The notes under the pieces: model-generated
Database searches by the model: none
Told to the model about the DNA's origin: nothing
Seen by the model: only the letters and a program-made list of their open reading frames with translations
Assembly (NCBI GenBank): GCA_902774215.1
Contig: CACYHU010000006.1
Location: 1 to 64,000 of the forward strand
DNA from: an uncultured Chloroflexota bacterium
GTDB lineage: Bacteria; Chloroflexota; Anaerolineae; Anaerolineales; Anaerolineaceae
Direction of reading: 5' to 3'
DNA length: 64,000 nucleotides
Translations under genes and position numbers: made by a program
Shown: positions 1 through 64,000 of the stretch, one piece after another
Layout of the letters: each line of letters begins with the position of its first letter
Position numbering within the stretch: position 1 is the first letter of the stretch

Positions 1-61
1 AAACAGCCGCGGTGCAGAACAGCACACAGAGTGCCAGAACAAGAACAAACATTTTTTTCAT
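1..61 (-). CDS. exported protein, N-terminal fragment
   Basis: Only the first 20 codons lie inside the window; the rest runs off the left edge. The start codon is preceded by AGGAG at good spacing. The translation begins MKKMFVLVLALCVLF, a lysine-rich start followed by a hydrophobic core, so it is a Sec signal peptide. The signal resembles that of the sugar-binding protein at 27305-28222, so a periplasmic binding protein is a reasonable guess, but nothing of the mature protein is visible. It is transcribed away from the oxidoreductase at 394, with about 330 bases between them. Confidence 0.6.
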   Translation of the reverse strand, partial: MKKMFVLVLALCVLFCTAAV

Positions 62-313
62 AAGTTTTCTCCTTTTTGTTTATTTTCTTCAATAAACCTG
101 TCTAAATATCTTATCATGTCCCGGATGATTCGTCAAGAAGTATTTTTTGTGGGGAAAGAGATAATTCTTTATTTTTATTATTAGAATATACTATAAATAA
201 AAACCGGACATTCGCATAAATCAGCAGTAATGATGTACCTCATGATAAAATAAATAAAAAGTGGTTTTACGATTCGAAAAACGAACCGGGGAAAAATGTA
301 TTCCATGGACAAG

Positions 314-352
314 GGACCGTTCGGTCCGGCAAAGAGACGGTCTAATGGACCG
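314..352 (+). promoter_or_regulatory. alternative-hairpin leader upstream of the oxidoreductase operon
   Basis: The 62-393 gap holds no gene. It is AT-rich near 160-260. In its right part the hexamer GGACCG occurs at 314-319 and 347-352, and its complement occurs at 322-327 and, with a G-U pair, at 338-343. Two local hairpins (314-319 with 322-327; 338-343 with 347-352) therefore compete with a longer-range pairing (322-327 with 347-352). An A7T6 palindrome follows at 361-373, then the GGAGG ribosome site of the next gene. The layout resembles an attenuator or a structured leader. I do not recognise a known riboswitch class. Confidence 0.35.
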
Positions 353-393
353 GTACAGAAAAAAATTTTTTCTCGAAAAGCAGGGGAGGAATT

Positions 394-1389
394 ATGAGAT
401 TTTTGATCGCGGGATATGGTTCGATCGGACGGCGGCATTTACGCAATCTGATCGAGCTTGGACAGAATGATTTTGTACACAAAAGCACACTGCCGGAGGA
501 TGAAATAAAAGGGATCCCGACAGAAACCAGCATTGACGCCGCTCTTGCACACCGGCCTGACGGCGTGATCATTGCTAATCCGACAGCCCTTCACCTGGAT
601 GCCGCAATTCCGGCAGCGGAAGCCGGATGTGCGGTATTTATGGAGAAGCCGGTCTCTGATTCTTTCGAACGGATACAGGATCTCCGGGAGGCGCTGAAGA
701 AAAACGGCGGACGGTTTCAGATGGGTTTCCAGTTCCGTTTTCATCCGGGGCTGAGCGGACTGAAGGCACTGCTTGATGCGGGCAGCATCGGCGAGCCTTA
801 TTCCTTCCGGGCGGAATGGGGGGAATATCTGCCGGGATGGCATCCCTGGGAGGATTACCGCAAGAGCTACAGTGCGCGCAAAGATCTGGGCGGGGGTGTT
901 CTGCTGACCCTTTCCCATCCGCTGGATTATCTGCGCTGGCTTTTTGGAGACCCGGAATGGATCTGGGGTATGAACGGCAAGGTCAGTAATCTTGAACTGG
1001 AGGCTGATGATATTGCGGAGATCGGACTGCGGATGGCAAACGGGATGACCGGTTCTGTTCATCTTGATTATTACAGCCGTCCTGCCCGCAACGGGTTGGA
1101 AGTGATCGGCAGCAGGGGAAAACTGCGGTGCAACAATCTGAACGGGATCGTTACGCTGAGCCCTGCCGAAGGAATTGCAGAACAGTATGAACCTGAACCT
1201 GCTTATGACCGGAATAACATGTTTTTGGATGAAATGAGGCGTTTTATCGATGTGACCGCAGGAAAGGCTGCACCATCCTGTACACTGGAGGACGGGATCG
1301 CCGTGCAGCGGATGGTGGAGCTTGTCCGCCGCTCCTGGGAAGAAAAAAGAATGTTCGCGTTCAACGGGGGAGCTGACAGTGTCCGCTAA
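394..1389 (+). CDS. Gfo/Idh/MocA family oxidoreductase
   Basis: A 331-residue NAD(P)-dependent oxidoreductase, the normal family length. The N-terminus holds the Rossmann motif GYGSIG (residues 8-13). A conserved EKP (residues 90-92) in the cofactor domain and a histidine in the GWHPWEDYR region are typical of the family. The C-terminal half is the alpha/beta substrate domain. The substrate cannot be read from sequence; members act on sugars, inositols or UDP-sugars. It leads an operon of envelope-type membrane glycosyltransferases, so oxidation or epimerisation of a surface sugar is a sensible inference. The start is supported by GGAGG seven bases upstream. The next gene begins inside its last codons. 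Confidence 0.88.
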   Translation: MRFLIAGYGSIGRRHLRNLIELGQNDFVHKSTLPEDEIKGIPTETSIDAALAHRPDGVIIANPTALHLDAAIPAAEAGCAVFMEKPVSDSFERIQDLREALKKNGGRFQMGFQFRFHPGLSGLKALLDAGSIGEPYSFRAEWGEYLPGWHPWEDYRKSYSARKDLGGGVLLTLSHPLDYLRWLFGDPEWIWGMNGKVSNLELEADDIAEIGLRMANGMTGSVHLDYYSRPARNGLEVIGSRGKLRCNNLNGIVTLSPAEGIAEQYEPEPAYDRNNMFLDEMRRFIDVTAGKAAPSCTLEDGIAVQRMVELVRRSWEEKRMFAFNGGADSVR

Positions 1390-3163
1390 AAAGCAGAACC
1401 GGATCGACTGGCTGATCTGGCTTTGGTTCATTTTTCTTGCGGTATTTTTTACGCGGCCGCTCATCACCCGGATGGGGAATGAGGTCGCGGGAGAAATAGG
1501 GGATAATATTTATTTTATCTGGATGATCGGCTGGGTCAAAAAAGCTCTCTTCAGGCTGGGTGTGGATCCAATGAACGTCTGGTTCCTTAATTATCCCGAA
1601 GGGTGGAACATGGCTCATACCGAGATCACGCCGGCACAGCTGGCTTTCGGGCAGATCTTTGCTTTCCTTGGCAGCGAGACCTTTGCCTATAACGCGGTGA
1701 TGCTGCTGAGTTTTGCGCTTTCCGGTATTATCACATTTTACTGGGTGCGGAATCTCACCGGTTCGGCTGCCGCGGGATTGCTGAGCGGGACGATTTTTGC
1801 CTGTCTTCCCTACCGGCAGACGCATTATCTCGCCGGTCATCTGAATCTTTCGGGAACACAGTGGCTGCCGCTTTTCTTTTGGGGCTGGTTTGATCTGTTC
1901 CGCGGGGATCAGTCCGCAGCTGACAGCGGACAGAAGGTCCGGGTAAAAGAGGCGCTGATGGCCGCGATTGGCTTGGGCCTGACGGCTTTGACTTCGCAGT
2001 ATTATTTCTTTATGATGGTGATCGTGGCAGGATTTCAGGCTGTGTGGATGATACTCGTGCATCAGCGTTATAAATTGAAGGATCCTGTTTTTTGGAAAAG
2101 CATCGGATCGTTCATTCTCTTTTCGATCCCGCTGCTGCTGATCGCGGAACTGCCCTTCCTGCAGCTGGCCGGAGCGGGCGGGATGCCGGACCGGGATTGG
2201 GGCGGCGTCCGTATGTATTCCGCGGGACTGAGTGATTACCTGCTGCCCGGAACCACGCATTTTCTCTTTGGAAAATGGGTCGGCAGCCATTTTAACCGGG
2301 ATATCTGGATCGAGGCTACGCTGTATGCCGGCATTGCGGCTCTGGCACTTTTTATTTATGCAATGATCACCCGCGGGAAGAAATACAGTTGGGAAAGACA
2401 GATGCTCATCACGGGTATTGTGATAGCGGTGGTTCTTTCAATGGGTACAGACCTGCACTGGAACGCGGAGGCGGTGGAACTGACCCTTCCGGGATTTCTT
2501 GCCGAAAAACTGGGACGGCAGACCATGCCGATCCTGCTGCCGGGATTTTTTTTCTTCAAATATTTTCCGTTTTTTGCCAAGTTGAGAGCTATGATGCGCT
2601 TTGGTATTTTTGCCCTGCTGTTTATTGCCTGCGGAGCCGGATTTGCGCTTGTTGATATCGGAAAATTTTCAGAAAGAAAGCAGTCTTTTCTGATTGCGGC
2701 AGCGCTTTTGCTTGTGCTCCTTGACTTTATGCCGCGGGCGCAGACGTCTTTTGCCAGGGTTGGCCCGAGGCGTGTTGATGAGTGGCTCGCGGGACAGGCA
2801 GCTGAGGGTTCCGTCATGCGCTATCCTTTTTATCTGAACGACGACCAGGCCGGGACATATTACACACTTTACAATGAAAAACCATTCATCGGCGGTTTTT
2901 TCAATGCCTTCCCGACGGAGCAATATCAGCGCATCCGCGGCGTGATGGACGGCTTTCCTTCGGCGGAAAGTCTCTCCCTTGCGAAAGATCTGGACGTGGC
3001 CTTTTTCCTGATCGAGGAGCAGGAACTGCTGAAAGCTGCCGGGGAAGGTGCTGTTCCGTGGGAATCAGCGCAGGAGCTTTATGACAAAGCGGATTCGCTT
3101 GGCCTGAATTTTGCAGGAAGGTTTGATGATATTGCTGTATATACACCGGCTGATAAGGAGTGA
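1379..3163 (+). CDS. polytopic membrane protein, probable GT-C glycosyltransferase
   Basis: About 594 residues with many hydrophobic segments. The first is WLIWLWFIFLAVFF near the N-terminus, followed by a loop with GDNIYF and then NYPEGWNM. A first loop rich in acidic and aromatic residues followed by 10-12 membrane spans is the GT39/GT-C plan used for lipid-linked sugar transfer. No specific family signature is certain. The open frame extends further upstream, but the start chosen is GTG at 1379. It is preceded by GGGGGAG and overlaps the upstream stop by 11 bases, which indicates translational coupling. The C-terminal 130 residues are soluble. The ancestral substrate is unknown. Confidence 0.7.
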   Translation: MSAKKQNRIDWLIWLWFIFLAVFFTRPLITRMGNEVAGEIGDNIYFIWMIGWVKKALFRLGVDPMNVWFLNYPEGWNMAHTEITPAQLAFGQIFAFLGSETFAYNAVMLLSFALSGIITFYWVRNLTGSAAAGLLSGTIFACLPYRQTHYLAGHLNLSGTQWLPLFFWGWFDLFRGDQSAADSGQKVRVKEALMAAIGLGLTALTSQYYFFMMVIVAGFQAVWMILVHQRYKLKDPVFWKSIGSFILFSIPLLLIAELPFLQLAGAGGMPDRDWGGVRMYSAGLSDYLLPGTTHFLFGKWVGSHFNRDIWIEATLYAGIAALALFIYAMITRGKKYSWERQMLITGIVIAVVLSMGTDLHWNAEAVELTLPGFLAEKLGRQTMPILLPGFFFFKYFPFFAKLRAMMRFGIFALLFIACGAGFALVDIGKFSERKQSFLIAAALLLVLLDFMPRAQTSFARVGPRRVDEWLAGQAAEGSVMRYPFYLNDDQAGTYYTLYNEKPFIGGFFNAFPTEQYQRIRGVMDGFPSAESLSLAKDLDVAFFLIEEQELLKAAGEGAVPWESAQELYDKADSLGLNFAGRFDDIAVYTPADKE

Positions 3164-3171
3164 GATCTAAA

Positions 3172-4797
3172 ATGTACGGTTACACAAAAAGTTATAACAA
3201 AAATCAGACAGGCACATGGATCATTGCGTCGCTTATCTGCGCAGCTGCCGGAGCCGGTATTTTGTTTATCAGTATGTCGCAGGGTATCGGAGTCGGCGGA
3301 GATGCGACGATCTACATCACCAGCGCACGAAACCTGCTTGCCGGGAAGGGTTTGGGCCTTATCAACGCGGCCGGAGACTTCCGCCTGATCCCTTATTTTC
3401 CGCCGTTTTATTCACTGGTGCTGGCATTTTTCGGGCTTTTTACCTCCAATATTCCTCTGGCAGCATTGATCCTGAATCTGCTGCTTTTTGCCGGGCTGAT
3501 TTTCCTGGTCACCTTCTGGACGATGCGGATCTCTGACCGGATGTTTCCGGCTCTTCTGCTTGGCATGTTTCTCGCCGGATCACCGATCATGATCCCTGCT
3601 TATTCATGGGCGATGTCCGAACCGCTGGCAATTATGCTTGGTTTCGGCGGGCTGCTTCTGCTGGAAAAAAGCCTGATCGAAAACAGGAAGGTTTTTTTCT
3701 GGCTTTCTGCCGTACTTCTTGCGCTTTCCTTCCTGACCCGCTATTCCTCGGCGGCATTTGTGGGCGCTGCGCTTCTGCTGATTTTCATCTTTGAAGGAGA
3801 GACACTGAAGGAACGCTTCCTTGGAGCCCTTTGTTACGGCTTGATCTCTGTTTTGCCGATGATCGTCTGGCTGGTGATGGATTTCACACAGACAGCAACG
3901 GTTTCTTCAAGATCCATGCTGAGCGGCAGGACTGGAGAGCTTTGGGCGGCTTTTGTTCCGAAACTCAAGCATGTTTTTACGCTCTGGATCCTGCCGGAAT
4001 CCCTTTCCGCGAATATGCCGGGATTTCTGGTGACCTTTGTCACGGTTTGCATTCTGCTGTTTTCACTCGGTTTTCTGGCTGGCTCGGTTTATGCGCTGCG
4101 CACTGGGACGCAGTATCCCCGTTATGCGAGGATGTTCTTCCTGCTTTCTTCTTTCAATCTGCTGTACCTGTTGCTGATCGTTTTTGTTTCACTCAATACC
4201 TATCCGCCTATTACCATTAATTCGCGTATGCTGCTGCCGGTTTATGTGTCGAACTTCTGGCAGATCTATCTGCTCTTTGCGCTTTTTGAGGAATATAATC
4301 ACAGACCTGCGCGTTCCTTTGTCTTCAATACGGCACTGTTCCTTTTCACGGCTTTTAATTGTTATCGTGGTATTCGTATAGCCAATCAGAATGCAGTTGA
4401 TGGGCTCGGTTACAATTCCACCGCGTGGAAATCTTCCGAAACGACAGCTTATGTCCGGGAGAACATTCCTGAGGAAAAAGCGATCGTAACGAACGAGGAG
4501 ACCGCACTTCTTTTTCTGCTGGACCGCCGTACCTGGCCAATGCATGAAGTTTACGTCAGTGAACCTGATACAGTGTATTATGCTTATGAAAGCGAAACGG
4601 GCGTTGAGAAAGACGCAAGCCGCCGCACCTTCCGGGAGGGAGGAGCATATCTGGTCGTCTTTGACTCTTTTGAGGATCAGATGGCGGAAATTTATGGAGA
4701 AGACACCCATAAACGCATGGAAAAACTGTTTGAAAACCTGAATGTGCTCTTTGACGGGGACGACGGTACCATCTATACACTGGAGAAAGAAAACTGA
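3172..4797 (+). CDS. GT39-like membrane glycosyltransferase
   Basis: About 541 residues with roughly ten membrane spans. After the first span comes GVGGDATIYITSARNLLAGKG, followed by a proline-rich YFPPFYSLVLAFF segment; this matches the first catalytic loop of ArnT/PMT-type (GT39) enzymes, where an acidic residue binds the lipid-phosphate donor. It probably transfers a sugar from a polyprenyl phosphate on the outer face of the membrane. The ATG at 3172 is preferred because AAGGAG lies 11 bases upstream; a GTG at 3160 in the same frame is the alternative. A soluble C-terminal domain of about 120 residues follows the last span. Confidence 0.75.
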   Translation: MYGYTKSYNKNQTGTWIIASLICAAAGAGILFISMSQGIGVGGDATIYITSARNLLAGKGLGLINAAGDFRLIPYFPPFYSLVLAFFGLFTSNIPLAALILNLLLFAGLIFLVTFWTMRISDRMFPALLLGMFLAGSPIMIPAYSWAMSEPLAIMLGFGGLLLLEKSLIENRKVFFWLSAVLLALSFLTRYSSAAFVGAALLLIFIFEGETLKERFLGALCYGLISVLPMIVWLVMDFTQTATVSSRSMLSGRTGELWAAFVPKLKHVFTLWILPESLSANMPGFLVTFVTVCILLFSLGFLAGSVYALRTGTQYPRYARMFFLLSSFNLLYLLLIVFVSLNTYPPITINSRMLLPVYVSNFWQIYLLFALFEEYNHRPARSFVFNTALFLFTAFNCYRGIRIANQNAVDGLGYNSTAWKSSETTAYVRENIPEEKAIVTNEETALLFLLDRRTWPMHEVYVSEPDTVYYAYESETGVEKDASRRTFREGGAYLVVFDSFEDQMAEIYGEDTHKRMEKLFENLNVLFDGDDGTIYTLEKEN

Positions 4798-6626
4798 TGC
4801 TGATCCTTTCCGGAACTCTGGCTTTTTTGCAGAGCACGATCCTGCCGGGATTGCTTATCAGAAAAGTGTTCCGTCTGCGGGGCGGTCTCACAGAACAGAT
4901 CATCCGCCTGCTGCCGCTGAGCCTTATGGCAAATTACCTGGTGATCTTTCTGCTGGCAGCGCTGCATATTTATACCAGAGGGGTGATGCTGGGGTTCATT
5001 TTCATAGAAATTGCCGTGATTCTATGGCTTTACAGGAAAACCCTGCTTTGTCCTGTCGGTGAAAATTTTCATCATCTGACTGATGCGCTGCGGCGCGAAT
5101 TGCAGCCATTGAGTGATTTCCTGACCGGGGAATCCGAAAGCGGCGGGCAGAGACTGAAAAAATGGATCTGGCTTCTCAGCGGCTGTTTTGCCCTTTCCGG
5201 TGTGGTCTGGGGAATGCATCTCTGCCGGCTGAATTTTGGTACTGTGTTCAGCGGATGGGATACCCTTTTTTCCTGGAATTTTTATGCCGAGATCTGGGCG
5301 GAAGGAACGATCCCGAATATCGGAGGAATGTATCCGCAGCTGCTGAGCACGAACTGGTCGCTCTCATATCTGCTTCAGGGAGAGGATGCCGTTCAGTTTT
5401 TCAACACGCTTTTACCGCCGCTCTTTTTCCTGATGATCCAGCTGATGCTGTTTGATCTGGGTTTTCAGCGTTCCGAGAGCTGCTTTTTCTTTGCGGCGGT
5501 CATTGCGCGCTATATGATGAAAAAACTGATGGGCGATCAGCTTTTTGACGGTTATATGGATGTTCCCGCCGCAGCCATGAGCCTGCTCGGATTTTACACA
5601 TTGCTGAAAGCTGAAGGGAAGTCTCTGCAGGATCAAAAGCAGGCTGCTGTTCTTGCGGTGATTTTTGCGTCCGGTGCCGCTGTGACCAAACAGAGCGGTG
5701 CAGCCGCGCTGATCGTTATCCCGTTTGCTGTGAAAATGCTGCTGCCGGATGCGGAAAAATCATTTACGGGAAGACAAAAAATTGCTTTAGCCTGTTCCGC
5801 TTTGCTGATCGTACTGCCCTGGTACCTGCATTGCCTGCTGTATAACACCCGCGGATATGAGCGGGAAGTGATCGCTGCCGGGATCAGAGAGTACAATCAG
5901 AGTTACAACCTGCTGTACAGGCTGCAGCTGGCTTTGAAGACGCTGGGAAAATATGGCATCTGTTTCCTGCTTAGTCTGATCGGACTGCCTTTTGTCCCGA
6001 AACGATACAGGCTGGTCTTTTCCCTGATGGTCTGGCCCTTGACGCTGATCTGGGCAGTGTCCTACAGTTATGATGCCAGGAATCTCGGGCCGGTTCTTCC
6101 CTTTGTTTCACTGTTGTGCGGATATGCACTTACCGGGATCGGTTCTCTTTTGTTCGGTTGGATGGAAAAAGTTCGGGCCGGATCCATGCCATCCGTGATC
6201 CTTTTGTCAGCCGCCGCGGCAGTTCTTGCTATTGTAATAATCCGGTTGTATCCGGACAGCAGACTTATTAAGGATCAAAAGGATCAACAGCGGGCACTTT
6301 TTGGGGAACGGCTCAATAATGAATTGCTGTACGGGATCCTGGGAGAGACCCACGATGGATATGACCTGTATACAGATTATCCTGCGTGGTTCCTTCCGGG
6401 TTATGAGGAATGCTGTTCCGCTGCTGAACTGACCGATACCTATCAGGTCCGGAATATGCTGGAACAGGACAAGATCAACTGGATGCTGCTGCCGATGGTG
6501 ATGCCCAATAATTCAGATCCGTCTAAGGAATTGATCGAACAGTGCATCGCGGATGGTAAATGTGAACAGATCAGCTGCAGCGACGGCTATTACAAATCCT
6601 ACTGTCTATATCAAATACACCGCTGA
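4797..6626 (+). CDS. polytopic membrane protein, probable GT-C glycosyltransferase
   Basis: A 609-residue membrane protein. Its ATG shares a base with the TGA of the previous gene (TGATG), so translation is coupled. The first 55 residues form two spans, followed by a cytoplasmic segment to about residue 120. The main block then begins with GWDTLFSWNFYAEIWAEG, an acidic loop of the GT39/GT-C kind. The last 120 residues are soluble. Together with the two preceding genes it makes a set of three different membrane transferases, suggesting assembly or decoration of a surface glycan or glycoprotein. The exact donor and acceptor are not visible. Confidence 0.7.
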   Translation: MLILSGTLAFLQSTILPGLLIRKVFRLRGGLTEQIIRLLPLSLMANYLVIFLLAALHIYTRGVMLGFIFIEIAVILWLYRKTLLCPVGENFHHLTDALRRELQPLSDFLTGESESGGQRLKKWIWLLSGCFALSGVVWGMHLCRLNFGTVFSGWDTLFSWNFYAEIWAEGTIPNIGGMYPQLLSTNWSLSYLLQGEDAVQFFNTLLPPLFFLMIQLMLFDLGFQRSESCFFFAAVIARYMMKKLMGDQLFDGYMDVPAAAMSLLGFYTLLKAEGKSLQDQKQAAVLAVIFASGAAVTKQSGAAALIVIPFAVKMLLPDAEKSFTGRQKIALACSALLIVLPWYLHCLLYNTRGYEREVIAAGIREYNQSYNLLYRLQLALKTLGKYGICFLLSLIGLPFVPKRYRLVFSLMVWPLTLIWAVSYSYDARNLGPVLPFVSLLCGYALTGIGSLLFGWMEKVRAGSMPSVILLSAAAAVLAIVIIRLYPDSRLIKDQKDQQRALFGERLNNELLYGILGETHDGYDLYTDYPAWFLPGYEECCSAAELTDTYQVRNMLEQDKINWMLLPMVMPNNSDPSKELIEQCIADGKCEQISCSDGYYKSYCLYQIHR

Positions 6627-6637
6627 AGGAGGACAGC

Positions 6638-7423
6638 ATGCATATCGTGATAACCAATGATGACGGTATTACAGCTCCCGGCATCCACGCACTGGCAAAA
6701 GCAGCCAGGGAATTCGGTAAGGTGACTGTCATTGCGCCTGACCGGAACTGGTCTGTCTGCGGACATACCAAGGCTATCGGACGTCCGCTGCGTGCAGATC
6801 CTTATGATTTTCCGGAAGCGGATGCCGCATGGGTATGCGACGGAAGTCCTTCCGACTGCTCTGCTTTGGCAGGGCTCGGGTTTCTGGAAGAACCGGTGGA
6901 TATGCTGCTGTCTGGTATCAATCCGACACCCAATCTCAGTCAGGATTTCACTTACTCGGGAACGGTCATGGCAGCCGCCGAGGCGGCTTTCTGGAATTTA
7001 CCGTCAGCGGCTTTTTCCATTGACTGCCCGCGGATGAAGCAGGAGCTTATCGATTTCAGTCCCGCTGTCCGGATCCTGCCCCGTATTATTGCTTACCTTA
7101 AAGAAAATATGCTTCCAAAATTCTCGTTCCTGAACGTGAATTGTCCCGACCTTCCTCCTGAAAGGATCAAAGGCGTCAGACTCACCCGCAGCGGGACACG
7201 AATCTATAACGACATACTGATCCGGAAAACGGATCCTTTTGGCAGACCGTATTACTGGTTTGGCGGTGACCCGCCGGAAAGCATGGATGAGGAAGATACG
7301 GACGGAAAGGTGATGAGCGACGGCTACATCAGCATCACACCGGTCCGTCAGGACATGACCGATTATCAGATGCTGGAATCAATGAAAAACTGGAACTGGG
7401 AGATGGAAGCGAACCATGTCTAA
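6638..7423 (+). CDS. surE: 5'-nucleotidase SurE
   Basis: A 261-residue SurE-type metal-dependent nucleoside monophosphate phosphatase. The N-terminus ITNDDGI carries the two metal-binding aspartates (residues 8-9). NWSVCGH supplies the serine of the second motif, and SGINPTPNLSQD followed by YSGTV matches the conserved asparagine and phosphate loop. SurE releases phosphate from nucleotides and sometimes polyphosphate in the cytoplasm. The cysteine and histidine after the serine (VCGH instead of the usual GASN-like text) are a divergence from textbook members. The start has AAGGAGG nearby. The last codons overlap the asparaginase start by eight bases. Confidence 0.9.
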   Translation: MHIVITNDDGITAPGIHALAKAAREFGKVTVIAPDRNWSVCGHTKAIGRPLRADPYDFPEADAAWVCDGSPSDCSALAGLGFLEEPVDMLLSGINPTPNLSQDFTYSGTVMAAAEAAFWNLPSAAFSIDCPRMKQELIDFSPAVRILPRIIAYLKENMLPKFSFLNVNCPDLPPERIKGVRLTRSGTRIYNDILIRKTDPFGRPYYWFGGDPPESMDEEDTDGKVMSDGYISITPVRQDMTDYQMLESMKNWNWEMEANHV

Positions 7424-8405
7424 AGAGGATATGCGAAAGGTCGTCATACTCGGAACCGGCGGAACGATCGCGGGCGTCGGTGTGCCGGGCCTGACCACCG
7501 GATATTTCAGCGGCGGTATGGATATCGAATCACTGATCACCGGTGTGCCGGGTCTCAAAAAGCTTGCATGGCTTGTCGGTGAACAGATCGCCAATGTCAA
7601 CAGCGACGACATTACCCAGGAAGACTGGCTGCGGCTCACCCGGCGGATCAATGAGCTTGCCCGAAGGGAGGATATCGCCGGTTTTGTCATCACACACGGG
7701 ACTGATACCCTTGAGGAAACGGCTTTTTTCCTGAATCTGACCGTGAAAACCCGCAAACCTGTGGTGATCACCGGGGCCATGCGTCCGGCAACCGCGCTGA
7801 GCCCCGACGGTCCTTTCAATTTATATCAGGCGGTGGCACTGGCCGCAAGCCCGGAAGCAGCAGGGAAGGGTGTCCTGGCGGTATTTTCAGATGCCGTTTA
7901 TTCCGCCCGGGATGTCCAGAAGGGCAGCACTTTTCATGTGGATGCTTTTTCCTCGGATGATTTTGGCTGTCTTGGTTATATCCGGGATACAAAGCCTTAC
8001 TTTTATAATGCACCGGTAAAAAAGCACACGGTCGAAACAGAGTTTGATCTGAAGGAGATCTCTGAGCTGCCGAAGGTGGCGATCTCGTATTTTCATGTGG
8101 ATGCCGATCCGGAGACACTCCGTTTTCAGTACATGAAATCCGACGGCCTGATCATCGCCGGCGCCGGAAACGGAGAAATGAGTCTGCTCTGGGAGGAAGA
8201 AATGCGGAAATTTGAAGCGATCGGCAAACCGGTGGTCATTACTTCCCGCATCCATGATGGTATTGTAACGCTGCATCGCGAGGTTCCGGCCAATGTTCTT
8301 TCCGGGGATACGTTGAATCCTCAAAAAGCCAGGATACTTTTAATGCTTGCGCTGACAAGGACGAAGGATATCGGAAGGATCCGCAGGATTTTTGAAAGAT
8401 ATTAG
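7416..8405 (+). CDS. ansB: L-asparaginase, type II-like
   Basis: A 329-residue asparaginase that hydrolyses asparagine to aspartate and ammonia. The first catalytic threonine lies in GTGGTIAG near the N-terminus, and the second triad is in THGTDTLEE (around residue 90); TGAMRP is also present. TGYFSGG and GVPGLKKLA match the periplasmic type II sequence pattern better than type I. However, no signal peptide is visible, so it probably works in the cytoplasm. It overlaps surE and closes the operon, and is followed by a hairpin with a T-run. The chosen ATG has GGAAG upstream; an in-frame ATG at 7431 is too close to its possible site. Confidence 0.9.
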   Translation: MSKEDMRKVVILGTGGTIAGVGVPGLTTGYFSGGMDIESLITGVPGLKKLAWLVGEQIANVNSDDITQEDWLRLTRRINELARREDIAGFVITHGTDTLEETAFFLNLTVKTRKPVVITGAMRPATALSPDGPFNLYQAVALAASPEAAGKGVLAVFSDAVYSARDVQKGSTFHVDAFSSDDFGCLGYIRDTKPYFYNAPVKKHTVETEFDLKEISELPKVAISYFHVDADPETLRFQYMKSDGLIIAGAGNGEMSLLWEEEMRKFEAIGKPVVITSRIHDGIVTLHREVPANVLSGDTLNPQKARILLMLALTRTKDIGRIRRIFERY

Positions 8406-8421
8406 ATTTGTATAGAGTTAA

Positions 8422-8454
8422 TTTTGACGAATCAGTCAAAAAAGTAATTTTTTT
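8422..8454 (+). terminator. terminator after the surE-asparaginase operon
   Basis: A seven-base stem TTTTGAC/GTCAAAA with a six-base loop lies 17 bases after the asparaginase stop and is followed by a seven-T run. This fits intrinsic termination of the plus-strand operon that begins at 394. Confidence 0.6.
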
Positions 8455-8483
8455 ATAAAGTAAATTGCCCTCCGGCGTTTATG

Positions 8484-8594
8484 CTGCTGCGCAGCAGGCG
8501 CGGAGCGGGCGTCAGCTGGGGGCGGAAGAGTCTTTCCGCGCCATGGTTCTTTAGTCGGGGGCGCGGGCTGACCTTGTCACCCGCTGTCCCCGAC
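8484..8594. other. GC-rich hairpin cluster of unknown role
   Basis: Three good inverted repeats lie within 110 bases and no convincing gene overlaps them. They are a perfect 14-bp palindrome CTGCTGCGCAGCAG (8484-8497), a stem GCGGAA/TTCCGC (8522-8539), and a long two-part stem in which GTCGGGG plus GCGGG pair with CCCGC plus CCCCGAC (8554-8594). The last could be an RNA structure or the footprint of a mobile repeat. It sits directly before the 64-bp tandem repeats. Open frames across it are composed of repeat translation and shift frame between units, so they are not likely proteins. Confidence 0.45.
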
Positions 8595-8610
8595 ACCCCG
8601 ATTTTCGACA

Positions 8611-8801
8611 GATGTCCTCCCGCGAGATGCTATTCAGGGGACGCACATGGGGCGGTGATTTTGCTCCGGATCCAGATGTTCTTCCGCATGATGCTATTCA
8701 GAGGAAGCATTTGGGGCGGAGATTCTGCTCCGGATCCAGGCGTTCTTCCTCGAGATGCTATTCAGGGGACGCACATGGGGCGGTGATTTTGCTCCGGATC
8801 C
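8611..8801. repeat. three 64-bp tandem repeats
   Basis: Three head-to-tail units begin at about 8611, 8675 and 8739. The shared word GATGCTATTCAG starts at 8626, 8690 and 8754, giving an exact 64-base period. Each unit ends GCTCCGGATCC. Units 1 and 3 are nearly identical over their right parts, while unit 2 carries about ten substitutions. Because 64 is not a multiple of three, the units cannot encode a repeated peptide. The array ends one base before the palindromic element at 8802. There are no spacers, so it is not a CRISPR array. Confidence 0.85.
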
Positions 8802-8927
8802 TAAAGAAATATTGATCATTGGCTGTTTTACAGAGAATGAGTCAAAGTGACCTGTTTTCGCTGACTCATTTTGAGTCAGCAGAACAGGCTGCTTTGACTC
8901 TAACTGAATAAATCAGCGTTTCCTTAA
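8802..8927. mobile_element. MITE-like palindromic element, copy A
   Basis: About 126 bp with related ends: the right end reads AATCAGCGTTTCCTTAA and the left end is a diverged inverted copy (TAAAGAAATATTGAT). Between them lies a long cruciform (8839-8900) in three helices: GAGTCAAAG with CTTTGACTC, CCTGTT with AACAGG, and GCTGACTCA with TGAGTCAGC. A second copy lies at 61176-61304, and a single end occurs at 12595. It encodes no protein. The layout is that of a non-autonomous miniature transposable element; it could also serve as a terminator for the convergent genes around it. Confidence 0.6.
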
Positions 8928-9094
8928 CCGGGTGGGGCTTGTACATTCCGGAGCAGGCTGATAGAGATGCCGCAAAGTTGGCGAAGCTTTTTTCCGAATC
9001 GAATCAAGCCGCAGAAATGTCACCCGTGATGCGTCATTCACATTTACGGGATTACCGGTGTGACCGGTGGCACATATGAGCCGGTTCAGGTAAA

Positions 9095-10585
9095 TTATTC
9101 AGTTGCTTCAGCTATATGGAATCCGAAGGTACTGCCTTCACCGATTTCGCTTGTCACGGACAGGTCGGCATGGTGCAGGGCCGCGATCTGTTTTACGATG
9201 GAAAGTCCCAGTCCGGATACACCTTTGCCGCCCCGCTGACGGGTAGTGTAATATTTTTCCCAGATGTGGGGCAGGTCTTCCGTGGCAATGCCCCTGCCGT
9301 GATCGGTCACTTCCAGATGCACCCTGTCATCCTTGTATACGGATACTGAAATACGCATATCCGGTGCTTCGGAATGCCGCACCGCGTTGTCGATCAGGTT
9401 GAAGATGACGCGCTCAAGCATATCGGCATCTCCCTCAACGATGCAGCCGGGTGTGATATTCCGTTCGATGACACCGCCTTCATTCCGGAAAAGCGTTTCA
9501 AAACGGTCGGTGACATTTTCAGTGAGTGCACTAAGGTCTGTCCGTGTGAAACGGATGTCCCGGTTTGCCTCCTGCAGCCGGGAGTATTCAAGGATCTCGT
9601 TGACAAGGGCAGTCATGCGGTCAGCTTCCTTGATGATCACTCCGGTATCCGCATTGCGCTGCTCTTCATCCTCCCATGAAATATCGCGAACCATTTCCGC
9701 ATATCCTTTGATCATGGTGAGCGGCGTGCGCAGGTCATGGGAGACATTTGCCAGAAGCTCTTTCTGGTAGCTGCGGGCTTCAGACAGTTTTTCCGCGCTT
9801 TCATTCAGGGAATCATTCAAATCGTCCAGTTCTCTGCAGAAACCCTTCTGAAACTTTTCTTCATAATGATCCCCGGCCAGCATTTTTGCCTGTTCAGTCA
9901 GCTGATTGATCGGAGCCGCAAACCGGCGCGCGATCAGCCAGGCTATCACAAATCCGATGATAAGGGAAAGCACCGTGACCCAAAGCAGCTGTGCCCGGAT
10001 AATGGAAGCAGCCGCTCCGACAGCTCCAAGCGTTCCCGAAACGTAAAGGACTGCCTCATGAATGTCATCATCGTCATCATCATCATCTTCTTCATCCAGT
10101 GTAATGCGGGCACCGCATATAAAGGTGTTGTTTTCAGTGTATTCCACTGTTCCGTTTTCACTGTCTGCCAGCTTTTCAAGGAAGACGCCGTAATTGTCCG
10201 GTAAATTCCGGAGCGCTCCCGGCGGGAAACCATTGGGATCATTTTTCCGGAAAGGATCGTTCCGCCGTCCGCCGGGTCCGGGTCTGCCTGTCTGATGAAA
10301 AAAAGGTTTAAACGCGTCGGAACTGTAATAGACATTTCCTTCGGTATCCGTGATATATACCAGCAGGGAATCTTCGAAGGAAAGGCGGTCTATAATGTCA
10401 AAAAAGTCGTCGCTTTCGGCGGCTGCAGCCATTATTTTGGCTGCGCTGCGGATGTTGTTTTTCATCATTCCGTCATAAAAGCTTTGAAGGCCTACCGTCT
10501 GCAGGATCCAGAGAAGAGAAAAAATCACTGCTGCAAACAGAACAAAGTACAGCCAGAGCTTGGTCCGGAACGACGGGGTTTTCAT
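9095..10585 (-). CDS. sensor histidine kinase
   Basis: A 496-residue membrane kinase. Two membrane spans (about 11-31 and 196-218) enclose an extracytoplasmic sensor domain. A HAMP linker follows, then the dimerisation domain with the phospho-accepting histidine at 283 (NVSHDLRTPL), then the ATP-binding domain with an N box (NLIDNAVRH), a DHGRGI box and GVSGLGLSIV. It phosphorylates the regulator encoded eight bases upstream. The sensor domain contains eight consecutive aspartates (residues 167-174) after two glutamates, and a proline/glycine/arginine-rich stretch near residue 100. The signal is unknown; the acidic patch near the membrane recalls cation or cationic-peptide sensors. Start ATG follows the regulator's stop directly. 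Confidence 0.92.
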   Translation of the reverse strand: MKTPSFRTKLWLYFVLFAAVIFSLLWILQTVGLQSFYDGMMKNNIRSAAKIMAAAAESDDFFDIIDRLSFEDSLLVYITDTEGNVYYSSDAFKPFFHQTGRPGPGGRRNDPFRKNDPNGFPPGALRNLPDNYGVFLEKLADSENGTVEYTENNTFICGARITLDEEDDDDDDDDIHEAVLYVSGTLGAVGAAASIIRAQLLWVTVLSLIIGFVIAWLIARRFAAPINQLTEQAKMLAGDHYEEKFQKGFCRELDDLNDSLNESAEKLSEARSYQKELLANVSHDLRTPLTMIKGYAEMVRDISWEDEEQRNADTGVIIKEADRMTALVNEILEYSRLQEANRDIRFTRTDLSALTENVTDRFETLFRNEGGVIERNITPGCIVEGDADMLERVIFNLIDNAVRHSEAPDMRISVSVYKDDRVHLEVTDHGRGIATEDLPHIWEKYYTTRQRGGKGVSGLGLSIVKQIAALHHADLSVTSEIGEGSTFGFHIAEATE

Positions 10586-10593
10586 GGCAGTTT

Positions 10594-11292
10594 TTATCCT
10601 TCTCCCGTGAAATCGAATTTGTATCCCACGCCGCGGATCGTCTGGATCATGTCACGATATTTCCCCAGTTTGCTCCGCAGCAGCTTCACCTGCCAATCCA
10701 CAGTACGATCATAACCGAAGGAATCATATCCCCAGACAGCATTGAGGATCTGTTCGCGGGTCAGGACAATGCCTTTATGCCGGACCAGATAAACAAGCAG
10801 GTCATATTCCTTGGTCGTAAGATCTGTTTTGACATCATCAAGCCATACATTATGGCCGGGCAGATCGATCTTCAAACCGCCGAATTCGAGAAGTGCATCT
10901 TTTTTATCCGGAGCACCGGCCGTAACGGGATGGCGCTTGATGATCACATTGACCCGGGCCATCAATTCTTTCGGGGAAAAAGGTTTGGTAAGGTAATCAT
11001 CCACACCGACCTCAAACCCATAGAGCTTGTCGTACTCCGCTCCTCTGGCTGAAAGCATCAGTACGGGAATATCCTTTTGTTCCCGAATCTTTTTGCAGGC
11101 GGTAAACCCGTCCATTTCCGGCATCATGATATCCATGATGATGATATCGAAATCCTGTTTCCGGCAGAGCTCGACAGCCTGGAGACCGTCCGAAACCCCA
11201 ATAGTCTCAAAACCGTCATGCTCCGCATAACGGCGGATCAGTTGGCAGATATCCGGTTCATCGTCGACGACCAGGATCCTTTGACGCTGCAT
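10594..11292 (-). CDS. OmpR-family response regulator
   Basis: A 232-residue two-domain regulator. The receiver has the acidic pair in VVDDE (residues 10-11), the phosphorylated aspartate 54 (IIMDIMMPEMDG), a switch threonine/serine position in MLSAR, and lysine 103 in LTKPF. The C-terminal winged helix (from about 130) ends VRGVGYKF, as in OmpR/PhoB DNA-binding domains. It is first in a two-gene minus-strand operon with the histidine kinase. Target genes cannot be deduced; the neighbouring ldh has its own leader and is separated by 129 bases. Confidence 0.93.
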   Translation of the reverse strand: MQRQRILVVDDEPDICQLIRRYAEHDGFETIGVSDGLQAVELCRKQDFDIIIMDIMMPEMDGFTACKKIREQKDIPVLMLSARGAEYDKLYGFEVGVDDYLTKPFSPKELMARVNVIIKRHPVTAGAPDKKDALLEFGGLKIDLPGHNVWLDDVKTDLTTKEYDLLVYLVRHKGIVLTREQILNAVWGYDSFGYDRTVDWQVKLLRSKLGKYRDMIQTIRGVGYKFDFTGEG

Positions 11293-11421
11293 CTCTTTTC
11301 TCCCTTATTGCTATGATCCGGAACGTAAAAAGCGGAGACAGGTGTTTTGTGTGCCGCAGATCCGGCAGGCGGACCTGTCCCCACAAGCTATGAATAAAAC
11401 GTTGTTCCCGTTCAGAACCGA

Positions 11422-12369
11422 TCAAAACACATCCGCGATAACGCTTTTCAGTGTTTCAGCGGAATTTGTCAGTTTCTGTGTCTCTCCAAAGGAGAGCTGA
11501 AGCGGGACCGGGCATTCGATGCCGTTTTTGCCGACGATCATCGGCATACTGAGTGCGACATCACTGATGCCATGTTCCCCGTGCTGTATACTGGAAACCG
11601 GAAGAATGGATTTCTCATCCCGAATGATCGCTTCGCAGATCCGGCGCACAGAAATAGCGATACCATAATAGGTGGCACCTTTCTTTTCGATGATTTTGTA
11701 AGCGCTGTTTTTCACCGATTCGGCAAGTTCTTGCATTGCCTTTTCATGTTCGTGGTGACCGCGCATTTCACAGAAATAGGTGAGCGGAACACCGGAGACA
11801 TTCGTGCTGCTCCAGGCAGGAAACTCACTGTCGCCGTGCTCGCCGATGATATAGGTATGTACGGAGCGGCTGTCCACCTGCAGATGTTCTCCGATCAGGT
11901 ATTTCAGGCGGGCGGTATCCAGGACCGTACCGGATCCGAATACACGGTTATCCGGGAAGCCGCTGAATTTCACGGCCGCGTAGGTGAGAATATCCACCGG
12001 GTTCGCAACGATCAGCATGATACAGTCCTTATTGTGATCAGCGATCTGAGGGATCACATTGCGGAAAATACCCACATTCTTTTTGACAAGATCCAGACGG
12101 GTCTCACCGGGCTTCTGGCTGGCACCGGCTGTGACAATGACGATTTCGGCATCTGCCAGATCGGCATATTCACCCGCATAGATCTTCATCGGTTTGATAA
12201 AAGGGAGTCCATGGCTGATGTCCAGGGCTTCACCTTCCGCTTTGTCCCGGTTGGAATCGATCAAAACCATTTCGGAAAAAAGTCCGCTTTCCATTAAAGC
12301 GAAAGCCGATGCAGATCCCACAAAACCACAGCCGATAATTGCTGCTTTTCTGTTATTCATAACTGTCAT
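11422..12369 (-). CDS. ldh: L-lactate dehydrogenase
   Basis: A 315-residue NAD-dependent lactate dehydrogenase that reduces pyruvate to L-lactate in the cytoplasm, regenerating NAD+ during fermentation. It has the Rossmann loop GCGFVGSA (residues 13-20), an aspartate that selects NAD at the end of the second strand (LIDSN), and the loop GASQKPGETRLDLV with the substrate-polarising arginine. NPVDILTY distinguishes LDH from malate dehydrogenase, and GEHGDSEFPAWS holds the catalytic histidine. AAGGAG lies six bases before the start. No neighbouring gene shares its pathway, so it is probably monocistronic. Confidence 0.95.
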   Translation of the reverse strand: MTVMNNRKAAIIGCGFVGSASAFALMESGLFSEMVLIDSNRDKAEGEALDISHGLPFIKPMKIYAGEYADLADAEIVIVTAGASQKPGETRLDLVKKNVGIFRNVIPQIADHNKDCIMLIVANPVDILTYAAVKFSGFPDNRVFGSGTVLDTARLKYLIGEHLQVDSRSVHTYIIGEHGDSEFPAWSSTNVSGVPLTYFCEMRGHHEHEKAMQELAESVKNSAYKIIEKKGATYYGIAISVRRICEAIIRDEKSILPVSSIQHGEHGISDVALSMPMIVGKNGIECPVPLQLSFGETQKLTNSAETLKSVIADVF

Positions 12370-12473
12370 ATCGCACTCCTTTTGATGAATTATACTTTAG
12401 GACCTCATCAATTTTACGAATTTATAACCAAAACACTTGTATTTTTAAAAAATCGTTTATAATAGCAATGTTC

Positions 12474-12562
12474 GGGGAGGTGCCGGAGTGGTTGAACGGG
12501 ACCGCCTGCTAAGTGGTTAATGGGGTAATACTCATTCGGGGGTTCGAATCCCCCCCTCTCCG
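12474..12562 (+). tRNA. tRNA-Ser(GCU)
   Basis: The cloverleaf can be traced by hand. The acceptor GGGGAGG (12474-12480) pairs with CCTCTCC (12555-12561) with one G-U. The D arm starts CCGGAGTGG. The anticodon stem ACCGC/GTGGT encloses the loop CTGCTAA with anticodon GCT (12508-12510). A long variable arm is present, as expected for serine, and the T arm GGGGG-TTCGAAT-CCCCC is perfect. The discriminator is G, and CCA is not encoded. A TATAAT box lies at 12458-12463. It reads AGC/AGU serine codons. Confidence 0.95.
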
Positions 12563-12566
12563 CTGA

Positions 12567-12591
12567 AACGCCGCATCAGAGCGGTGTTTTT
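12567..12591 (+). terminator. terminator of the tRNA-Ser gene
   Basis: Four bases after the tRNA, AACGCCGC pairs with GCGGTGTT (one G-U) around a six-base loop, and the right arm runs into a T5 tract. This is a typical intrinsic terminator for a single tRNA gene. Confidence 0.7.
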
Positions 12592-12594
12592 CAT

Positions 12595-12620
12595 TTAAGG
12601 AAACGCTGATCAATGACAGT
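12595..12620. mobile_element. single end of the MITE-like family
   Basis: TTAAGGAAACGCTGAT is the exact inverse of the right end of the element at 8802-8927, and the following bases (CAATGACAGT) match that element's left end at 8814-8826 in most positions. No partner end is visible to the right, so this is a solo end or a truncated copy. It lies just after the tRNA-Ser terminator. The remaining sequence from about 12621 to 12995 contains no supported gene; the 78-codon frame at 12704-12940 lacks a ribosome site and any recognisable feature. Confidence 0.45.
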
Positions 12621-13007
12621 CCGTTTGAATTTAAAACCCCTTTTCGGAAACCGGCCGTTGCAGGGAGTCTGACACGGGAAGAGCCGGACCGGAGCCTTTC
12701 AAAATGCCCCGGAATCTGAGAGGCGGACAACAGTTTATATGCAGAAAAACGAAGTATCTGCCTATTAAACCGATGATTTTTATGCAGAAAAAAAGATTTT
12801 TCATCCTTTCCGTGACGGAAACGGAAGACTGTAACAGATTCTTTCCCTGCTGCTGCTTTATAAAAACGGATTCGATGCCGGGAAATATATCTCTTTTGAA
12901 GAACAGTTATTTTATTGGTTTTATTTTTCCCGGTGTGTAAGGGTCATGAGATATAATTTTTGTAAAAGTTTCAGGTAAAACAGATCAAATGAAAGGTGTT
13001 TTTTCAG

Positions 13008-14228
13008 ATGTGGAGATCATCAGCTGTCATCGGAGGCAGTAATGAAAAAAATAATATTGTAAAAAGTGTACAGATCTGCCTGCTTTGGCTCTTTTGCCTT
13101 CTGTTTCCGCTTTCACCCGTTTCGGCAGGGGATCCACTGACGCTGCGGATCGCGCTTTATGAACCGGTGCCGGATCAGGAACGTTTCCGGAAAGCGATCC
13201 GGGATGAATGGAGTGCGCGACATCCGGATATCCCGCTGGAATTCGCCGATTGGAGCTGTTACGGACATGATCCGACCGATGATCTGGATGTTTTCGTTTA
13301 TGACGCGATGTATTTTGACAAATACCTGGATCAGGGATGGCTTCTTCCGCTGGCGGATGATGAGATCGAAAACAGGGAGGATCTGATCCCCTTCGCGCTG
13401 GAAGCCTGTACGGCCGGCGGGACAGTCTACAGCATTCCCGAATTTCTGTGTGCGGATTTTCTGTTCACGCGCAGGGATGACGCTGCCATGCCGGAGGTTG
13501 ATACCATCCCGGAACTTTTTGAGGTGCTTGGCACTGTCGGCACGGAGGATGTCCCTTTTCAGGAAAATGACGGGCTGCTGGTTAATCTCTCCACCAAATC
13601 ATTTCTGTTTACCTGGTATTTTCAGGCACTGGCCGATGCTGAACAGGCTGATGCCGCGGATCTTCTTCCGGTCGATCCGGACCAGCTTTCCCGGGAAGCG
13701 TACGATTCTCTTGCGATGATCCGCAAAATGACAGGGCTTGCCCAGATGACCTGGAAACCGGAGAACGGAGACGAATATGCCCGCGGAGAATCCTTTGCAC
13801 ACGGGTACGGCCGGGCTTTTATCGGTCCCAGTGAAAACATGGGGCTGATGGGAGATGAAGCGGAAAACATGGATCTCCGGCTTTTTTCCATGACGGATGA
13901 CAGCAATATTCCCTATTTTTATGCAGATCATGCTGCTGTGAACGCGAATATCCGTCCCGACAAAAGGGCGCTTGCAGTGGAGCTTCTGAATGTGATCACG
14001 GGAACGAAGGTTATGGTCAGTGCCTGTTCTCCAGCCGCTTCGGGAGAAAATTACCAGTATCTGCTTCCCGCCCGGATCAGTGCTTATGATGAGCTCGGAA
14101 AAATGGACCCTGTCTATGAGCAGTTTAGGGTCCTGGCGGTGGATCCGGAAGCCCGTATTTACGCAATTTCATACGAGGATCTGAAATCCCTGTCTGAGAA
14201 TGAGCTGCTTATGTCGCTGCTGAAATAA
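13008..14228 (+). CDS. secreted thiaminase I (thiamine pyridinylase)
   Basis: This is a thiaminase I, the enzyme that displaces the thiazole of thiamine with a base or other nucleophile (EC 2.5.1.2), with a periplasmic-binding-protein fold. The match to the Paenibacillus thiaminolyticus enzyme (recalled, not searched) runs the full length: VPDQERF, LEFADW, DDLDVFVYD, LPFAL-like IPFALEA, GRAFIG and YQYLLPAR. The nucleophilic cysteine (Cys113 there) is in EFLCADF at 13449-13451; the base (Glu241 there) is in GPSENM at 13833-13835. A hydrophobic signal ending SPVSAG shows export. The uninterrupted frame starts ATG 13008, but the best start by ribosome site and signal peptide is ATG 13042, one base out of frame. 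No thiamine gene or TPP riboswitch is adjacent. Confidence 0.85.
   Translation: MWRSSAVIGGSNEKNNIVKSVQICLLWLFCLLFPLSPVSAGDPLTLRIALYEPVPDQERFRKAIRDEWSARHPDIPLEFADWSCYGHDPTDDLDVFVYDAMYFDKYLDQGWLLPLADDEIENREDLIPFALEACTAGGTVYSIPEFLCADFLFTRRDDAAMPEVDTIPELFEVLGTVGTEDVPFQENDGLLVNLSTKSFLFTWYFQALADAEQADAADLLPVDPDQLSREAYDSLAMIRKMTGLAQMTWKPENGDEYARGESFAHGYGRAFIGPSENMGLMGDEAENMDLRLFSMTDDSNIPYFYADHAAVNANIRPDKRALAVELLNVITGTKVMVSACSPAASGENYQYLLPARISAYDELGKMDPVYEQFRVLAVDPEARIYAISYEDLKSLSENELLMSLLK
13032..13051 (+). other. A7 tract and out-of-frame natural start of the thiaminase gene
   Basis: GGAGG at 13032-13036 sits five bases before ATG 13042, followed by AAAAAAA (13045-13051). Read as it stands, this ATG gives only six codons (MKKIIL, stop at 13060). 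With one more A it would read MKKNNIVKSV and continue into the hydrophobic signal peptide and the enzyme. So the ideal start is present but shifted by one base in a homopolymer. Transcriptional slippage, phase variation or a sequence error would each explain it. Confidence 0.6.
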
Positions 14229-14302
14229 CCGGTATCCGTCTGTGCCTGATTTTTATTTATTGCATGATCCATTGTTCTGAGTCTGTTTCAAATTTCCATG
14301 GA

Positions 14303-14494
14303 TTATGGAAGTTCGCTGCCATTGATTATACCTTTGAAAAGAGAAAAATAAGGGGCAGAGGCCTTACCAGAGGAGACAATAACTTCATCATTTTTCTGCG
14401 GCCCGACATGAAATGAAGAGTTCTCTTCAATATAATTCATCACTCCTTTGCATTTGTATGCAAAAGGAGATGAGTCAATTTCAATAGTTAACAT
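14303..14494 (-). CDS. short hypothetical frame after the toxin remnant
   Basis: A 63-codon frame directly downstream of the PIN toxin remnant. It has no clear ribosome site, and I recognise no family. It is AT-richer than the surrounding genes, like the toxin-antitoxin pair, so it may be part of the same imported, decaying segment. It may not be expressed. Confidence 0.2.
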   Translation of the reverse strand: MLTIEIDSSPFAYKCKGVMNYIEENSSFHVGPQKNDEVIVSSGKASAPYFSLFKGIINGSELP

Positions 14495-14516
14495 TTGATG
14501 ATATAGCTGAATCCAT

Positions 14517-14903
14517 TTATTTCTGAAAACTTATCTCAGGATTTAGAATTTCGAGCTGCAATTCATCAATCTTTTTAAATCCTGAATCTGCTGTCATCAA
14601 AACAAGATCACTTTCAATTGCTGATGCTGCAATAATAGCATCCGGAAGTTTTATATTATATTTTCTTCTGAGCTGTATTGTCATGTTTTTTATTTCATTG
14701 GTTATCAAAATTGGCAAACTTCCGTTTAGAAAACCACCGATTTTCTTTTCCTCATCATCGGTAATCTTTGAATAAGATAGTAACTCCATTTAACTGATAA
14801 TTGAAAATGCGAATCTACAGGTTATAAACGGCTTCATACAACTATTACCGGATAAATAATACAAAACAGCATTTGTATCTGCGAGAAAATCAATTCCATT
14901 CAT
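14517..14903 (-). pseudogene. PIN-domain toxin (VapC-like), interrupted by a stop codon
   Basis: The full-length frame begins MNGIDFLADTNAVLYYLSG, with the first PIN aspartate in LADTN, and continues to FAFSIIS. A TAA at 14790-14792 then interrupts it, and the same frame resumes MELLSYSK. The second half has the later PIN aspartates in LPDAIIAA and LMTADSGF. In intact relatives the interrupted position is usually an acidic residue before MELLS, so a GAA to TAA change is the simplest history. The complete protein would be an RNase toxin of about 128 residues. The start overlaps the antitoxin gene by 14 bases, as in normal toxin-antitoxin operons. A restart at the ATG after the stop would lack the N-terminal active-site aspartate. 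Confidence 0.75.
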
Positions 14904-15096
14904 CTCTCACATTCCTTTGAAATTCCATTCCATCGATTGGATTTTTAAGACATCCAAAAAATACAGCTGTTCCCGAAGCGTTTGCAGTTTTATTCTTTTC
15001 AGCTTTGAAAAGTATATAATCAATGAATTCCGCAATTTCACTTAAATATTCTTCAGGAACTGAGTGTATTTGTTTTTCTACCATTACGTATGTCAT
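14890..15096 (-). CDS. antitoxin of the PIN toxin pair (DUF2281-like)
   Basis: A 68-residue protein with the pattern VPEEYLSEIAEFIDYILFKAE, typical of small DUF2281-type antitoxins that pair with PIN toxins. The second half is short and polar and probably folds on the toxin. AAGGA lies six bases before the ATG. It overlaps the toxin start, so the two were a single operon. With the toxin broken by a stop, this gene may be kept only by chance or by cross-regulation of other loci. Base composition is AT-richer than the neighbouring genes, which suggests acquisition. Confidence 0.65.
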   Translation of the reverse strand: MTYVMVEKQIHSVPEEYLSEIAEFIDYILFKAEKNKTANASGTAVFFGCLKNPIDGMEFQRNVRDEWN

Positions 15097-15309
15097 ATCT
15101 CATCCTTTCGCTGCAAAATCCATTTTTTATCTTGATGTAATTTTAACACATATCTTCAATAAAAAGCTGACTTTTTTAGGAAAGGTTGTACTCAACATAT
15201 TTTGACGGCTATATATAATTGTTCTTTTGTGTTTGATCTTCGCTGCAGAACATTGTTCTGAACCGCTGCAAATTTTGCTTGTTTGTGGTAAGATATATAC
15301 AGGTTAATT

Positions 15310-15672
15310 ATGGACAATAAGATTACGATCATTGAAGGACCGACACCGACGTTTGAAAACGTGAATGCCAACTGGGTGGAAAGCATCTGTGAAACTGCTG
15401 AGCCCGGCTGTATTATGGTCACGAATCTGCGCACCATGAATGGTGCCGGTTTGCTTGAACGCTGCCATCACACATGGTCTCAGTGTGACACCATGTATCT
15501 TCATTACCGCAACACCATCGGACTCGAGGAGCGTGTTCCGATCATTGCCGCAGAATGCGTTGACACGGAAGAGGGTCAGAAGCTGGTCCTCTGGGTGATC
15601 ATGCCACCGGCAAACCGGGGCCATGTCTATATCCAGACTGACGACTATGATGATGACGACGACGAGGATTAA
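15310..15672 (+). CDS. conserved hypothetical protein with acidic tail
   Basis: A 120-residue protein with a compact, well-conserved-looking body (NWVESICETAEPGC, then CHHTWSQCDTMYLHYRN) and a C-terminal tail made almost only of aspartate (YDDDDDED). The body has five cysteines and three histidines, but no known metal motif is obvious. I do not recognise the family. The start has only a weak ribosome site and a TATATA box about 15 bases upstream, so the leader is very short. It is the first gene of a run that continues through the C39-like protease and SbcCD with small gaps. Confidence 0.7.
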   Translation: MDNKITIIEGPTPTFENVNANWVESICETAEPGCIMVTNLRTMNGAGLLERCHHTWSQCDTMYLHYRNTIGLEERVPIIAAECVDTEEGQKLVLWVIMPPANRGHVYIQTDDYDDDDDED

Positions 15673-15685
15673 GCTTTAAAATCAC

Positions 15686-17035
15686 ATGGAACCAGACAGG
15701 GACATACGCCCTTTCCTAATATTTCTGCTGTTTGCTCTTATCGTTATTTGCGCCGGTCTTTTCACTCCTCTGCGCGAAAAAATTGAATTCCGCATAGAAG
15801 AGGTGAAGTTACGCCTGTTTTATCTGCATTCCAACCCGGCAGACACAGTGTTTGTACCGGGACAGTCCGGCACACCCTTTGCTTCCGACGAGGATGTTGA
15901 GGCTGCCATCTCCCGATATATCACTGAAGCAGCTCCGACCGAAACAGAGATCCCGCCGACTCCGACAGCTGTACAGGAGATCACTCTTGAACCGACCGCG
16001 ACGGAGATCCCCACCAATACACCGGAACCGACCGCGACCCCGGAGCCGCTGCCGAACCGATATAATATCATCGGCGTAAAATATGAAACACAGCACGGCA
16101 TCTGGAATTACTGTGCGCCGACAAACCTTTCGATGGCAATGACCTTCTGGGGATGGATGGGGCAGCGGACGGATATCGGGCCGAAAGTCAAACCTTTCAA
16201 TAAAGACAAGAACGTCATGTTTTATGAGCTGGCGGATTATGTGACGGAGTATTCCGATCTGCGCGCCGTTCACCGTTCCGGCGGCACAGCTGAACTGCTG
16301 AAACGTCTGATCGTCCATGATTATCCGGTGCTTATCGAAAAAGGCTCCTTTATGCAGGAGGTCTCCGGAAGATATTCCTGGATGGGGCATTATAACGTCG
16401 TCACCGGATATGATGATGAAAAGCAGGAATGGACTGTGGAAGACTCTTACTATACCGCGGATTATAAAGTCCCTTACGACACCATGGAAGAAGAATGGCA
16501 GAGCTTTAATCATCAGTTCATGGTCGTTTATCCCGGAGACCGTGAAGGTGCTGTTTACAGCATCCTCGGACCGTATACCAACAATAACTGGGCAAATCAG
16601 AATGCGCTGCGCATGGCCGACGCTCAGATACAGGCTGCGGAAACGCCCGAAGAACGTTTCTATGCCTATTACAACCGCGGCAGCTCGCAGGTCGATCTGA
16701 GTGATTTTTACGGTGCCGCCCAATCCTATGATATGGCGTATACCTATTATCCGGATATCGACGCGAACCGCAGACCCTACCGGATCGTCTGGTATCAGAC
16801 CGGTCCCTATTACGCCTACTACTACAGCGGCCGCTATTATGATGTGATCGCTCTTGCGGAAACCACACTTGCCTCAACGGCAGAGCCTTATCTGGAAGAA
16901 TCCCATTACTGGAGGGCTATGGCCTACAACGCGTTAGGTGAAATTGAAAAAGCCCATGATGATCTGGAAATGTGCCTTAATCTTCATCCCGGTTTTACGG
17001 CTTGTGAAGCTTTGCTTTATGAATTAGGATATTGA
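15686..17035 (+). CDS. membrane-anchored C39-like cysteine protease with TPR repeats
   Basis: 449 residues. One membrane span (about 9-26) is followed by a Thr/Pro linker (residues 83-122) of the kind common in Anaerolineae, placing the rest outside the cell. The core is a C39-like papain-fold domain: the nucleophile cysteine 143 in NYCAPTNLSMAM and histidine 235 in MGHYNVVTGYDD, with an aspartate in VEDSYY. The C-terminal part (about 300-449) is alpha-helical with tetratricopeptide-type repeats, ending ALGEIEKAHDDLEMCLNLHP. It may cleave or bind exported peptides. There is no ABC transporter domain, unlike bacteriocin-processing C39 proteins. Confidence 0.75.
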   Translation: MEPDRDIRPFLIFLLFALIVICAGLFTPLREKIEFRIEEVKLRLFYLHSNPADTVFVPGQSGTPFASDEDVEAAISRYITEAAPTETEIPPTPTAVQEITLEPTATEIPTNTPEPTATPEPLPNRYNIIGVKYETQHGIWNYCAPTNLSMAMTFWGWMGQRTDIGPKVKPFNKDKNVMFYELADYVTEYSDLRAVHRSGGTAELLKRLIVHDYPVLIEKGSFMQEVSGRYSWMGHYNVVTGYDDEKQEWTVEDSYYTADYKVPYDTMEEEWQSFNHQFMVVYPGDREGAVYSILGPYTNNNWANQNALRMADAQIQAAETPEERFYAYYNRGSSQVDLSDFYGAAQSYDMAYTYYPDIDANRRPYRIVWYQTGPYYAYYYSGRYYDVIALAETTLASTAEPYLEESHYWRAMAYNALGEIEKAHDDLEMCLNLHPGFTACEALLYELGY

Positions 17036-17036
17036 G

Positions 17037-18272
17037 ATGAGCGTTAAGATCCTTCATTTTGCGGATGCCCACATCGATTCCTATACCGGCGGGCGGATCG
17101 ATCCTCAAACGACGTTCCCGTACCATACCGGGGATTTTCTGAAAGCCCTGGATGAGATCGTTGAAACTGCCATCAGCGGGCAGGTACAGCTGGTCCTTTT
17201 CGCAGGGGATGCCTACCGCAATGCTACGCCGGTCCCGACTTACCAGCGGGAATGGCAGCGCCGGCTGATCCGGCTGTCTGAGGCGGGAATCACGACGCTG
17301 ATGATCCCCGGGAATCACGATATCTCGAACGCTGCCGGACGGGCAAGCGCTCTGCAGGAGCTGGATACGCTCAAGGTGCCCTTCCTGCATCTGGCTGCCG
17401 GCGGTGTCCATCTTTTTACGCCGGAAGAACTGGATGGTGTGCCCGTTCAGGTCCTGGCTGTTCCATGGATGCCGCTTTCCCGGATATCGGCAAAGGACAG
17501 GGAAAACAAGCTTACTCCCGAAGAACGCTCGGCCCGCTTTGAGCAGGAACTGGACAAACGTATCCGGGCAGGGATCGGGAAAGCGGATCCCGACCTGCCG
17601 CTCATCCTGCTTACTCATTATTCCGTACAGGGAAGCACGTACCCTTCCGGACAGATCGCGGAATTAGGGCGTGAAGTCGCTCTTTCCCGGGCGCTGGTCT
17701 GCGATCCGGCATTTTCATATACCGCTCTCGGGCACATCCATCTTTACCAGGATCTGAACGAAGGCCAGCAGCCGCCGGTGATTTACCCCGGTTCAATCGA
17801 ACGTGTCGATTACGGAGAAGCCAGGGAAAAGAAAGGCTTTATCCTTGCGGAGGTCGATAATCATCATACCGAATATACTTTTCGTGAGCTTCATACCCGG
17901 CGGATGTTTAACCTTTCGTTTGAAGCAAAAAGCGCTGAAACGCTGCAGGATGACCTGCTGGATCTGCTGCCTTCTCCCGAAAAGGCACAGGATGCCATGA
18001 TCCGCCTGTCCATTACCTATCCTCATGAATTCGAGCCCATGATCAATGAACGGGAGCTGCGGAACCGTGTGGAAGGAGCGCTGGATTTTCAGCTCAAACG
18101 CAAACCGGTCTACGAGACCCGCATGCGTATACAGTCAAAAAATATCAGCAGTCTTACGCCGAAAGATCTGCTGACCACCTATTGTCAGATCACTAAAACA
18201 TCTGAATCGGAAACGCAGGCGCTCTGCATGCTTGCGGAAGAGATTTTCAGCGAAACCGAAAAAGCGATTTAA
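17037..18272 (+). CDS. sbcD: SbcD-like DNA repair nuclease subunit
   Basis: 411 residues, the usual length of SbcD/Mre11. The phosphoesterase motifs are present: FADAHID (residues 8-14), LFAGDAYRN, PGNHDIS, LTHYSVQG and ALGHIHLYQ. Two metal ions bound by these residues drive 3'-5' exonuclease and hairpin endonuclease activity on broken DNA ends. The C-terminal half is the capping domain that contacts SbcC. The gene starts one base after the protease stop and is separated from sbcC by the CNNM gene, an unusual insertion, although all three are tightly packed. Confidence 0.9.
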   Translation: MSVKILHFADAHIDSYTGGRIDPQTTFPYHTGDFLKALDEIVETAISGQVQLVLFAGDAYRNATPVPTYQREWQRRLIRLSEAGITTLMIPGNHDISNAAGRASALQELDTLKVPFLHLAAGGVHLFTPEELDGVPVQVLAVPWMPLSRISAKDRENKLTPEERSARFEQELDKRIRAGIGKADPDLPLILLTHYSVQGSTYPSGQIAELGREVALSRALVCDPAFSYTALGHIHLYQDLNEGQQPPVIYPGSIERVDYGEAREKKGFILAEVDNHHTEYTFRELHTRRMFNLSFEAKSAETLQDDLLDLLPSPEKAQDAMIRLSITYPHEFEPMINERELRNRVEGALDFQLKRKPVYETRMRIQSKNISSLTPKDLLTTYCQITKTSESETQALCMLAEEIFSETEKAI

Positions 18273-18285
18273 GAAGGACCCATTA

Positions 18286-19698
18286 ATGTCAGAAGCTGTT
18301 ACAGAAGTTATCCTGTTATTTGTTCTCATTTTTATTAACGGTCTGTTTTCCATGACGGAAATGGCTGTTGTTTCCACACGCCGGGCCAGACTGCAGAATT
18401 TGCTTGAAGAAGGGGATCAGCGGGCAAAGACCGTACTGGAGCTGCTGGACAACCCGAATGATTTTTTCTCCACCATACAGATCGCAATAACCCTTATCGG
18501 TGTCATCACCGGTGCCATCGGTGCGCAGACCTTTTCACATTACCTGGTTGATGTCCTTGTTCGTGTTAATTTCCTGAAAGGCATCGCCCAGCCGCTTTCC
18601 GTGCTGCTGATCTCCAGCCTGATCACTTACTTCAGCCTGGTGATCGGTGAACTGATCCCCAAGCGGATCGCCACCAACGATCCGGAGCGGATCGCCATGA
18701 TGATGTGCGGACCGATCCGGGTCCTGTCTAAAATATTTCTGCCGGTCGTCCGCATTCTTTCCTTCTCAACAGAAGCCGGCCTCAAATTGCTGGGTATCAG
18801 GGAAAATGAAGAGTCCCAGGTTTCTGAGGATGAGATCAAGGTCATGATTGAACAGGGGAAACAGGACGGCGTTTTTGAAGAAAATGAACAGGATATCGTG
18901 GAGTCCGTATTCCGTCTCAGCGACCAGACCGTCGATGCGCTCATGACACCGCGGACGGAACTGGACTGGATCGATCTTGAGGAACCGGTGGAAGATTCGC
19001 TCAAGGAAATTGCCGACTCCACTTATCATTACTTCCCCCTGGTACGGGGGAATCCGGACAATGTACTCGGCGTTATTTCCTCAAAAGCGCTGCTGGATGC
19101 ATACATCCGGCATGACGATATCGACCTCGAAAAAATCATGGAACCGCCGCTCTTTGTTCCGGAGTCCAAGCCCGCGCTCAGCCTGCTGGATGACCTGAAA
19201 GCCTCCGAAAGCAATTTTGCTGTTGTGCTTGATGAATACGGTGGTTTTTCCGGTATGATCACTCCATATGATCTGCTCAATGAGCTGGTCGGGGATGTGA
19301 CGAACATCGGGGAGGAACCGGATGATGAGGATGATGTTCTTGTCCGTGATGACGGTTCCTGGAGCTTTGACGGTATGATCGACATCGAAGAATTCAAGGA
19401 AACTATCGGTGTGCGCGAGCTGCCGGATGAAAACCGCATCGGTTACCAGACGCTGGCCGGTTTTATTCTCAGCCAGACCGGGTCTATCCCCTCTTCCGGG
19501 TATTGTTTTGACTGGAATGGATTCCATTTTGAGATCGTAGACATGGATGGGCTGCGAATCGACCGTGTATTTGTGAACCGCATCGAGACGGAAAACAGTG
19601 ATGAGAGTTCAGCCCCGGATGATCAGAAAGTGGAAAATGACAGTCAGGAAGCCGGTGTTTCCGACCCTGATCAGGAAAAGGAGAGTCCGGACAAATGA
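18286..19698 (+). CDS. CNNM/CorC-type transporter (hemolysin family)
   Basis: 470 residues. The DUF21 membrane domain starts at the N-terminus (VTEVILLFVLIFINGLFSM, with the family's TEMAVVSTRRARL), then a CBS pair (MTPRTELDWIDLE and LDDLKASESNFAVVLDEYGGFSGMIT) and a CorC_HlyC domain (DGSWSFDGMIDIEEF). The last 30 residues are acidic and disordered. Family members are linked to magnesium or other divalent cation export. ATG 18286 is chosen because AAGAAGGA precedes it; the frame stays open upstream inside sbcD. The 3' end overlaps sbcC by four bases, so it is translationally coupled with the DNA repair subunit. Confidence 0.88.
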   Translation: MSEAVTEVILLFVLIFINGLFSMTEMAVVSTRRARLQNLLEEGDQRAKTVLELLDNPNDFFSTIQIAITLIGVITGAIGAQTFSHYLVDVLVRVNFLKGIAQPLSVLLISSLITYFSLVIGELIPKRIATNDPERIAMMMCGPIRVLSKIFLPVVRILSFSTEAGLKLLGIRENEESQVSEDEIKVMIEQGKQDGVFEENEQDIVESVFRLSDQTVDALMTPRTELDWIDLEEPVEDSLKEIADSTYHYFPLVRGNPDNVLGVISSKALLDAYIRHDDIDLEKIMEPPLFVPESKPALSLLDDLKASESNFAVVLDEYGGFSGMITPYDLLNELVGDVTNIGEEPDDEDDVLVRDDGSWSFDGMIDIEEFKETIGVRELPDENRIGYQTLAGFILSQTGSIPSSGYCFDWNGFHFEIVDMDGLRIDRVFVNRIETENSDESSAPDDQKVENDSQEAGVSDPDQEKESPDK

Positions 19699-22259
19699 TC
19701 CCGGTCAGGCTTGCCATCAGTGGATTTCTATCTTATCAGGAACCGGCAGAGCTGGACTTTACCGGGATCCATGTCGCGTGCATTTCCGGACGGAACGGTG
19801 CGGGAAAATCCGCCATGCTTGATGCCATCACCTGGGCGCTCTTTGGTGAAGCGCGAAAGAACGATGACAGCATTATCAATGATTCTGAAGATATCAAAAC
19901 CGCAAAAGTGGATTTTGAATTCATCTATGAGAATACAAACTATCTTGTCCGCCGCCAGAAAACAAAAGGGAAAAGTGTCATTGCCGAATTTTTTATCCGG
20001 GGAGAGGATGGGGAATCCTGGAAGCCGCTGACAGAAAAGCGGGCAGGTGATACCAATAAACGGATATGCAGCACCCTGCATATGGATTACAAAACCTTTA
20101 TCAATGCATCCTTTTTCCTGCAGGGAAAGGCGGATCAGTTTACCGGACAGAACGCGGCAGAGCGCAAGAAGATCCTCAGTACAATTCTGAACCTGGATGT
20201 GTGGGAGACTTACAAGGCAAAAGCCGCCGAAAAGCGCAAGCTTGCGGAGAATAACGCTCTTTATATCAAAGGGTTGATCGATGAAGCGGAAGCTGAATTG
20301 AAACAGGAGCCTGTATTTCAGGAAGCACTGAAAAATGCCCAAATCCGGGCAGCGGAAGCAGAAAAAGCCTACAGGGACGCTGATGAGAAATGGCAGATGG
20401 CAAAAACCAATGAAGCCTCACTCAAAGCACTGCAGGAAAATGCGGAGCGTAAAGTGCAGGAAGAAGCCCGTCAGGAACGCAGCATCCGGGATCAGCAGAA
20501 TGTCTTAAATATCCGCACCGGGGAAATGAAAGATTTGCGTCTGGAATTAGCCAACGCGGAGATGATCGAAAATAATTACAGCCGCCTGATGGCTGTCCGC
20601 GGCCGACTGGATCAGCTTTCCGCTGCCGCCGCTGCTTTTTCCAGGCTGGAAAATGAACGGATCCATCTTGAGTCCGCCATACAAAACACTGAAAACCGGC
20701 TGCGGTATGAATATTCTCAGCTGGACAGAGAAAAAAAGGATCAGGAACGGCTGCTGCAGGACAGGCAAAGACTTGATGAGATCCATAAAACACTGTCTCC
20801 CGCTGTCGAACAACTGACAAATGCCTGTTCAGTCCTTCCCGCGTACCGGCAGGAACTGATCGAGATCAGCAACAAAGGCGCGGAAAAGAAACAAATTATT
20901 AAAAATCTGGATGAGAAGGTTCGCGAGATCAATGGAAAACTTGAAAGATTTCTTGCCAACAGCGGCGGGGTCTGCCCGACCTGCGGACGGGAAATGGATG
21001 AGGAGCACTGCCGCACCCATTCCGGTGAACTGAGGCAGGAAATCGAAAGGATCCGCGGGGAACAGGCCTCTATGGAAGCGGACCTCACTGTGGAACGAAA
21101 AAAATATTCGGCACTGAAAACCCAAATTCAACAGCTTGAAGCTCAGGAAAAGGAACTGAATTCCCGGAGACTTGAGCTTACGAAAACCGTCCAGCAGCTC
21201 AGCAGCATTAATGAACAGCTCAGCGGCAGGGAAGCAAGAGAAAAGCGGCTCGCGGAGATCGGGAAAGCTCTGGATATGAATGATTTCTGTCCGGAAGAGC
21301 GGGCAAAACTGCAGACACTGAAGGATGAAATAACCGGACTTGCGTATGACCGCAAAGAACATGAACAGCTGAACGCTCAGAAAAACAGCCTTGCCGGAGC
21401 AGAACAGGAACATCAGAAGCTGATCGCCGCACGCAGCAGGATCGAGCCTCTTGAACGGGAGATCGCAGAGAAGCAAAAGCTCCTGTCGGAAGCACAGGAG
21501 CAGCTGCAGACACTCCGTGATGAGCGTGTCAGGGCTCAGAATGACTATCAGAACCTGAAATCTCTGATGCCGGATCTCAAACAAATCGAGAACGAGCGGA
21601 TCCGGACAAATCAGCTGAGGGACAGTGCCAATAAAGCACTGGGCCAGGCAGAACAGCGTGTAAAGCATCTTGATGATGCCCGTGAGACTATGAAAAACCG
21701 CGGTGAAGACTATCAGGAAAAACTCATCGAGATCCGCCGCTGCAAAGACCTTGAAAAAGCATTCGGCAAGGACGGTATCCCCGCACTTCTTATCGAGCAG
21801 GCAGTCCCTGAAATCGAGGAACAGGCGAATGAGATCCTCCAGCAGCTTTCCAACGGCAGCATGTCTCTGCAGCTGAATACACAGGGTACCTATAAATCCA
21901 AAAAAGATGAAGTCAAGGAGACACTTGATATTCTTATTTCCGACCCTTACGGTGTTCGGGAGTATGAAATGTTCTCCGGCGGCGAAGCTTTCCGCATCAA
22001 TTTTTCGATCCGTCTGGCGCTTTCACGTATCCTTGCCCAGCGGGCCGGATCCAGGCTCCAGACCCTTGTGATCGATGAAGGCTTCGGCAGTCAGGATGAA
22101 GAAGGCCGTGTAAGGCTGGCAGAAGCCATCACCGCGGTTCAGGATGATTTTGAAAAGATCCTTGTCATTACCCATCTGCCTGAGCTGAAAGAGGTTTTTC
22201 CCGCACGTATTGAGGTCGAAAAAACGCTTAATGGTTCCCATATGGAGGTGATCCTGTGA
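19695..22259 (+). CDS. sbcC: SbcC-like DNA repair ATPase
   Basis: 854 residues of the SMC/Rad50 plan. The N-terminal ATPase half has Walker A GRNGAGKSAML; long coiled coils follow. A zinc hook, VCPTCGRE, lies near the middle (about residue 434), with the second coil on the return arm. The C-terminal half has the ABC signature FSGGEAFRINF and Walker B/D-loop VIDEGFGSQDEEG. With SbcD it forms the ATP-controlled nuclease that opens hairpins and processes double-strand breaks. It overlaps both neighbours (ATGA at the front, GTGA at the end). Confidence 0.92.
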   Translation: MIPVRLAISGFLSYQEPAELDFTGIHVACISGRNGAGKSAMLDAITWALFGEARKNDDSIINDSEDIKTAKVDFEFIYENTNYLVRRQKTKGKSVIAEFFIRGEDGESWKPLTEKRAGDTNKRICSTLHMDYKTFINASFFLQGKADQFTGQNAAERKKILSTILNLDVWETYKAKAAEKRKLAENNALYIKGLIDEAEAELKQEPVFQEALKNAQIRAAEAEKAYRDADEKWQMAKTNEASLKALQENAERKVQEEARQERSIRDQQNVLNIRTGEMKDLRLELANAEMIENNYSRLMAVRGRLDQLSAAAAAFSRLENERIHLESAIQNTENRLRYEYSQLDREKKDQERLLQDRQRLDEIHKTLSPAVEQLTNACSVLPAYRQELIEISNKGAEKKQIIKNLDEKVREINGKLERFLANSGGVCPTCGREMDEEHCRTHSGELRQEIERIRGEQASMEADLTVERKKYSALKTQIQQLEAQEKELNSRRLELTKTVQQLSSINEQLSGREAREKRLAEIGKALDMNDFCPEERAKLQTLKDEITGLAYDRKEHEQLNAQKNSLAGAEQEHQKLIAARSRIEPLEREIAEKQKLLSEAQEQLQTLRDERVRAQNDYQNLKSLMPDLKQIENERIRTNQLRDSANKALGQAEQRVKHLDDARETMKNRGEDYQEKLIEIRRCKDLEKAFGKDGIPALLIEQAVPEIEEQANEILQQLSNGSMSLQLNTQGTYKSKKDEVKETLDILISDPYGVREYEMFSGGEAFRINFSIRLALSRILAQRAGSRLQTLVIDEGFGSQDEEGRVRLAEAITAVQDDFEKILVITHLPELKEVFPARIEVEKTLNGSHMEVIL

Positions 22260-23341
22260 GCACCGGACTTATGCAGCGCGTTTGTGCAGGATACCGGGTG
22301 CCTCTTTTTGACATCCTGGCTGAAACGCTTCCCGGAGGGCTTTCGCTTTATGCGGGGGATCCCCGTCCGGATGAAATGATCGACCAGTCCCGGAAACCGC
22401 AGAAAGCAGCTTTTTATCATGCCCGGAACCGTCACCTTTTTTCCGGCAGGTTTTACCTTTGCATCCAGCAGGATGTGCTGGACTGGCTCGGGGAGACTGA
22501 TCCTCAGCTTCTCATAATGGAAGCGAATATGCGCTACCTGTCCAATGCGTCCGCGGCACACTGGATGCACGGTAAGGACCGTCCGGTCATTGGCTGGGGG
22601 CTGGGTACCGGCAGCACCGGCGGATTGATGCTGAAGCGTCATCTGAGGCTTTTTGACGCGCTGATCACCTATTCCTCTGCCGGTAAGCAGAGTTATATGG
22701 CCGCAGGTTTCCCTGAAGAGCGGATTTTTATCGCCTGCAATGCCGCTGCTCCCCGTCCGACCCGTGCCATGCCTATACGGCCGCCGGACCGTTATGACGG
22801 CCGCCCTGTTGTGCTTTATGTCGGGCGCCTTCAGGCCCGGAAACGTCTGGATCTGCTGATGGCGGCATGTGCCGCGCAGCCGGAAGCGCTGCGTCCGCTT
22901 CTGTGGATCATCGGTGACGGTCCGATCCGGGGAGAGCTTGAAGAGACAGCGAGATCGGTTTATCCGCAAACGGAGTTCTTCGGGGCTCTGTATGGGGATG
23001 AGCTGACCGCGCATTTTGACCGGGCTGACCTTTTCTGTCTTCCCGGGACCGGCGGATTGGCGCTTCAGCAGGCCATGGCTTCTGCCCTGCCGCTGATCGC
23101 CGCGGAAGCGGACGGAACACAGGCGGATCTGGTGCGTCCCGGGAACGGGATACAGGTAACCCCCGGAGAGCTGCAGGAGCTAAGCGCAGCCATCACAAAA
23201 ATGCTCGCAGATCCTGTAAAGCTGCGGAAGATGGGCGCGGAATCGTTCCGTATCGTCAAAGAAGAGATCAACCTTGAGGCAATGGCAGCTGTTTTTGCCG
23301 ATGCGGCAGACCGGGTGCTGGAAAAAGGACTGCGGAGATGA
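22256..23341 (+). CDS. glycosyltransferase family 4
   Basis: 361 residues of the GT-B fold. The C-terminal half shows the GT4 pattern: VVLYVGRLQARKRLD, then WIIGDGP, then LFCLPGTGGLALQQAMASALPLIA with the donor-binding glutamate position replaced by glutamine (LALQQA). It probably transfers a sugar from a nucleotide donor in the cytoplasm. The GTG start overlaps the stop of sbcC, and the gene overlaps the next GT by four bases. The glutamate to glutamine change at the usual E-x7-E site is unusual and could affect activity. Confidence 0.8.
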   Translation: MSTGLMQRVCAGYRVPLFDILAETLPGGLSLYAGDPRPDEMIDQSRKPQKAAFYHARNRHLFSGRFYLCIQQDVLDWLGETDPQLLIMEANMRYLSNASAAHWMHGKDRPVIGWGLGTGSTGGLMLKRHLRLFDALITYSSAGKQSYMAAGFPEERIFIACNAAAPRPTRAMPIRPPDRYDGRPVVLYVGRLQARKRLDLLMAACAAQPEALRPLLWIIGDGPIRGELEETARSVYPQTEFFGALYGDELTAHFDRADLFCLPGTGGLALQQAMASALPLIAAEADGTQADLVRPGNGIQVTPGELQELSAAITKMLADPVKLRKMGAESFRIVKEEINLEAMAAVFADAADRVLEKGLRR

Positions 23342-24564
23342 AAATTTTGCTGATCGCCGATGGGCGCAGTCCTATCACACAGCGCTGGATCGAAACCATG
23401 CAGGAAGACAATATCGAGGTTTACCTTGCCTCAACCTATCCCTGCACCCGTCCTGAAAATATCGCCGGTTTTTATCTGATGCCTGTGGCTTTTGCCAACT
23501 TCTCCCATAAAAACAGAGGAAAAGCTCCGGCCGGCCCTACTACCGCGCAGCAGCCGCCAACCGGACAGAAGGGTCTGGTTTCCCGGTTTCGCGGGACCTT
23601 CATGCGCCTGCGCTATCTTCTCGGCCCGCTCACATTGCCCTATTACGGCTTCAAACTGAACCGGATCGTCAATAAGATCCGCCCGGACGCGGTCCATGCA
23701 CTGCGTATTCCTTTCGAAGGGATGCTCGGTGCTATGCTTTCCCATCGTTATCCGCTGGCGGTCAGCATTTGGGGAAATGATCTGACCCTTCATGCCAAAG
23801 GGTCCTGGATCATGGGAAAACTGACAACTGCCACGCTGCAGCGTGCTGACGCATTGGCGGCGGACGCGGCGCGTGACATCCGGCTTGGGAAACTCTGGGG
23901 TTTCGCGCCTGATAAACAGACCCTGGTGATACCCGGTAATGGCGGGATATCCCTCAGCGATATCCGTCTGATCGCTGATGACGGACAGGCGAGGCTTAAC
24001 TGGCTGCCGCAGGATCACCATATCATCATCAATCCCCGGGGGTTCCGGCCGGGCTCAGTGCGCAATGACACATTTTTCAAGTCCATTCCGCTGGTGCTTT
24101 CCAAAGTTCCGAATACGCTGTTCCTCTGCTGTTCGATGGCGGGGCAGCCGGAAGCGCTGGATTGGGTGGAACAGCTGAAGATCAAAAAGAACGTTGTTTT
24201 ACTCCCGACCTTAAAACAAACCGACCTCTGGCCGCTCTTTGAACGCTCCGAAGCCACGGTCAGCGTCTCCCAGCATGACGGTACGCCGAATTCTCTGCTG
24301 GAAGCTATGTCGCTGGGGTGTTTCCCTATCGCGGGAGATATTGAATCAGTCCGGGAATGGATCGTCCCGGGAGAGAACGGCATCCTGATAGATCCCGACT
24401 CGCCTGAACAGCTGGCCAATGCCATCCTGTGTGCGATCGGCAACGAACCGCTCCGGGAAAAGGCTGCAGAGGAAAATCGGCAGCTGATCATGACCCGGGC
24501 GGAAAAGTCTGTCGTCTCCGCTTCTCTTGCCGCTTTCTACCGTCAGCTCAGCAGTTTGAAATGA
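23338..24564 (+). CDS. glycosyltransferase family 4
   Basis: 408 residues. The N-terminal acceptor domain begins MKILLIADGRSPITQRWIE, and the C-terminal domain has SVSQHDGTPNSLLEAMSLGCFPIAGDIES, the typical GT4 donor site with its glutamate. It also carries AVSIWGNDLTL, seen in bacterial exopolysaccharide transferases. It overlaps the preceding GT4 gene (ATGA) and closes the operon before a strong hairpin. A role in making a surface glycan is likely; acceptor and sugar cannot be told. Confidence 0.82.
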   Translation: MKILLIADGRSPITQRWIETMQEDNIEVYLASTYPCTRPENIAGFYLMPVAFANFSHKNRGKAPAGPTTAQQPPTGQKGLVSRFRGTFMRLRYLLGPLTLPYYGFKLNRIVNKIRPDAVHALRIPFEGMLGAMLSHRYPLAVSIWGNDLTLHAKGSWIMGKLTTATLQRADALAADAARDIRLGKLWGFAPDKQTLVIPGNGGISLSDIRLIADDGQARLNWLPQDHHIIINPRGFRPGSVRNDTFFKSIPLVLSKVPNTLFLCCSMAGQPEALDWVEQLKIKKNVVLLPTLKQTDLWPLFERSEATVSVSQHDGTPNSLLEAMSLGCFPIAGDIESVREWIVPGENGILIDPDSPEQLANAILCAIGNEPLREKAAEENRQLIMTRAEKSVVSASLAAFYRQLSSLK

Positions 24565-24566
24565 GA

Positions 24567-24604
24567 TAAAAAAAGCGGTTCACATGGAGCCGCTCTTTTT
24601 TTTA
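24567..24604. terminator. bidirectional terminator between the GT4 and sugar-permease genes
   Basis: AGCGGTTC pairs with GAGCCGCT (one G-U) around a five-base loop; seven A's precede and nine or more T's follow the stem. It lies between the convergent stop codons at 24564 and 24620 and can stop transcription from both sides. Confidence 0.8.
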
Positions 24605-24619
24605 TGTTTATTGATAATT

Positions 24620-25570
24620 TTATTTCTTCTTGGAGCGCAGGAAGTCCACGTAAACCGCAAGAAGGATGACCGCACCCTTGATGATGTACTGCCAGTCGGA
24701 GTTGACACCCATCAGGTTCAGACCGTTGTTCAGGATACCGATGATAAGTACACCGATCAGCGTACCGCCCAGCTTACCGGAACCGCCGGACATGGATGTT
24801 CCGCCGACCACGACCGCCGCGATGGCATCCATTTCAGCACCGTCACCGGAGGTACAGGTACCGGAATACAGACGGCTGGCAATGGTGATGCCGGCCAGAC
24901 CTGCCATGAGTCCGGAGAAGCTGTAAACGAAGAATTTGACCTTCGCCACACTGATACCGGAGAACCGGGCAGCAGTATCATTACCGCCGACCGCGTAAAT
25001 ATGACGGCCCATCTGCGTACGGTTCAGGACCAGTACACCGATCACAAAGACAAGCAGCATGGTGATGACAGGGGTCGGGATCGGACCGACATAACCGGCG
25101 CCCAGGAATTTCCAGGCATCTGTCATGCAGCGGATCGGTTTCCCGCCGGAATAAACATAAGCGATACCTTTGGCGATGTTCATGGAAGCCAGCGTCACAA
25201 TGAACGGCGGGATCTGCGTCAGCGCGATGACCATACCGTTCAGCAGACCAAAGAGCAGACCGGAGAAAATCGCGATCAGGATACCGCAGATCTCCGGCAG
25301 GCCCCACCAGACGACTGCTGCCGCACCGAGAACACCGGACATGGCGATGATCGAACCAACGGAAAGGTCGATCCCGCCGAGAATGATGACCATCGTCATA
25401 CCGCAGGCGAGCATCATATTCGGAGCACTCTGACGCAGTACGTTAAAGATATTTTTCTGCGTCAGAAACGTGCTGTGCGTTGTCGGGAAAATATAAAGGA
25501 ACAAAATCATTGCCACAAGCGCAATGATGATGCCCAGGTTATCCGTAAAGTATTTTTTAATCGCTTTCAT
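24620..25570 (-). CDS. rbsC: ribose-type ABC transporter permease
   Basis: 316 residues with about ten membrane spans. The conserved block GGIDLSVGSIIAMSGVLGA and the later DAIAAVVVGGTSMSGGSGKL identify the RbsC/AraH/XylH permease family. It forms the membrane channel for the binding protein at 27305 and the ATPase at 25570. The true start is the ATG at 25570, sharing bases with the ATPase stop (TAATG), so translation is coupled. Together with the D-lyxose isomerase across the divergent promoter, the substrate is probably a pentose, but which one is inference. Confidence 0.9.
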   Translation of the reverse strand: MKAIKKYFTDNLGIIIALVAMILFLYIFPTTHSTFLTQKNIFNVLRQSAPNMMLACGMTMVIILGGIDLSVGSIIAMSGVLGAAAVVWWGLPEICGILIAIFSGLLFGLLNGMVIALTQIPPFIVTLASMNIAKGIAYVYSGGKPIRCMTDAWKFLGAGYVGPIPTPVITMLLVFVIGVLVLNRTQMGRHIYAVGGNDTAARFSGISVAKVKFFVYSFSGLMAGLAGITIASRLYSGTCTSGDGAEMDAIAAVVVGGTSMSGGSGKLGGTLIGVLIIGILNNGLNLMGVNSDWQYIIKGAVILLAVYVDFLRSKKK

Positions 25571-27084
25571 TAATTTTTCACTCCTGCAGTTTCTTCTGTT
25601 GCAAGCTTCATAATGGCTTCCTGGCTGAGATCCTGCCAGTTGATGCACCCGGTGATCCTGCCGTCATACATCACATAAACCCGGTCGGACATATTGATGA
25701 TCTCCGGCAGTTCTGATGAGATCATGATAATGGAAACGCCCTGTTTGGTCAGTTCGTTCATAATATCATAGATTTCAGCCTTTGCGCCTACGTCGACACC
25801 GCGTGTCGGTTCGTCAAGGATAAGGATGCGCGGTTTGGTTGCCAGCCATCTGCCGATCATTACCTTTTGCTGGTTACCGCCGGAAAGGTTGGTAACGATC
25901 TGCTCAAGGCTCGGCGTCTTGGTTTTCATCTTGTCGACAAATTCCTGCGTGATCGCATCTTCCTTCTTTGAATCGACACGCAGATGGCTGATAAACTCTT
26001 TCAGAACCTCAATGGTAGAGTTGAACTTCACACTTTGAACATGATAAAGGCCTTCGACCTTCCGGTTTTCCGGAACCATGGCGATCCCTTTATTCATGGC
26101 ATCTACCGCATTTTTGATTTCCAGTTTCTGTCCATCCAGATAGACATCACCGGTGGATCCCGGTGTAAGACCGAAAACGCACTGCATGGTCTCACTGCGG
26201 CCTGCACCGACGAGTCCCGCAAAACCGACGATTTCGCCCTGTTTCACTTCAAAGCTGACATCTTTTACCCGTTTTTTGCTGCTTTTTCCATCGTCAATGT
26301 GTTCACAGCGTAAAATTACGTCTGCATTGTCCACATGATCCCGGACATAATAGGAGCTCAGCTCACGGCCGACCATCATATGGATCAGCTCATCACGCGG
26401 AGTCTCTTTCACCACGCATGTACCCACATAATAGCCGTCACGCAAAACAGTAACCCGGTCGCAGACTTCGTCCAGCTCGCTCATCTTGTGCGAGATATAA
26501 ACGATACCCACACCCTGTTTGGTAAGGCCGCGCATAATATCAAAAAGAGCCTCAACTTCTCTGTCCGAAATGGAGGAAGTCGGTTCATCCATCACAAGAA
26601 TTTTGCAATTGAAGGAAATTGCTTTGACGATCTCAACCATCTGCTGCTGGGCAATGCTCAGATTCCCCACCAGTTCGCCCGCGTCGATCCCGAGATTGAA
26701 CTGGTCCAGCATTTTCTGCGATTCGTTCCGCATCTTTTTGCTGTCGACACCAAAGGGGCCTTTCAATTCGCGTCCCAGGAAAATATTCTCGTAAACCGTC
26801 ATATGCGGAACAAGCACCAGTTCCTGGTGGATGATGGAGATACCGTTGGCCCGGGCATCAGCCACGTTCTGGATGATGACGGGCTGTCCATCAATAAAAA
26901 TCTCGCCCTTCTCCGCGATATAAATACCGCCCAGAACTTTGATCAGCGTAGACTTGCCGGCACCATTCTCACCAAGCAGTGCGTGTACTTCTCCCGCTTT
27001 CAATTGGAAGTCCACATCCGTCAGCGCTTTAACGCCCGGGAAGGACTTGGAGATTTTTTTCATTTCGAGAAGATATTCGCTCAC
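25570..27084 (-). CDS. rbsA: ribose-type ABC transporter ATP-binding protein
   Basis: 504 residues with two ABC domains in tandem, the size of RbsA/MglA. Domain 1 has Walker A GENGAGKST, signature LSIAQQQMVEI and Walker B LVMDEPTSS. Domain 2 has GLVGAGRSE in place of a normal Walker A, the signature LSGGNQQKV and LILDEPTRGVDVGAKAEI. A degenerate second P-loop is usual for this family. It powers uptake of a monosaccharide. It is separated from the binding-protein gene by 220 bases that contain a strong hairpin. Confidence 0.92.
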   Translation of the reverse strand: MSEYLLEMKKISKSFPGVKALTDVDFQLKAGEVHALLGENGAGKSTLIKVLGGIYIAEKGEIFIDGQPVIIQNVADARANGISIIHQELVLVPHMTVYENIFLGRELKGPFGVDSKKMRNESQKMLDQFNLGIDAGELVGNLSIAQQQMVEIVKAISFNCKILVMDEPTSSISDREVEALFDIMRGLTKQGVGIVYISHKMSELDEVCDRVTVLRDGYYVGTCVVKETPRDELIHMMVGRELSSYYVRDHVDNADVILRCEHIDDGKSSKKRVKDVSFEVKQGEIVGFAGLVGAGRSETMQCVFGLTPGSTGDVYLDGQKLEIKNAVDAMNKGIAMVPENRKVEGLYHVQSVKFNSTIEVLKEFISHLRVDSKKEDAITQEFVDKMKTKTPSLEQIVTNLSGGNQQKVMIGRWLATKPRILILDEPTRGVDVGAKAEIYDIMNELTKQGVSIIMISSELPEIINMSDRVYVMYDGRITGCINWQDLSQEAIMKLATEETAGVKN

Positions 27085-27214
27085 TTGTTCTCACCGTCAT
27101 TTCTTTCAGTGGCTAACGGCTGATGATAAATGACCGGTCAGCGGCCGGATCAGTGATCAGCAGTCGTTATTCTGCCTCTGAATTATTTACTAATCGGTTA
27201 CCCGTTTTTACAAA

Positions 27215-27253
27215 AGCAGACAGCTTTGCTTTTTAGCGGCAAAGCCGTCTGCT
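27215..27253 (-). terminator. intercistronic hairpin between the sugar-binding protein and ATPase genes
   Basis: Read on the minus strand, AGCAGACGGCTTTGC pairs with GCAAAGCTGTCTGCT (one G-U) around a nine-base loop. It lies in the 220-base gap after the binding-protein stop and is followed by only a short T stretch. A partial terminator or RNA-stabilising stem here would give more binding protein than membrane components. Confidence 0.65.
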
Positions 27254-27304
27254 GTTTCATCAATTCTTGTCAACCCGGACAGGCCGGAGATGACTCAGCT
27301 GTTT

Positions 27305-28222
27305 TTACTGCCAGCCACCGTTGTTGTATTCTTCGATGTTGTCAGAGTTGATCATGAAGGTTTCGATGGGATAGCGGCCTTCGAGTTCTTCGCCATCGAG
27401 CCACTTGTAGTACAGTTCAGCGATGGTCTTGCCGATGGTCATCGGGGACTGGGCGCCGGTACCGGTAACTTTACCTTCGGCGATCAGGGCTTTGATGTCC
27501 GGGGAACCGTCGACACCATAGATCAGGGCCTTGGAGCCGGCAGCTTCAGCAGCAGCGAAAGCACCCAGGGCGGTCGGGTCGTTGCCACCGAAGATAGCGA
27601 CAGCATCCGGATCCTTGGTCAGCGCATCGGTACCGTTCAGGTTACCCTGTTCCTGGTTGCCCATGCAGTCGATCTGGGAAACAACTTCGAAGCCGTGATC
27701 TTTGATCGCTTCAAGGAAACCGTCGGTGCGGTCAACAACAGACTGCATGGTTGGGGAATCCAGAACGATGATCTTACCGCCATCCGGAACCTTTTCAACA
27801 AGGTCCAAACCGCAGACATAACCGGCGTTGTAGTTATCGGAACCGGCATAGGTCACGAGGTAATCCATTTCGGTAACTTCAGTGTCGAAACCGAACATCG
27901 GGATATCGGCATCTTTCAGGGCATCCAGACCGGGGGTGATGCCATCGCGGTCAACAGGGTTGACGAACATGGCCTTGACACCACGGCTGATCATATCTTC
28001 GATCTGAGCGATCTGTTTTTCGTTGCTGTTCTGGGGATCCAGTGAAATCAGGGTATCACCGTGTTCTTCAACAACTTCTTTGATCGAACCTTCAAGGGCT
28101 ACGAAGAAAGGATTGGTGCCATCCATGCAGGTATAGCCAATCAGGTTGCCTTCTGCGGAAGCAGCGGCAACGACACCGACGAACATGCACATAGCAGTCA
28201 GTAAAACAAAAAGTTTACGCAT
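27305..28222 (-). CDS. rbsB: ribose/galactose-type periplasmic sugar-binding protein
   Basis: 305 residues. It has a signal peptide (MRKLFVLLTAMC..., cleavage near ASAEG) and then the type I binding fold of the RbsB family: SLDPQNSNEKQIAQIEDMISRG, VNPVDRDGI, FDTEV, and IFGGNDPTALGAFAAAEAAG. It catches a sugar outside the membrane and hands it to the permease. A strong promoter, a GC stem in the leader and AAGGAGG support high expression. There is no cysteine at the signal cleavage site, so it is not a typical lipoprotein; how it stays at the surface in a cell possibly lacking an outer membrane is open. Confidence 0.9.
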   Translation of the reverse strand: MRKLFVLLTAMCMFVGVVAAASAEGNLIGYTCMDGTNPFFVALEGSIKEVVEEHGDTLISLDPQNSNEKQIAQIEDMISRGVKAMFVNPVDRDGITPGLDALKDADIPMFGFDTEVTEMDYLVTYAGSDNYNAGYVCGLDLVEKVPDGGKIIVLDSPTMQSVVDRTDGFLEAIKDHGFEVVSQIDCMGNQEQGNLNGTDALTKDPDAVAIFGGNDPTALGAFAAAEAAGSKALIYGVDGSPDIKALIAEGKVTGTGAQSPMTIGKTIAELYYKWLDGEELEGRYPIETFMINSDNIEEYNNGGWQ

Positions 28223-28249
28223 AATAAATACAACCTCCTTTTTTATGAG

Positions 28250-28306
28250 CGGGGCGTTCCCCGTTTAGTACGAGAATAATTGTAATAAACTTTGTGAATA
28301 TGTCAA
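28250..28306 (-). promoter_or_regulatory. promoter and leader stem of the sugar-importer operon
   Basis: On the minus strand TTGACA (28306-28301) and TACAAT (28284-28279) are separated by 16 bases, close to the sigma-70 consensus. Downstream, CGGGG/CCCCG (28263-28250) forms a short stem just before the ribosome site of the binding-protein gene. The stem could be an operator or an RNA leader element. A TATAAT box for the opposite gene is at 28358-28363. Confidence 0.65.
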
Positions 28307-28403
28307 TGGTGATAAATATCAGGAAATGGAAATAAATATGTATATAAAATTCGTTGTTATAATCAAGTCTGATAAGGGTAACTATTTTCAAATTTATTAA
28401 AAT

Positions 28404-28429
28404 CTCCGTGATTTTGTAAAAACACGGAG
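28404..28429 (+). promoter_or_regulatory. leader hairpin of the D-lyxose isomerase gene
   Basis: CTCCGTG pairs with CACGGAG around a 12-base loop, between a TATAAT box (28358-28363) and the isomerase start at 28458. There is no T-run after it, so it is more likely an operator or RNA-stability stem than a terminator. Confidence 0.4.
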
Positions 28430-28457
28430 AAACAAAACGAAACTACAGGATACTGCC

Positions 28458-29141
28458 ATGAAACGTTCAGAAATCAATCAGATAATCAGGGAAATGGAGC
28501 AGCTGATCTCCGAACATGGTTTTTATCTTCCGCCTTTTTGCAATTGGACCCCGGAGGAATGGAAAACCAAAAACCACGAATATGATGAGATCCGGGATAA
28601 TATGCTGGGATGGGATATCACGGACTTTGGTTCCGGAGATTTCAACAAATGCGGGTTTGGATTGATAACTCTTCGAAACGGGAACCAGCATGACCCGAAA
28701 TATAAAAAGGTCTACGCGGAAAAACTGCTTTTCATGCGTGATGATATGATGGCTCCCATGCATTTCCACTGGTTTAAATCGGAGGATATCATCAACCGCG
28801 GCGGGGGGATACTTCTGATAAAAGTATACAATGACGATGGTGACGGTGGTCTTTCTCCGGATCCGGTGACAGTGAATTCTGACGGACGTTCCTACGAAGT
28901 CCCGGCAGGATCCCTGGTCCGCCTTGAGCCGGGGGAAAGCATTACCATCTGGCCTCACCAGTACCATGAATTCCATGTAGTGCCGGGCAGCGGCAGTGTC
29001 CTGATCGGAGAGGTTTCCCAATGTAATGATGACAACACGGATAACCGTTTCTATGAACCGGCCGGGCGTTTTCCTGAAATTGAAGAGGATGAACCGCCGT
29101 ACCGCCTGCTCTGCAATGAATATCCGCCGGCAGCGGAATAA
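28458..29141 (+). CDS. D-lyxose isomerase
   Basis: 227 residues of the D-lyxose ketol-isomerase family, a cupin-fold enzyme that interconverts D-lyxose and D-xylulose (also D-mannose and D-fructose in some members). Metal ligands are visible as MHFHWFKSEDIINRGGG (His102, His104, Glu109) and IWPHQYHEFH (His167/His170 region). AGGA precedes the ATG. The gene is divergent from the sugar-importer operon, suggesting a joint catabolic unit. A pentulose kinase is not in the window. Confidence 0.85.
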   Translation: MKRSEINQIIREMEQLISEHGFYLPPFCNWTPEEWKTKNHEYDEIRDNMLGWDITDFGSGDFNKCGFGLITLRNGNQHDPKYKKVYAEKLLFMRDDMMAPMHFHWFKSEDIINRGGGILLIKVYNDDGDGGLSPDPVTVNSDGRSYEVPAGSLVRLEPGESITIWPHQYHEFHVVPGSGSVLIGEVSQCNDDNTDNRFYEPAGRFPEIEEDEPPYRLLCNEYPPAAE

Positions 29142-29150
29142 GCGCTGAAA

Positions 29151-29771
29151 ATGAGTCAAAAGGTTAATTTCGTTATCAAGCGATGCTTTGATATTCTTGT
29201 TTCCGCAGCGGGACTGATTCTGCTCTCTCCGCTGCTTTTGATACTGGCATTGCTGGTGCGGGTAAATTTGGGATCTCCGGTATTCTTCCGTCAGGAACGG
29301 CCGGGACTGCATGAAAAGATCTTCCGTTTATATAAATTCCGATCCATGCGGGATGCAGTGGACAAAAACGGCAATGAGCTGCCGGATGAACAGCGGCTGG
29401 GCAGGTTCGGAAGGCTGCTGCGGGCTTCCAGCCTTGATGAGCTGCCTGAACTGTTCAATGTGCTGAAAGGGGAAATGAGCCTTGTCGGCCCGCGGCCGCT
29501 GCTTGTGAAGTATCTGCCCCTTTATAATGCCGAACAGCACAGACGCCATGATGTTCTGCCGGGAATTACCGGCTGGGCGCAGACCCATGGACGCAATGCC
29601 ATCAGCTGGGAGGAAAAATTCAAACTGGATGTATGGTATGTGGACCACTGGACGCCATGGCTTGATTTGAAGATCCTTTTTCTCACAGTGAAAAAGGTTT
29701 TTATCCGTGAAGGGATCTCCTCGGAAAATCAGGCAACAACTGAAGAATTCAAGGGCAGCAAGTCCGGTTAG
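29151..29771 (+). CDS. bacterial sugar transferase (undecaprenyl-phosphate glycosyl-1-phosphate transferase)
   Basis: 206 residues, matching the short PglC/EpsL-type monotopic transferases. An N-terminal membrane segment (residues 15-37) is followed by the catalytic core: PVFFRQERPGL, YKFRSM, LRASSLDELPELFNVLKGEMSLVGPRP and LPGITGWAQ. It starts glycan assembly by moving a sugar-1-phosphate onto undecaprenyl phosphate at the inner face of the membrane. It follows the isomerase by nine bases but has a weak ribosome site. Several GTs in the window could extend its product. Confidence 0.92.
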   Translation: MSQKVNFVIKRCFDILVSAAGLILLSPLLLILALLVRVNLGSPVFFRQERPGLHEKIFRLYKFRSMRDAVDKNGNELPDEQRLGRFGRLLRASSLDELPELFNVLKGEMSLVGPRPLLVKYLPLYNAEQHRRHDVLPGITGWAQTHGRNAISWEEKFKLDVWYVDHWTPWLDLKILFLTVKKVFIREGISSENQATTEEFKGSKSG

Positions 29772-29821
29772 CTTTATTTCTTAAAGTTTCTGCTGTTATC
29801 TGCCTCAAATTTCTGTGATGG

Positions 29822-29836
29822 TATAATGTGAACATG
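29822..29836 (+). promoter_or_regulatory. -10 box at the start codon: probable leaderless transcript
   Basis: TATAAT at 29822-29827 is followed seven bases later by ATG 29834. Transcription from this box would begin at or next to the start codon, so the mRNA would lack a ribosome site; indeed none is seen. The -35 region is weak. Confidence 0.4.
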
Positions 29837-31858
29837 AAAATATTTTTTTGTAAAATTTCGAAGAAGACCTCTGCTGTCCTGTACCTGCTTTTTGCTGTGC
29901 TGCTTGCAATAAGCGGCTGCAATATGCCAAAACCTCAGCAGCTTCCCGGTGATCCGACACCGGATATTAATGTGATCCTGACGCAGATTGCAGAGGAGCA
30001 TTTATCCGGAGAAAGCTCCCCGGCACCGGAACAGGCAGCCGTAATACCTGATATTCCGACAAATACGCCGGAACCGACAGCAACCCCTAAAAAGATGGAA
30101 ACCCTTACCGTTTGTCTCGGGAAAGAACCGGAAACCCTGTTCTTCTACGCCGAGTCTTCACAAGCGATGTGGTCTGTTCTGGAAAGTATTTATAACGGTC
30201 CTTTTGACACGGGAGACGGTGTGATCACACCTGTTATTTTTGACGATATCTCTGTTGTGTCGGAACCGGTCACTGTAGTCCGCGGTGATGTGATCGTTGA
30301 TTTTGACGGTGATCCGGTCGAAATGAAACAGGGTACTGTTTTTATGCCGGCCAGGCCGAAAACAGGCTGTACCGGCCCCGACTGCCTTTCCACCTGGAAC
30401 TTTACAAATACTGAAGCGGATATTCTTCAGACTGAAATCACATTCCGGCTGAAGGATGGCCTTACCTGGAACGATGGGACCCCGCTCACTGCGGAGGACT
30501 CGGTATATTCCATGACAGTCAACGGAATGAGAGGCATCAACGCATCCAAGCGGATCTACAACCTGACAGAAAGCTATACGGCTGTTGATGAAAAAACAGT
30601 GGTCTGGAAAGGACTGCCCGGGTATATGCCGGATGATCCCTCCGAGGTTTTCTGGACCCCGCTGCCAAGCCATGTCATGAAAGGCATGAGTGCAGAAGAA
30701 CTGCTCTCTTCCGAAACTGTGAATCAGTCTCCCCTGGGCTGGGGTGCCTGGCAGATCACATCATGGGAAAAAGGCAGCCAGATCGTCGCGGAACGGAATC
30801 CTTACTATCTTTCTGCTGACGGGGCTGAGCCGTTTTTCGATTGTATCGTATATAAATTTTACGGGCGGGCAGGTGACAACAATCTGGAAGCCTTGCATTC
30901 CGGGACCTGCGATATCATTGATACTTCCGTTGATCTCGGGGCTGATCTGGAACCGATCCTTGAAGATGTCGACAAAGGGAAAGAAGCCATTTATATCCGG
31001 CCGGAGCTTACCCGGCAGGAGGTCGTGTTTAATCTGGAGCCTTCCGCCCAGCAATGGCAGATCAGTCCTCTGACTGTGTTGGATCTGCGTACTGTCATCG
31101 CACAGGGGATCAACCGGAACGCCATCAACCGGCAGGTATTTTACGGTCAGTCTGAAATACCAGTGGATTTTTATCCGGAGGATCATCTTTTGCATGATCC
31201 CGCGATATCCGGAATCGCCTATGACCCTGACGCGGCAAGAGAAGCACTGGAAACCATGGGATGGACTGTACCTGCAGAAGAAACGGAAGGTATGCGCACT
31301 GCTGAAAGGGTGTCCGGTGTGATGTACGGGACTCCTTTGGCTTTCAAACTGACAATTGCTGATACACCGTTTTCCAGGAAGGCGGCAGGCATGATCCGGG
31401 ATGATCTGGCTGAAATTGGCATAGATCTTGAAGTTGAAGCCCTTCCTTTAGGTGAACTTTATGCGCAGGGACCGACAGGTGTTATTTTCGGAAGAAAGTT
31501 TGATGCGGTTATGTTTGCCTGGGCTGCCGGAAAAGATCCCTGTGCCATCTACATCAGCGATGCGGTGCCTGATGAGATAAATCATTGGGTCGGGACAAAT
31601 GTCGGCGGATATCAGAATGAGGAATATGACAGAGCCTGCATTTATCCGGAATTCACAGACGCGGATGCCGGAGAGATCTTTGCCGCGGAGCTTCCCGCTC
31701 TCCCGCTGTATTTTAACATTTCAGTCGCTGTTTCCGCGAATAATATCTGCGGGATCTCCGACAGGATCGGTTCCCGCAGTGTTCTCTGGAACATGGAGCA
31801 ATTCAGCAGGTCCGAAACAAATTGCGCTGTCTCACAGTGGAAGGATATTTATCATTAA
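29834..31858 (+). CDS. ABC transporter family-5 solute-binding lipoprotein
   Basis: About 674 residues. A lipoprotein signal with lipobox LAISGC (cysteine 29) leads to a Thr/Pro linker (TNTPEPTATP), so the domain hangs outside the membrane on a flexible stalk. The body is a peptide/nickel/oligosaccharide-binding (family 5) protein, with LKDGLTWNDGTPLTAEDSVYS, GAWQITSWEKGSQIVAERNPYY and LRTVIAQGINRNAI. No permease or ATPase genes flank it. A matching importer without its own binding protein lies at 39800-43103 and may be the partner (inference). The frame can also start at GTG 29828, two codons earlier. Confidence 0.85.
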   Translation: MKIFFCKISKKTSAVLYLLFAVLLAISGCNMPKPQQLPGDPTPDINVILTQIAEEHLSGESSPAPEQAAVIPDIPTNTPEPTATPKKMETLTVCLGKEPETLFFYAESSQAMWSVLESIYNGPFDTGDGVITPVIFDDISVVSEPVTVVRGDVIVDFDGDPVEMKQGTVFMPARPKTGCTGPDCLSTWNFTNTEADILQTEITFRLKDGLTWNDGTPLTAEDSVYSMTVNGMRGINASKRIYNLTESYTAVDEKTVVWKGLPGYMPDDPSEVFWTPLPSHVMKGMSAEELLSSETVNQSPLGWGAWQITSWEKGSQIVAERNPYYLSADGAEPFFDCIVYKFYGRAGDNNLEALHSGTCDIIDTSVDLGADLEPILEDVDKGKEAIYIRPELTRQEVVFNLEPSAQQWQISPLTVLDLRTVIAQGINRNAINRQVFYGQSEIPVDFYPEDHLLHDPAISGIAYDPDAAREALETMGWTVPAEETEGMRTAERVSGVMYGTPLAFKLTIADTPFSRKAAGMIRDDLAEIGIDLEVEALPLGELYAQGPTGVIFGRKFDAVMFAWAAGKDPCAIYISDAVPDEINHWVGTNVGGYQNEEYDRACIYPEFTDADAGEIFAAELPALPLYFNISVAVSANNICGISDRIGSRSVLWNMEQFSRSETNCAVSQWKDIYH

Positions 31859-31919
31859 GTCAGGGGACATGCGCTGATGATCAGCGGCGTCCGGCAGCTG
31901 TCTTCTGCCTGAGGAATAA

Positions 31920-34157
31920 ATGAGTAACGGTATCGGGGCTGTTCAGGCAGCTGTCATGTTATTGGCAGGAATTTTCACAGGGCTGCAGTTTCATCCCTCC
32001 CTATGGTTTTGCGCGGTTTTATTTGCCGCGGGACTTGCGGGAGGGATCATTTTTTACCGGAAGGGAAAGGATTTTGTACTGGATCAGCTGCCAAAAAGAG
32101 TCTCGAGAGCCTTTTTCTGCCTCGCGATTTTTGCGGCAGGGATGGGGCGCACGGCTATTACGGATAATGCCCGTCCGATCGGTGCAGTGGAAAATTTTAC
32201 GGGTCAGAAGGTAAGCGGCCTTTCCGGCTATATCATGTCTCCGCCGGTCATCTCAAATGCCAGAACCACGCTCCGGGTGCAGATCGATAAAAACCAGAGA
32301 TCGGACAGTCTGCCGAATGAGGGGAGAGTTCTGCTTGTTTTCTACCGTGATCCGGGTACTGTTTTTCACTATGGCGACCGTCTGTTATTTGACGGCACGG
32401 TGATCCGGCCGCCGGATACCGGCAGCGGTTTTTCCTACCGGACCTATCTGGAACGGAATGGTATCACCGCGATGATCAATAATCCTTCTTTTGAGCTTCA
32501 AGACGGATCATCCGGGAATATCTTGTCAGCGAAAATCTATCAGCTCAGGGATGTTCTCATCAGCCGTATCTTTCAGCTTTTCCCGAAACCGGAAAATGCG
32601 CTGATGGCGGGAATCCTTCTTGGCGATGAATCAAAAATCACCTCTGATATTGAAAGGGATTTTAAGGTTACGGGCACCTCACATATCATCGCCATATCCG
32701 GGGCAAATTTCACATTGCTGACCTGGCTGCTGCTGGGGATCATCCGGCGCCTTGTCCCTGATTACCGTGCGCCTTTGCTTCTGCTGCCTTTTATTGTTTT
32801 TTACACGATCCTGGTTGGGGCCAATTCGGCGGTTATCCGTGCGGCGGTCATGTGCGGCCTGACGATCATCGGTACTGTCCTTGGCAGGCGGGGAAACGGG
32901 ATCAACAGTCTGGCACTGACCTCTGCCGTGATGTGCCTGTGTAAACCCATCATGCTTTATGACCTCGGTTTTCAGCTTTCCGTGACTGCCACGCTGGGAA
33001 TACTGCTGTTTACGGAGCCGCTGATGAACCTTACCCGCGGAATATTGAGCAGGCTGTTCCCGAAAATGAGCGAAGAGGCCTTGTCGGCGGCAGTGAATGC
33101 CCTCAATATGCTGTGCCTGATGTCTGTCAGCGCACAGATCCTTACCACCTGGGTGAGTGCCCAGGCATTCGGACAGATCTCTTTGATCTCTCTGGTGGCA
33201 AACAGCCTGATCGCACCGTTCCAGTCCTTGATCATGCTGGGCGGGTTTGCCGCGTTGCTGCTGAGTTTTCTCTTCTATCCGCTCGGTGCAGCTGCAGCCT
33301 GGCTGGTCTGGGCTGCCCCCGCGCTGACGATCCGGATCGTTCATTATTGTGCCGGAGTGAAATGGGGATCGGTATATTTTGATCTGGCTCCTTTTCAGGC
33401 CTGGGTGATTATCGGGCTGATCCTTGCTTTATGGGGCGGGCGGCGGATGATTATCAATTCCATCCGCAGACGGAATTTCAGACCGTATGCGGCTCTTCTT
33501 TTGCTGTTTTCCGCTGTTATGATTTGGGTCAATGCGCTGGACCGGCTGACAAAAAGGACAGAGATCGAGATCCATCAAACGTCATCATCCTCAACCTATA
33601 AAATATGCACCTGGCAGAACAGCTGCTTTATCATCGGTGACCATCTGACGAATTACGGAGCTCAGGACCTTCTGGCAAAAAAGATCCTTCCGATCTCAAA
33701 AGAAGCTGAAGCTGCCTGGATCGATATTCCGGAACAATGGATGCAAAAGGAATTTTTATCTTCGGACGCAGCCGGCCGGCTGTCGGTTTTATATGTCAAC
33801 GGAGAATCCCGGAGAAAGACCGCCGGTATTCCTGACAGACTGGAAAGCGGTTTTGTCTTCATTGCTGACGGGATCAGGATCCGTTATGTGACGTCTTTTC
33901 TCGGCAAACGCTGTTGGATGCTTGAAAAGGACGATCTGTGTCTTTTACTCCCGAACGGTATCCCGCCGGAGCGCATATTTACAAAAAGCGGACCTTCTCC
34001 CCGGGAAATTTCACTTGTGCTCCTGGGCAAGAAGGATGATCCTGCTTTGTGGAAGGCATACCATTCGGATCATCAGGAGCGTCCTCAATTGCAGGATTTT
34101 TCAGACGATATGGATCTCACCCTGATCCTGAGGAACGGTGAGATATATTACCGCTGA
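31920..34157 (+). CDS. comEC: ComEC/Rec2-type DNA uptake channel
   Basis: 745 residues. After two or three N-terminal spans comes an OB-like extracellular domain (about 60-210), then the competence membrane domain with GTSHIIAISGANFTLLTWLLL and further spans to about residue 535. The C-terminal 200 residues sit where ComEC normally has a metallo-beta-lactamase nuclease, but the HxHxDH motif is missing, so this part is probably structural. The protein would pass single-stranded DNA through the membrane during natural transformation. GAGG precedes the ATG. No comEA or type IV pilus gene lies nearby. Confidence 0.88.
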   Translation: MSNGIGAVQAAVMLLAGIFTGLQFHPSLWFCAVLFAAGLAGGIIFYRKGKDFVLDQLPKRVSRAFFCLAIFAAGMGRTAITDNARPIGAVENFTGQKVSGLSGYIMSPPVISNARTTLRVQIDKNQRSDSLPNEGRVLLVFYRDPGTVFHYGDRLLFDGTVIRPPDTGSGFSYRTYLERNGITAMINNPSFELQDGSSGNILSAKIYQLRDVLISRIFQLFPKPENALMAGILLGDESKITSDIERDFKVTGTSHIIAISGANFTLLTWLLLGIIRRLVPDYRAPLLLLPFIVFYTILVGANSAVIRAAVMCGLTIIGTVLGRRGNGINSLALTSAVMCLCKPIMLYDLGFQLSVTATLGILLFTEPLMNLTRGILSRLFPKMSEEALSAAVNALNMLCLMSVSAQILTTWVSAQAFGQISLISLVANSLIAPFQSLIMLGGFAALLLSFLFYPLGAAAAWLVWAAPALTIRIVHYCAGVKWGSVYFDLAPFQAWVIIGLILALWGGRRMIINSIRRRNFRPYAALLLLFSAVMIWVNALDRLTKRTEIEIHQTSSSSTYKICTWQNSCFIIGDHLTNYGAQDLLAKKILPISKEAEAAWIDIPEQWMQKEFLSSDAAGRLSVLYVNGESRRKTAGIPDRLESGFVFIADGIRIRYVTSFLGKRCWMLEKDDLCLLLPNGIPPERIFTKSGPSPREISLVLLGKKDDPALWKAYHSDHQERPQLQDFSDDMDLTLILRNGEIYYR

Positions 34158-34389
34158 AACCGAAATGTGAACGGATGGGGTGCGTCAGTGCTGTACGATA
34201 CCATTGTTTCAGATTAAGAATCAAAATTATCAGCTATTTGTTATAATTGATTTGAAATGTTTTTTAGGATTCAATAAAACACAGGGATAATACCTATGGA
34301 TTTAGGAATAAAACTTTTCGACAAATCAGAGCCGCCTGAGGCAGAAGCCCCTACCTGAGGGGAAATTTTTACATAAAGGAGACTGTCGC

Positions 34390-35466
34390 ATGAAAAAAGA
34401 ACTCATTCAGCTGCAGCACATTTCCAAATCTTTTGGTGGAAATCAGGTCCTTGATGACCTAAATCTTTCGATTCACGAGAACTCGTTTGTTACGTTGTTG
34501 GGACCTTCGGGATGCGGGAAAACCACGATACTTCGCATAATCGGCGGGTTTGAACATCCCGATGAAGGAAAGGTGATATTTGACGGGCAGGACATTACCG
34601 GTATGGCCCCGAATAAGAGACAGCTGAATACAGTTTTTCAGAAATATGCGCTGTTCACTCACATGGATGTGGCGGAAAACATTGCTTTCGGCCTGAAAAT
34701 CAAAAATAAACCCTCTTCCTATATCAAAGATAAAATTAAATATGCCCTCAAGCTGGTCAATCTGGAAGGCTTTGAACACCGTATGCCGAATTCTTTGTCC
34801 GGCGGACAGCAGCAGCGTGTTGCCATAGCCCGGGCTATTGTCAATGAACCGAAAGTGCTGCTTCTGGACGAACCGCTGGGGGCTCTGGATCTGAAGCTCC
34901 GTCAGGATATGCAGTATGAACTGATCCGCCTGAAGAACGAGCTTGGCATCACTTTTGTCTATGTCACCCATGACCAGGAAGAAGCCCTGACCATGTCTGA
35001 CCATATCGTGGTGATGAACCAGGGCTATATCCAGCAGGAAGGCTCTCCTGAAAAGATTTACAACGAACCGGAAAATGCTTTTGTGGCGGACTTCATCGGT
35101 GATTCAAACATTATCCATGCCACCATGGTACGCGATAAACTGGTCAATATTCTCGGCACCAATTTTGAATGTGTCGATACCGGATTCGGTGAAAATAACC
35201 CTGTCGATGTTGTCATCCGTCCGGAAGATATCGAGCTGGTTCCCCGCGGTAAGGGAACGCTGCCCGCTGTTGTTACAGGTGTGATCTTCAAGGGTGTCCA
35301 TTACGAGATGGATGTGGAAGCCGGCGGATATGAGTGGCTGGTTCATTCCACCCGCCTGAATGAAGTCGGCAGCGAAGTGGATATCAGTGTTGATCCCTTC
35401 AATATTCAGGTCATGAACAAACCTGAATCCGAAGATGAAGAAGCACTCAGCGTCGAAGACGCCTAA
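34390..35466 (+). CDS. potA: spermidine/putrescine ABC transporter ATP-binding protein
   Basis: 358 residues. ABC domain with Walker [11 protein letters not shown]-loop [13 protein letters not shown], signature LSGGQQQRV and Walker [12 protein letters not shown]; then a C-terminal TOBE domain ([11 protein letters not shown]). This is the PotA length and order. It energises polyamine import with the two permeases that follow. An AAAGGAG ribosome site precedes it. The acidic C-terminus ([11 protein letters not shown]) is unusual. The 230-base upstream gap contains a TATAAT (34242-34247) and imperfect CCTGAGG repeats near 34336-34360, but no recognisable riboswitch. Confidence 0.93.
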
Positions 35467-35477
35467 AGGAGGTTTGA

Positions 35478-36293
35478 ATGTTCAGCAACCGCAAAACCTC
35501 TGTTATCATGTCCTCCCCATATCTGGCGTGGGCACTTATCTTCATTATCGTGCCGATCGGCATGATCTTCTATTATGGCTTAACGGATACCACGGGAGCC
35601 TTTACCTTTAAAAATATTGCCGCGATCGCGCAGCCGGAACATGCCAAAGCGCTCTGGTTGGCTGTGGAACTTGCCGTGATCAGTACGCTGATCTGCTTTC
35701 TCCTGGCTTATCCGCTGGGAATGATTCTGGCACGCAACAAGATGAGCAGTGAAGGTATTTTGACTACGCTGATCATCCTGCCGATGTGGATGAATTTTCT
35801 GCTGCGGACGCTTTCCTGGGTAACGCTGCTGGAAAACCGCGGCGTGCTCAACAGCATTCTGGGTGCACTCCACCTGCCGCAGCTGCATATCATCAACACG
35901 CCGGCTGCGATCGTGGTCGGTATGGTCTATGATTTTCTGCCTTTCATGATCCTGCCGATTTATAATTCACTGGCAAAAATTGATGATGAGGTCATCAACG
36001 CCGCTCAGGACCTTGGAGCGAATAAGTTCCAGACCCTTTGGCGTGTGATCCTGCCATTGTCTGCTCCCGGGATCATTTCCGGTGTGACTATGGTCTTCAT
36101 TCCTTCACTTACGACCTTTGCTATTTCATCAATGCTGGGCGGGTCCAAGATCCTGCTTATCGGGAACGTCATCGAACAGGAATTTACGCTGACCTATGAC
36201 TGGCACCTGGGATCCGGACTTTCGCTGATCCTGATGATCTTTATTGTGATCAACATGGTTGTCTCCATGCTTTCCGATCAGAAGGAGGACTGA
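35478..36293 (+). CDS. potB: spermidine/putrescine ABC transporter permease
   Basis: 271 residues with six membrane spans and the family's EAA-like loop (NAAQDLGANKFQTLWRVILPLSAPGI). It forms half of the polyamine channel with PotC. The start has AAAGGAGG upstream, 11 bases after potA. It is followed two bases later by the PotC-PotD fusion. Confidence 0.93.
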   Translation: MFSNRKTSVIMSSPYLAWALIFIIVPIGMIFYYGLTDTTGAFTFKNIAAIAQPEHAKALWLAVELAVISTLICFLLAYPLGMILARNKMSSEGILTTLIILPMWMNFLLRTLSWVTLLENRGVLNSILGALHLPQLHIINTPAAIVVGMVYDFLPFMILPIYNSLAKIDDEVINAAQDLGANKFQTLWRVILPLSAPGIISGVTMVFIPSLTTFAISSMLGGSKILLIGNVIEQEFTLTYDWHLGSGLSLILMIFIVINMVVSMLSDQKED

Positions 36294-36295
36294 CC

Positions 36296-38173
36296 ATGAA
36301 AAACATGAAACCGCTGGAAAAAATCTATTTCTGGATCATTCTGATCTTCATGTACCTGCCGATCGTGACATTGATCGTGCTCTCTTTCAACCAAAGTAAA
36401 TCCCGTTCACATTGGGGCGGATTTACTTTCAACTGGTACATCCGTTTATTCAGTGACTCAGCCATTCTGAACGCTCTTGCCAATACGCTGATCATCGCGT
36501 TGATCGCAACCGTCGCGGCTACCATCATCGGTACCATCACGACTGTTGCGCTGGTAGGGCTGAACCGGCGTACCCGGGCTGTTATTATGGGCATCACCAA
36601 TATCCCGATGATCAACGCGGATATTGTGACCGGTATCTCGCTGATGCTGCTGTTTCGCGTTTTGCATTTCCAATCCGGCTTTATCTCCGTTCTGATCGCT
36701 CATATAACCTTCAATATTCCTTATGTAATGCTGAGCGTGATGCCGCGAATGAAGACCATCAGTCCCAACGTTTATGAAGCAGCGCTGGATCTGGGCGCCG
36801 AACCCTGGTATGCTTTCCGCAAGACCGTTCTTCCGGACCTGATGCCGGCGATTTTCTCGGGCGCGCTGATGGCCTTTACGATGTCGCTGGATGACTTTAT
36901 CATCACTTATTTTACGAAAAGTTCCGGGTTCGATACGCTTTCAACCAAAATTTATAATGAGATCAAACGCGGCATCCAGCCGGAAATCTACGCCCTTTCC
37001 GCAATTATATTTGTCCTGGTGCTTGTGTTGATCCTCGCTTCCAACCGTATGCGCTCCGTGCAGCGGAAAGACAGGGAATTGACGGAAAAACAGATCAAAT
37101 TCCGCAATATCCGCAATATTGTGGTCGTATCAGCTGCCGGATTGGGCATTATTTATCTGGCTTTGCTCTTTGGCGGGGTATTCACGAAAAACACCAATCA
37201 GGTTTATGTTTACAATTACGGGGAATATATTGATCCGGAAGTGATTGAATTATTCCAGAAAGAAACAGGAATCGAAGTGGTCTATGATGAATACGAGACA
37301 AATGAGATCATGTATACCAAAATAGCCTCTGATCCTTCTTCCTATGATGTCGTATGTCCTGCGGATTACATGGTTTCCAGGATGATCAGCCTCGATATGG
37401 TGGAACCTGTGGATTATGATCAGCTGCCTAACACCAAAGAGCATATCGGGGAACAATATTTTGAAGCAATGGAAGCTTTTGATCCCGGCAACCAATACGC
37501 GGTACCTTACTTTTGGGGAACAGTCGGGATCCTCTATAATACGAATATGGTCGATGATCCCGTAACAAGCTGGGATATTCTTTGGAATCCGAAGTATAAG
37601 GGTGAAATTCTGATGCAGGATTCCGTTCGTGACGCATTTATGATCCCGATGATCCGCAACGGGTTTTCGATCAACACGGTGGATCCGGCAGAGATCGAAA
37701 TTGCCGCGCAGGATCTGATCGCTCAGAGTCCGCTTGTTCAGGCTTATGTTGTCGACCAGGTACGCGATAAGATGATCGGGAATGAAGCGGCACTCGGTGT
37801 GATTTATTCCGGCGAAGCACTTTACTGCCAATGGGAAAACCCTGATTTGGAGTATGTTGTACCCGATGAAGGTTCTCTGGTCTGGTTTGACTCCTGGGTG
37901 ATCACCAAAAATGCCCGGAACAAAGAAAATGCTCTCAAGTGGATCGATTTTCTCAGCCGTCCGGATATCGCATTGATGAATTTCGAGTACATCACCTATT
38001 CCGTTCCAAATGTGACCGCACGGGAAATGATCGAGGATGAAGAACTCCGTAACTCTGAAATCGCCTTCCCCGGGGAGGATATTCTCAGCCGTTGTTATTC
38101 AGAGGAATACCTGGGTGAAGAAGGAGAAAAACTGTATTCCGAAGCCTGGAAGAGGGTGAAGTCGGCTAATTAA
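36296..38173 (+). CDS. potCD: PotC-PotD fusion: polyamine permease with tethered binding domain
   Basis: 625 residues joining two normally separate proteins. Residues 1-262 are a PotC permease with six spans and the EAA loop (YEAALDLGAEPWYAFRKTVLPDLMP). A linker helix and one more span (about 283-303, ending FGGVF) lead to an extracellular PotD domain (310-625) beginning NQVYVYNYGEYIDPEVIELF and containing GTVGILYNTNMV and SGEALYCQWENPDL. The binding domain is thus held at the membrane, where a lipoprotein anchor would otherwise be used. Fusions of this kind are known in some Gram-positive bacteria. The reading frame is continuous and no start signal lies between the halves. Confidence 0.93.
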   Translation: MKNMKPLEKIYFWIILIFMYLPIVTLIVLSFNQSKSRSHWGGFTFNWYIRLFSDSAILNALANTLIIALIATVAATIIGTITTVALVGLNRRTRAVIMGITNIPMINADIVTGISLMLLFRVLHFQSGFISVLIAHITFNIPYVMLSVMPRMKTISPNVYEAALDLGAEPWYAFRKTVLPDLMPAIFSGALMAFTMSLDDFIITYFTKSSGFDTLSTKIYNEIKRGIQPEIYALSAIIFVLVLVLILASNRMRSVQRKDRELTEKQIKFRNIRNIVVVSAAGLGIIYLALLFGGVFTKNTNQVYVYNYGEYIDPEVIELFQKETGIEVVYDEYETNEIMYTKIASDPSSYDVVCPADYMVSRMISLDMVEPVDYDQLPNTKEHIGEQYFEAMEAFDPGNQYAVPYFWGTVGILYNTNMVDDPVTSWDILWNPKYKGEILMQDSVRDAFMIPMIRNGFSINTVDPAEIEIAAQDLIAQSPLVQAYVVDQVRDKMIGNEAALGVIYSGEALYCQWENPDLEYVVPDEGSLVWFDSWVITKNARNKENALKWIDFLSRPDIALMNFEYITYSVPNVTAREMIEDEELRNSEIAFPGEDILSRCYSEEYLGEEGEKLYSEAWKRVKSAN

Positions 38174-38195
38174 TTCGGAAAAGAGGAGATATTCA

Positions 38196-39785
38196 ATGAA
38201 AGAATTTAATACGACCGCGGTCTGTATTCCGTCAAAACATTATATGGTGGATATCTCCGAACGGGTAAAAGAGATCAAAAAGATGGTGGATGCGGGTAAG
38301 TATTTTACCATCAACCGTGCCCGGCAGTACGGAAAGACGACAACACTGCGGGCTTTGCAGCTGGCTTTATCAGGTAATTATCTGGTGCTCAGTCTGAGTT
38401 TTGAACTGATTTCCAATGATGGGTTTCAGACAGAAGGAAATTTTGTTCAGGCATTTTCCCGGCTGCTGCTCGATCGCTATGAGTTTTTCGGAATGGACAT
38501 TCCTGAAAAAGTTGTGGATGAATTAAATTATTATGTCCGGTCTGATCCGGATAAATTAAAGCTGGATGAACTTTACCGCACTTTCCGCAGATGGATCGTT
38601 ATTTCCGATAAACCAATTGTTTTGCTGATTGATGAGGTTGACAATGCCTCAAATAACCAGGTGTTTATTGACTTTCTTGGAATGCTTCGCGGCGGATATA
38701 TCAGCCGCGAGGCAGAAGGCGGACCTGCTTTTCAATCGGTTGTGCTTGCGGGAGTGACGGATATCAAGCATTTGAAGGCAAAGATCCGCCCTGAGGACCA
38801 GCACCGGGTGAACAGTCCCTGGAACATTGCGGCTGATTTCAATATTGACATGAGCCTTTCCCGGGAAGGGATCGCTGGGATGCTGGCGGATTATGAAGCA
38901 GATCACCATACCGGGATGAATATTCCTGAAATAGCCGGGTTGATCCGTGATTATACCAACGGGTACCCGTTCCTTGTGAGCCGTATCTGCCAGCTGATCG
39001 ATACAGAGGTCAGTCAGCGGATGAGCCTTGCCGATGCGTGGACAAGAAGCGGTGTTGATGAGGCGGTCAAACTGATCCTTGATGAGAACAATACGCTGTT
39101 CCAGTCTCTGACTGGGAAACTGACAAACAATCCGGAGCTGAAAGAGTCACTGCGGAGTATCCTGATGGAAGGTGAACGGGTTGCTTATAACAAACATCAG
39201 GAAGATATTGCGCTGCTGGATATGTACGGGTTTATCCGCAGCGATAACGGGGCTGTACGGATCGATAACCGGATATTTGAGACACTGCTATATAACCTGT
39301 TTCTCTCGGATGAAGAGATGAAAAACAGTGTATTTTCCCGTGAAGGGCAGCTGGCGAAAAACCAGTTTGTCAAAGACGGGAAACTGGATATGCGGCTGAT
39401 CATGGAGCGGTTTATTGCGACGTATATTCAGGTGTTTGGACCGTTGGAGGACAGATTTAAGGAAAAGGATGGGCGGGAATTATTCCTGCTTTATCTGAGA
39501 CCGATCATCAACGGAACGGGAAATTATTATATCGAAGCCCAGACGCGGGATCAGACACGCACGGATGTGGTGGTGGATTATCTCGGGGAGCAGTATATTA
39601 CAGAGCTCAAAATCTGGCGCGGAGAGCGCTATAATGCGGAAGGTGAACAGCAGATCAGCGAATATCTCGATTATTTCGGACTGGACACCGGCTATATGCT
39701 GAGCTTCAACTTCAATAAAAACAAAGAACCCGGCGTGAAACGGGTCCAAATCGGGGAAAAGGTTCTGTTTGAGGGAATGTTATAG
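38196..39785 (+). CDS. AAA-like ATPase with C-terminal PD-(D/E)XK nuclease-like domain
   Basis: 529 residues. The P-loop is the variant form RARQYGKTTTLRAL near residue 43, the Walker B is IVLLIDEVDN (about 142-151), and winged-helix-like segments follow. The C-terminal 130 residues resemble a PD-(D/E)XK fold with TRTDVVVDYLGEQYITELKIW. The family is common and often multicopy in gut anaerobes; its cellular role is not established. It starts 22 bases after potCD with a GAGGAG site, so it may be co-transcribed with polyamine import, though a link in function is not obvious. It converges on the importer operon with only 14 bases between stop codons. Confidence 0.8.
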   Translation: MKEFNTTAVCIPSKHYMVDISERVKEIKKMVDAGKYFTINRARQYGKTTTLRALQLALSGNYLVLSLSFELISNDGFQTEGNFVQAFSRLLLDRYEFFGMDIPEKVVDELNYYVRSDPDKLKLDELYRTFRRWIVISDKPIVLLIDEVDNASNNQVFIDFLGMLRGGYISREAEGGPAFQSVVLAGVTDIKHLKAKIRPEDQHRVNSPWNIAADFNIDMSLSREGIAGMLADYEADHHTGMNIPEIAGLIRDYTNGYPFLVSRICQLIDTEVSQRMSLADAWTRSGVDEAVKLILDENNTLFQSLTGKLTNNPELKESLRSILMEGERVAYNKHQEDIALLDMYGFIRSDNGAVRIDNRIFETLLYNLFLSDEEMKNSVFSREGQLAKNQFVKDGKLDMRLIMERFIATYIQVFGPLEDRFKEKDGRELFLLYLRPIINGTGNYYIEAQTRDQTRTDVVVDYLGEQYITELKIWRGERYNAEGEQQISEYLDYFGLDTGYMLSFNFNKNKEPGVKRVQIGEKVLFEGML

Positions 39786-39799
39786 ACTTTCTTATTGGA

Positions 39800-40525
39800 T
39801 TATTCTGTCAGCAGCTGAAGCGTGTAGGGATGCTGCGGATGTTCGTATATGGTTTCGACCTCTCCGCATTCAACGATCTCACCCTTTTTCATCACCATGA
39901 CCCTGTTGCAGACCTGGTAGATCACGTTCAGGTCATGGGAAATAAAGAGGTAACTCAGGTCATACTGCTCTTTCACTTCGAACAGCAAACGGAGGATCTG
40001 TGCCTGCACCGTGACATCCAGGGCACTGACCGGCTCATCCAGGATGATAAACTCAGGCTGCTGGATCAGCGCGGCGGCAATAGCCACCCTCTGGCGCTGT
40101 CCGCCGGAAAGCTCATCCGGGTATCGATTCGCGTAGGATTCAGGCAGTCCGACCCGGTCAAGCAGCTCCAGGACCCGTTCTTTCCGCTCTTTGCCATCGT
40201 ATTTCCGCTGGACCCGCAGCGGCTCTTCGATGATCCAGCCAATTTTCTTATAAGGATTCAGCGAACCGTAAGGGTTCTGGAAAACCATCTGCGGACGGAA
40301 AGTGGTATGGGTGATCGTACCCCGGATATCCTTTTCGATACCCAGGATCGCCCGGGCAAGTGTGCTTTTTCCACAGCCGGATTCTCCCACCAGACCGAGT
40401 ATTTCTCCCCTCTGGATCTCAAAACTGACGTCATGCAGAATGTGGACCCGCTTGCTTCTTCCAAAAAATTGAGGCTTGCCATACCAGACATTCAGATTCT
40501 CCACTTTGACAACAGGTTCAGACAT
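39800..40525 (-). CDS. peptide/nickel ABC transporter ATP-binding protein (second ATPase)
   Basis: 241 residues. Walker [11 protein letters not shown]-loop [13 protein letters not shown], signature LSGGQRQRV and Walker [13 protein letters not shown] place it in the OppF/DppF/NikE group. It stops where oligopeptide ATPases have an extra C-terminal domain, so by length it is closer to NikE. It is the last gene of a four-gene minus-strand operon. AAGGAG precedes its start, which lies inside the end of the preceding ATPase gene. Confidence 0.88.
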
Positions 40526-41306
40526 AACGTTTACTCCTTGTCGGGATGGCTGCGATCAAACGTTTTGTATATTCTTCACATGGATGTGTGAAAACCTGTT
40601 CCACCGGACCGGTTTCCACGATGTCCCCGTTATACATTACAATGACCCGGGTGCAGAGCCGTCTCACCAGCGACAGATCATGAGAAATATAAAGGATACC
40701 AACGTTTTCATCCTTGTTTTTTTGTTTCAAAAGCTTCAGGATCTGCGTCTGAACCGTCACGTCCAGCGCGGTGGTTGGTTCATCTGCTATCAACAGGGCC
40801 GGATGGCAGATCAAAGCCGACGCGATCATCACCCTCTGGCACTGTCCGCCGGAAAGCTGATGCGGGAATTTATTGATCGTGATCTCCGGATCCGGAAGAT
40901 CAACATCCCGGATCGCCTGAAGTACCCGTTCGCGGCGTTCCTCTTTGCTGATATCCATATGGAGGAGCAGCGGTTCTTCGATCTGTTGTCCGATACGCAT
41001 CAGCGGGTTCAGGGAAGCAACCGGATCCTGGAAGATAAATCCGATATCCCTGCCCCGAATTTTCCGCATCTCTTTGTCGGAGGCCGCAAGCATATCCGTT
41101 TTCTGAAAAGTGATCTCCCCCTTTATTTCGGTCACATCTGTGAGCAGACGGGTTATTGCCAGTGCGGTCAGGGTTTTCCCTGCACCGGATTCTCCGACAA
41201 TACCGAGGCGTTCTCCGGAATCCATATTGAAACTGACTCCATGAACGGCTTCACCGCCGATCCGGTCATGAAAACGGATCACGAGATTTTTGACTTCAAG
41301 CATCAT
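40518..41306 (-). CDS. peptide/nickel ABC transporter ATP-binding protein (first ATPase)
   Basis: 262 residues with Walker [11 protein letters not shown]-loop [12 protein letters not shown], signature LSGGQCQRV and Walker [13 protein letters not shown]. It belongs to the OppD/DppD/NikD group but ends at [15 protein letters not shown], again without the long tail of oligopeptide members. It overlaps the permease gene upstream (ATGA) and the second ATPase downstream (8 bases). Confidence 0.88.
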
Positions 41307-42100
41307 TCGATATCTCCCAATCCGTCTGAAAGCAGACCAAAACCAAGAATCAGTAAAACGATCATCCCTCCGGCTGACAGTGTATACCAGGGGGCGGAGA
41401 ACAGATACGTCTGGCTTTCCGCCAGCATGCGTCCCAGACTTGGATCCGGCGGCTGTACACCGATACCCAAAAAGCTCAGACTGGCTTCTGCCAGAACCGC
41501 GTTATTGAAACCGATTGCGATGGTGCTGAGCAGTGTATTGATCGTGTTCGGCAGGATATGAACAAACATGATGCGAAGAGAAGGCACACCGATCAGTTTT
41601 GCACTTTTGACATAATCAAGTGATTTAATACGGGAAAATTCCGAACGTGTGATACGTGCAAAACTGGGAATAAAAAGCAGTCCCAGTGCGATCACTACAT
41701 TCTTCTTTCCCGGTCCCAGCAGGCTGACGAGGACCAGTGAGAGCAGGATCGACGGGAAAGAGTTCAGGACGTCATTCAGGCGCATGACCACTTCATCCAG
41801 GATCCCGCCGTAATAACCGGTAAAGGCACCGACGATGACCCCGAAAATAAGTCCAACCAAAACCGTGGAGACAGAGATCCAAAGTGTGCTGACGCCGCCC
41901 TTCAAAACCCGGGAGAAAATATCCCGTCCGAAATTATCGGTACCGAGAATATGCTCTGCGGAAGGGGCTTTCAGACGCTGCGAAGCATTCATCGTATCCG
42001 GATTATAAGGCGTCCAAAACACACCCACCGTGAGCAGTATCACGACGAATGAGGAAAGGATTATCCCGAAAATGAGGTTGTAGTTTCGTTTTTTAGTCAT
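41303..42100 (-). CDS. peptide/nickel ABC transporter permease (DppC/NikC type)
   Basis: 265 residues with six membrane spans. HILGTDNFGRDIFSRVLKGG at about residues 50-69 is the family hallmark, and VKSAKLIGVPSLRIMFVHILPN is the ATPase-contact loop. It forms the inner half of the importer channel with the gene at 42165. The 64-base gap upstream contains no clear terminator. Confidence 0.9.
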   Translation of the reverse strand: MTKKRNYNLIFGIILSSFVVILLTVGVFWTPYNPDTMNASQRLKAPSAEHILGTDNFGRDIFSRVLKGGVSTLWISVSTVLVGLIFGVIVGAFTGYYGGILDEVVMRLNDVLNSFPSILLSLVLVSLLGPGKKNVVIALGLLFIPSFARITRSEFSRIKSLDYVKSAKLIGVPSLRIMFVHILPNTINTLLSTIAIGFNNAVLAEASLSFLGIGVQPPDPSLGRMLAESQTYLFSAPWYTLSAGGMIVLLILGFGLLSDGLGDIE

Positions 42101-42164
42101 CAGTCTTTTGTCTTTAGTCGTCCGTTCTTTATTTCGGCCCTCAGCATCGGACCGTTGATCCCTT

Positions 42165-43103
42165 TTATCTGATTCGGGTCCTTGGGTCTACGATCTGGCA
42201 CAGAATATCTGCCAGATAATTCATCAAAATAACTACCAGCGCAATGATCATGACAATGGTCAGCACCATGGGATAGTCACGGTTGGAGATAGACAGCAGC
42301 AGCAGACGTCCGATGCCCGGGATCACAAAAATCTGTTCAATGATCAGGCTTCCAGCGACAATATTGGAGAAGGTCATTGCCAGAAAGGTTATGACAGGGA
42401 TCAGTGCGTTGCGCAGCACATGAACGTAAAGGAGCCGGTTTTTAGTGTTGCCGCGGCTGGTCCCCGACCGGACATAATCCTTGGTCGTCTCAGTCAATAT
42501 CGATGACCGGAGCAGTTTTATCGTCTGTGCAGAGCGCGGCAGGGCAATGGCTAAAGCAGGAAAAACCAGATACAGCCAGAAACCGGCCGGATCATCTTTG
42601 TAAGAAACGAAATTTCCCGGCGTAAACAGCCGCAGGCCAATTCCGAAAACAGAGGTGAAGATGATCCCGATGAAAAACGGAGGGATCGACATAACGATCT
42701 GGTTGAGTGCAACCAGCAGAGGATTCAGCGGACTGCCCAGCAGCTTGGCATAAAGAATACCGAGGGGGAAGGAAATAATGACCACCATCAGAAAAGCCAG
42801 TATGGACAAAGCCGCGGTGATCGGAATTTTGTCCCGCAGGATATCCGCAACGGGCAGCTTATACCCCTGGGATATACCCAAATCTCCCTTTGCAAAACCG
42901 GTTATCCAGTTCCAGTAACGGGTCAGCAGCGGCTTGTCATAACCCAGCTCGGAGCGCATCTGGGCGATCTGCTCCGGTGTCGCCTCTGTTCCCAGCATGG
43001 CAACGACACTGTCTCCCGGGATGATCTGAAAAGCCATAAACGCGGCAAATGAGAACAGGAACAAGGTTAGGAAAAGGCTGACTGTCTTTCGTATAATATA
43101 CAT
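42165..43103 (-). CDS. peptide/nickel ABC transporter permease (DppB/NikB type)
   Basis: 312 residues. It has an N-terminal span, a periplasmic loop with GDSVVAMLGTEATPEQIAQMRSELGYDKP-like text (split here: LGTEATPEQI and LGYDKPLLTRY), and five more spans. The ATPase-contact loop (YVRSGTSRGNTKNRLLYVHVLRN) carries the EAA motif. GAGGGA precedes the ATG. It leads the operon; no binding-protein gene is present, so the substrate is provided by an unlinked lipoprotein. The orphan at 29834 is a candidate. Confidence 0.9.
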   Translation of the reverse strand: MYIIRKTVSLFLTLFLFSFAAFMAFQIIPGDSVVAMLGTEATPEQIAQMRSELGYDKPLLTRYWNWITGFAKGDLGISQGYKLPVADILRDKIPITAALSILAFLMVVIISFPLGILYAKLLGSPLNPLLVALNQIVMSIPPFFIGIIFTSVFGIGLRLFTPGNFVSYKDDPAGFWLYLVFPALAIALPRSAQTIKLLRSSILTETTKDYVRSGTSRGNTKNRLLYVHVLRNALIPVITFLAMTFSNIVAGSLIIEQIFVIPGIGRLLLLSISNRDYPMVLTIVMIIALVVILMNYLADILCQIVDPRTRIR

Positions 43104-43187
43104 ATTCCCTCTGTGCTTAAATCATACCCTGTTTTTATATTATGTTGTGAAAAAAGGGGACAAATCTTTCCGGTTCCTGTAATATTA

Positions 43188-43919
43188 TTATAAATTAAGC
43201 CAAAAAGCGGGGCGGAGAACATTCGCGCCGTCATTGACAGCGTAGCCTACGCCGCTGACATAACCGATATCCAGGACAACGGCGGAATCGCTGCCTTTTC
43301 TTCCCGGTGAGCGAAGCCACCACCAGGAGTTTCCCTGACTGCTGACATAAGCTCCTTTTGCCTTTGCATATGCAGTCGCTTCGCATTGACGCGAAATGTC
43401 ATCAGAAAAATATTGATTGGCTTCATCGAAGCTCAGCAGGAAGATCCGGTCATTGGTCGAAAAACCGCCCCTCGATCCGGAAAATCTATTGCTCAGATTG
43501 CTGTTTTTTACATTTGTGATCACAGTTTTTTCAGATGAATTGAAAGCACTGTAATAAAATTCACCGTTCAGCCATTTCCGCACCGTGCTTCTTTTCCACG
43601 TTACATTGATATAGCTGTCGTTAAACGGCAACGCATCCAGCGCATACCGGCTGATGGCCAGTGCCTTTCCGTCTTCGATTGCCAGCACCTGCCATTCGAT
43701 CGGCTCAGCACCGTTTTCAGGATCGTTGTCCTGCTCATACCGGCCGAACGTGAAAGTGTTCCCTGGTTTCACCTTTGCGGGATCAGGCAGGATCTGCATA
43801 TCTGGCTGTGTAACGGCCGTGGAGGTGCTTTTGGAGGAAGATATACAGCCGCAGAGCATCAGCCCTGTAAGAATGGCACACAGAATGTAATATTTCAGAC
43901 TTTTGTTATTCGTTCTCAA
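43188..43919 (-). CDS. DUF6273-type lipoprotein
   Basis: 243 residues. The signal ends in the lipobox LCGC (cysteine near 25), so it is a surface lipoprotein. The rest is a DUF6273-like domain, recognisable from FTFGRYEQD, PIEWQVLAIEDGKALAISRYALD, WKRSTVRKWLNGEFY and the C-terminal WWLRSPG and LRPAFWLNL. Such domains are frequent in cell-surface proteins of gut anaerobes; the function is unknown. It stands alone on the minus strand, flanked by the importer and a membrane protein. Confidence 0.8.
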   Translation of the reverse strand: MRTNNKSLKYYILCAILTGLMLCGCISSSKSTSTAVTQPDMQILPDPAKVKPGNTFTFGRYEQDNDPENGAEPIEWQVLAIEDGKALAISRYALDALPFNDSYINVTWKRSTVRKWLNGEFYYSAFNSSEKTVITNVKNSNLSNRFSGSRGGFSTNDRIFLLSFDEANQYFSDDISRQCEATAYAKAKGAYVSSQGNSWWWLRSPGRKGSDSAVVLDIGYVSGVGYAVNDGANVLRPAFWLNL

Positions 43920-43957
43920 AATAAACCTGTATCCATTTCAATTTTACGCTTTGCGGT

Positions 43958-45685
43958 TTATAAAAACCGGGGTGAGATTTTGATCAGGTTGATGATGAGC
44001 TGAGCGATAAAAATGCCGGAAGAGATCAGCCAGGCTCCGATTTTGATATATTTACTCTTTATATCGCGGAGCGCACGGGGCAGTGCAAAAATGCAGCTCA
44101 TCAGCGGCAGCATCATCGGCAGCACATATTGGGTCGATTTCACTGCCACAAACCAGATCAGGTAAACCGCGACCACGATCCACCACAAAAAGATGATTCG
44201 GAATGTCCATTGTTCGCTGCCGGCAAAACAGGCTGTCAGCAGTGAAAAAATCAGGAAAAAGAAGCAGAACATTTCCGTAAAGTGATCTTCAAATGCCGGG
44301 CGCCAGGCATCCCAGCCGGGACGGTAATCGTTTTTCGGGTCGCTGAAATCCGCGTTGTATCCCGTACTCATCTCGCCGGTTTTTTCGGTGAGGATGGCAG
44401 TCATGTTTTGGCGGGCATCGGCGCGGAAAAGGAAGGGACTGCTCCACAAGATCGTGCCTCCCATGACCAGGATGAACAGGATGCCTCTGAATATTGCCTG
44501 TTTCAGCCGGATTTTTTTCATCAGAACTCCGCTGAGCAGGCAGACAAAAACCGCCAGGAAAAAGAAGAAGCCGAACAGGCGGGTGGCGGCGGAAAGCCCC
44601 ACAAAAAAGGCGCACAGATAAAAATTCCTGCCGAAGCGCAGCCGGTCTCGCTGCAGGAAGTAAAGCGCCGCACAGACAAAGAAAAGGTTCAGCCCGTCCG
44701 GATGCCAGAAGCCCTGGTTATTCTGAAGGGAACCGGGCGCAGTCAGCAGGAAGACATAAATCGCTGTGCTCACCAACGGGTTTTCAAAACGGGCAGTCAT
44801 GAACACCAGTATCAGACATCCTAGCATCAGCGGTACCACAGAGACCATCACCCTCAGCGTCGGCAGCGTGAGGTCGATCCGCTGCATGAAATCCGGTCCA
44901 AGGAACAGCCGGTATGGCAGCAGGACAAAGTACGAAACCGCGTAAAAGGGGTAGCCGTAATGATAGTCCTCATGGATATAATGATGGTAAAGCCATTCGC
45001 TGTAAGAATTCCCGGGGTTCGAGACATCGGTCAGGATCGGGTAGATCACATATTCATCACCGCCGTAAGCCTTGAAGGCATCCATGTTCCGGGTCCCGTT
45101 GATATTTGAAGGCATCAGGACCGCGATATATACCAAACCGATCAGAAGCAGAATGAGCAGCGTTTTTTTCTGTTTTGCCGAGAGATCCCGGAGCCGGGGG
45201 AAAAGCCGGTATCTTTTTACCACATTTTTTTCGCGGAAAAAATCCCGGAAGGAAACGTACAGCAAAACCGCGGCAGAAAGGAATATCCATCCTGCCCAGA
45301 GCAGCTGGGGACGCAGGTTTTTCGGAATGAAAAGCCAGGAGAATTTGAAGCTCCAGAGACTGACGAACAGCCCGAAAATTGCGGCAAGAAAAACAAAGTA
45401 AGCTCTGTCTCCGCGGCGGAGCCAGCTGCTTAGTTTTTCAGAGACCGCACCGTTCGATTTAATTTCGCGGATCAGGATCAGTACAAAGGCGGCGATACAT
45501 ACGCCGGTAAAAAGTCCCAGCGCCCAGCGGCTGAGTGAATAAGCGCCCAGCTGTGCATTTTTTGCTTCTGAGGGGTTGGAAAAAGTATAAAAAAGTGCTG
45601 CCAGTCCTGTAAGGACTGACAGTGCACAAAATAATCGAAAACGTTTTGAAGTCAACAGTTTCTGACCCCTGATCCCTGCGTTCAC
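43958..45685 (-). CDS. polytopic membrane protein, GT39-like
   Basis: 575 residues with about twelve spans. A charged loop NGTRNMDAFKAYGGDEYVIYPILTD lies in the middle and QNNQGFWHPDGLNLFFVCAALYFLQRDR follows, both reminiscent of GT-C enzymes that use polyprenyl-phosphate sugars. The GTG start overlaps the htrA stop by four bases (GTGA), so the two are co-translated. That suggests a shared envelope role, but it is not proof. Confidence 0.7.
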   Translation of the reverse strand: MNAGIRGQKLLTSKRFRLFCALSVLTGLAALFYTFSNPSEAKNAQLGAYSLSRWALGLFTGVCIAAFVLILIREIKSNGAVSEKLSSWLRRGDRAYFVFLAAIFGLFVSLWSFKFSWLFIPKNLRPQLLWAGWIFLSAAVLLYVSFRDFFREKNVVKRYRLFPRLRDLSAKQKKTLLILLLIGLVYIAVLMPSNINGTRNMDAFKAYGGDEYVIYPILTDVSNPGNSYSEWLYHHYIHEDYHYGYPFYAVSYFVLLPYRLFLGPDFMQRIDLTLPTLRVMVSVVPLMLGCLILVFMTARFENPLVSTAIYVFLLTAPGSLQNNQGFWHPDGLNLFFVCAALYFLQRDRLRFGRNFYLCAFFVGLSAATRLFGFFFFLAVFVCLLSGVLMKKIRLKQAIFRGILFILVMGGTILWSSPFLFRADARQNMTAILTEKTGEMSTGYNADFSDPKNDYRPGWDAWRPAFEDHFTEMFCFFFLIFSLLTACFAGSEQWTFRIIFLWWIVVAVYLIWFVAVKSTQYVLPMMLPLMSCIFALPRALRDIKSKYIKIGAWLISSGIFIAQLIINLIKISPRFL

Positions 45686-46992
45686 AGCTGTGTAACACCG
45701 CTTGTATCGGCATCACCGGCCAGTGTGATCGTGGTGGTTTTTATTTGTGAGCCACGGTAAAATTCAATTTCAACGGTGTCTCCCGGGCTGTACTTGAACA
45801 GACAGTTGTAGAAGGAGCCGTTTTCTGCAATGGAGTAGTCGCCAATGCGGATGATAATGTCGTCTACCTTCAGACCTGCTTTGGCAGCCGGTCCGCCGGA
45901 TGTGATCTCCATGATATAAACGCCGGAATCTGTCGGCAGCCGGTAATAACGGGCGATCCGCGGGGTGATCTCGGTCCAGCGGATCCCAAGGACCGGGCGG
46001 CTGAAAGCTCCATTCCGGATGATTTGTTCACCGATCAGTTTTGCGGTGTTTGAGGGAATCGCGAAACCCAGACCTTCAGCAGTCGCGCTGGAGTAGCTTG
46101 ACCCGCGGACGATCATCACATTGATCCCAATCACTTCACCGGCCAGGTTGACCAGCGGCCCGCCGGAATTTCCCTGATTAATGGCGGTATCGGTCTGGAT
46201 CAGGTTTTCCATCTGATACCCGTTGGAGGATTCCAGAAACCGTCCCGTGGCGCTGATCACACCGACCGTGACCGTGTTTTTAAAGTTTCCTAAAGGCGAA
46301 CCGATAGCGATCGCTGTTTCTCCCGGCTTCAGCAGATCTGAATTACCCAGTTTGGCCACTGCCGGAACTTCACCATCGACCTTCAGCACGGCGAGATCTG
46401 AAAACGGATCCGCATTGATCAGCGTGGCCTGCAGGATCGTCCCGTTTGCCAGCTCTGCATAATATTCCCTGCCTTCACTGATCACATGATTGTTAGTCAG
46501 GATGTAGCCATCCTCACTGATGATCACACCGGATCCCATGGATGTAGAGTCTGAGGTACGATAGCCGAAATAAGTCATCGTGCCGGGGACCACTGCGGTT
46601 ATTGTTACGACTGCCGGAGCTACTTCTTCCACGACCCGTGTGACCTGGCTGGAGACTTCAACCTGCATCGCTTCGATCTGTCCGGTTTCCTGCCGGGCAT
46701 TCAGATCTGTGATCTGAGTCTGCAAAGCTTTGATCTGATCCTGTAATTCAGTGATTTCCGATGCGGAAACCGTATCCTGCGGGATTTCAGCAGTTTTCTC
46801 ACTCTTGTCAGCGAAAGGAAGGTTCAGAAACGAACTGCCTTTCCCTGTCAAAACCGCACCTAATGTTCCGCCCAGAATAGCTGCAACCAGAACGATCAGA
46901 ATAACCGTTCCCCAAGAGGGTCGGTTATTATTGTTCCGGTTCTGCCTGTCCTGCCGGACTTCATAATAAGGCTGATAATTATTGTTGTACAT
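45682..46992 (-). CDS. htrA: HtrA/DegP-type membrane serine protease
   Basis: 436 residues. An asparagine-rich cytoplasmic start (1-27), one membrane span (about 28-50) and a coiled-coil stalk (75-110) lead to the trypsin-fold domain with the triad His169 (TNNHVI), Asp199 (SDLAVLKV) and Ser276 (GNSGGPL). One PDZ domain (about 340-430) follows, with GPAAKAGLKVDDIIIRI. It degrades or refolds damaged proteins outside the membrane. The anchored, single-PDZ form resembles Gram-positive HtrA. Confidence 0.93.
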   Translation of the reverse strand: MYNNNYQPYYEVRQDRQNRNNNNRPSWGTVILIVLVAAILGGTLGAVLTGKGSSFLNLPFADKSEKTAEIPQDTVSASEITELQDQIKALQTQITDLNARQETGQIEAMQVEVSSQVTRVVEEVAPAVVTITAVVPGTMTYFGYRTSDSTSMGSGVIISEDGYILTNNHVISEGREYYAELANGTILQATLINADPFSDLAVLKVDGEVPAVAKLGNSDLLKPGETAIAIGSPLGNFKNTVTVGVISATGRFLESSNGYQMENLIQTDTAINQGNSGGPLVNLAGEVIGINVMIVRGSSYSSATAEGLGFAIPSNTAKLIGEQIIRNGAFSRPVLGIRWTEITPRIARYYRLPTDSGVYIMEITSGGPAAKAGLKVDDIIIRIGDYSIAENGSFYNCLFKYSPGDTVEIEFYRGSQIKTTTITLAGDADTSGVTQL

Positions 46993-47098
46993 ATTGTTTC
47001 TTACTTTAAAAAATGAATGTCTGATTTATTTCGCTGATAAGTATTGTAAAAAATCCGCTCCAAAGAGCTGCTGACCACTGTCTGCCGGCAGCAGTCCG

Positions 47099-47647
47099 CT
47101 ATTTCTTTCTTCGAAAGAGCAGCAGCATCAGCATAGCAGCCGGCCAGACCCAGGTCCTGCTTCCGGGACCGCTGCTGCCCGTGCAGGGTGCACTGCGTAC
47201 CGCCTCCAGCAGATAATGATCCTTAATTTCCGGTTTTCTGATACTTCGCAGCAGGTATCCGAAAAACTGTTCGTCAGTGACGTTTTCCATCACCTCGGCC
47301 TTTTCTTCGGGAGAAAGCAGCTTTACCGTTCCAGCAAACCATCCCTGCTTCATCCACAGCTCCACACCGGGGTTCTGGATCAGGTTTTCGCGGATAGCTT
47401 CCAGTTCTTTTTCTGTCAGTGCAAGCAGAAAACGCCCGTTCTGTTCGTAACAGGGGAAGGAATATTTTTCACTTCTTCCCGGAAAGTAAAGTACTGCCTG
47501 CTGTCCGAATATCTCCGGTTTCACGTTGATCAAAGGTCCAAGTCCGGTCTCCCAGGCAAAAAGTTTCACCTTCCGGAAAAGAGAACTGCCGAGTTTATCA
47601 ATATTTTTGTTTTTTACAGATTCGATTGCCTGCTCCCGGATGTCCAT
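47099..47647 (-). CDS. hypothetical protein with C-terminal membrane tail
   Basis: 182 residues. The body (about 40-150) has the look of a split-barrel, nitroreductase-like flavin/F420-binding fold (GPLINVKPEIFGQQAVLYFPG, then ELWMKQGWFAGTVKLL), but this is a weak guess. The end is a glycine/serine linker followed by WVWPAAMLMLLLFRRKK, a single membrane tail with a basic anchor, as in sorted or tail-anchored proteins. The ATG at 47647 has GAGG six bases upstream; the frame extends a few codons earlier. Its ribosome site overlaps the stop of the NYN gene. Confidence 0.5.
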   Translation of the reverse strand: MDIREQAIESVKNKNIDKLGSSLFRKVKLFAWETGLGPLINVKPEIFGQQAVLYFPGRSEKYSFPCYEQNGRFLLALTEKELEAIRENLIQNPGVELWMKQGWFAGTVKLLSPEEKAEVMENVTDEQFFGYLLRSIRKPEIKDHYLLEAVRSAPCTGSSGPGSRTWVWPAAMLMLLLFRRKK

Positions 47648-47655
47648 ACTGTGCC

Positions 47656-48474
47656 TCAATTCTTTACGCGTGCATAAATTACCGATGTGCCGTCAGAACC
47701 TTTGACCTCTTTGGTTTCAAACTCATCCGGGTAGGCCTGGATCAGCAGTGAAAGCTGACGGAACCCGAACGTGCGGGAGTCAAAACCCGGGTCCAGCTGA
47801 CGCAGATGATGACCGAGAGAACCGAGAAAAGCCCATCCGTTATCCTGCGCGGCAAGGTCAAAGGCCTTTTTCAGCAGCGGGATCGGGGTGTTCTGATTGT
47901 TGTTGTCCTTTTCTTCGGTGCTGTTTTTCCTGGTTCGTTTTTTCTTCGCCGGAGATTTTGAGGTTTCCGGTTTGGCAGGTTCTGCGGGACCAAGATTTTC
48001 TGTGTAGACAAAAAGGTCACAGGCATTTACAAAAGCGCGGGGCGTCTGTTTTTTGCCGATACCCATCACAAAAATGCCGTTTTCGCGGATGCGGGTAGCA
48101 AGGCGGGTATAGTCACTGTCACTGGAAACCAGACAGAACCCGTCTACTGACCCGGAATAAAACAGGTCCATCGCATCAATGATCATGGCGCTGTCTGTGG
48201 CATTTTTGCCTACTGTATAACGGAATTGCTGGATCGGCTGGATGGCGTGAGTCTGAAGCACATCTTTCCAGCCGCCCATGTTGGAAGCTGTCCAGTCTCC
48301 GTAAATGCGCCGGATCGTGATCAATCCGTATTTTGTCGTCTCCGCGAGCATCTTCTCGATCATGGAGGGCTGCGCGTTATCACCGTCGATCAGCATGGCA
48401 ATTCGCTGTGAAGGGGTGACATCCATGATGTCACGAATTGTAAGACTGTTGTTGATATCCATATTATTTGCCAT
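47656..48474 (-). CDS. NYN-domain protein with OST-HTH/LOTUS-like domain
   Basis: 272 residues. The N-terminal NYN (LabA/DUF88-like, PIN-related nuclease) domain has the aspartates in AMLIDGDNAQ, TDSAMIIDAMDL and FCLVSSDSDYTRLATRIRE. A basic, lysine-rich linker (about 172-200) then leads to an OST-HTH/LOTUS-type domain ending FGFRQLSLLIQAYPDEFE, known to bind RNA in eukaryotes and found beside NYN in bacteria. It is probably an RNA-directed nuclease or binding protein. ATG 48474 is chosen because AAAGGA precedes it. Confidence 0.85.
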   Translation of the reverse strand: MANNMDINNSLTIRDIMDVTPSQRIAMLIDGDNAQPSMIEKMLAETTKYGLITIRRIYGDWTASNMGGWKDVLQTHAIQPIQQFRYTVGKNATDSAMIIDAMDLFYSGSVDGFCLVSSDSDYTRLATRIRENGIFVMGIGKKQTPRAFVNACDLFVYTENLGPAEPAKPETSKSPAKKKRTRKNSTEEKDNNNQNTPIPLLKKAFDLAAQDNGWAFLGSLGHHLRQLDPGFDSRTFGFRQLSLLIQAYPDEFETKEVKGSDGTSVIYARVKN

Positions 48475-48618
48475 AATTGATCCTTTCCCTGGATCGTAAA
48501 AAAAGCGATCCTCTGACAATTATATTTTATTTTTCGGTGGTTTTTGAATTTCATATAAATATCTATTGAACCTTGCGGAAAAACCGCTTATTTCCGCGGT
48601 ATTTTGTCATTTAAATAT

Positions 48619-48647
48619 TTGCAAAATTTGTGTACTTATGGTATATT
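48619..48647 (+). promoter_or_regulatory. promoter of the infC-rpmI-rplT operon
   Basis: TTGCAA (48619-48624) and TATATT (48642-48647) are separated by 17 bases, a good sigma-70 promoter. Upstream is a GCGG/CCGC stem near 48576-48598. The leader to infC is about 45 bases. Confidence 0.7.
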
Positions 48648-48702
48648 TTATGCGATATCGATTTATTTCAGGCTGAATGAAATAAATATCAAGGAGTTTA
48701 TT

Positions 48703-49329
48703 ATCAGTACACAAGATTTCCGCGTAAATGAGATGATCCGGCTCCCTGAGATCCGTGTCATCGATAACCAGGGGAACAACCTGGGCGTAATGTCGACGAA
48801 AGAAGCGCTGCAGATCGCACGCGACCGTGATTTGGACCTGGTAGAAGTCTCTCCAAACGCAAATCCGCCGGTATGCCGTATCATTGATTTCGGCAAATTC
48901 CTTTATGAACGCACCAAGAAGGAAAAGGAAGCCAAAAAGTCTCAGGTTAAAATTGAGGTGAAAGAGATCCGTCTCCGCCCCAAGACAAATGACCACCATC
49001 GCGGTTTTAAAACCCGCGACGCCCGCCGCTGGCTGCTTGAAAATAAGAAAGTGCGTGTCACTGTCCGCTTCCGCGGCCGTGAGATCACTTACCCGGAACT
49101 TGCGCTGGAAGATCTGAAAGAAATCGCAGAGGAACTGAGCGATATCGCCACAATTGAACAGGCTCCTGCCATGGAAGGCCGTGTCATGAGCATGCTGATG
49201 TCGCCGAATCCGAAAAAGATCGCGAAATACAAGGCCGATCTGGCAGCACATAAGATCGTTGAAGAACCGATCGAAGAGGAAGAGGACTTTGACGATGAGG
49301 ATTTCGATGAAGAGGATGAAGAAGAATAA
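48703..49329 (+). CDS. infC: translation initiation factor IF-3, non-canonical start
   Basis: 208 residues. IF-3 binds the 30S subunit and checks the start codon. The N domain begins FRVNEMIRLPEIRVIDNQG, and the C domain has EIRLRPKTNDHH and VRFRGREITYPELA. The acidic tail (EEEEDFDDEDFDEEDEEE-like) is longer than usual. No ATG, GTG or TTG fits. AAGGAG (48691-48696) is followed at six bases by ATC 48703, and three bases earlier is ATT 48700. IF-3 rejects such codons, so an AUU/AUC start makes its synthesis self-limiting, as for the AUU start of infC in Escherichia coli. Confidence 0.92.
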   Translation: MSTQDFRVNEMIRLPEIRVIDNQGNNLGVMSTKEALQIARDRDLDLVEVSPNANPPVCRIIDFGKFLYERTKKEKEAKKSQVKIEVKEIRLRPKTNDHHRGFKTRDARRWLLENKKVRVTVRFRGREITYPELALEDLKEIAEELSDIATIEQAPAMEGRVMSMLMSPNPKKIAKYKADLAAHKIVEEPIEEEEDFDDEDFDEEDEEE

Positions 49330-49432
49330 TTTCTTTTTCTTTTGATTTCGAAAACCGTGTATAATAACATAGCTAATCAATCGAATGGCATTCATTTGAA
49401 TGCTGTTTAATTTTGTTGTAAGGAGTTTTGTT

Positions 49433-49641
49433 GTGCCACGCAAACAAACAGCTGGAAAATATAAGTTGAAGACCCACAAGGCAACGTCCAAGCCATGCTT
49501 GTACGCACAAAGGGTGGCAAGAGCCATTTCCGCCGCCGCACTTCTGACCGCGTAAAGCTGCTTTTGTCTGAGATGGTCACTGTCGAAGGTAAGAAAACCA
49601 TCGTCCGTGTGAAGCGTCTCGCTCCCTATATGGAGCACTAA
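49433..49641 (+). pseudogene. rpmI: ribosomal protein bL35 gene, disrupted
   Basis: A GTG (or unclear) start after AAGGAG gives PRKQTAGKYKLKTHKATSK, the normal front of L35. The frame then goes astray and stops at 49553 after 40 codons. The rest of L35 (MLVRTKGGKSHFRRRTSDRVK...) is readable in another frame from 49495 to 49641. Between the two parts the family's RF-x-x-TGSGK segment is missing: only two bases separate AAG (49490-49492) and ATG 49495, where about 27 are expected. So the break looks like a deletion of about 25 bases rather than a simple single-base slip. Confidence 0.75.
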
Positions 49642-49727
49642 TCGGTTCTTTCAATTTTTAGTTCGGCTATCGGATGTTTGCAACTGATCGGGAGATCGAC
49701 GTCCGAGGGTCCGAAAAGGAGTAATAT

Positions 49728-50078
49728 ATGGCACGTGTAAAGGGAGGTCCTCAGGGACATCGCCGCCACAAGAAGTTATTGAAGAGTGCGGAAGGTTACG
49801 TCCTCACTCGCCGCAAGCTGTATCGCCGCGCTAATGAAACCATGCTCACCGCTCTCTGGTATGCATTCCGCGACCGCCGCGTACGCAAGCGCGAACTGCG
49901 CAAGCTGTGGATCGCCAGAATTAACGCTGCAGCCCGGCTCAATGGAATTTCCTACAGCCGCCTGATCGCAGGTCTGAAGAAGGCTAACGTCGCTTTGAAT
50001 CGCAAGATGCTCGCTGACGTTGCTGTCCGTGATCCCCAGGCGTTCAGCAAAATTGCCGAAATTGCAAAAGCTGCATAA
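49728..50078 (+). CDS. rplT: ribosomal protein bL20
   Basis: 116 residues. [24 protein letters not shown] and [20 protein letters not shown] are characteristic of L20, which binds 23S rRNA early in large-subunit assembly and often represses its own operon. AAAAGGAG precedes the ATG. The operon order infC-rpmI-rplT is the standard one, ended by the hairpin just downstream. Front sequence has a short variant ([11 protein letters not shown], where many have TRGVTARARHKK). Confidence 0.95.
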
Positions 50079-50097
50079 CTATCGTAAATTAGCAAAA

Positions 50098-50126
50098 AAC
50101 AGCTCCCAACCGGGAGCTGTTTTTTT
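50098..50126. terminator. terminator after rplT
   Basis: AACAGCTCCC pairs perfectly with GGGAGCTGTT around a four-base loop and is followed by a seven-T run. It serves the plus-strand infC-rplT operon. The T-run touches the stop of the HAD gene on the other strand, so it may also help stop transcription from there. Confidence 0.88.
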
Positions 50127-50748
50127 AGTCTTCGATCGTCAGGTAATCAAGGACAGATCCGCTGACAGGCAGATGGATGGTTTTTAAACCGGCCGCTTTT
50201 GCGCCTTCAATGTTGACTGCCATGTCATCGATAAAGACACTGTGAGCAGGATCAAGCCGGTATTTTTCGATGATCAGCTGATAGATCTCCGGCTGTGGTT
50301 TGCGCAGCTTGCATTCATAAGAAATCACCTGCCCGTCAAAATCCTCAAAAAAAACGTTATGCTCCTGCATCACCCGGAAGCAGGTCTCCTGAAAATTGGA
50401 AAGAATATAAGTTTTTGCCCCGGCTTCCTTCACCTGATAAAAAGCCACAACATTTTTCGGGATCGCCTTGAAATAGTCATACCAGTGTTTGTGATAGAGA
50501 ATGACTTCCCGGCGCAGCTGCGGTTCTTTATATAAGGCATTTGATAAAAATTCATCATCGCTGATGAGCCCCATATCAAGTCTGGTCCAATCTTCAGATT
50601 CGGGAAAAACCTTCAGCAGACGGTCGGTATATTCCGGTGCGATACCCATTTCTAGCATGAAGCGGCGGGGATTATAATCCAGAAGAACATTTCCCAGATC
50701 AAAAATAACAGCATCGATTGGTGTGCGGTCTTCATTTAAATAAATCAT
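50125..50748 (-). CDS. HAD-superfamily hydrolase (subfamily IA)
   Basis: 207 residues. Motif I is VIFDLGNVLLDYNP (the catalytic aspartate followed by L-G rather than D-x-D), motif II is ILSNFQET, and motif III/IV is CKLRKPQPEIYQ plus VFIDDMAVNIEGAK. DLGNVLL is the form seen in YihX-type sugar-phosphate phosphatases. The gene is a close paralogue of the one directly upstream, with a six-base gap. Substrate unknown. Confidence 0.85.
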   Translation of the reverse strand: MIYLNEDRTPIDAVIFDLGNVLLDYNPRRFMLEMGIAPEYTDRLLKVFPESEDWTRLDMGLISDDEFLSNALYKEPQLRREVILYHKHWYDYFKAIPKNVVAFYQVKEAGAKTYILSNFQETCFRVMQEHNVFFEDFDGQVISYECKLRKPQPEIYQLIIEKYRLDPAHSVFIDDMAVNIEGAKAAGLKTIHLPVSGSVLDYLTIED

Positions 50749-50754
50749 GGCAGC

Positions 50755-51390
50755 TTATTTTTCCTCATTAAATTCAAGGTAATCCTCAATTGTTCCCCCG
50801 GCAGGGAGATTGAGCGTGATAAATCCCATCTTTGATCCGGCTGCCGTGTTCTTTTCCCTGTCATCAACAAAAAGGGTGTGAGAGGGATCGATTTCCGGAT
50901 AGGTTTTCAGCAGTTCTTCAAAGATTCCCGGATATGGTTTTGTGATCTTACAGGCACCGGATATTATTTCTCCGTCAAGATCATGCAGGAAGATAAAATG
51001 GTCCCTGAAATACGCGTAATCTCCTTCGGAACAGTCCGAAAGCAGGTACGTTTTCAATCCGGCCTCTTTGGCACGGCAGAGCAATTCAACGTTGGGTATG
51101 ATGGCAGTAAAGCATTCGGCGCGGTGTTTCATATAATGAATGATTTCGCTGCGCATTGAGGGTTCATCGCGGACTGCAAGACGTATAATATCATCTTTGG
51201 TCAGCACACCGCGGTCATATTCAGAATATTCCGGACGGCCGTCAACGATTTCGATGAGACGCGGGATTTTCTGAGGCGGGATGCCCAGTTCAAACATGAA
51301 CCTGGCCGGTTCATAAGCGAGCAGAACGTTGCCAAGGTCAAAAACGATAGCTGATAATTCTGTGTTGTTTCCTTTAAGGTTTATTTTCAT
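50755..51390 (-). CDS. HAD-superfamily hydrolase (subfamily IA), paralogue
   Basis: 211 residues with the same motif order: VFDLGNVLLAYEPARFMFELGIP, LLSDCSEGDYAYF, CKITKPYPGIFE and TLFVDDREKNTAAGSK. It aligns along its whole length with the neighbouring HAD gene, so the two arose by tandem duplication. The motif I of this copy has AYEP where the sister has DYNP, so it loses the second aspartate. This may alter substrate choice. Confidence 0.85.
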   Translation of the reverse strand: MKINLKGNNTELSAIVFDLGNVLLAYEPARFMFELGIPPQKIPRLIEIVDGRPEYSEYDRGVLTKDDIIRLAVRDEPSMRSEIIHYMKHRAECFTAIIPNVELLCRAKEAGLKTYLLSDCSEGDYAYFRDHFIFLHDLDGEIISGACKITKPYPGIFEELLKTYPEIDPSHTLFVDDREKNTAAGSKMGFITLNLPAGGTIEDYLEFNEEK

Positions 51391-51441
51391 AATATTTATT
51401 TTTATCCATATGTTAGTATAAACATAATTTTAAGATATATT

Positions 51442-51478
51442 AAAAAGGCGAATCCAATTTCTTAAGGATTCGCCTTTT
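51442..51478. terminator. bidirectional terminator between serS and the HAD pair
   Basis: AAAAAGGCGAATCC pairs with GGATTCGCCTTTT around a ten-base loop, with T-runs on either strand. It lies between the serS stop (51520) and the HAD genes' start (51390), so it mainly ends serS. Confidence 0.85.
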
Positions 51479-51519
51479 CGCTTTATTTACATAACCAACC
51501 TCTGACCGCCGGTCACTGA

Positions 51520-52797
51520 TCAGTCTTCCTTCTCGATCCGTTCGATTCCGCCCATCCAGGGTCTCAGGACATCGGGAACCGTGATCGAGCCGTCAGGATT
51601 CTGGTAGGTTTCCATGACAGAAATCAGTGTACGGGGCAGGCCGAGACCGGACCCGTTCAGTGTGTGGACAAGGCGCGGTTTACCGCTTTCGGAATCACGA
51701 TAGCGGATCTGCGCACGGCGGGCCTGGAAATCCCAGTCATTGGAAACAGAAGAAACTTCCAGCCATTCCTTGCAGCCCGGAGCCCAGACTTCAACGTCAT
51801 AGCAGATGCGGGCATTGAAACCAAGATCACCGGTGCACTGCGCGATAATGCGGTAATTCAGTCCCAGCAGCTTGCAGGTTTCGCAGGCGGCATCCAGCAT
51901 CCGTTCATGCTCTTCTTCTGATTTTTCCGGGAGACTGTAGCAGTACATTTCAACCTTATCGAACTGATGGCCGCGCTTGATGCCGCGGACATCACGGCCG
52001 GCACTCATTTTTTCCCGGCGGAAGCATGGCGTATAAGCGGTGAAGCGCATCGGCAGCTGGGCTTCGTCGATGATTTCGCCCATGTAAAGCCCTGTCAGGG
52101 GGACTTCGGCGGTCGGGACCATCCAGAAATCCTCTTCCACGTCGTGGTAAAGGTTATCCGCAAATTTCGGCAGCTGACCGGCACCGTAAAGGATATCGCC
52201 CTTGACCATGAATGGCAGGTAGCGTTCCTTGTAGCCTTGTTTTTTGTGCAGATCCAGCATGTAAGCGATCAGGGCACGTTCAAGCTGGGCACCCTGTCCG
52301 TTCAGGACATAGAAACGGGTCCCGGAGAGCTTGGTCCCGCGGTCAAAGTCGATGATGCCGAGGTTTGTCCCCAGATCCCAGTGCGGTTTGTCCTCAAAGT
52401 CATGCTGCATTTCTGTACCGAAAGTCTTCACGACCTGGTTTTCCGCGTCACTGACGCCGTAAGGAACTTTTTCATCCGGGATATTCGGGATATTGGAGAT
52501 AATATTCTTCAGTTCTTCTTCAGTTTCTTTGGTCTGTTTATCCAGTTCGGCGATGCGGTCGCTGACCACTTTCATGGCGGCGATGCGTTCCTGACGTTCC
52601 GCAGGATCTTTTGCCTTGCCGATGGCTTTGGATTCGCTGTTGCGTTTGGCCTTCAGCGCTTCCGCTTCGCCCAGCAGTTCACGGCGGGTTTTGTCCAGTT
52701 CAAGCAGGCGGTCGACATTTTCAACACTCATCTGTCGGTCGCGCATGGATTTTTTTACGATTTCGGGATTTTCACGAATCAGTGCGATGTCCAGCAT
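51520..52797 (-). CDS. serS: seryl-tRNA synthetase
   Basis: 425 residues. An N-terminal coiled coil (about 1-110) grips the long variable arm of tRNA-Ser, and a class II catalytic domain follows. Motif 2 reads FRREKMSAGRDVRGIKRGHQFDKVEMY, and motif 3 reads GSGLGLPRTLISVMETYQ. It charges serine tRNAs, including the one at 12474. A short TTTTGCGAAA-like leader precedes it; no T-box is visible. Confidence 0.95.
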   Translation of the reverse strand: MLDIALIRENPEIVKKSMRDRQMSVENVDRLLELDKTRRELLGEAEALKAKRNSESKAIGKAKDPAERQERIAAMKVVSDRIAELDKQTKETEEELKNIISNIPNIPDEKVPYGVSDAENQVVKTFGTEMQHDFEDKPHWDLGTNLGIIDFDRGTKLSGTRFYVLNGQGAQLERALIAYMLDLHKKQGYKERYLPFMVKGDILYGAGQLPKFADNLYHDVEEDFWMVPTAEVPLTGLYMGEIIDEAQLPMRFTAYTPCFRREKMSAGRDVRGIKRGHQFDKVEMYCYSLPEKSEEEHERMLDAACETCKLLGLNYRIIAQCTGDLGFNARICYDVEVWAPGCKEWLEVSSVSNDWDFQARRAQIRYRDSESGKPRLVHTLNGSGLGLPRTLISVMETYQNPDGSITVPDVLRPWMGGIERIEKED

Positions 52798-52931
52798 TTT
52801 TCATCTCCTAAGCTTAGCTTTTCCACTGAATTATATACCGTTTTCTATCGAATTCAGTTTTACGTTCCGGAAAACAGGTATCATCAGCTTGTTTCTATAC
52901 GGTTTTTATCTTTGGAACGGAAAACCCGCTC

Positions 52932-55304
52932 TTACAGCACACTTTTGTCGTAGATATTCTGATTCCCTGATCTGTGTGATTTTTTGTCCAGTAAATTATG
53001 CTCAAAATTCTTTAAGATAAGCTCAGTTTCACTCTCAGATTCATCAGTAAAGTTCAATCTGAAATATTTAATATTAAAAGATTTCAAATCATCCCGGATA
53101 TCAAGCGGGCGGTGGGTTGTGATGGTGCAGATGCAGTTCCTGCAGTCGGTCTCCATCCGGAAGATATCTTTCCCGGAGCGGAGTGTGTAATTTTCCGAAT
53201 GTCCGTATCTGGCGCAGTGAATGGAATCCTGTTTCTGCCCTGCAAAATTTCCGATCGGGCATTGATGTGTCACCATCAGCGGGATATATCCATAGGCCAG
53301 GATCTCTGCACGGGACCGGTCCGGGAGCGAATTGATCTCATCTCTGCTCATTTCCGGGGAGAGGGCGATGCTTTCAGTTCCGAGATCTTTCCAGAAAGCG
53401 AAAGTGCGGCTGTTCATCACATTTCCTGTAATGTCAAGGGAAAAAGCCTTTCCACTGCCCTTTACCGCATGATAATGACCGGGACAGCTGATCAGAAAGC
53501 CATCGATTTCGCTTACCATTGACAGCTGAAGCAGCGGCGAAACATTTTCCTGCACATAGGAACGCCAGATCCGCGGCAGTCTGACCGCGATTTTTTTACC
53601 ATGGCTATGAGCTTTCCCGCAAATTTCTTTAAGGTTAGTAATAAGCGGTTCTGTCATTTCCAGGTAAATGACGGTGACGGCCGGGGAACGGAGCGCCGCT
53701 TCAAACTGAGGTTTATTGGATATAAAGACAGAAAGAGAGGAATTTTCAGCATTAATTTCTTTAAGGTTTTCGGGTTTTCCATCCCGGGTTTTGCTGCGTT
53801 TATAGCTTCTGATGATCTTGTCCTGCAGAATCTCGGCAGCAAGATTCTTTAAGGAATTAAGGGAAGATTTGTTAAGGTAAAGTCCTTCTTCTATATCGGC
53901 ATCAATTTTTTCTGCGGTAAAGATCGTATTCCCGAGTTTTGCGATCTGCGCGGAAACGCTTTCAGCTGTCAGCGGCTGGTTTTGCGCGGCACAGGGAATT
54001 TCACCGGATACCGCCGCGGAATGTCCGCTGGCAGTCATTGTTAATTCCGAAGGCTTTCCTGCATGAAGGGAAATACAGGCTTCAATCGGGACCTTTCGGC
54101 TGATTGTCTCATAATGTCTTTTCAGCTCATCCATCAGCCGTTTGTCATAAGTCTGATAAACGGCCTGGTTTTCGTGTATGTCTCCTCGGATGACAAGCGG
54201 GTACTTCTGTCCAGCTGCGGCAGGTTTATTCAGATAGGATCCCGCACCTTCTTCATCCTTTGTGCGGATCTCAATGCCGTCTCCCGGTATCATGTCCCTG
54301 TCAAAACGGAGTAATGCTGTCTGGCTTTTTTTGTCATAGCCGAGCACCTTACCCGCATATACTCCCCAATGCTTCGGGTGTGCCGGGCACATCATTGTCA
54401 TCCCGGAATGCGTTTTCAGATACCCTTCGGAAAAAGCTCCCCGGTTGAAAAGCTGCTGCAGCGTAAGGATGTCCTTTGGATCAATGGCAAAGGGTTTGCC
54501 GCTGTAATACATATTCAGATATTTGCGGTAGATCCCCGTCACACCGGCGACATATTCCGGGCTTTTCATCCGTCCTTCGATTTTCAGCGAGGCCACGCCT
54601 GTTGAAAGCAGTTCCGGAAATACAGGAAGGGTGCAGATATCTTTTGTACTCAGCAGATGCCCCTGAGCAAGCAGCTGTTTGTCATGCAGCAGTTCATAGC
54701 ATAAACGGCAGTTCTGCGCACATTTCCCTCTGTTCCCGCTGCGGCTGCCAAGCACGGAGCTCATCAGGCACTGTCCGGAGTAGGAAACACACAGTGCACC
54801 GTGAATAAAGGTTTCTATCCTTACTGCTGAATTATCAGCGATATACCGGATCTCCTGAAGGCTCAGTTCCCTGCTGAGAACGACTGTCTTCAGTCCCATT
54901 TCCTCGAATTCTTTCACATCATCCAGACTGTTGGCTGTCAGCTGTGTGGAGGCATGGACCGGCAGATCCGGAAAATGATCCCGTACCAGACGGATGGCTC
55001 CGAAATCCTGCATGATCAGCCCGTCCACACCCATGATGCAGAGTGATTCGATGAAAGCGGTCAGCTCCGGGAATTCAGTATCTTTATACAGGGTATTTAC
55101 AGTCACATAGACCCTGACGCCGAAGCTGTGGCAGAAGTCGCAAACCTGCTCCAGTTCGGTATTTTCAAAATTAGCCGCGTAAGCGCGTGCTCCGAATGCG
55201 CGTCCTCCCAGATAGACCGCGTCCGCACCGGCATTCACGGCCGCTTTTACGCAGTCAAAATTTCCGCTGGGAGCAAGCAATTCCGCTTTTCTTTGTTTTT
55301 CCAT
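52932..55304 (-). CDS. rlhA: U32-family protein, RlhA type (23S rRNA hydroxylation)
   Basis: 790 residues. The N-terminal U32 barrel starts ELLAPSGNFDCVKAAVNAGADAVYLGG, with the signature ETFIHGALCVSYSGQC and an iron-sulphur-like cysteine set (SGNRGKCAQNCRLCYE). A DUF3656-type middle domain and a second long C-terminal region follow; the combination matches RlhA, which adds a hydroxyl to C2501 of 23S rRNA in Escherichia coli. It is longer than that protein (about 650) and carries an extra C-terminal barrel-like half (LPDRSRAEILAYGYIPLMVTHQCP, with more cysteines). Activity is inferred by family. Confidence 0.88.
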   Translation of the reverse strand: MEKQRKAELLAPSGNFDCVKAAVNAGADAVYLGGRAFGARAYAANFENTELEQVCDFCHSFGVRVYVTVNTLYKDTEFPELTAFIESLCIMGVDGLIMQDFGAIRLVRDHFPDLPVHASTQLTANSLDDVKEFEEMGLKTVVLSRELSLQEIRYIADNSAVRIETFIHGALCVSYSGQCLMSSVLGSRSGNRGKCAQNCRLCYELLHDKQLLAQGHLLSTKDICTLPVFPELLSTGVASLKIEGRMKSPEYVAGVTGIYRKYLNMYYSGKPFAIDPKDILTLQQLFNRGAFSEGYLKTHSGMTMMCPAHPKHWGVYAGKVLGYDKKSQTALLRFDRDMIPGDGIEIRTKDEEGAGSYLNKPAAAGQKYPLVIRGDIHENQAVYQTYDKRLMDELKRHYETISRKVPIEACISLHAGKPSELTMTASGHSAAVSGEIPCAAQNQPLTAESVSAQIAKLGNTIFTAEKIDADIEEGLYLNKSSLNSLKNLAAEILQDKIIRSYKRSKTRDGKPENLKEINAENSSLSVFISNKPQFEAALRSPAVTVIYLEMTEPLITNLKEICGKAHSHGKKIAVRLPRIWRSYVQENVSPLLQLSMVSEIDGFLISCPGHYHAVKGSGKAFSLDITGNVMNSRTFAFWKDLGTESIALSPEMSRDEINSLPDRSRAEILAYGYIPLMVTHQCPIGNFAGQKQDSIHCARYGHSENYTLRSGKDIFRMETDCRNCICTITTHRPLDIRDDLKSFNIKYFRLNFTDESESETELILKNFEHNLLDKKSHRSGNQNIYDKSVL

Positions 55305-55410
55305 ATCACTATTATAATTCTGTGCCCGTGTGAATTATATAAACCATTAAAACGCATTTCTCATATTCAATGATGAATAAGGCGTATAATTATTCACAGG
55401 AGTAAAAATT

Positions 55411-56385
55411 ATGGCACCCTGTTTATTTATCGTCATTCCGTGTTATAACGAAGAAGCCGTGCTGCCTGTTACTGCACCGATGTTTTTGAATAAGCTGAAA
55501 ACCCTGATCGATGAAGAAAAGATCAGCGGCAGTTCGAGAATATTGTTTGTTAATGACGGCTCAAAAGATTCCACATGGGATATTATCCGTTCCCTGGCAA
55601 GACAGGATGAGCATTTTATCGGTATTTCGCAGTCAAGGAACCGAGGGCATCAAAATGCTGTTTTAGCCGGTTTGATGGAAGCCAAGGACCATTGTGATAT
55701 AACGATCTCCATTGACTGTGACGGACAGGATGATATCAACGCAATGGATGAAATGATCGAACAGTATAAAGCGGGTTATGAGATCGTGTACGGCGTACGA
55801 AGCAAACGTGATACCGACACTTTTTTCAAGCGTTTTACTGCTGAATCGTACTATAAATTATTGAACAAAATGGGTGTGGAAGCGGTTTACAACCATGCGG
55901 ACTACCGCCTGATTTCAGCGCGTGTCCTTCAGGAATTTGCTGACTTTCATGAGGTCAATCTTTTTCTGCGCGGGATGATCCCGCTTGTCGGCTTCCCCAG
56001 TACCAGCGTATATTATGAACGGCATGAAAGACTCGCCGGTGAAAGTCACTACCCGCTGACAAAAATGCTGACCCTGGCTTTTGACGGCATAACCAGCCTT
56101 TCGATCAAACCGATACGGATCATCACCGGTTTTGGGGTTATCGTCACGATTTTGAGTTTTATCGGTATTTTTTGGGCAGTCATCCGGGCAATTACCGGGA
56201 AAACGATTTCCGGTTGGGCAAGTTTGATGTGCATTGTCTGTTTCCTTGGAGGAACGGTTCTGCTTGCTTTGGGAATCATCGGGGAATATGTCGGAAAAAC
56301 CTATATCGAAACCAAAGCAAGACCCCGGTATATTATCAGTGAACGGACATATGATAAAGATCAGCCGGATGATAATTCAAGGTAA
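55411..56385 (+). CDS. glycosyltransferase family 2, GtrB/DPM1-like
   Basis: 324 residues. The GT2 domain has FIVIPCYNEEAVLP, the DGS motif in LFVNDGSKDSTW, ISIDCDGQDD and a later GYEIVYGVRSKRDTD. Two membrane spans occupy residues 230-295. The plan matches enzymes that load a sugar onto undecaprenyl phosphate for GT-C transferases. The neighbouring gene on the same strand is just such a GT-C-like protein, which supports a shared pathway. AGGAG precedes the ATG. Confidence 0.9.
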   Translation: MAPCLFIVIPCYNEEAVLPVTAPMFLNKLKTLIDEEKISGSSRILFVNDGSKDSTWDIIRSLARQDEHFIGISQSRNRGHQNAVLAGLMEAKDHCDITISIDCDGQDDINAMDEMIEQYKAGYEIVYGVRSKRDTDTFFKRFTAESYYKLLNKMGVEAVYNHADYRLISARVLQEFADFHEVNLFLRGMIPLVGFPSTSVYYERHERLAGESHYPLTKMLTLAFDGITSLSIKPIRIITGFGVIVTILSFIGIFWAVIRAITGKTISGWASLMCIVCFLGGTVLLALGIIGEYVGKTYIETKARPRYIISERTYDKDQPDDNSR

Positions 56386-56460
56386 AGTTAGAAAAAGGAT
56401 TCAGGTGTCAGAGATTCTGATTTTCATGGCTCTTTGTTGAATCCTGAATCGGATATAAAA

Positions 56461-58060
56461 ATGAATTGGATTTTGTTCGGGATCATTTTCGGCGGCGCGA
56501 TTGTTATATCAGCCATATCAGCCAGAAATACAAAAGAGCTGCCGGATGTTTCCGAGCGGATGTACCGGATCCTGTTTTTTATCCTCCTCTGTGTTTTTTC
56601 TTTCCTGTTGTTTTATAAAGTCGGTGAGATCCCGATCCCTTATCACGTGGATGAGGCGGGAATGGTTTATGACGCAAGGAGTCTTGCTGCTTACGGAACA
56701 GACCGCTGGGGGTATCACTTTCCTGTTTATCTTATCAATTACGGCGGGGGCCAAAGTGCTTTGTATATGTATCTGGCTGCCGCTGCGATTAAGCTGTTTG
56801 GTTACAGTGTCACAGCGGTACGTCTTCCCGCGATATTTTTTTCGCTGCTTTCCGCCGCGGTTTTTGCGGTATTGGTCCGGAAAGAATATGGAAATACCGG
56901 TTCACTGATCGCTTTGGGCGTGTTTTGTTTCCTGCCGTTTTCCGTCATGCACTCCCGCTGGGGTTTGGATGCCTATCTGCTGTTCCCGATGCTGATTTTC
57001 TCCTGTACCTCACTTTACAGCGCCGTAAAAACGGACAGGAACCGCCTGTTCGTTCTGTCAGGATGTCTGTTCGGTGTGACTTTGTATTCCTATGCTGTTT
57101 CTTACATTCTGGTTCCTGTTTTTTTGGGACCGGTTTTATTATTCCTTCTTTTGAACCGGAGGATCAGGGCAGGACAGCTGGCGGGACTTATTCTTCCCAT
57201 ACTGCTGCTGGCTCTCCCTTTAATTCTGCTGCTTGCGGTCAATAATGGATTAATCGGGGAGATCCGTACACCATATTTTTCGGTCCCGAAGCTTTTTGCT
57301 TACCGCGGCAGTGAATTCAGCATCGGGAATATCCTGCAAAACCTCAAATTTGGCGAACGAAATATTTTTTACAACATTTTTGTCTGGGATTCACTGCGTT
57401 ATAATGTCATTCCCCGTTTCGGTTCCCTGTTTTATTTTACGATCCCGCTGATCATTTTGGGCCTGGTTCTCTGTGTCGGAAAGAGCATCCGGAACATCAG
57501 AAGCGGTGAATTTTCCCCTGATCTGATGATCTGTTTTCTGTTCCTGATTTCATTTCCCGCTGATCTGGTTTCTGGCTGCCGGTTTGAATTTTGTTTTTAC
57601 CAGAAGCAGAGCCACGGCGGTTCTTTCCTGCGGCATCTGGCTGTTCCTGACAGTGAGCTTTACCGGGTATTATTTCAGAGAATTTTCCCGTGAGCTTGCA
57701 TATGAATTGTCGATTACTTCTGTTGAAGATCTCTCACAGGCGCTGGATTTCGCAGAAGAGATAAATATAAACAATGAACCGGTCACGGTATATGGTTTGT
57801 CCCAGCCTTATCTTTATATCCTGCTGGTAAAAAATATTGATCCTGAAACCTTCCGAAACTCGGTTGAGATGAAGGATCAGAATGTAATGTCATTCGGCAG
57901 CTATAAATTTGACCCCGGAGAGGTTTCCGCGGACAGGGTCTATCTGCTGAGGACATATGGCTGGGTCCCGTTTGAATTAAGAGAGGATGCCTTTACAACG
58001 GCTGATTTCGGTATGGTCACCGTGTATTACAGTGAGGCAAAGCCGGTTCCGGACCGCTGA
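56461..58060 (+). pseudogene. GT39-like membrane glycosyltransferase, frameshifted
   Basis: The first 370 residues (from ATG 56461) form a membrane GT: the loop IPYHVDEAGMVYDARSLAAYGTDRWG with its aspartate and glutamate is a clear GT39 motif. Around 57567-57575 the frame changes: reading ADLVS in the first frame and AAGLNFVFTRSR in the next gives a continuous protein if one extra G is removed. The second part (to 58060) completes the last span and adds a soluble tail. As written, two broken pieces result, ending at 57693 and starting at 57584. A sequencing slip is possible. Confidence 0.75.
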
Positions 58061-58061
58061 C

Positions 58062-59039
58062 TCAGTGTTCGTAGCGGTAAATGGAATATTTCCCGTAGAC
58101 CCGATAGCATAAGCGGGCTAATCCGGGCGCGTGAAGGTGCAGAAGGGCTGCGGTCTGCTGTTTCCAGCTCAGACGGGAGATATTGTCTTTTTCTGTCCGC
58201 AGCAGGGCTCTGCATTCCTCATAAAAAGCTTCTTTCTGCGGGTCGCCGCTGACGGAAACCTGGTTGAGTGTGTTCACGAGTGTGGAAAGCCAGAAACGGT
58301 AGGCAGCGCTGTGGATCGGCGGTTCGCTCATTTTCAATATATCATGGCGGACAGATAAAATCCCGCGCAGCCTTTCAACAGATTGAGCATCTGCCAGGCC
58401 GGAATAAGGACGCTGACGGTAAAGATATCCGCAGAAATCTTCATAAACCGCGGAAGATGCTTTGTCGAACAGCAGAAAATTACAGTAAAGATCCCCGTTG
58501 TGCCGTATGCGTTCGGAAACGTCAAACCCGTTGAAAAGTTCACGCCGGTACAGTTTGCAGCACATGCTTGGTTCGATCTGTGAACCGTCCAGCAGGTCAA
58601 TCAGTCCGGTGTCATGATCCTGCTGCCTGAGGATACCGGTCCCGTAATGTGAAACGTTATGCCCGTCCGGATAGCAGAACATCAGGCCGCAGTGTGAGAT
58701 ATCGGTTTGATATTTTTCTCCGTTGAAGACGAGACGTTCAAACATTTCCGGTGCGGCTCTGTCGTCACTGTCGACAAATCCGAGCCATTTCCCGGATGCG
58801 GCATGAATACCGCTGTTCCGGGCAGCCAGCTCCCCGCCGTTTGGCTGATCAATAATGTGTATCCGGCTGTCACGTGAGGCGAATTCTTTCAGTATCTCCG
58901 GACTGTTATCCTCAGAGCCGTCATTGACGCATATGATCTCAATATCCTGCAGCGTCTGAGCGCAGACACTTTCGAGACAATCCGAAAGGAATTGTCCCGC
59001 GTTGTAAACAGGGATAACAACAGAAACAAGAGGTGTCAT
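58062..59039 (-). CDS. glycosyltransferase family 2
   Basis: 325 residues. MTPLVSVVIPVYNAGQFL starts the GT-A fold, followed by VNDGSEDNS and GWLGFVDSDDRA-like KWLGFVDSDD, typical for GT2 enzymes that make surface polysaccharides. The start chosen, ATG 59039, overlaps the plsC stop by four bases (ATGA); the frame opens 12 codons earlier without a site. It converges on the frameshifted GT-C gene, with only one base between stops. Confidence 0.9.
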   Translation of the reverse strand: MTPLVSVVIPVYNAGQFLSDCLESVCAQTLQDIEIICVNDGSEDNSPEILKEFASRDSRIHIIDQPNGGELAARNSGIHAASGKWLGFVDSDDRAAPEMFERLVFNGEKYQTDISHCGLMFCYPDGHNVSHYGTGILRQQDHDTGLIDLLDGSQIEPSMCCKLYRRELFNGFDVSERIRHNGDLYCNFLLFDKASSAVYEDFCGYLYRQRPYSGLADAQSVERLRGILSVRHDILKMSEPPIHSAAYRFWLSTLVNTLNQVSVSGDPQKEAFYEECRALLRTEKDNISRLSWKQQTAALLHLHAPGLARLCYRVYGKYSIYRYEH

Positions 59040-59737
59040 GATTCCGGTACGATCATATCGCCGCGGGCCCGCCATTCTTCCTGCAATTCCTTTACCCGCG
59101 GGTAATCTTTATAGAATCCCCGGTAGTTTTCCGGCAGATTGGCGGCGATCCGGCACATTACTTCATCGGTGGCAGCATGCAGTGATTCTTCACGGTTGTC
59201 CGGGTCGATTGGCGGCAGCTGATACGCCGGGCCAAAGCGCAGTGTGATCTTGGGTTTGCGGAAATGTTTGATTTCATCCACCCATTTCTCGGTCCCGAAA
59301 ACACTCAAACTGATCAGCGGAACATGCGTTTTGGATGCGATAAGCGTTACGCCTTCTTTACCCTGAAGCAGCGCTTTTGTTTTGGACCTTGTCCCTTCCG
59401 GCGCCAGGGCGATGATATTCCCGTTTTTTAATTCGGTCATGATCCGTTTCATTGCTGTGAAGTCTGCTTTTGTCCGGTCGATCCAGATCATGTCGGCATC
59501 CTCGATGATTTTACCGAAAACCGGAAAACTGCGGTAGGTATCCGCTGCCACACAGTAAATATCGTTATAGCGTTCCAGCTGGATCATGGCGGGAAAATCG
59601 ATCCGGCTCAGATGATTCAGGGTGATAATACAGGCCCCTTCTTTGGGCATTAGATGTTCATTTTCAACTGTCACATGCGTCAGATTATCGTAAAGCCGTC
59701 TGACGATTTTAAAAACCTGTGTTCTGTTCATACTCAA
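59036..59737 (-). CDS. plsC: 1-acyl-sn-glycerol-3-phosphate acyltransferase-like
   Basis: 233 residues. The acyltransferase motif NHLSRID (H-x4-D) is at about residue 38, and EGTRSK lies at 113. It acylates lysophosphatidic acid or a related lipid at the membrane. It is 220-240 residues long, as PlsC. No long hydrophobic N-terminus is visible. It is coupled with the GT2 gene downstream, so a role in a glycolipid is possible. Confidence 0.88.
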   Translation of the reverse strand: MSMNRTQVFKIVRRLYDNLTHVTVENEHLMPKEGACIITLNHLSRIDFPAMIQLERYNDIYCVAADTYRSFPVFGKIIEDADMIWIDRTKADFTAMKRIMTELKNGNIIALAPEGTRSKTKALLQGKEGVTLIASKTHVPLISLSVFGTEKWVDEIKHFRKPKITLRFGPAYQLPPIDPDNREESLHAATDEVMCRIAANLPENYRGFYKDYPRVKELQEEWRARGDMIVPES

Positions 59738-59797
59738 GACCTCTTATCTTCTTTCTATTTTACAACAAAAAAATCCTTTGGATGAAACTATTGAGAT

Positions 59798-59837
59798 AAC
59801 GAAAAAGAGGATGCTTTTTTGCATCCTCTTTTTCGTT
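59798..59837. terminator. strong bidirectional terminator between plsC and glgC
   Basis: AACGAAAAAGAGGATGC pairs perfectly with GCATCCTCTTTTTCGTT around a T6 loop. Located just after the glgC stop (minus strand), it ends glgC. The stem itself contains T-rich arms on both strands. Confidence 0.88.
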
Positions 59838-59853
59838 AATAATTATTATTTCA

Positions 59854-61131
59854 CTACGGTTCGATGACAGTGCCCGATTCAATGACCGCGTTCTTCGGGA
59901 TCACCACGATGCCGTCACGGACATAGTAGCGTTTCGGCTCATTCGGGTCATCCTTTTCCGTTCCCGCGGGGAAGGGCTTGATGACGACGTTGTCTCCGAT
60001 GCAGGCATTCTTATCGATAATCGCGTTTTCGATGCTGCAGTTTTTCCCGATACCGATCAGCACACCTGTGTCGGAATCATTATGATCAGCCTGGAGAATG
60101 TATTTTTCCGTCTCCGCACCCATAATGATACTGTTCTTGATGACTGTGCCGGTATCGATATAGCTCATAACACCGATGATGGAGCGTTCAATGCTCTCCG
60201 CCTTGACACGGGCGCCGCGGGCGAGAAGGACGTGATCCAGACGGGTGTTGAAGACCTTCAGAGCAGGCATGGTGGTGGCGATGGTGTAGATCGGGTGTTT
60301 CGGATCATAGAAATTGAACGGCGGTTTGTCATTCGTCAGAGCCAGATTGGTTTCATAGAAGGAGCGGATGGTACCGATATCTTCCCAGTAATCGTCAAAG
60401 CTCCAGCCGAAGACGTCGCTGTGATCGATGGCATAGGGGATCACATTGTTGCCGAAGTCGGAGTAGTCCTTGGTGGAGAGAACATCGACCAGAAGGTCTG
60501 TGTTGAAGATGTAAATGCCCATGGAGCCGAGGAACGGGCGTTCCGGATCATCGGAGCTCTTCATCGATTCCAGAATTACCGGATCCTTCGGTTTTTCCTT
60601 GAAGTCAATAATGCGCCCTTCTTCATTGGTCTTAAGCAGGCCGAACCGGGAGGCTTCATCCTTGCGCACCGGCTGCACTGCTACGGTGACGGCGGCATTG
60701 TGTTTGATATGGTAATCCAGCATTTCATCATAGTTGCAGCGGTACAGGTGATCACCGGCAAGGATCAGAACATATTTGCAGTTAGCGGAAACGATCTGGC
60801 TGAGCTGTTTCCGGACTGCGTCTGCTGTGCCCTGGTACCAGTCTGCATTATCCATGGTCTGTTCGGCTGCCCAAATCTGGACCCATCCGGAATGGAAGCG
60901 GTCAAATTGATAGGTGTCCGTAATGTGACGGTGGAGTGAGACGGAGTTGAACTGGGTCAGTACTGCGATTTTGAAAATACCGGAATTGATACAGTTGCTG
61001 ATCGGAATATCGATCAGGCGGTATTGACCGGCAATCGGAACTGCCGGTTTGGATCTCATTTGAGTCAGCGGAAAAAGCCGGGTGCCCCGGCCGCCGCCAA
61101 GAATTACTGCTAATACTTCATCGCTATTCAT
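59854..61131 (-). CDS. glgC: glucose-1-phosphate adenylyltransferase
   Basis: 425 residues. AVILGGGRGTRLFPLTQMRSKPAVP is the nucleotide-binding front, and ADHLYRCNYDEML, FKEKP and SMGIYIF follow. The C-terminal part is a left-handed helix domain with hexapeptide-like repeats. It makes ADP-glucose for glycogen. The ATG 61131 has GGAG eight bases upstream; the frame opens 38 codons earlier with no site and no family similarity. No other glycogen gene is in the window. Confidence 0.95.
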   Translation of the reverse strand: MNSDEVLAVILGGGRGTRLFPLTQMRSKPAVPIAGQYRLIDIPISNCINSGIFKIAVLTQFNSVSLHRHITDTYQFDRFHSGWVQIWAAEQTMDNADWYQGTADAVRKQLSQIVSANCKYVLILAGDHLYRCNYDEMLDYHIKHNAAVTVAVQPVRKDEASRFGLLKTNEEGRIIDFKEKPKDPVILESMKSSDDPERPFLGSMGIYIFNTDLLVDVLSTKDYSDFGNNVIPYAIDHSDVFGWSFDDYWEDIGTIRSFYETNLALTNDKPPFNFYDPKHPIYTIATTMPALKVFNTRLDHVLLARGARVKAESIERSIIGVMSYIDTGTVIKNSIIMGAETEKYILQADHNDSDTGVLIGIGKNCSIENAIIDKNACIGDNVVIKPFPAGTEKDDPNEPKRYYVRDGIVVIPKNAVIESGTVIEP

Positions 61132-61175
61132 TGGACAATCTCCATATTCAGCCTCATGGTGAGGATTTAACATAC

Positions 61176-61304
61176 TTGCGTAAACGCTGATTGACTCGGT
61201 TTTGAGTCGAAAGTGACCTGTTTTCGTTGACTCATTTTGAGTCAACAGAACAGGTTGCTTCGACTCATTTTCGATGAGTCTGGCAAATAATCAGCGATAC
61301 CTTA
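61176..61304. mobile_element. MITE-like palindromic element, copy B
   Basis: About 129 bp, related to the element at 8802-8927. The ends are AAACGCTGATT (61182-61192) and AATCAGCGATACCTTA (61289-61304), inverted. The core (61203-61267) has the same three helices as copy A, with paired changes: GAGTCG/CGACTC in place of GAGTCA/TGACTC, and GTTGACTCA/TGAGTCAAC in place of GCTGACTCA/TGAGTCAGC. It sits upstream of glgC in a gap with no other gene. Confidence 0.6.
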
Positions 61305-61430
61305 TACACATTGTATCAAATATTCAAAAAATATGCTACAGTCAAATATCTTTAAATTCGTGTAAAAAGTAATAATTTCATGTTATGCGATCAAGCGTGC
61401 CTTGCCGCCCGATTCTGGGCAGCTGTAAAA

Positions 61431-61631
61431 AAGATGGGGCTGTCGCACATCTTTTATGGTGTACAACAGTCTTTTTCAGAAATATCATCAAAAGCAAATG
61501 CTCCGCAATGGCGGGCGGTATCGGCAGGAGAACTTCCCGCAACATATTGATATTGCCGCTTATTCCGCGTCCCTGCGAAGCACTCCCTCCCGATGGCTTT
61601 TCAAAATTATAATTTGCGACAGCTCCATCTT
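61431..61631. mobile_element. 201-bp element with 17-bp inverted ends
   Basis: AAGATGGGGCTGTCGCA (61431-61447) and TGCGACAGCTCCATCTT (61615-61631) are inverted copies with one mismatch. Ends of the type GGGGCTGTCGCA are found in several insertion-sequence families, so this is probably a miniature or internally deleted element. The frames inside (75 and 63 codons) show no transposase motifs. The rest of 61132-61677 outside the two elements holds no gene I can support. Confidence 0.55.
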
Positions 61632-61677
61632 CCTGTTGTTATTCTGAACCGGCCGGGTACCGGCCGTCAATTTTCGA

Positions 61678-62229
61678 TCAGTCCTTGAAGAGCGGCAGGT
61701 GACCGAGGCAGATCACATCCGGCCAGGCATCTTCAGAGCCTTCCACACAGATCGCCAGTGCCTTGGGATCCGGCTGGGCGCCGGCCTGTTCAAGGATGCT
61801 TTCGATCGCCTGTTTGGTGGAGCCGGTGCTGATCACATCGTCCACATAGAGGACCTTTTTGCCTTTGATGAGCTGGATATCCTTTTCATCCAGAAGAAGC
61901 GTCTGCTCGCTTTGGGTGGTGATGGAGTTGGATGTGGAACGGATGGCGTTGCCCATATAGGTCTTGTAGCTCTTGCGGCATACGGCATAAGGCTTTCCGG
62001 TACGGACTGACAAAGCGTGCGTGATCGGAATACTCTTGGATTCAGCGGTGATCATCACGTCATAGTCGACATTTTCAAGTTTTTTGGCGAGTTCTGTCGC
62101 GCAGGCTTCAACCAGTTCTGTGTCGCCGAGAATATTCAGTACAGCAATGCGCAGTCCGGGGGCAACCTCAAATAACTGAAGCGAGCGCTTTACGCCGGCT
62201 AATGTAATATCGTAGTAATCTTTACTCAT
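61678..62229 (-). CDS. purine phosphoribosyltransferase
   Basis: 183 residues of the type I PRTase fold. The PRPP loop is VLYVDDVISTGST, and substrate residues are likely in TAESKSIPITHALSVRTGKPYAVCRKS, resembling adenine/xanthine PRTases. It salvages a purine base into a nucleotide. ATG 62229 is chosen because AAGGAGA precedes it by nine bases; the frame is open nine codons further. It is alone on its strand between mobile remnants and the unrecognised gene. Confidence 0.87.
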   Translation of the reverse strand: MSKDYYDITLAGVKRSLQLFEVAPGLRIAVLNILGDTELVEACATELAKKLENVDYDVMITAESKSIPITHALSVRTGKPYAVCRKSYKTYMGNAIRSTSNSITTQSEQTLLLDEKDIQLIKGKKVLYVDDVISTGSTKQAIESILEQAGAQPDPKALAICVEGSEDAWPDVICLGHLPLFKD

Positions 62230-62366
62230 CAGATTTATCTCCTTGCAGCGGATCAATTGTTTCCCTGTGATCCACTACTATTATATCAAATAAATAGTTA
62301 TTTTCAGGCAGTTGTTTTTGGCTGTTTTTTCACAATTTGCTGCGGGCATCACAGGTTTAAACCGGA

Positions 62367-63371
62367 TCAGGAAACAAACAGGCTGCTGTGTGTCAGGTCA
62401 GTGCTTTCAAATAAAAGATTCTTTGCAGCGGAAACACTGCCGTCCGCGTTGACCCGGTACAGCAGATTCCGGTGGGTTATCAAACGGTTGATGATGACAA
62501 AATCGGATATCAGGTCTGACGGTACGATCGGATGGACCTGATCCAGCCTTGTATTCCAGATATATTCTTTTATGGACTGTGCTGTTTCTTCTGCAAGCGT
62601 GTCGCCCGCGATCGAGAACGCCATCAGCGGATGGAAGGGGATCATATCTTCCAGCCATTCACCGCTGAGGATCTCTTCTGCCTGCGATTTGTCAGCAGTC
62701 AGACGGAAAGCGGAAAAGAGGATCCCTTTGCGGGAAAGTTTTTCCGCGCAAAGCTGCCAGTCCGGTTCGTCGGTGTTGATCAGGATCATCAGGTTCGGGA
62801 TCTCCGCTGCTTCCTCAAGTATCTCTTCCGTTATGGCACCGGGCAGGACACAGAGTCCGAAGACACTGTCCTGATGAGAATGGAACAGTCCTGTATAATC
62901 ATCCCACTCATCCAGCGTATCGGAGGCCATCAGCAGCCATGCGTAAATCTCCGTTTTTCGTCCTCTGTTTATCAGGTTTTCAATATCCGCAAAAGGGATA
63001 CGGCCGGATGTTTGTGCACGGTCAATGAGAACAGCCCATGAAATGGATATGCCGCTTTCTTCTATCAAGCGGCGGATATTGCCGGACCCGAAAGTCCAGG
63101 CGTTGTGCCCAAGGTTGATGCCGAACTGCTTTATGGTCTGCGGATCAGCGTTTGAGACAAGGTGATGGATCATTTCATAATAAGGACTGGATTGGTTCTT
63201 TGCCATTTTCTGCATCATCTGGTAGCAGATTTTTTGCGTCGGACCGTCTGAAGTCCGTTCCGCCATGTCCAGCAGCTTGCGGACGCTCCGGTGAGGATCC
63301 TGCGAAATATCCCGGATATAGTGATCTACGATGCCTGAGATGATCCCTTTGGTTATGGTTTCCTGATCCAT
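62367..63371 (-). CDS. uncharacterised protein
   Basis: 334 residues. The N-terminal 70 residues are helical, then IKQFGINLGHNAWTFGSGNIR marks the start of an alpha/beta domain with alternating strands and helices (ISWAVLIDRA, ILINTDEP, KGILFSAFRL). The overall plan recalls radical SAM-like barrels, but no CxxxCxxC is present, so it cannot bind a normal radical SAM cluster. I cannot assign a function. It is divergent from the degV-like gene, with a shared 205-base upstream region. Confidence 0.65.
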   Translation of the reverse strand: MDQETITKGIISGIVDHYIRDISQDPHRSVRKLLDMAERTSDGPTQKICYQMMQKMAKNQSSPYYEMIHHLVSNADPQTIKQFGINLGHNAWTFGSGNIRRLIEESGISISWAVLIDRAQTSGRIPFADIENLINRGRKTEIYAWLLMASDTLDEWDDYTGLFHSHQDSVFGLCVLPGAITEEILEEAAEIPNLMILINTDEPDWQLCAEKLSRKGILFSAFRLTADKSQAEEILSGEWLEDMIPFHPLMAFSIAGDTLAEETAQSIKEYIWNTRLDQVHPIVPSDLISDFVIINRLITHRNLLYRVNADGSVSAAKNLLFESTDLTHSSLFVS

Positions 63372-63576
63372 GATATATCCTTTACCCTGTTATTATTTTT
63401 AGATTTTAATAGAAAGTTTTATCCTTGTAAAGGAATCAGTTTTCCGTAATTGAAATTTACCCAAATAATGAATAATGTCCAAATAGCGGTATTATTTTTA
63501 AACACTCAGTTTTGCAATTCCGCAGTTTCAAGTAAAATGTTATTATGATTTTGAAGAAATTATACGGGGAGGTTTT

Positions 63577-64000
63577 ATGTCTGAGCATAAAGGGTTTTTC
63601 ATTGTTACGGACTCTTCCTGCGATCTTCCGCAGTGGCTTTTGGACACATATGAGGATTTTGCTCTCTGTCCATTGACCTTTACGATCGACGGTGAAATCA
63701 ATCCGCCTCTTGATAATAAAGCATTTTACGACAGACTGCGCAAAGGCAGCCGATCCCAGACATCCCAGGTGAATCCGGATGCCTTTCTGAATGTTTACCG
63801 TAAAGCAGCAGGGGAAGGACTTGACGTGTTATATGTCGGTTTTTCCAGCGGCCTGAGCGGTACGGTCGAAAGCGGCGGAAAAGCAGCCGTGATCGTCAGA
63901 CAGGAATTTCCGGAACGGCAGTTTATTGTGGTCGATACACTCTCTGCCTCCTGCGGTGAAGGCTGTCTTGTCGATAAGGCTGTAGAGCTGCGGAATTCCG
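63577..64000 (+). CDS. DegV-family fatty-acid-binding protein, 5' part
   Basis: The first 141 residues of a DegV protein; the window ends before its C-terminal half. Visible are FIVTDSSCDLP at the start, PLTFTID, SQTSQVNP, VGFSSGLSGTVESG and VVDTLSASCGEG, all conserved in DegV/FakB. These proteins bind a fatty acid for a kinase (FakA) or related tasks. GGGGAGG precedes the ATG by six bases. Confidence 0.92.
   Translation, partial: MSEHKGFFIVTDSSCDLPQWLLDTYEDFALCPLTFTIDGEINPPLDNKAFYDRLRKGSRSQTSQVNPDAFLNVYRKAAGEGLDVLYVGFSSGLSGTVESGGKAAVIVRQEFPERQFIVVDTLSASCGEGCLVDKAVELRNS

What the first reader, a model, noticed from the sequence alone, without database searches (positions are those of the whole stretch)
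13008..14228. Secreted thiaminase I in a probable Anaerolineae genome
The encoded protein matches thiaminase I along its length and keeps both catalytic residues: the cysteine in EFLCADF (13449-13451) and the glutamate in GPSENM (13833-13835), equivalent to Cys113 and Glu241 of the Paenibacillus thiaminolyticus enzyme. It has a signal peptide. Thiaminase I is known from few bacteria, mainly Paenibacillus and Clostridium. Secreted in a shared habitat it would destroy vitamin B1 or salvage its pyrimidine. It stands alone, with no thiamine gene and no TPP riboswitch nearby, so an antagonistic or base-exchange role is as likely as salvage. The host and habitat are not known from the sequence.
Basis: partly seen in the sequence, partly recalled or inferred. 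Interest (0 to 1): 0.85.

Follow-up and report, generated by a model that had tools for sequence, protein, structure and literature searches.

The report
Thiaminase I gene in a Chloroflexota
A bacterium of the phylum Chloroflexota, probably from a ruminant's stomach, carries a gene for a probably secreted enzyme that destroys vitamin B1, although no gene for re-joining the pieces was found in its genome, so starving its neighbours is a likelier role than recycling.

Summary
In detail: window 13008-14228 encodes a full-length thiaminase I (TIGR04541, 340 bits, cut-off 175), with the catalytic Cys (13449) and Glu (13833) in register with the Paenibacillus enzyme. It is rare: over the cut-off in 1 of 396 sampled genomes of its class, matched in 3 of 14 of its genus. 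The two congeneric copies share another locus and are broken, each lacking one catalytic residue, yet pass the cut-off. One belongs to a Chloroflexi MAG, RUG13631; the nearest outside relatives are Bacillota MAGs, one from goat rumen. The gene sits in a tRNA-Ser spot that is empty in one relative and filled differently in another. Caveats: the best ribosome-binding site plus ATG is out of phase; two usually aromatic positions are proline; the MAG is 91% complete. A new member of a known family; activity untested.

The parts
13008..14228 (+). Thiaminase I (thiamine pyridinylase) ORF, 406 aa, with putative Sec signal peptide (residues 1-40)
   Evidence: TIGR04541 340 bits; PF22141 91 bits; 2thi and 4kys by sequence; hydropathy
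13449..13451 (+). Codon of catalytic Cys148 (Cys113 of 2thi)
   Evidence: Alignments; checked
13833..13835 (+). Codon of catalytic Glu276 (Glu241 of 2thi)
   Evidence: Alignments; checked
13032..13062 (+). GGAGG (13032-13036) and ATG (13042) out of phase with the main frame; stop at 13060-13062
   Evidence: Sequence, translation as it stands
12474..12563 (+). tRNA-Ser (GCT) on the left of the variable spot
   Evidence: ARAGORN and Rfam; present in G612 and, in the other orientation, in G743
12573..15277 (.). Variable spot holding the gene: empty in G743, other cargo in G612
   Evidence: blastn and tblastn of the window against L067-L070; L067 ORFs; L069 sequence
14517..15096 (-). Low-GC toxin-antitoxin-like remnant (PIN/VapC part 14517-14789; small upstream ORF 14890-15096, antitoxin role guessed)
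   Evidence: PF01850 34.8 bits on 14517-14789; ORFs; GC about 32%

Best explanation
The ORF encodes a secreted thiaminase I. Outside the cell it cuts thiamin at the methylene bridge: the cysteine, activated by the glutamate, displaces the thiazole, and a nucleophile such as an amine, pyridine or thiol takes the pyrimidine (mechanism from the known family, recalled). Shown here: homology, catalytic residues, a leader that looks like a signal peptide, a variable locus, and a thiamin gene set in which only uptake and pyrophosphorylation were found. Inferred: the enzyme is active, and its benefit is depriving neighbours of a shared vitamin (as shown for myxobacterial thiaminase I) rather than salvage. 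It most likely belongs to a rumen bacterium.
For: Family and active site. Host-like base composition at the three codon positions (0.62/0.39/0.55, against 0.55-0.63/0.32-0.40/0.55-0.60 in six neighbouring genes; the PIN remnant is 0.41/0.27/0.26), so it looks like a coding gene at home in this genome. No ThiC (0 of 21 genomes, G000 included), ThiM (2 of 21 over cut-off, not G000), ThiE (2 of 14 over cut-off, not G000) or ThiN (0 of 14); thiamin pyrophosphokinase in 11 of 14 including G000. The one TPP riboswitch found in G000 precedes a permease, an NMT1/THI5-type binding protein (PF09084, 199.6 bits) and an ATPase, not the thiaminase. Accessory locus. Precedent: secreted thiaminase I starves an auxotroph, and the double C/E mutant is inactive (PMC10499793, passages). 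Rumen relatives.
Against: The producer itself seems to need intact thiamin, so the enzyme could harm it. Two positions that are aromatic in most relatives are proline. The best SD-ATG is out of phase. Both congeneric copies are broken. G743 and G759 share the transporter and lack a thiaminase hit. Absences rest on a 91%-complete MAG, and ThiD, thiazole synthesis and other transporters were not searched. No activity, expression or habitat datum for this genome. The predicted structure was poor (mean pLDDT 58.7).
Confidence: 0.5

Rival explanations
1. Salvage: the enzyme breaks external thiamin or its analogues, and the cell imports the pyrimidine (through the riboswitch-controlled ThiXYZ-like transporter) or the thiazole and rebuilds thiamin.
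For: NMT1/THI5-type binding protein behind the TPP riboswitch; in Paenibacillus the thiaminase gene lies in an operon with thiM, thiD and thiE (PMC5627462, passages).
Against: No ThiE or ThiN hit in G000 or in the near relatives that share the transporter (G612, G743, G759, G760), and no ThiM hit in G000, G612, G759 and G760 (G743 was not among its 21 genomes). The gene stands apart from the transporter.
Confidence: 0.12
2. A decaying gene: the thiaminase is being lost in this genus, and the window copy is the least damaged remnant.
For: Two of three genus copies lack an active-site half: G612 residues about 143-251, G760 from about 269 on, with a stop in its leader too; the SD-ATG of the window copy is out of phase; two unusual substitutions.
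Against: 406 open codons, both catalytic residues and normal codon-position composition; in-frame starts exist at 13008 and 12996; an assembly error is possible. The window copy is not at the locus of the broken ones.
Confidence: 0.25
3. Antivitamin or base-exchange chemistry, or destruction of toxic thiamin analogues, rather than plain thiamin removal.
For: Thiaminase I accepts many nucleophiles (recalled); in Paenibacillus, and in a second species that the passage prints only as a code (Clostridium by the title of its reference), it sits in an operon with bacimethrin genes (PMC5627462, passages).
Against: No such genes recognised around the window copy; nothing specific supports it.
Confidence: 0.08
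4. A thiamin-binding protein without catalysis, reverted to the solute-binding role of its fold.
For: Substitutions at positions 18 and 239 (2thi numbering); fold shared with solute-binding proteins.
Against: Cys and Glu are kept; no transporter gene recognised beside it; SBP_bac_1 is under its cut-off.
Confidence: 0.05

Closest known systems
Thiaminase I of Paenibacillus thiaminolyticus (PDB 2thi, 3thi, 4thi)
   Same: 37-39% identity over the mature chain, depending on the alignment; catalytic Cys and Glu; extracellular (PMC5627462 abstract)
   Different: No thi or bacimethrin operon and no riboswitch near the window gene; Tyr18 and Tyr239 are proline (PMC5627462, passages)
Clostridial thiaminase I (PDB 4kys)
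   Same: Best sequence match in the PDB, 1.8e-83, and best fold match of the poor model
   Different: Stands alone; the Clostridium gene lies in a bacimethrin operon (PMC5627462, passages; species name by reference title)
Thiaminase I of Bacillota MAGs (RUG14113, RGIG3509 from goat rumen, UBA3680)
   Same: 39-41% identity in the best tblastn segment, Cys and Glu kept
   Different: They form their own clade (support 80/96); lipobox-like leaders in two of the three (RUG14113, UBA3680, by eye); in RUG14113 a Xan_ur_permease gene (PF00860) follows directly
Myxobacterial thiaminase I CcThi1
   Same: Secreted and starves thiamin auxotrophs (PMC10499793, passages); works like our best reading
   Different: About 18-19% identical to 2thi and 4kys according to that paper; not compared with the window protein here

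Membership tests
Thiaminase I (TIGR04541, thiamine pyridinylase, EC 2.5.1.2) | Full-length match to the curated profile above its cut-off | tested here: met
   340.4 bits against 175, profile 27-373 of 381. The cut-off alone is not enough: broken copies of G612 (248.9) and G760 (212) also pass
Thiaminase I (TIGR04541, thiamine pyridinylase, EC 2.5.1.2) | Catalytic cysteine and activating glutamate | tested here: met
   C148 and E276 in register with C113 and E241 of 2thi
Thiaminase I (TIGR04541, thiamine pyridinylase, EC 2.5.1.2) | Aromatic and acidic residues lining the pocket (list recalled) | tested here: inconclusive
   Y16, Y50, D64, Y222, Y270 and D272 kept; Y18 and Y239 are proline
Thiaminase I (TIGR04541, thiamine pyridinylase, EC 2.5.1.2) | Periplasmic-binding-protein fold with Cys and Glu close together | tested here: inconclusive
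   Model of low confidence (pLDDT 58.7); best Foldseek hits 4kys and 3thi, TM 0.45; distance not measured
Thiaminase I (TIGR04541, thiamine pyridinylase, EC 2.5.1.2) | Export signal | tested here: inconclusive
   Hydrophobic stretch ending VSA-G; no predictor run; start codon uncertain
Thiaminase I (TIGR04541, thiamine pyridinylase, EC 2.5.1.2) | Base exchange on thiamin with a nucleophile | not testable with these tools
   Needs an assay
Extracellular solute-binding protein (SBP_bac_1) | Profile match above cut-off | tested here: not met
   18.5 bits against 26

The most novel reading that the evidence does not exclude
A thiamin-auxotrophic Chloroflexota of the rumen carries, at an accessory locus that turns over quickly, a secreted thiaminase I used against neighbours that depend on the shared vitamin. 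Together with related genes in rumen Bacillota MAGs it is an overlooked genetic source of the thiaminase activity long reported in ruminant gut.
Probability: 0.25. Interest if true: 0.75.

Novelty: new member of a known kind. Interest (0 to 1): 0.5.

Why it matters
Thiaminase in the gut of ruminants has been tied to thiamin deficiency and cerebrocortical necrosis since about 1970, and its source was sought (Edwin and Jackman 1970, Roberts and Boyd 1974, Boyd and Walton 1977, seen only as reference titles); [quoted passage not shown] Gene sequences in uncultured rumen-type bacteria make the source question testable with existing metagenomes and metatranscriptomes. The case also shows that a family cut-off calls two broken genes thiaminase, which matters for gene surveys. 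No paper in the library searched holds both 'thiaminase' and 'Anaerolineae'; five hold 'thiaminase' and 'Chloroflexi', with only one or two mentions of each word (listing only); of six with 'thiaminase', 'rumen' and 'metagenom' I saw passages of one, the rest as a listing.

Tried and rejected
Solute-binding protein of another family: rejected. Plain vertical descent of one gene in the genus: disfavoured. Window and G612 share 93% of LDH but only 48% of thiaminase, while G612 and G760 share 62% of thiaminase and 84% of LDH, and the loci differ. A single-protein scan of genome contigs found nothing; the alignment scan found nine loci. A viral-contig scan found none. The structure model was too poor to measure the Cys-Glu distance. 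Integration repeats at the tRNA: only short imperfect repeats. Promoter and terminator scans did not exceed shuffles. Synteny could not be judged in G760 (other neighbours) or G759 (only LDH matched in the stretch fetched). The transporter behind the riboswitch has no thiamin-specific NCBIfam hit over a cut-off: its best hits are taurine, sulfonate and Sao transporter models, all under their cut-offs.

Full report
The observation. The ORF at 13008-14228 is real and is a thiaminase I. TIGR04541 scores 340.4 bits against a cut-off of 175 over nearly the whole profile, PF22141 scores 91 against 27, and the nearest solved chains are thiaminases (4kys 1.8e-83, 2thi 9.7e-77). Cys148 and Glu276 fall on Cys113 and Glu241 of 2thi. 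Its composition at the three codon positions matches six neighbouring genes. Rfam finds only a tRNA-Ser in the window at gathering score.

Two blemishes. First, the strongest ribosome-binding-site-like sequence and ATG (13032-13044) lie in another frame and stop after six codons. Either translation starts in frame at 13008 or 12996, with a longer leader, or the 5' end of this copy is out of phase in the cell or in the assembly; I cannot tell. Second, the positions of Tyr18 and Tyr239 of 2thi are proline. In the other rows of my 12-row alignment position 18 is Tyr or Phe in all, and position 239 is Tyr, Phe or Leu wherever the row reaches it. That these positions line the pocket is recalled.

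Rarity and relatives. Over the cut-off: 1 of 396 sampled genomes of the class. In that other genomes had weak hits under the cut-off, within profile positions 1-178 in every listed row, as expected of solute-binding proteins; so did 3 of the 14 control genomes. G612 and G760 were not in that sample. By protein: 2 of 400 sampled genomes of the order at E 1e-10 and 3 of 14 of the genus at E 1e-5. In the scan of genome contigs 54 stretches matched a pattern and nine encoded relatives: three Bacillota MAGs (one titled goat rumen, one RUG-coded, one UBA3680), Paenibacillus dendritiformis, RUG13631 (Chloroflexi; the same contig as G612 C41), three Rhodococcus or Rhodococcoides and one Kiritimatiellae from sheep omasum. 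Plasmids: 3 of 72,556 records, two of them the same Rhodococcus strain. That 'RUG' means rumen uncultured genome is recalled. The habitat of the window's own genome is inferred from these relatives only.

The genus copies. G612 has 273 codons that lack residues about 143-251, including the Cys. G760 has 252 codons that end before the Glu; the search also counted a stop in the leader part of its match. Both lie between an EamA gene (93% identical between the two genomes) and a nitroreductase gene (84%), so they are one ancestral locus, damaged differently. Both still pass the TIGR04541 cut-off (248.9 and 212 bits). In a tree of 12 rows the three genus copies form one clade (100/99), with G612 and G760 as sisters (100/97) and the window copy outside them, although by LDH the window genome is nearer to G612 (93%) than G760 is (84%). 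The window copy is thus probably a separate copy or a transfer within the clade, not the ortholog at that locus. Two rows (Bradyrhizobium, Kiritimatiellae) have long branches, and 4 of 9 inner branches are not strongly supported.

The locus. Left (two-component genes, LDH, tRNA-Ser) and right (15310 onward) flanks are collinear with G612: eight genes at 84-97% protein identity, a ninth cut by the end of the stretch at 79-87%. Between them G612 holds an unrelated 528-codon ORF, and G743 has only about 0.2 kb between its tRNA-Ser, which there lies on the other strand, and the next gene. G760 and G759 were not informative. The window spot also holds a low-GC PIN/VapC remnant. This is an accessory-gene spot.

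Thiamin metabolism of the own genome (91% complete). ThiC: 0 of 21 genomes including G000; control 13 of 14. ThiM: over cut-off in 2 of 21, not G000, where nothing reached E 0.001; control 8 of 14 over the cut-off. ThiE: over cut-off in 2 of 14, not G000, where nothing reached E 0.001; control 11 of 14. ThiN: 0 of 14; control 5 of 14. Thiamin pyrophosphokinase: 11 of 14, G000 included; control 6 of 14 over the cut-off. TPP riboswitch: 7 of 14; one found in G000, where 141 to 150 of 350 first-look candidates were scored, so more cannot be excluded. It stands ahead of a permease, an NMT1/THI5-type binding protein and an ATPase (for the latter two I chose starts inside longer ORFs). NCBIfam gives these three only general transporter hits under cut-off, so 'ThiXYZ-like' rests on the Pfam family and the riboswitch. 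The permease follows the riboswitch in five of the seven genomes (G000, G612, G743, G759, G760), of which G743 and G759 have no thiaminase hit. NMT1/THI5-type proteins are known to bind the pyrimidine half or its relatives (recalled); with no ThiE or ThiN, import of intact thiamin is the simpler reading here. The organism looks like an auxotroph for whole thiamin, so cutting thiamin yields nothing it can rejoin by known routes.

Mechanism. The chemistry follows from the family. That leaves antagonism as the best reading: in PMC10499793 (passages) a secreted thiaminase I stops an auxotrophic oomycete and has no effect on the prototrophs tested or on organisms that salvage the products. The weak point is that the producer seems to need thiamin too. 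Gene decay (0.25) is the main rival.

What is new. The family is known; its occurrence in this lineage was in no paper that held both 'thiaminase' and 'Anaerolineae' (none), and the five papers with 'thiaminase' and 'Chloroflexi' were seen as a listing only. The value lies in giving sequences to the old question of who makes thiaminase in the rumen.

Noticed in passing
window 12802-12828 (+): A short stretch outside any called gene reads HPFRDGNGR in one frame, the Fic-family motif (recalled; read by eye), followed soon by a stop: a likely Fic-gene remnant between the tRNA-Ser and the thiaminase.
   Followed up: no
window 14281-14380; L068 10744-10848: About 100 bp just downstream of the thiaminase matches a stretch of G760 contig C94 (73%, E 1.4e-11), away from the shared LDH gene; perhaps a small repeat.
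   Followed up: no
L026 2042-2863; L043 1489-2247 (-): Broken thiaminase copies lacking a catalytic residue still pass the curated TIGR04541 cut-off, so automatic annotation would probably call them thiamine pyridinylase.
   Followed up: yes
L029 5901-7223: A Xan_ur_permease family gene (PF00860, 257.5 bits) follows the thiaminase directly in the Ruminococcaceae MAG RUG14113; a possible importer of the pyrimidine product.
   Followed up: partly
L025 4866-6164: A Bradyrhizobium plasmid protein annotated as extracellular solute-binding protein keeps the Cys and Glu but scores 109.6 bits, under the TIGR04541 cut-off of 175: a possible distant thiaminase.
   Followed up: no
G749 and G624 (L040, L041, L044, L045, L053, L056): Two genus members have ThiM, ThiE and a TPP riboswitch close together on small contigs and no pyrophosphokinase hit, unlike most of the genus; they may be contaminated or misplaced.
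   Followed up: no
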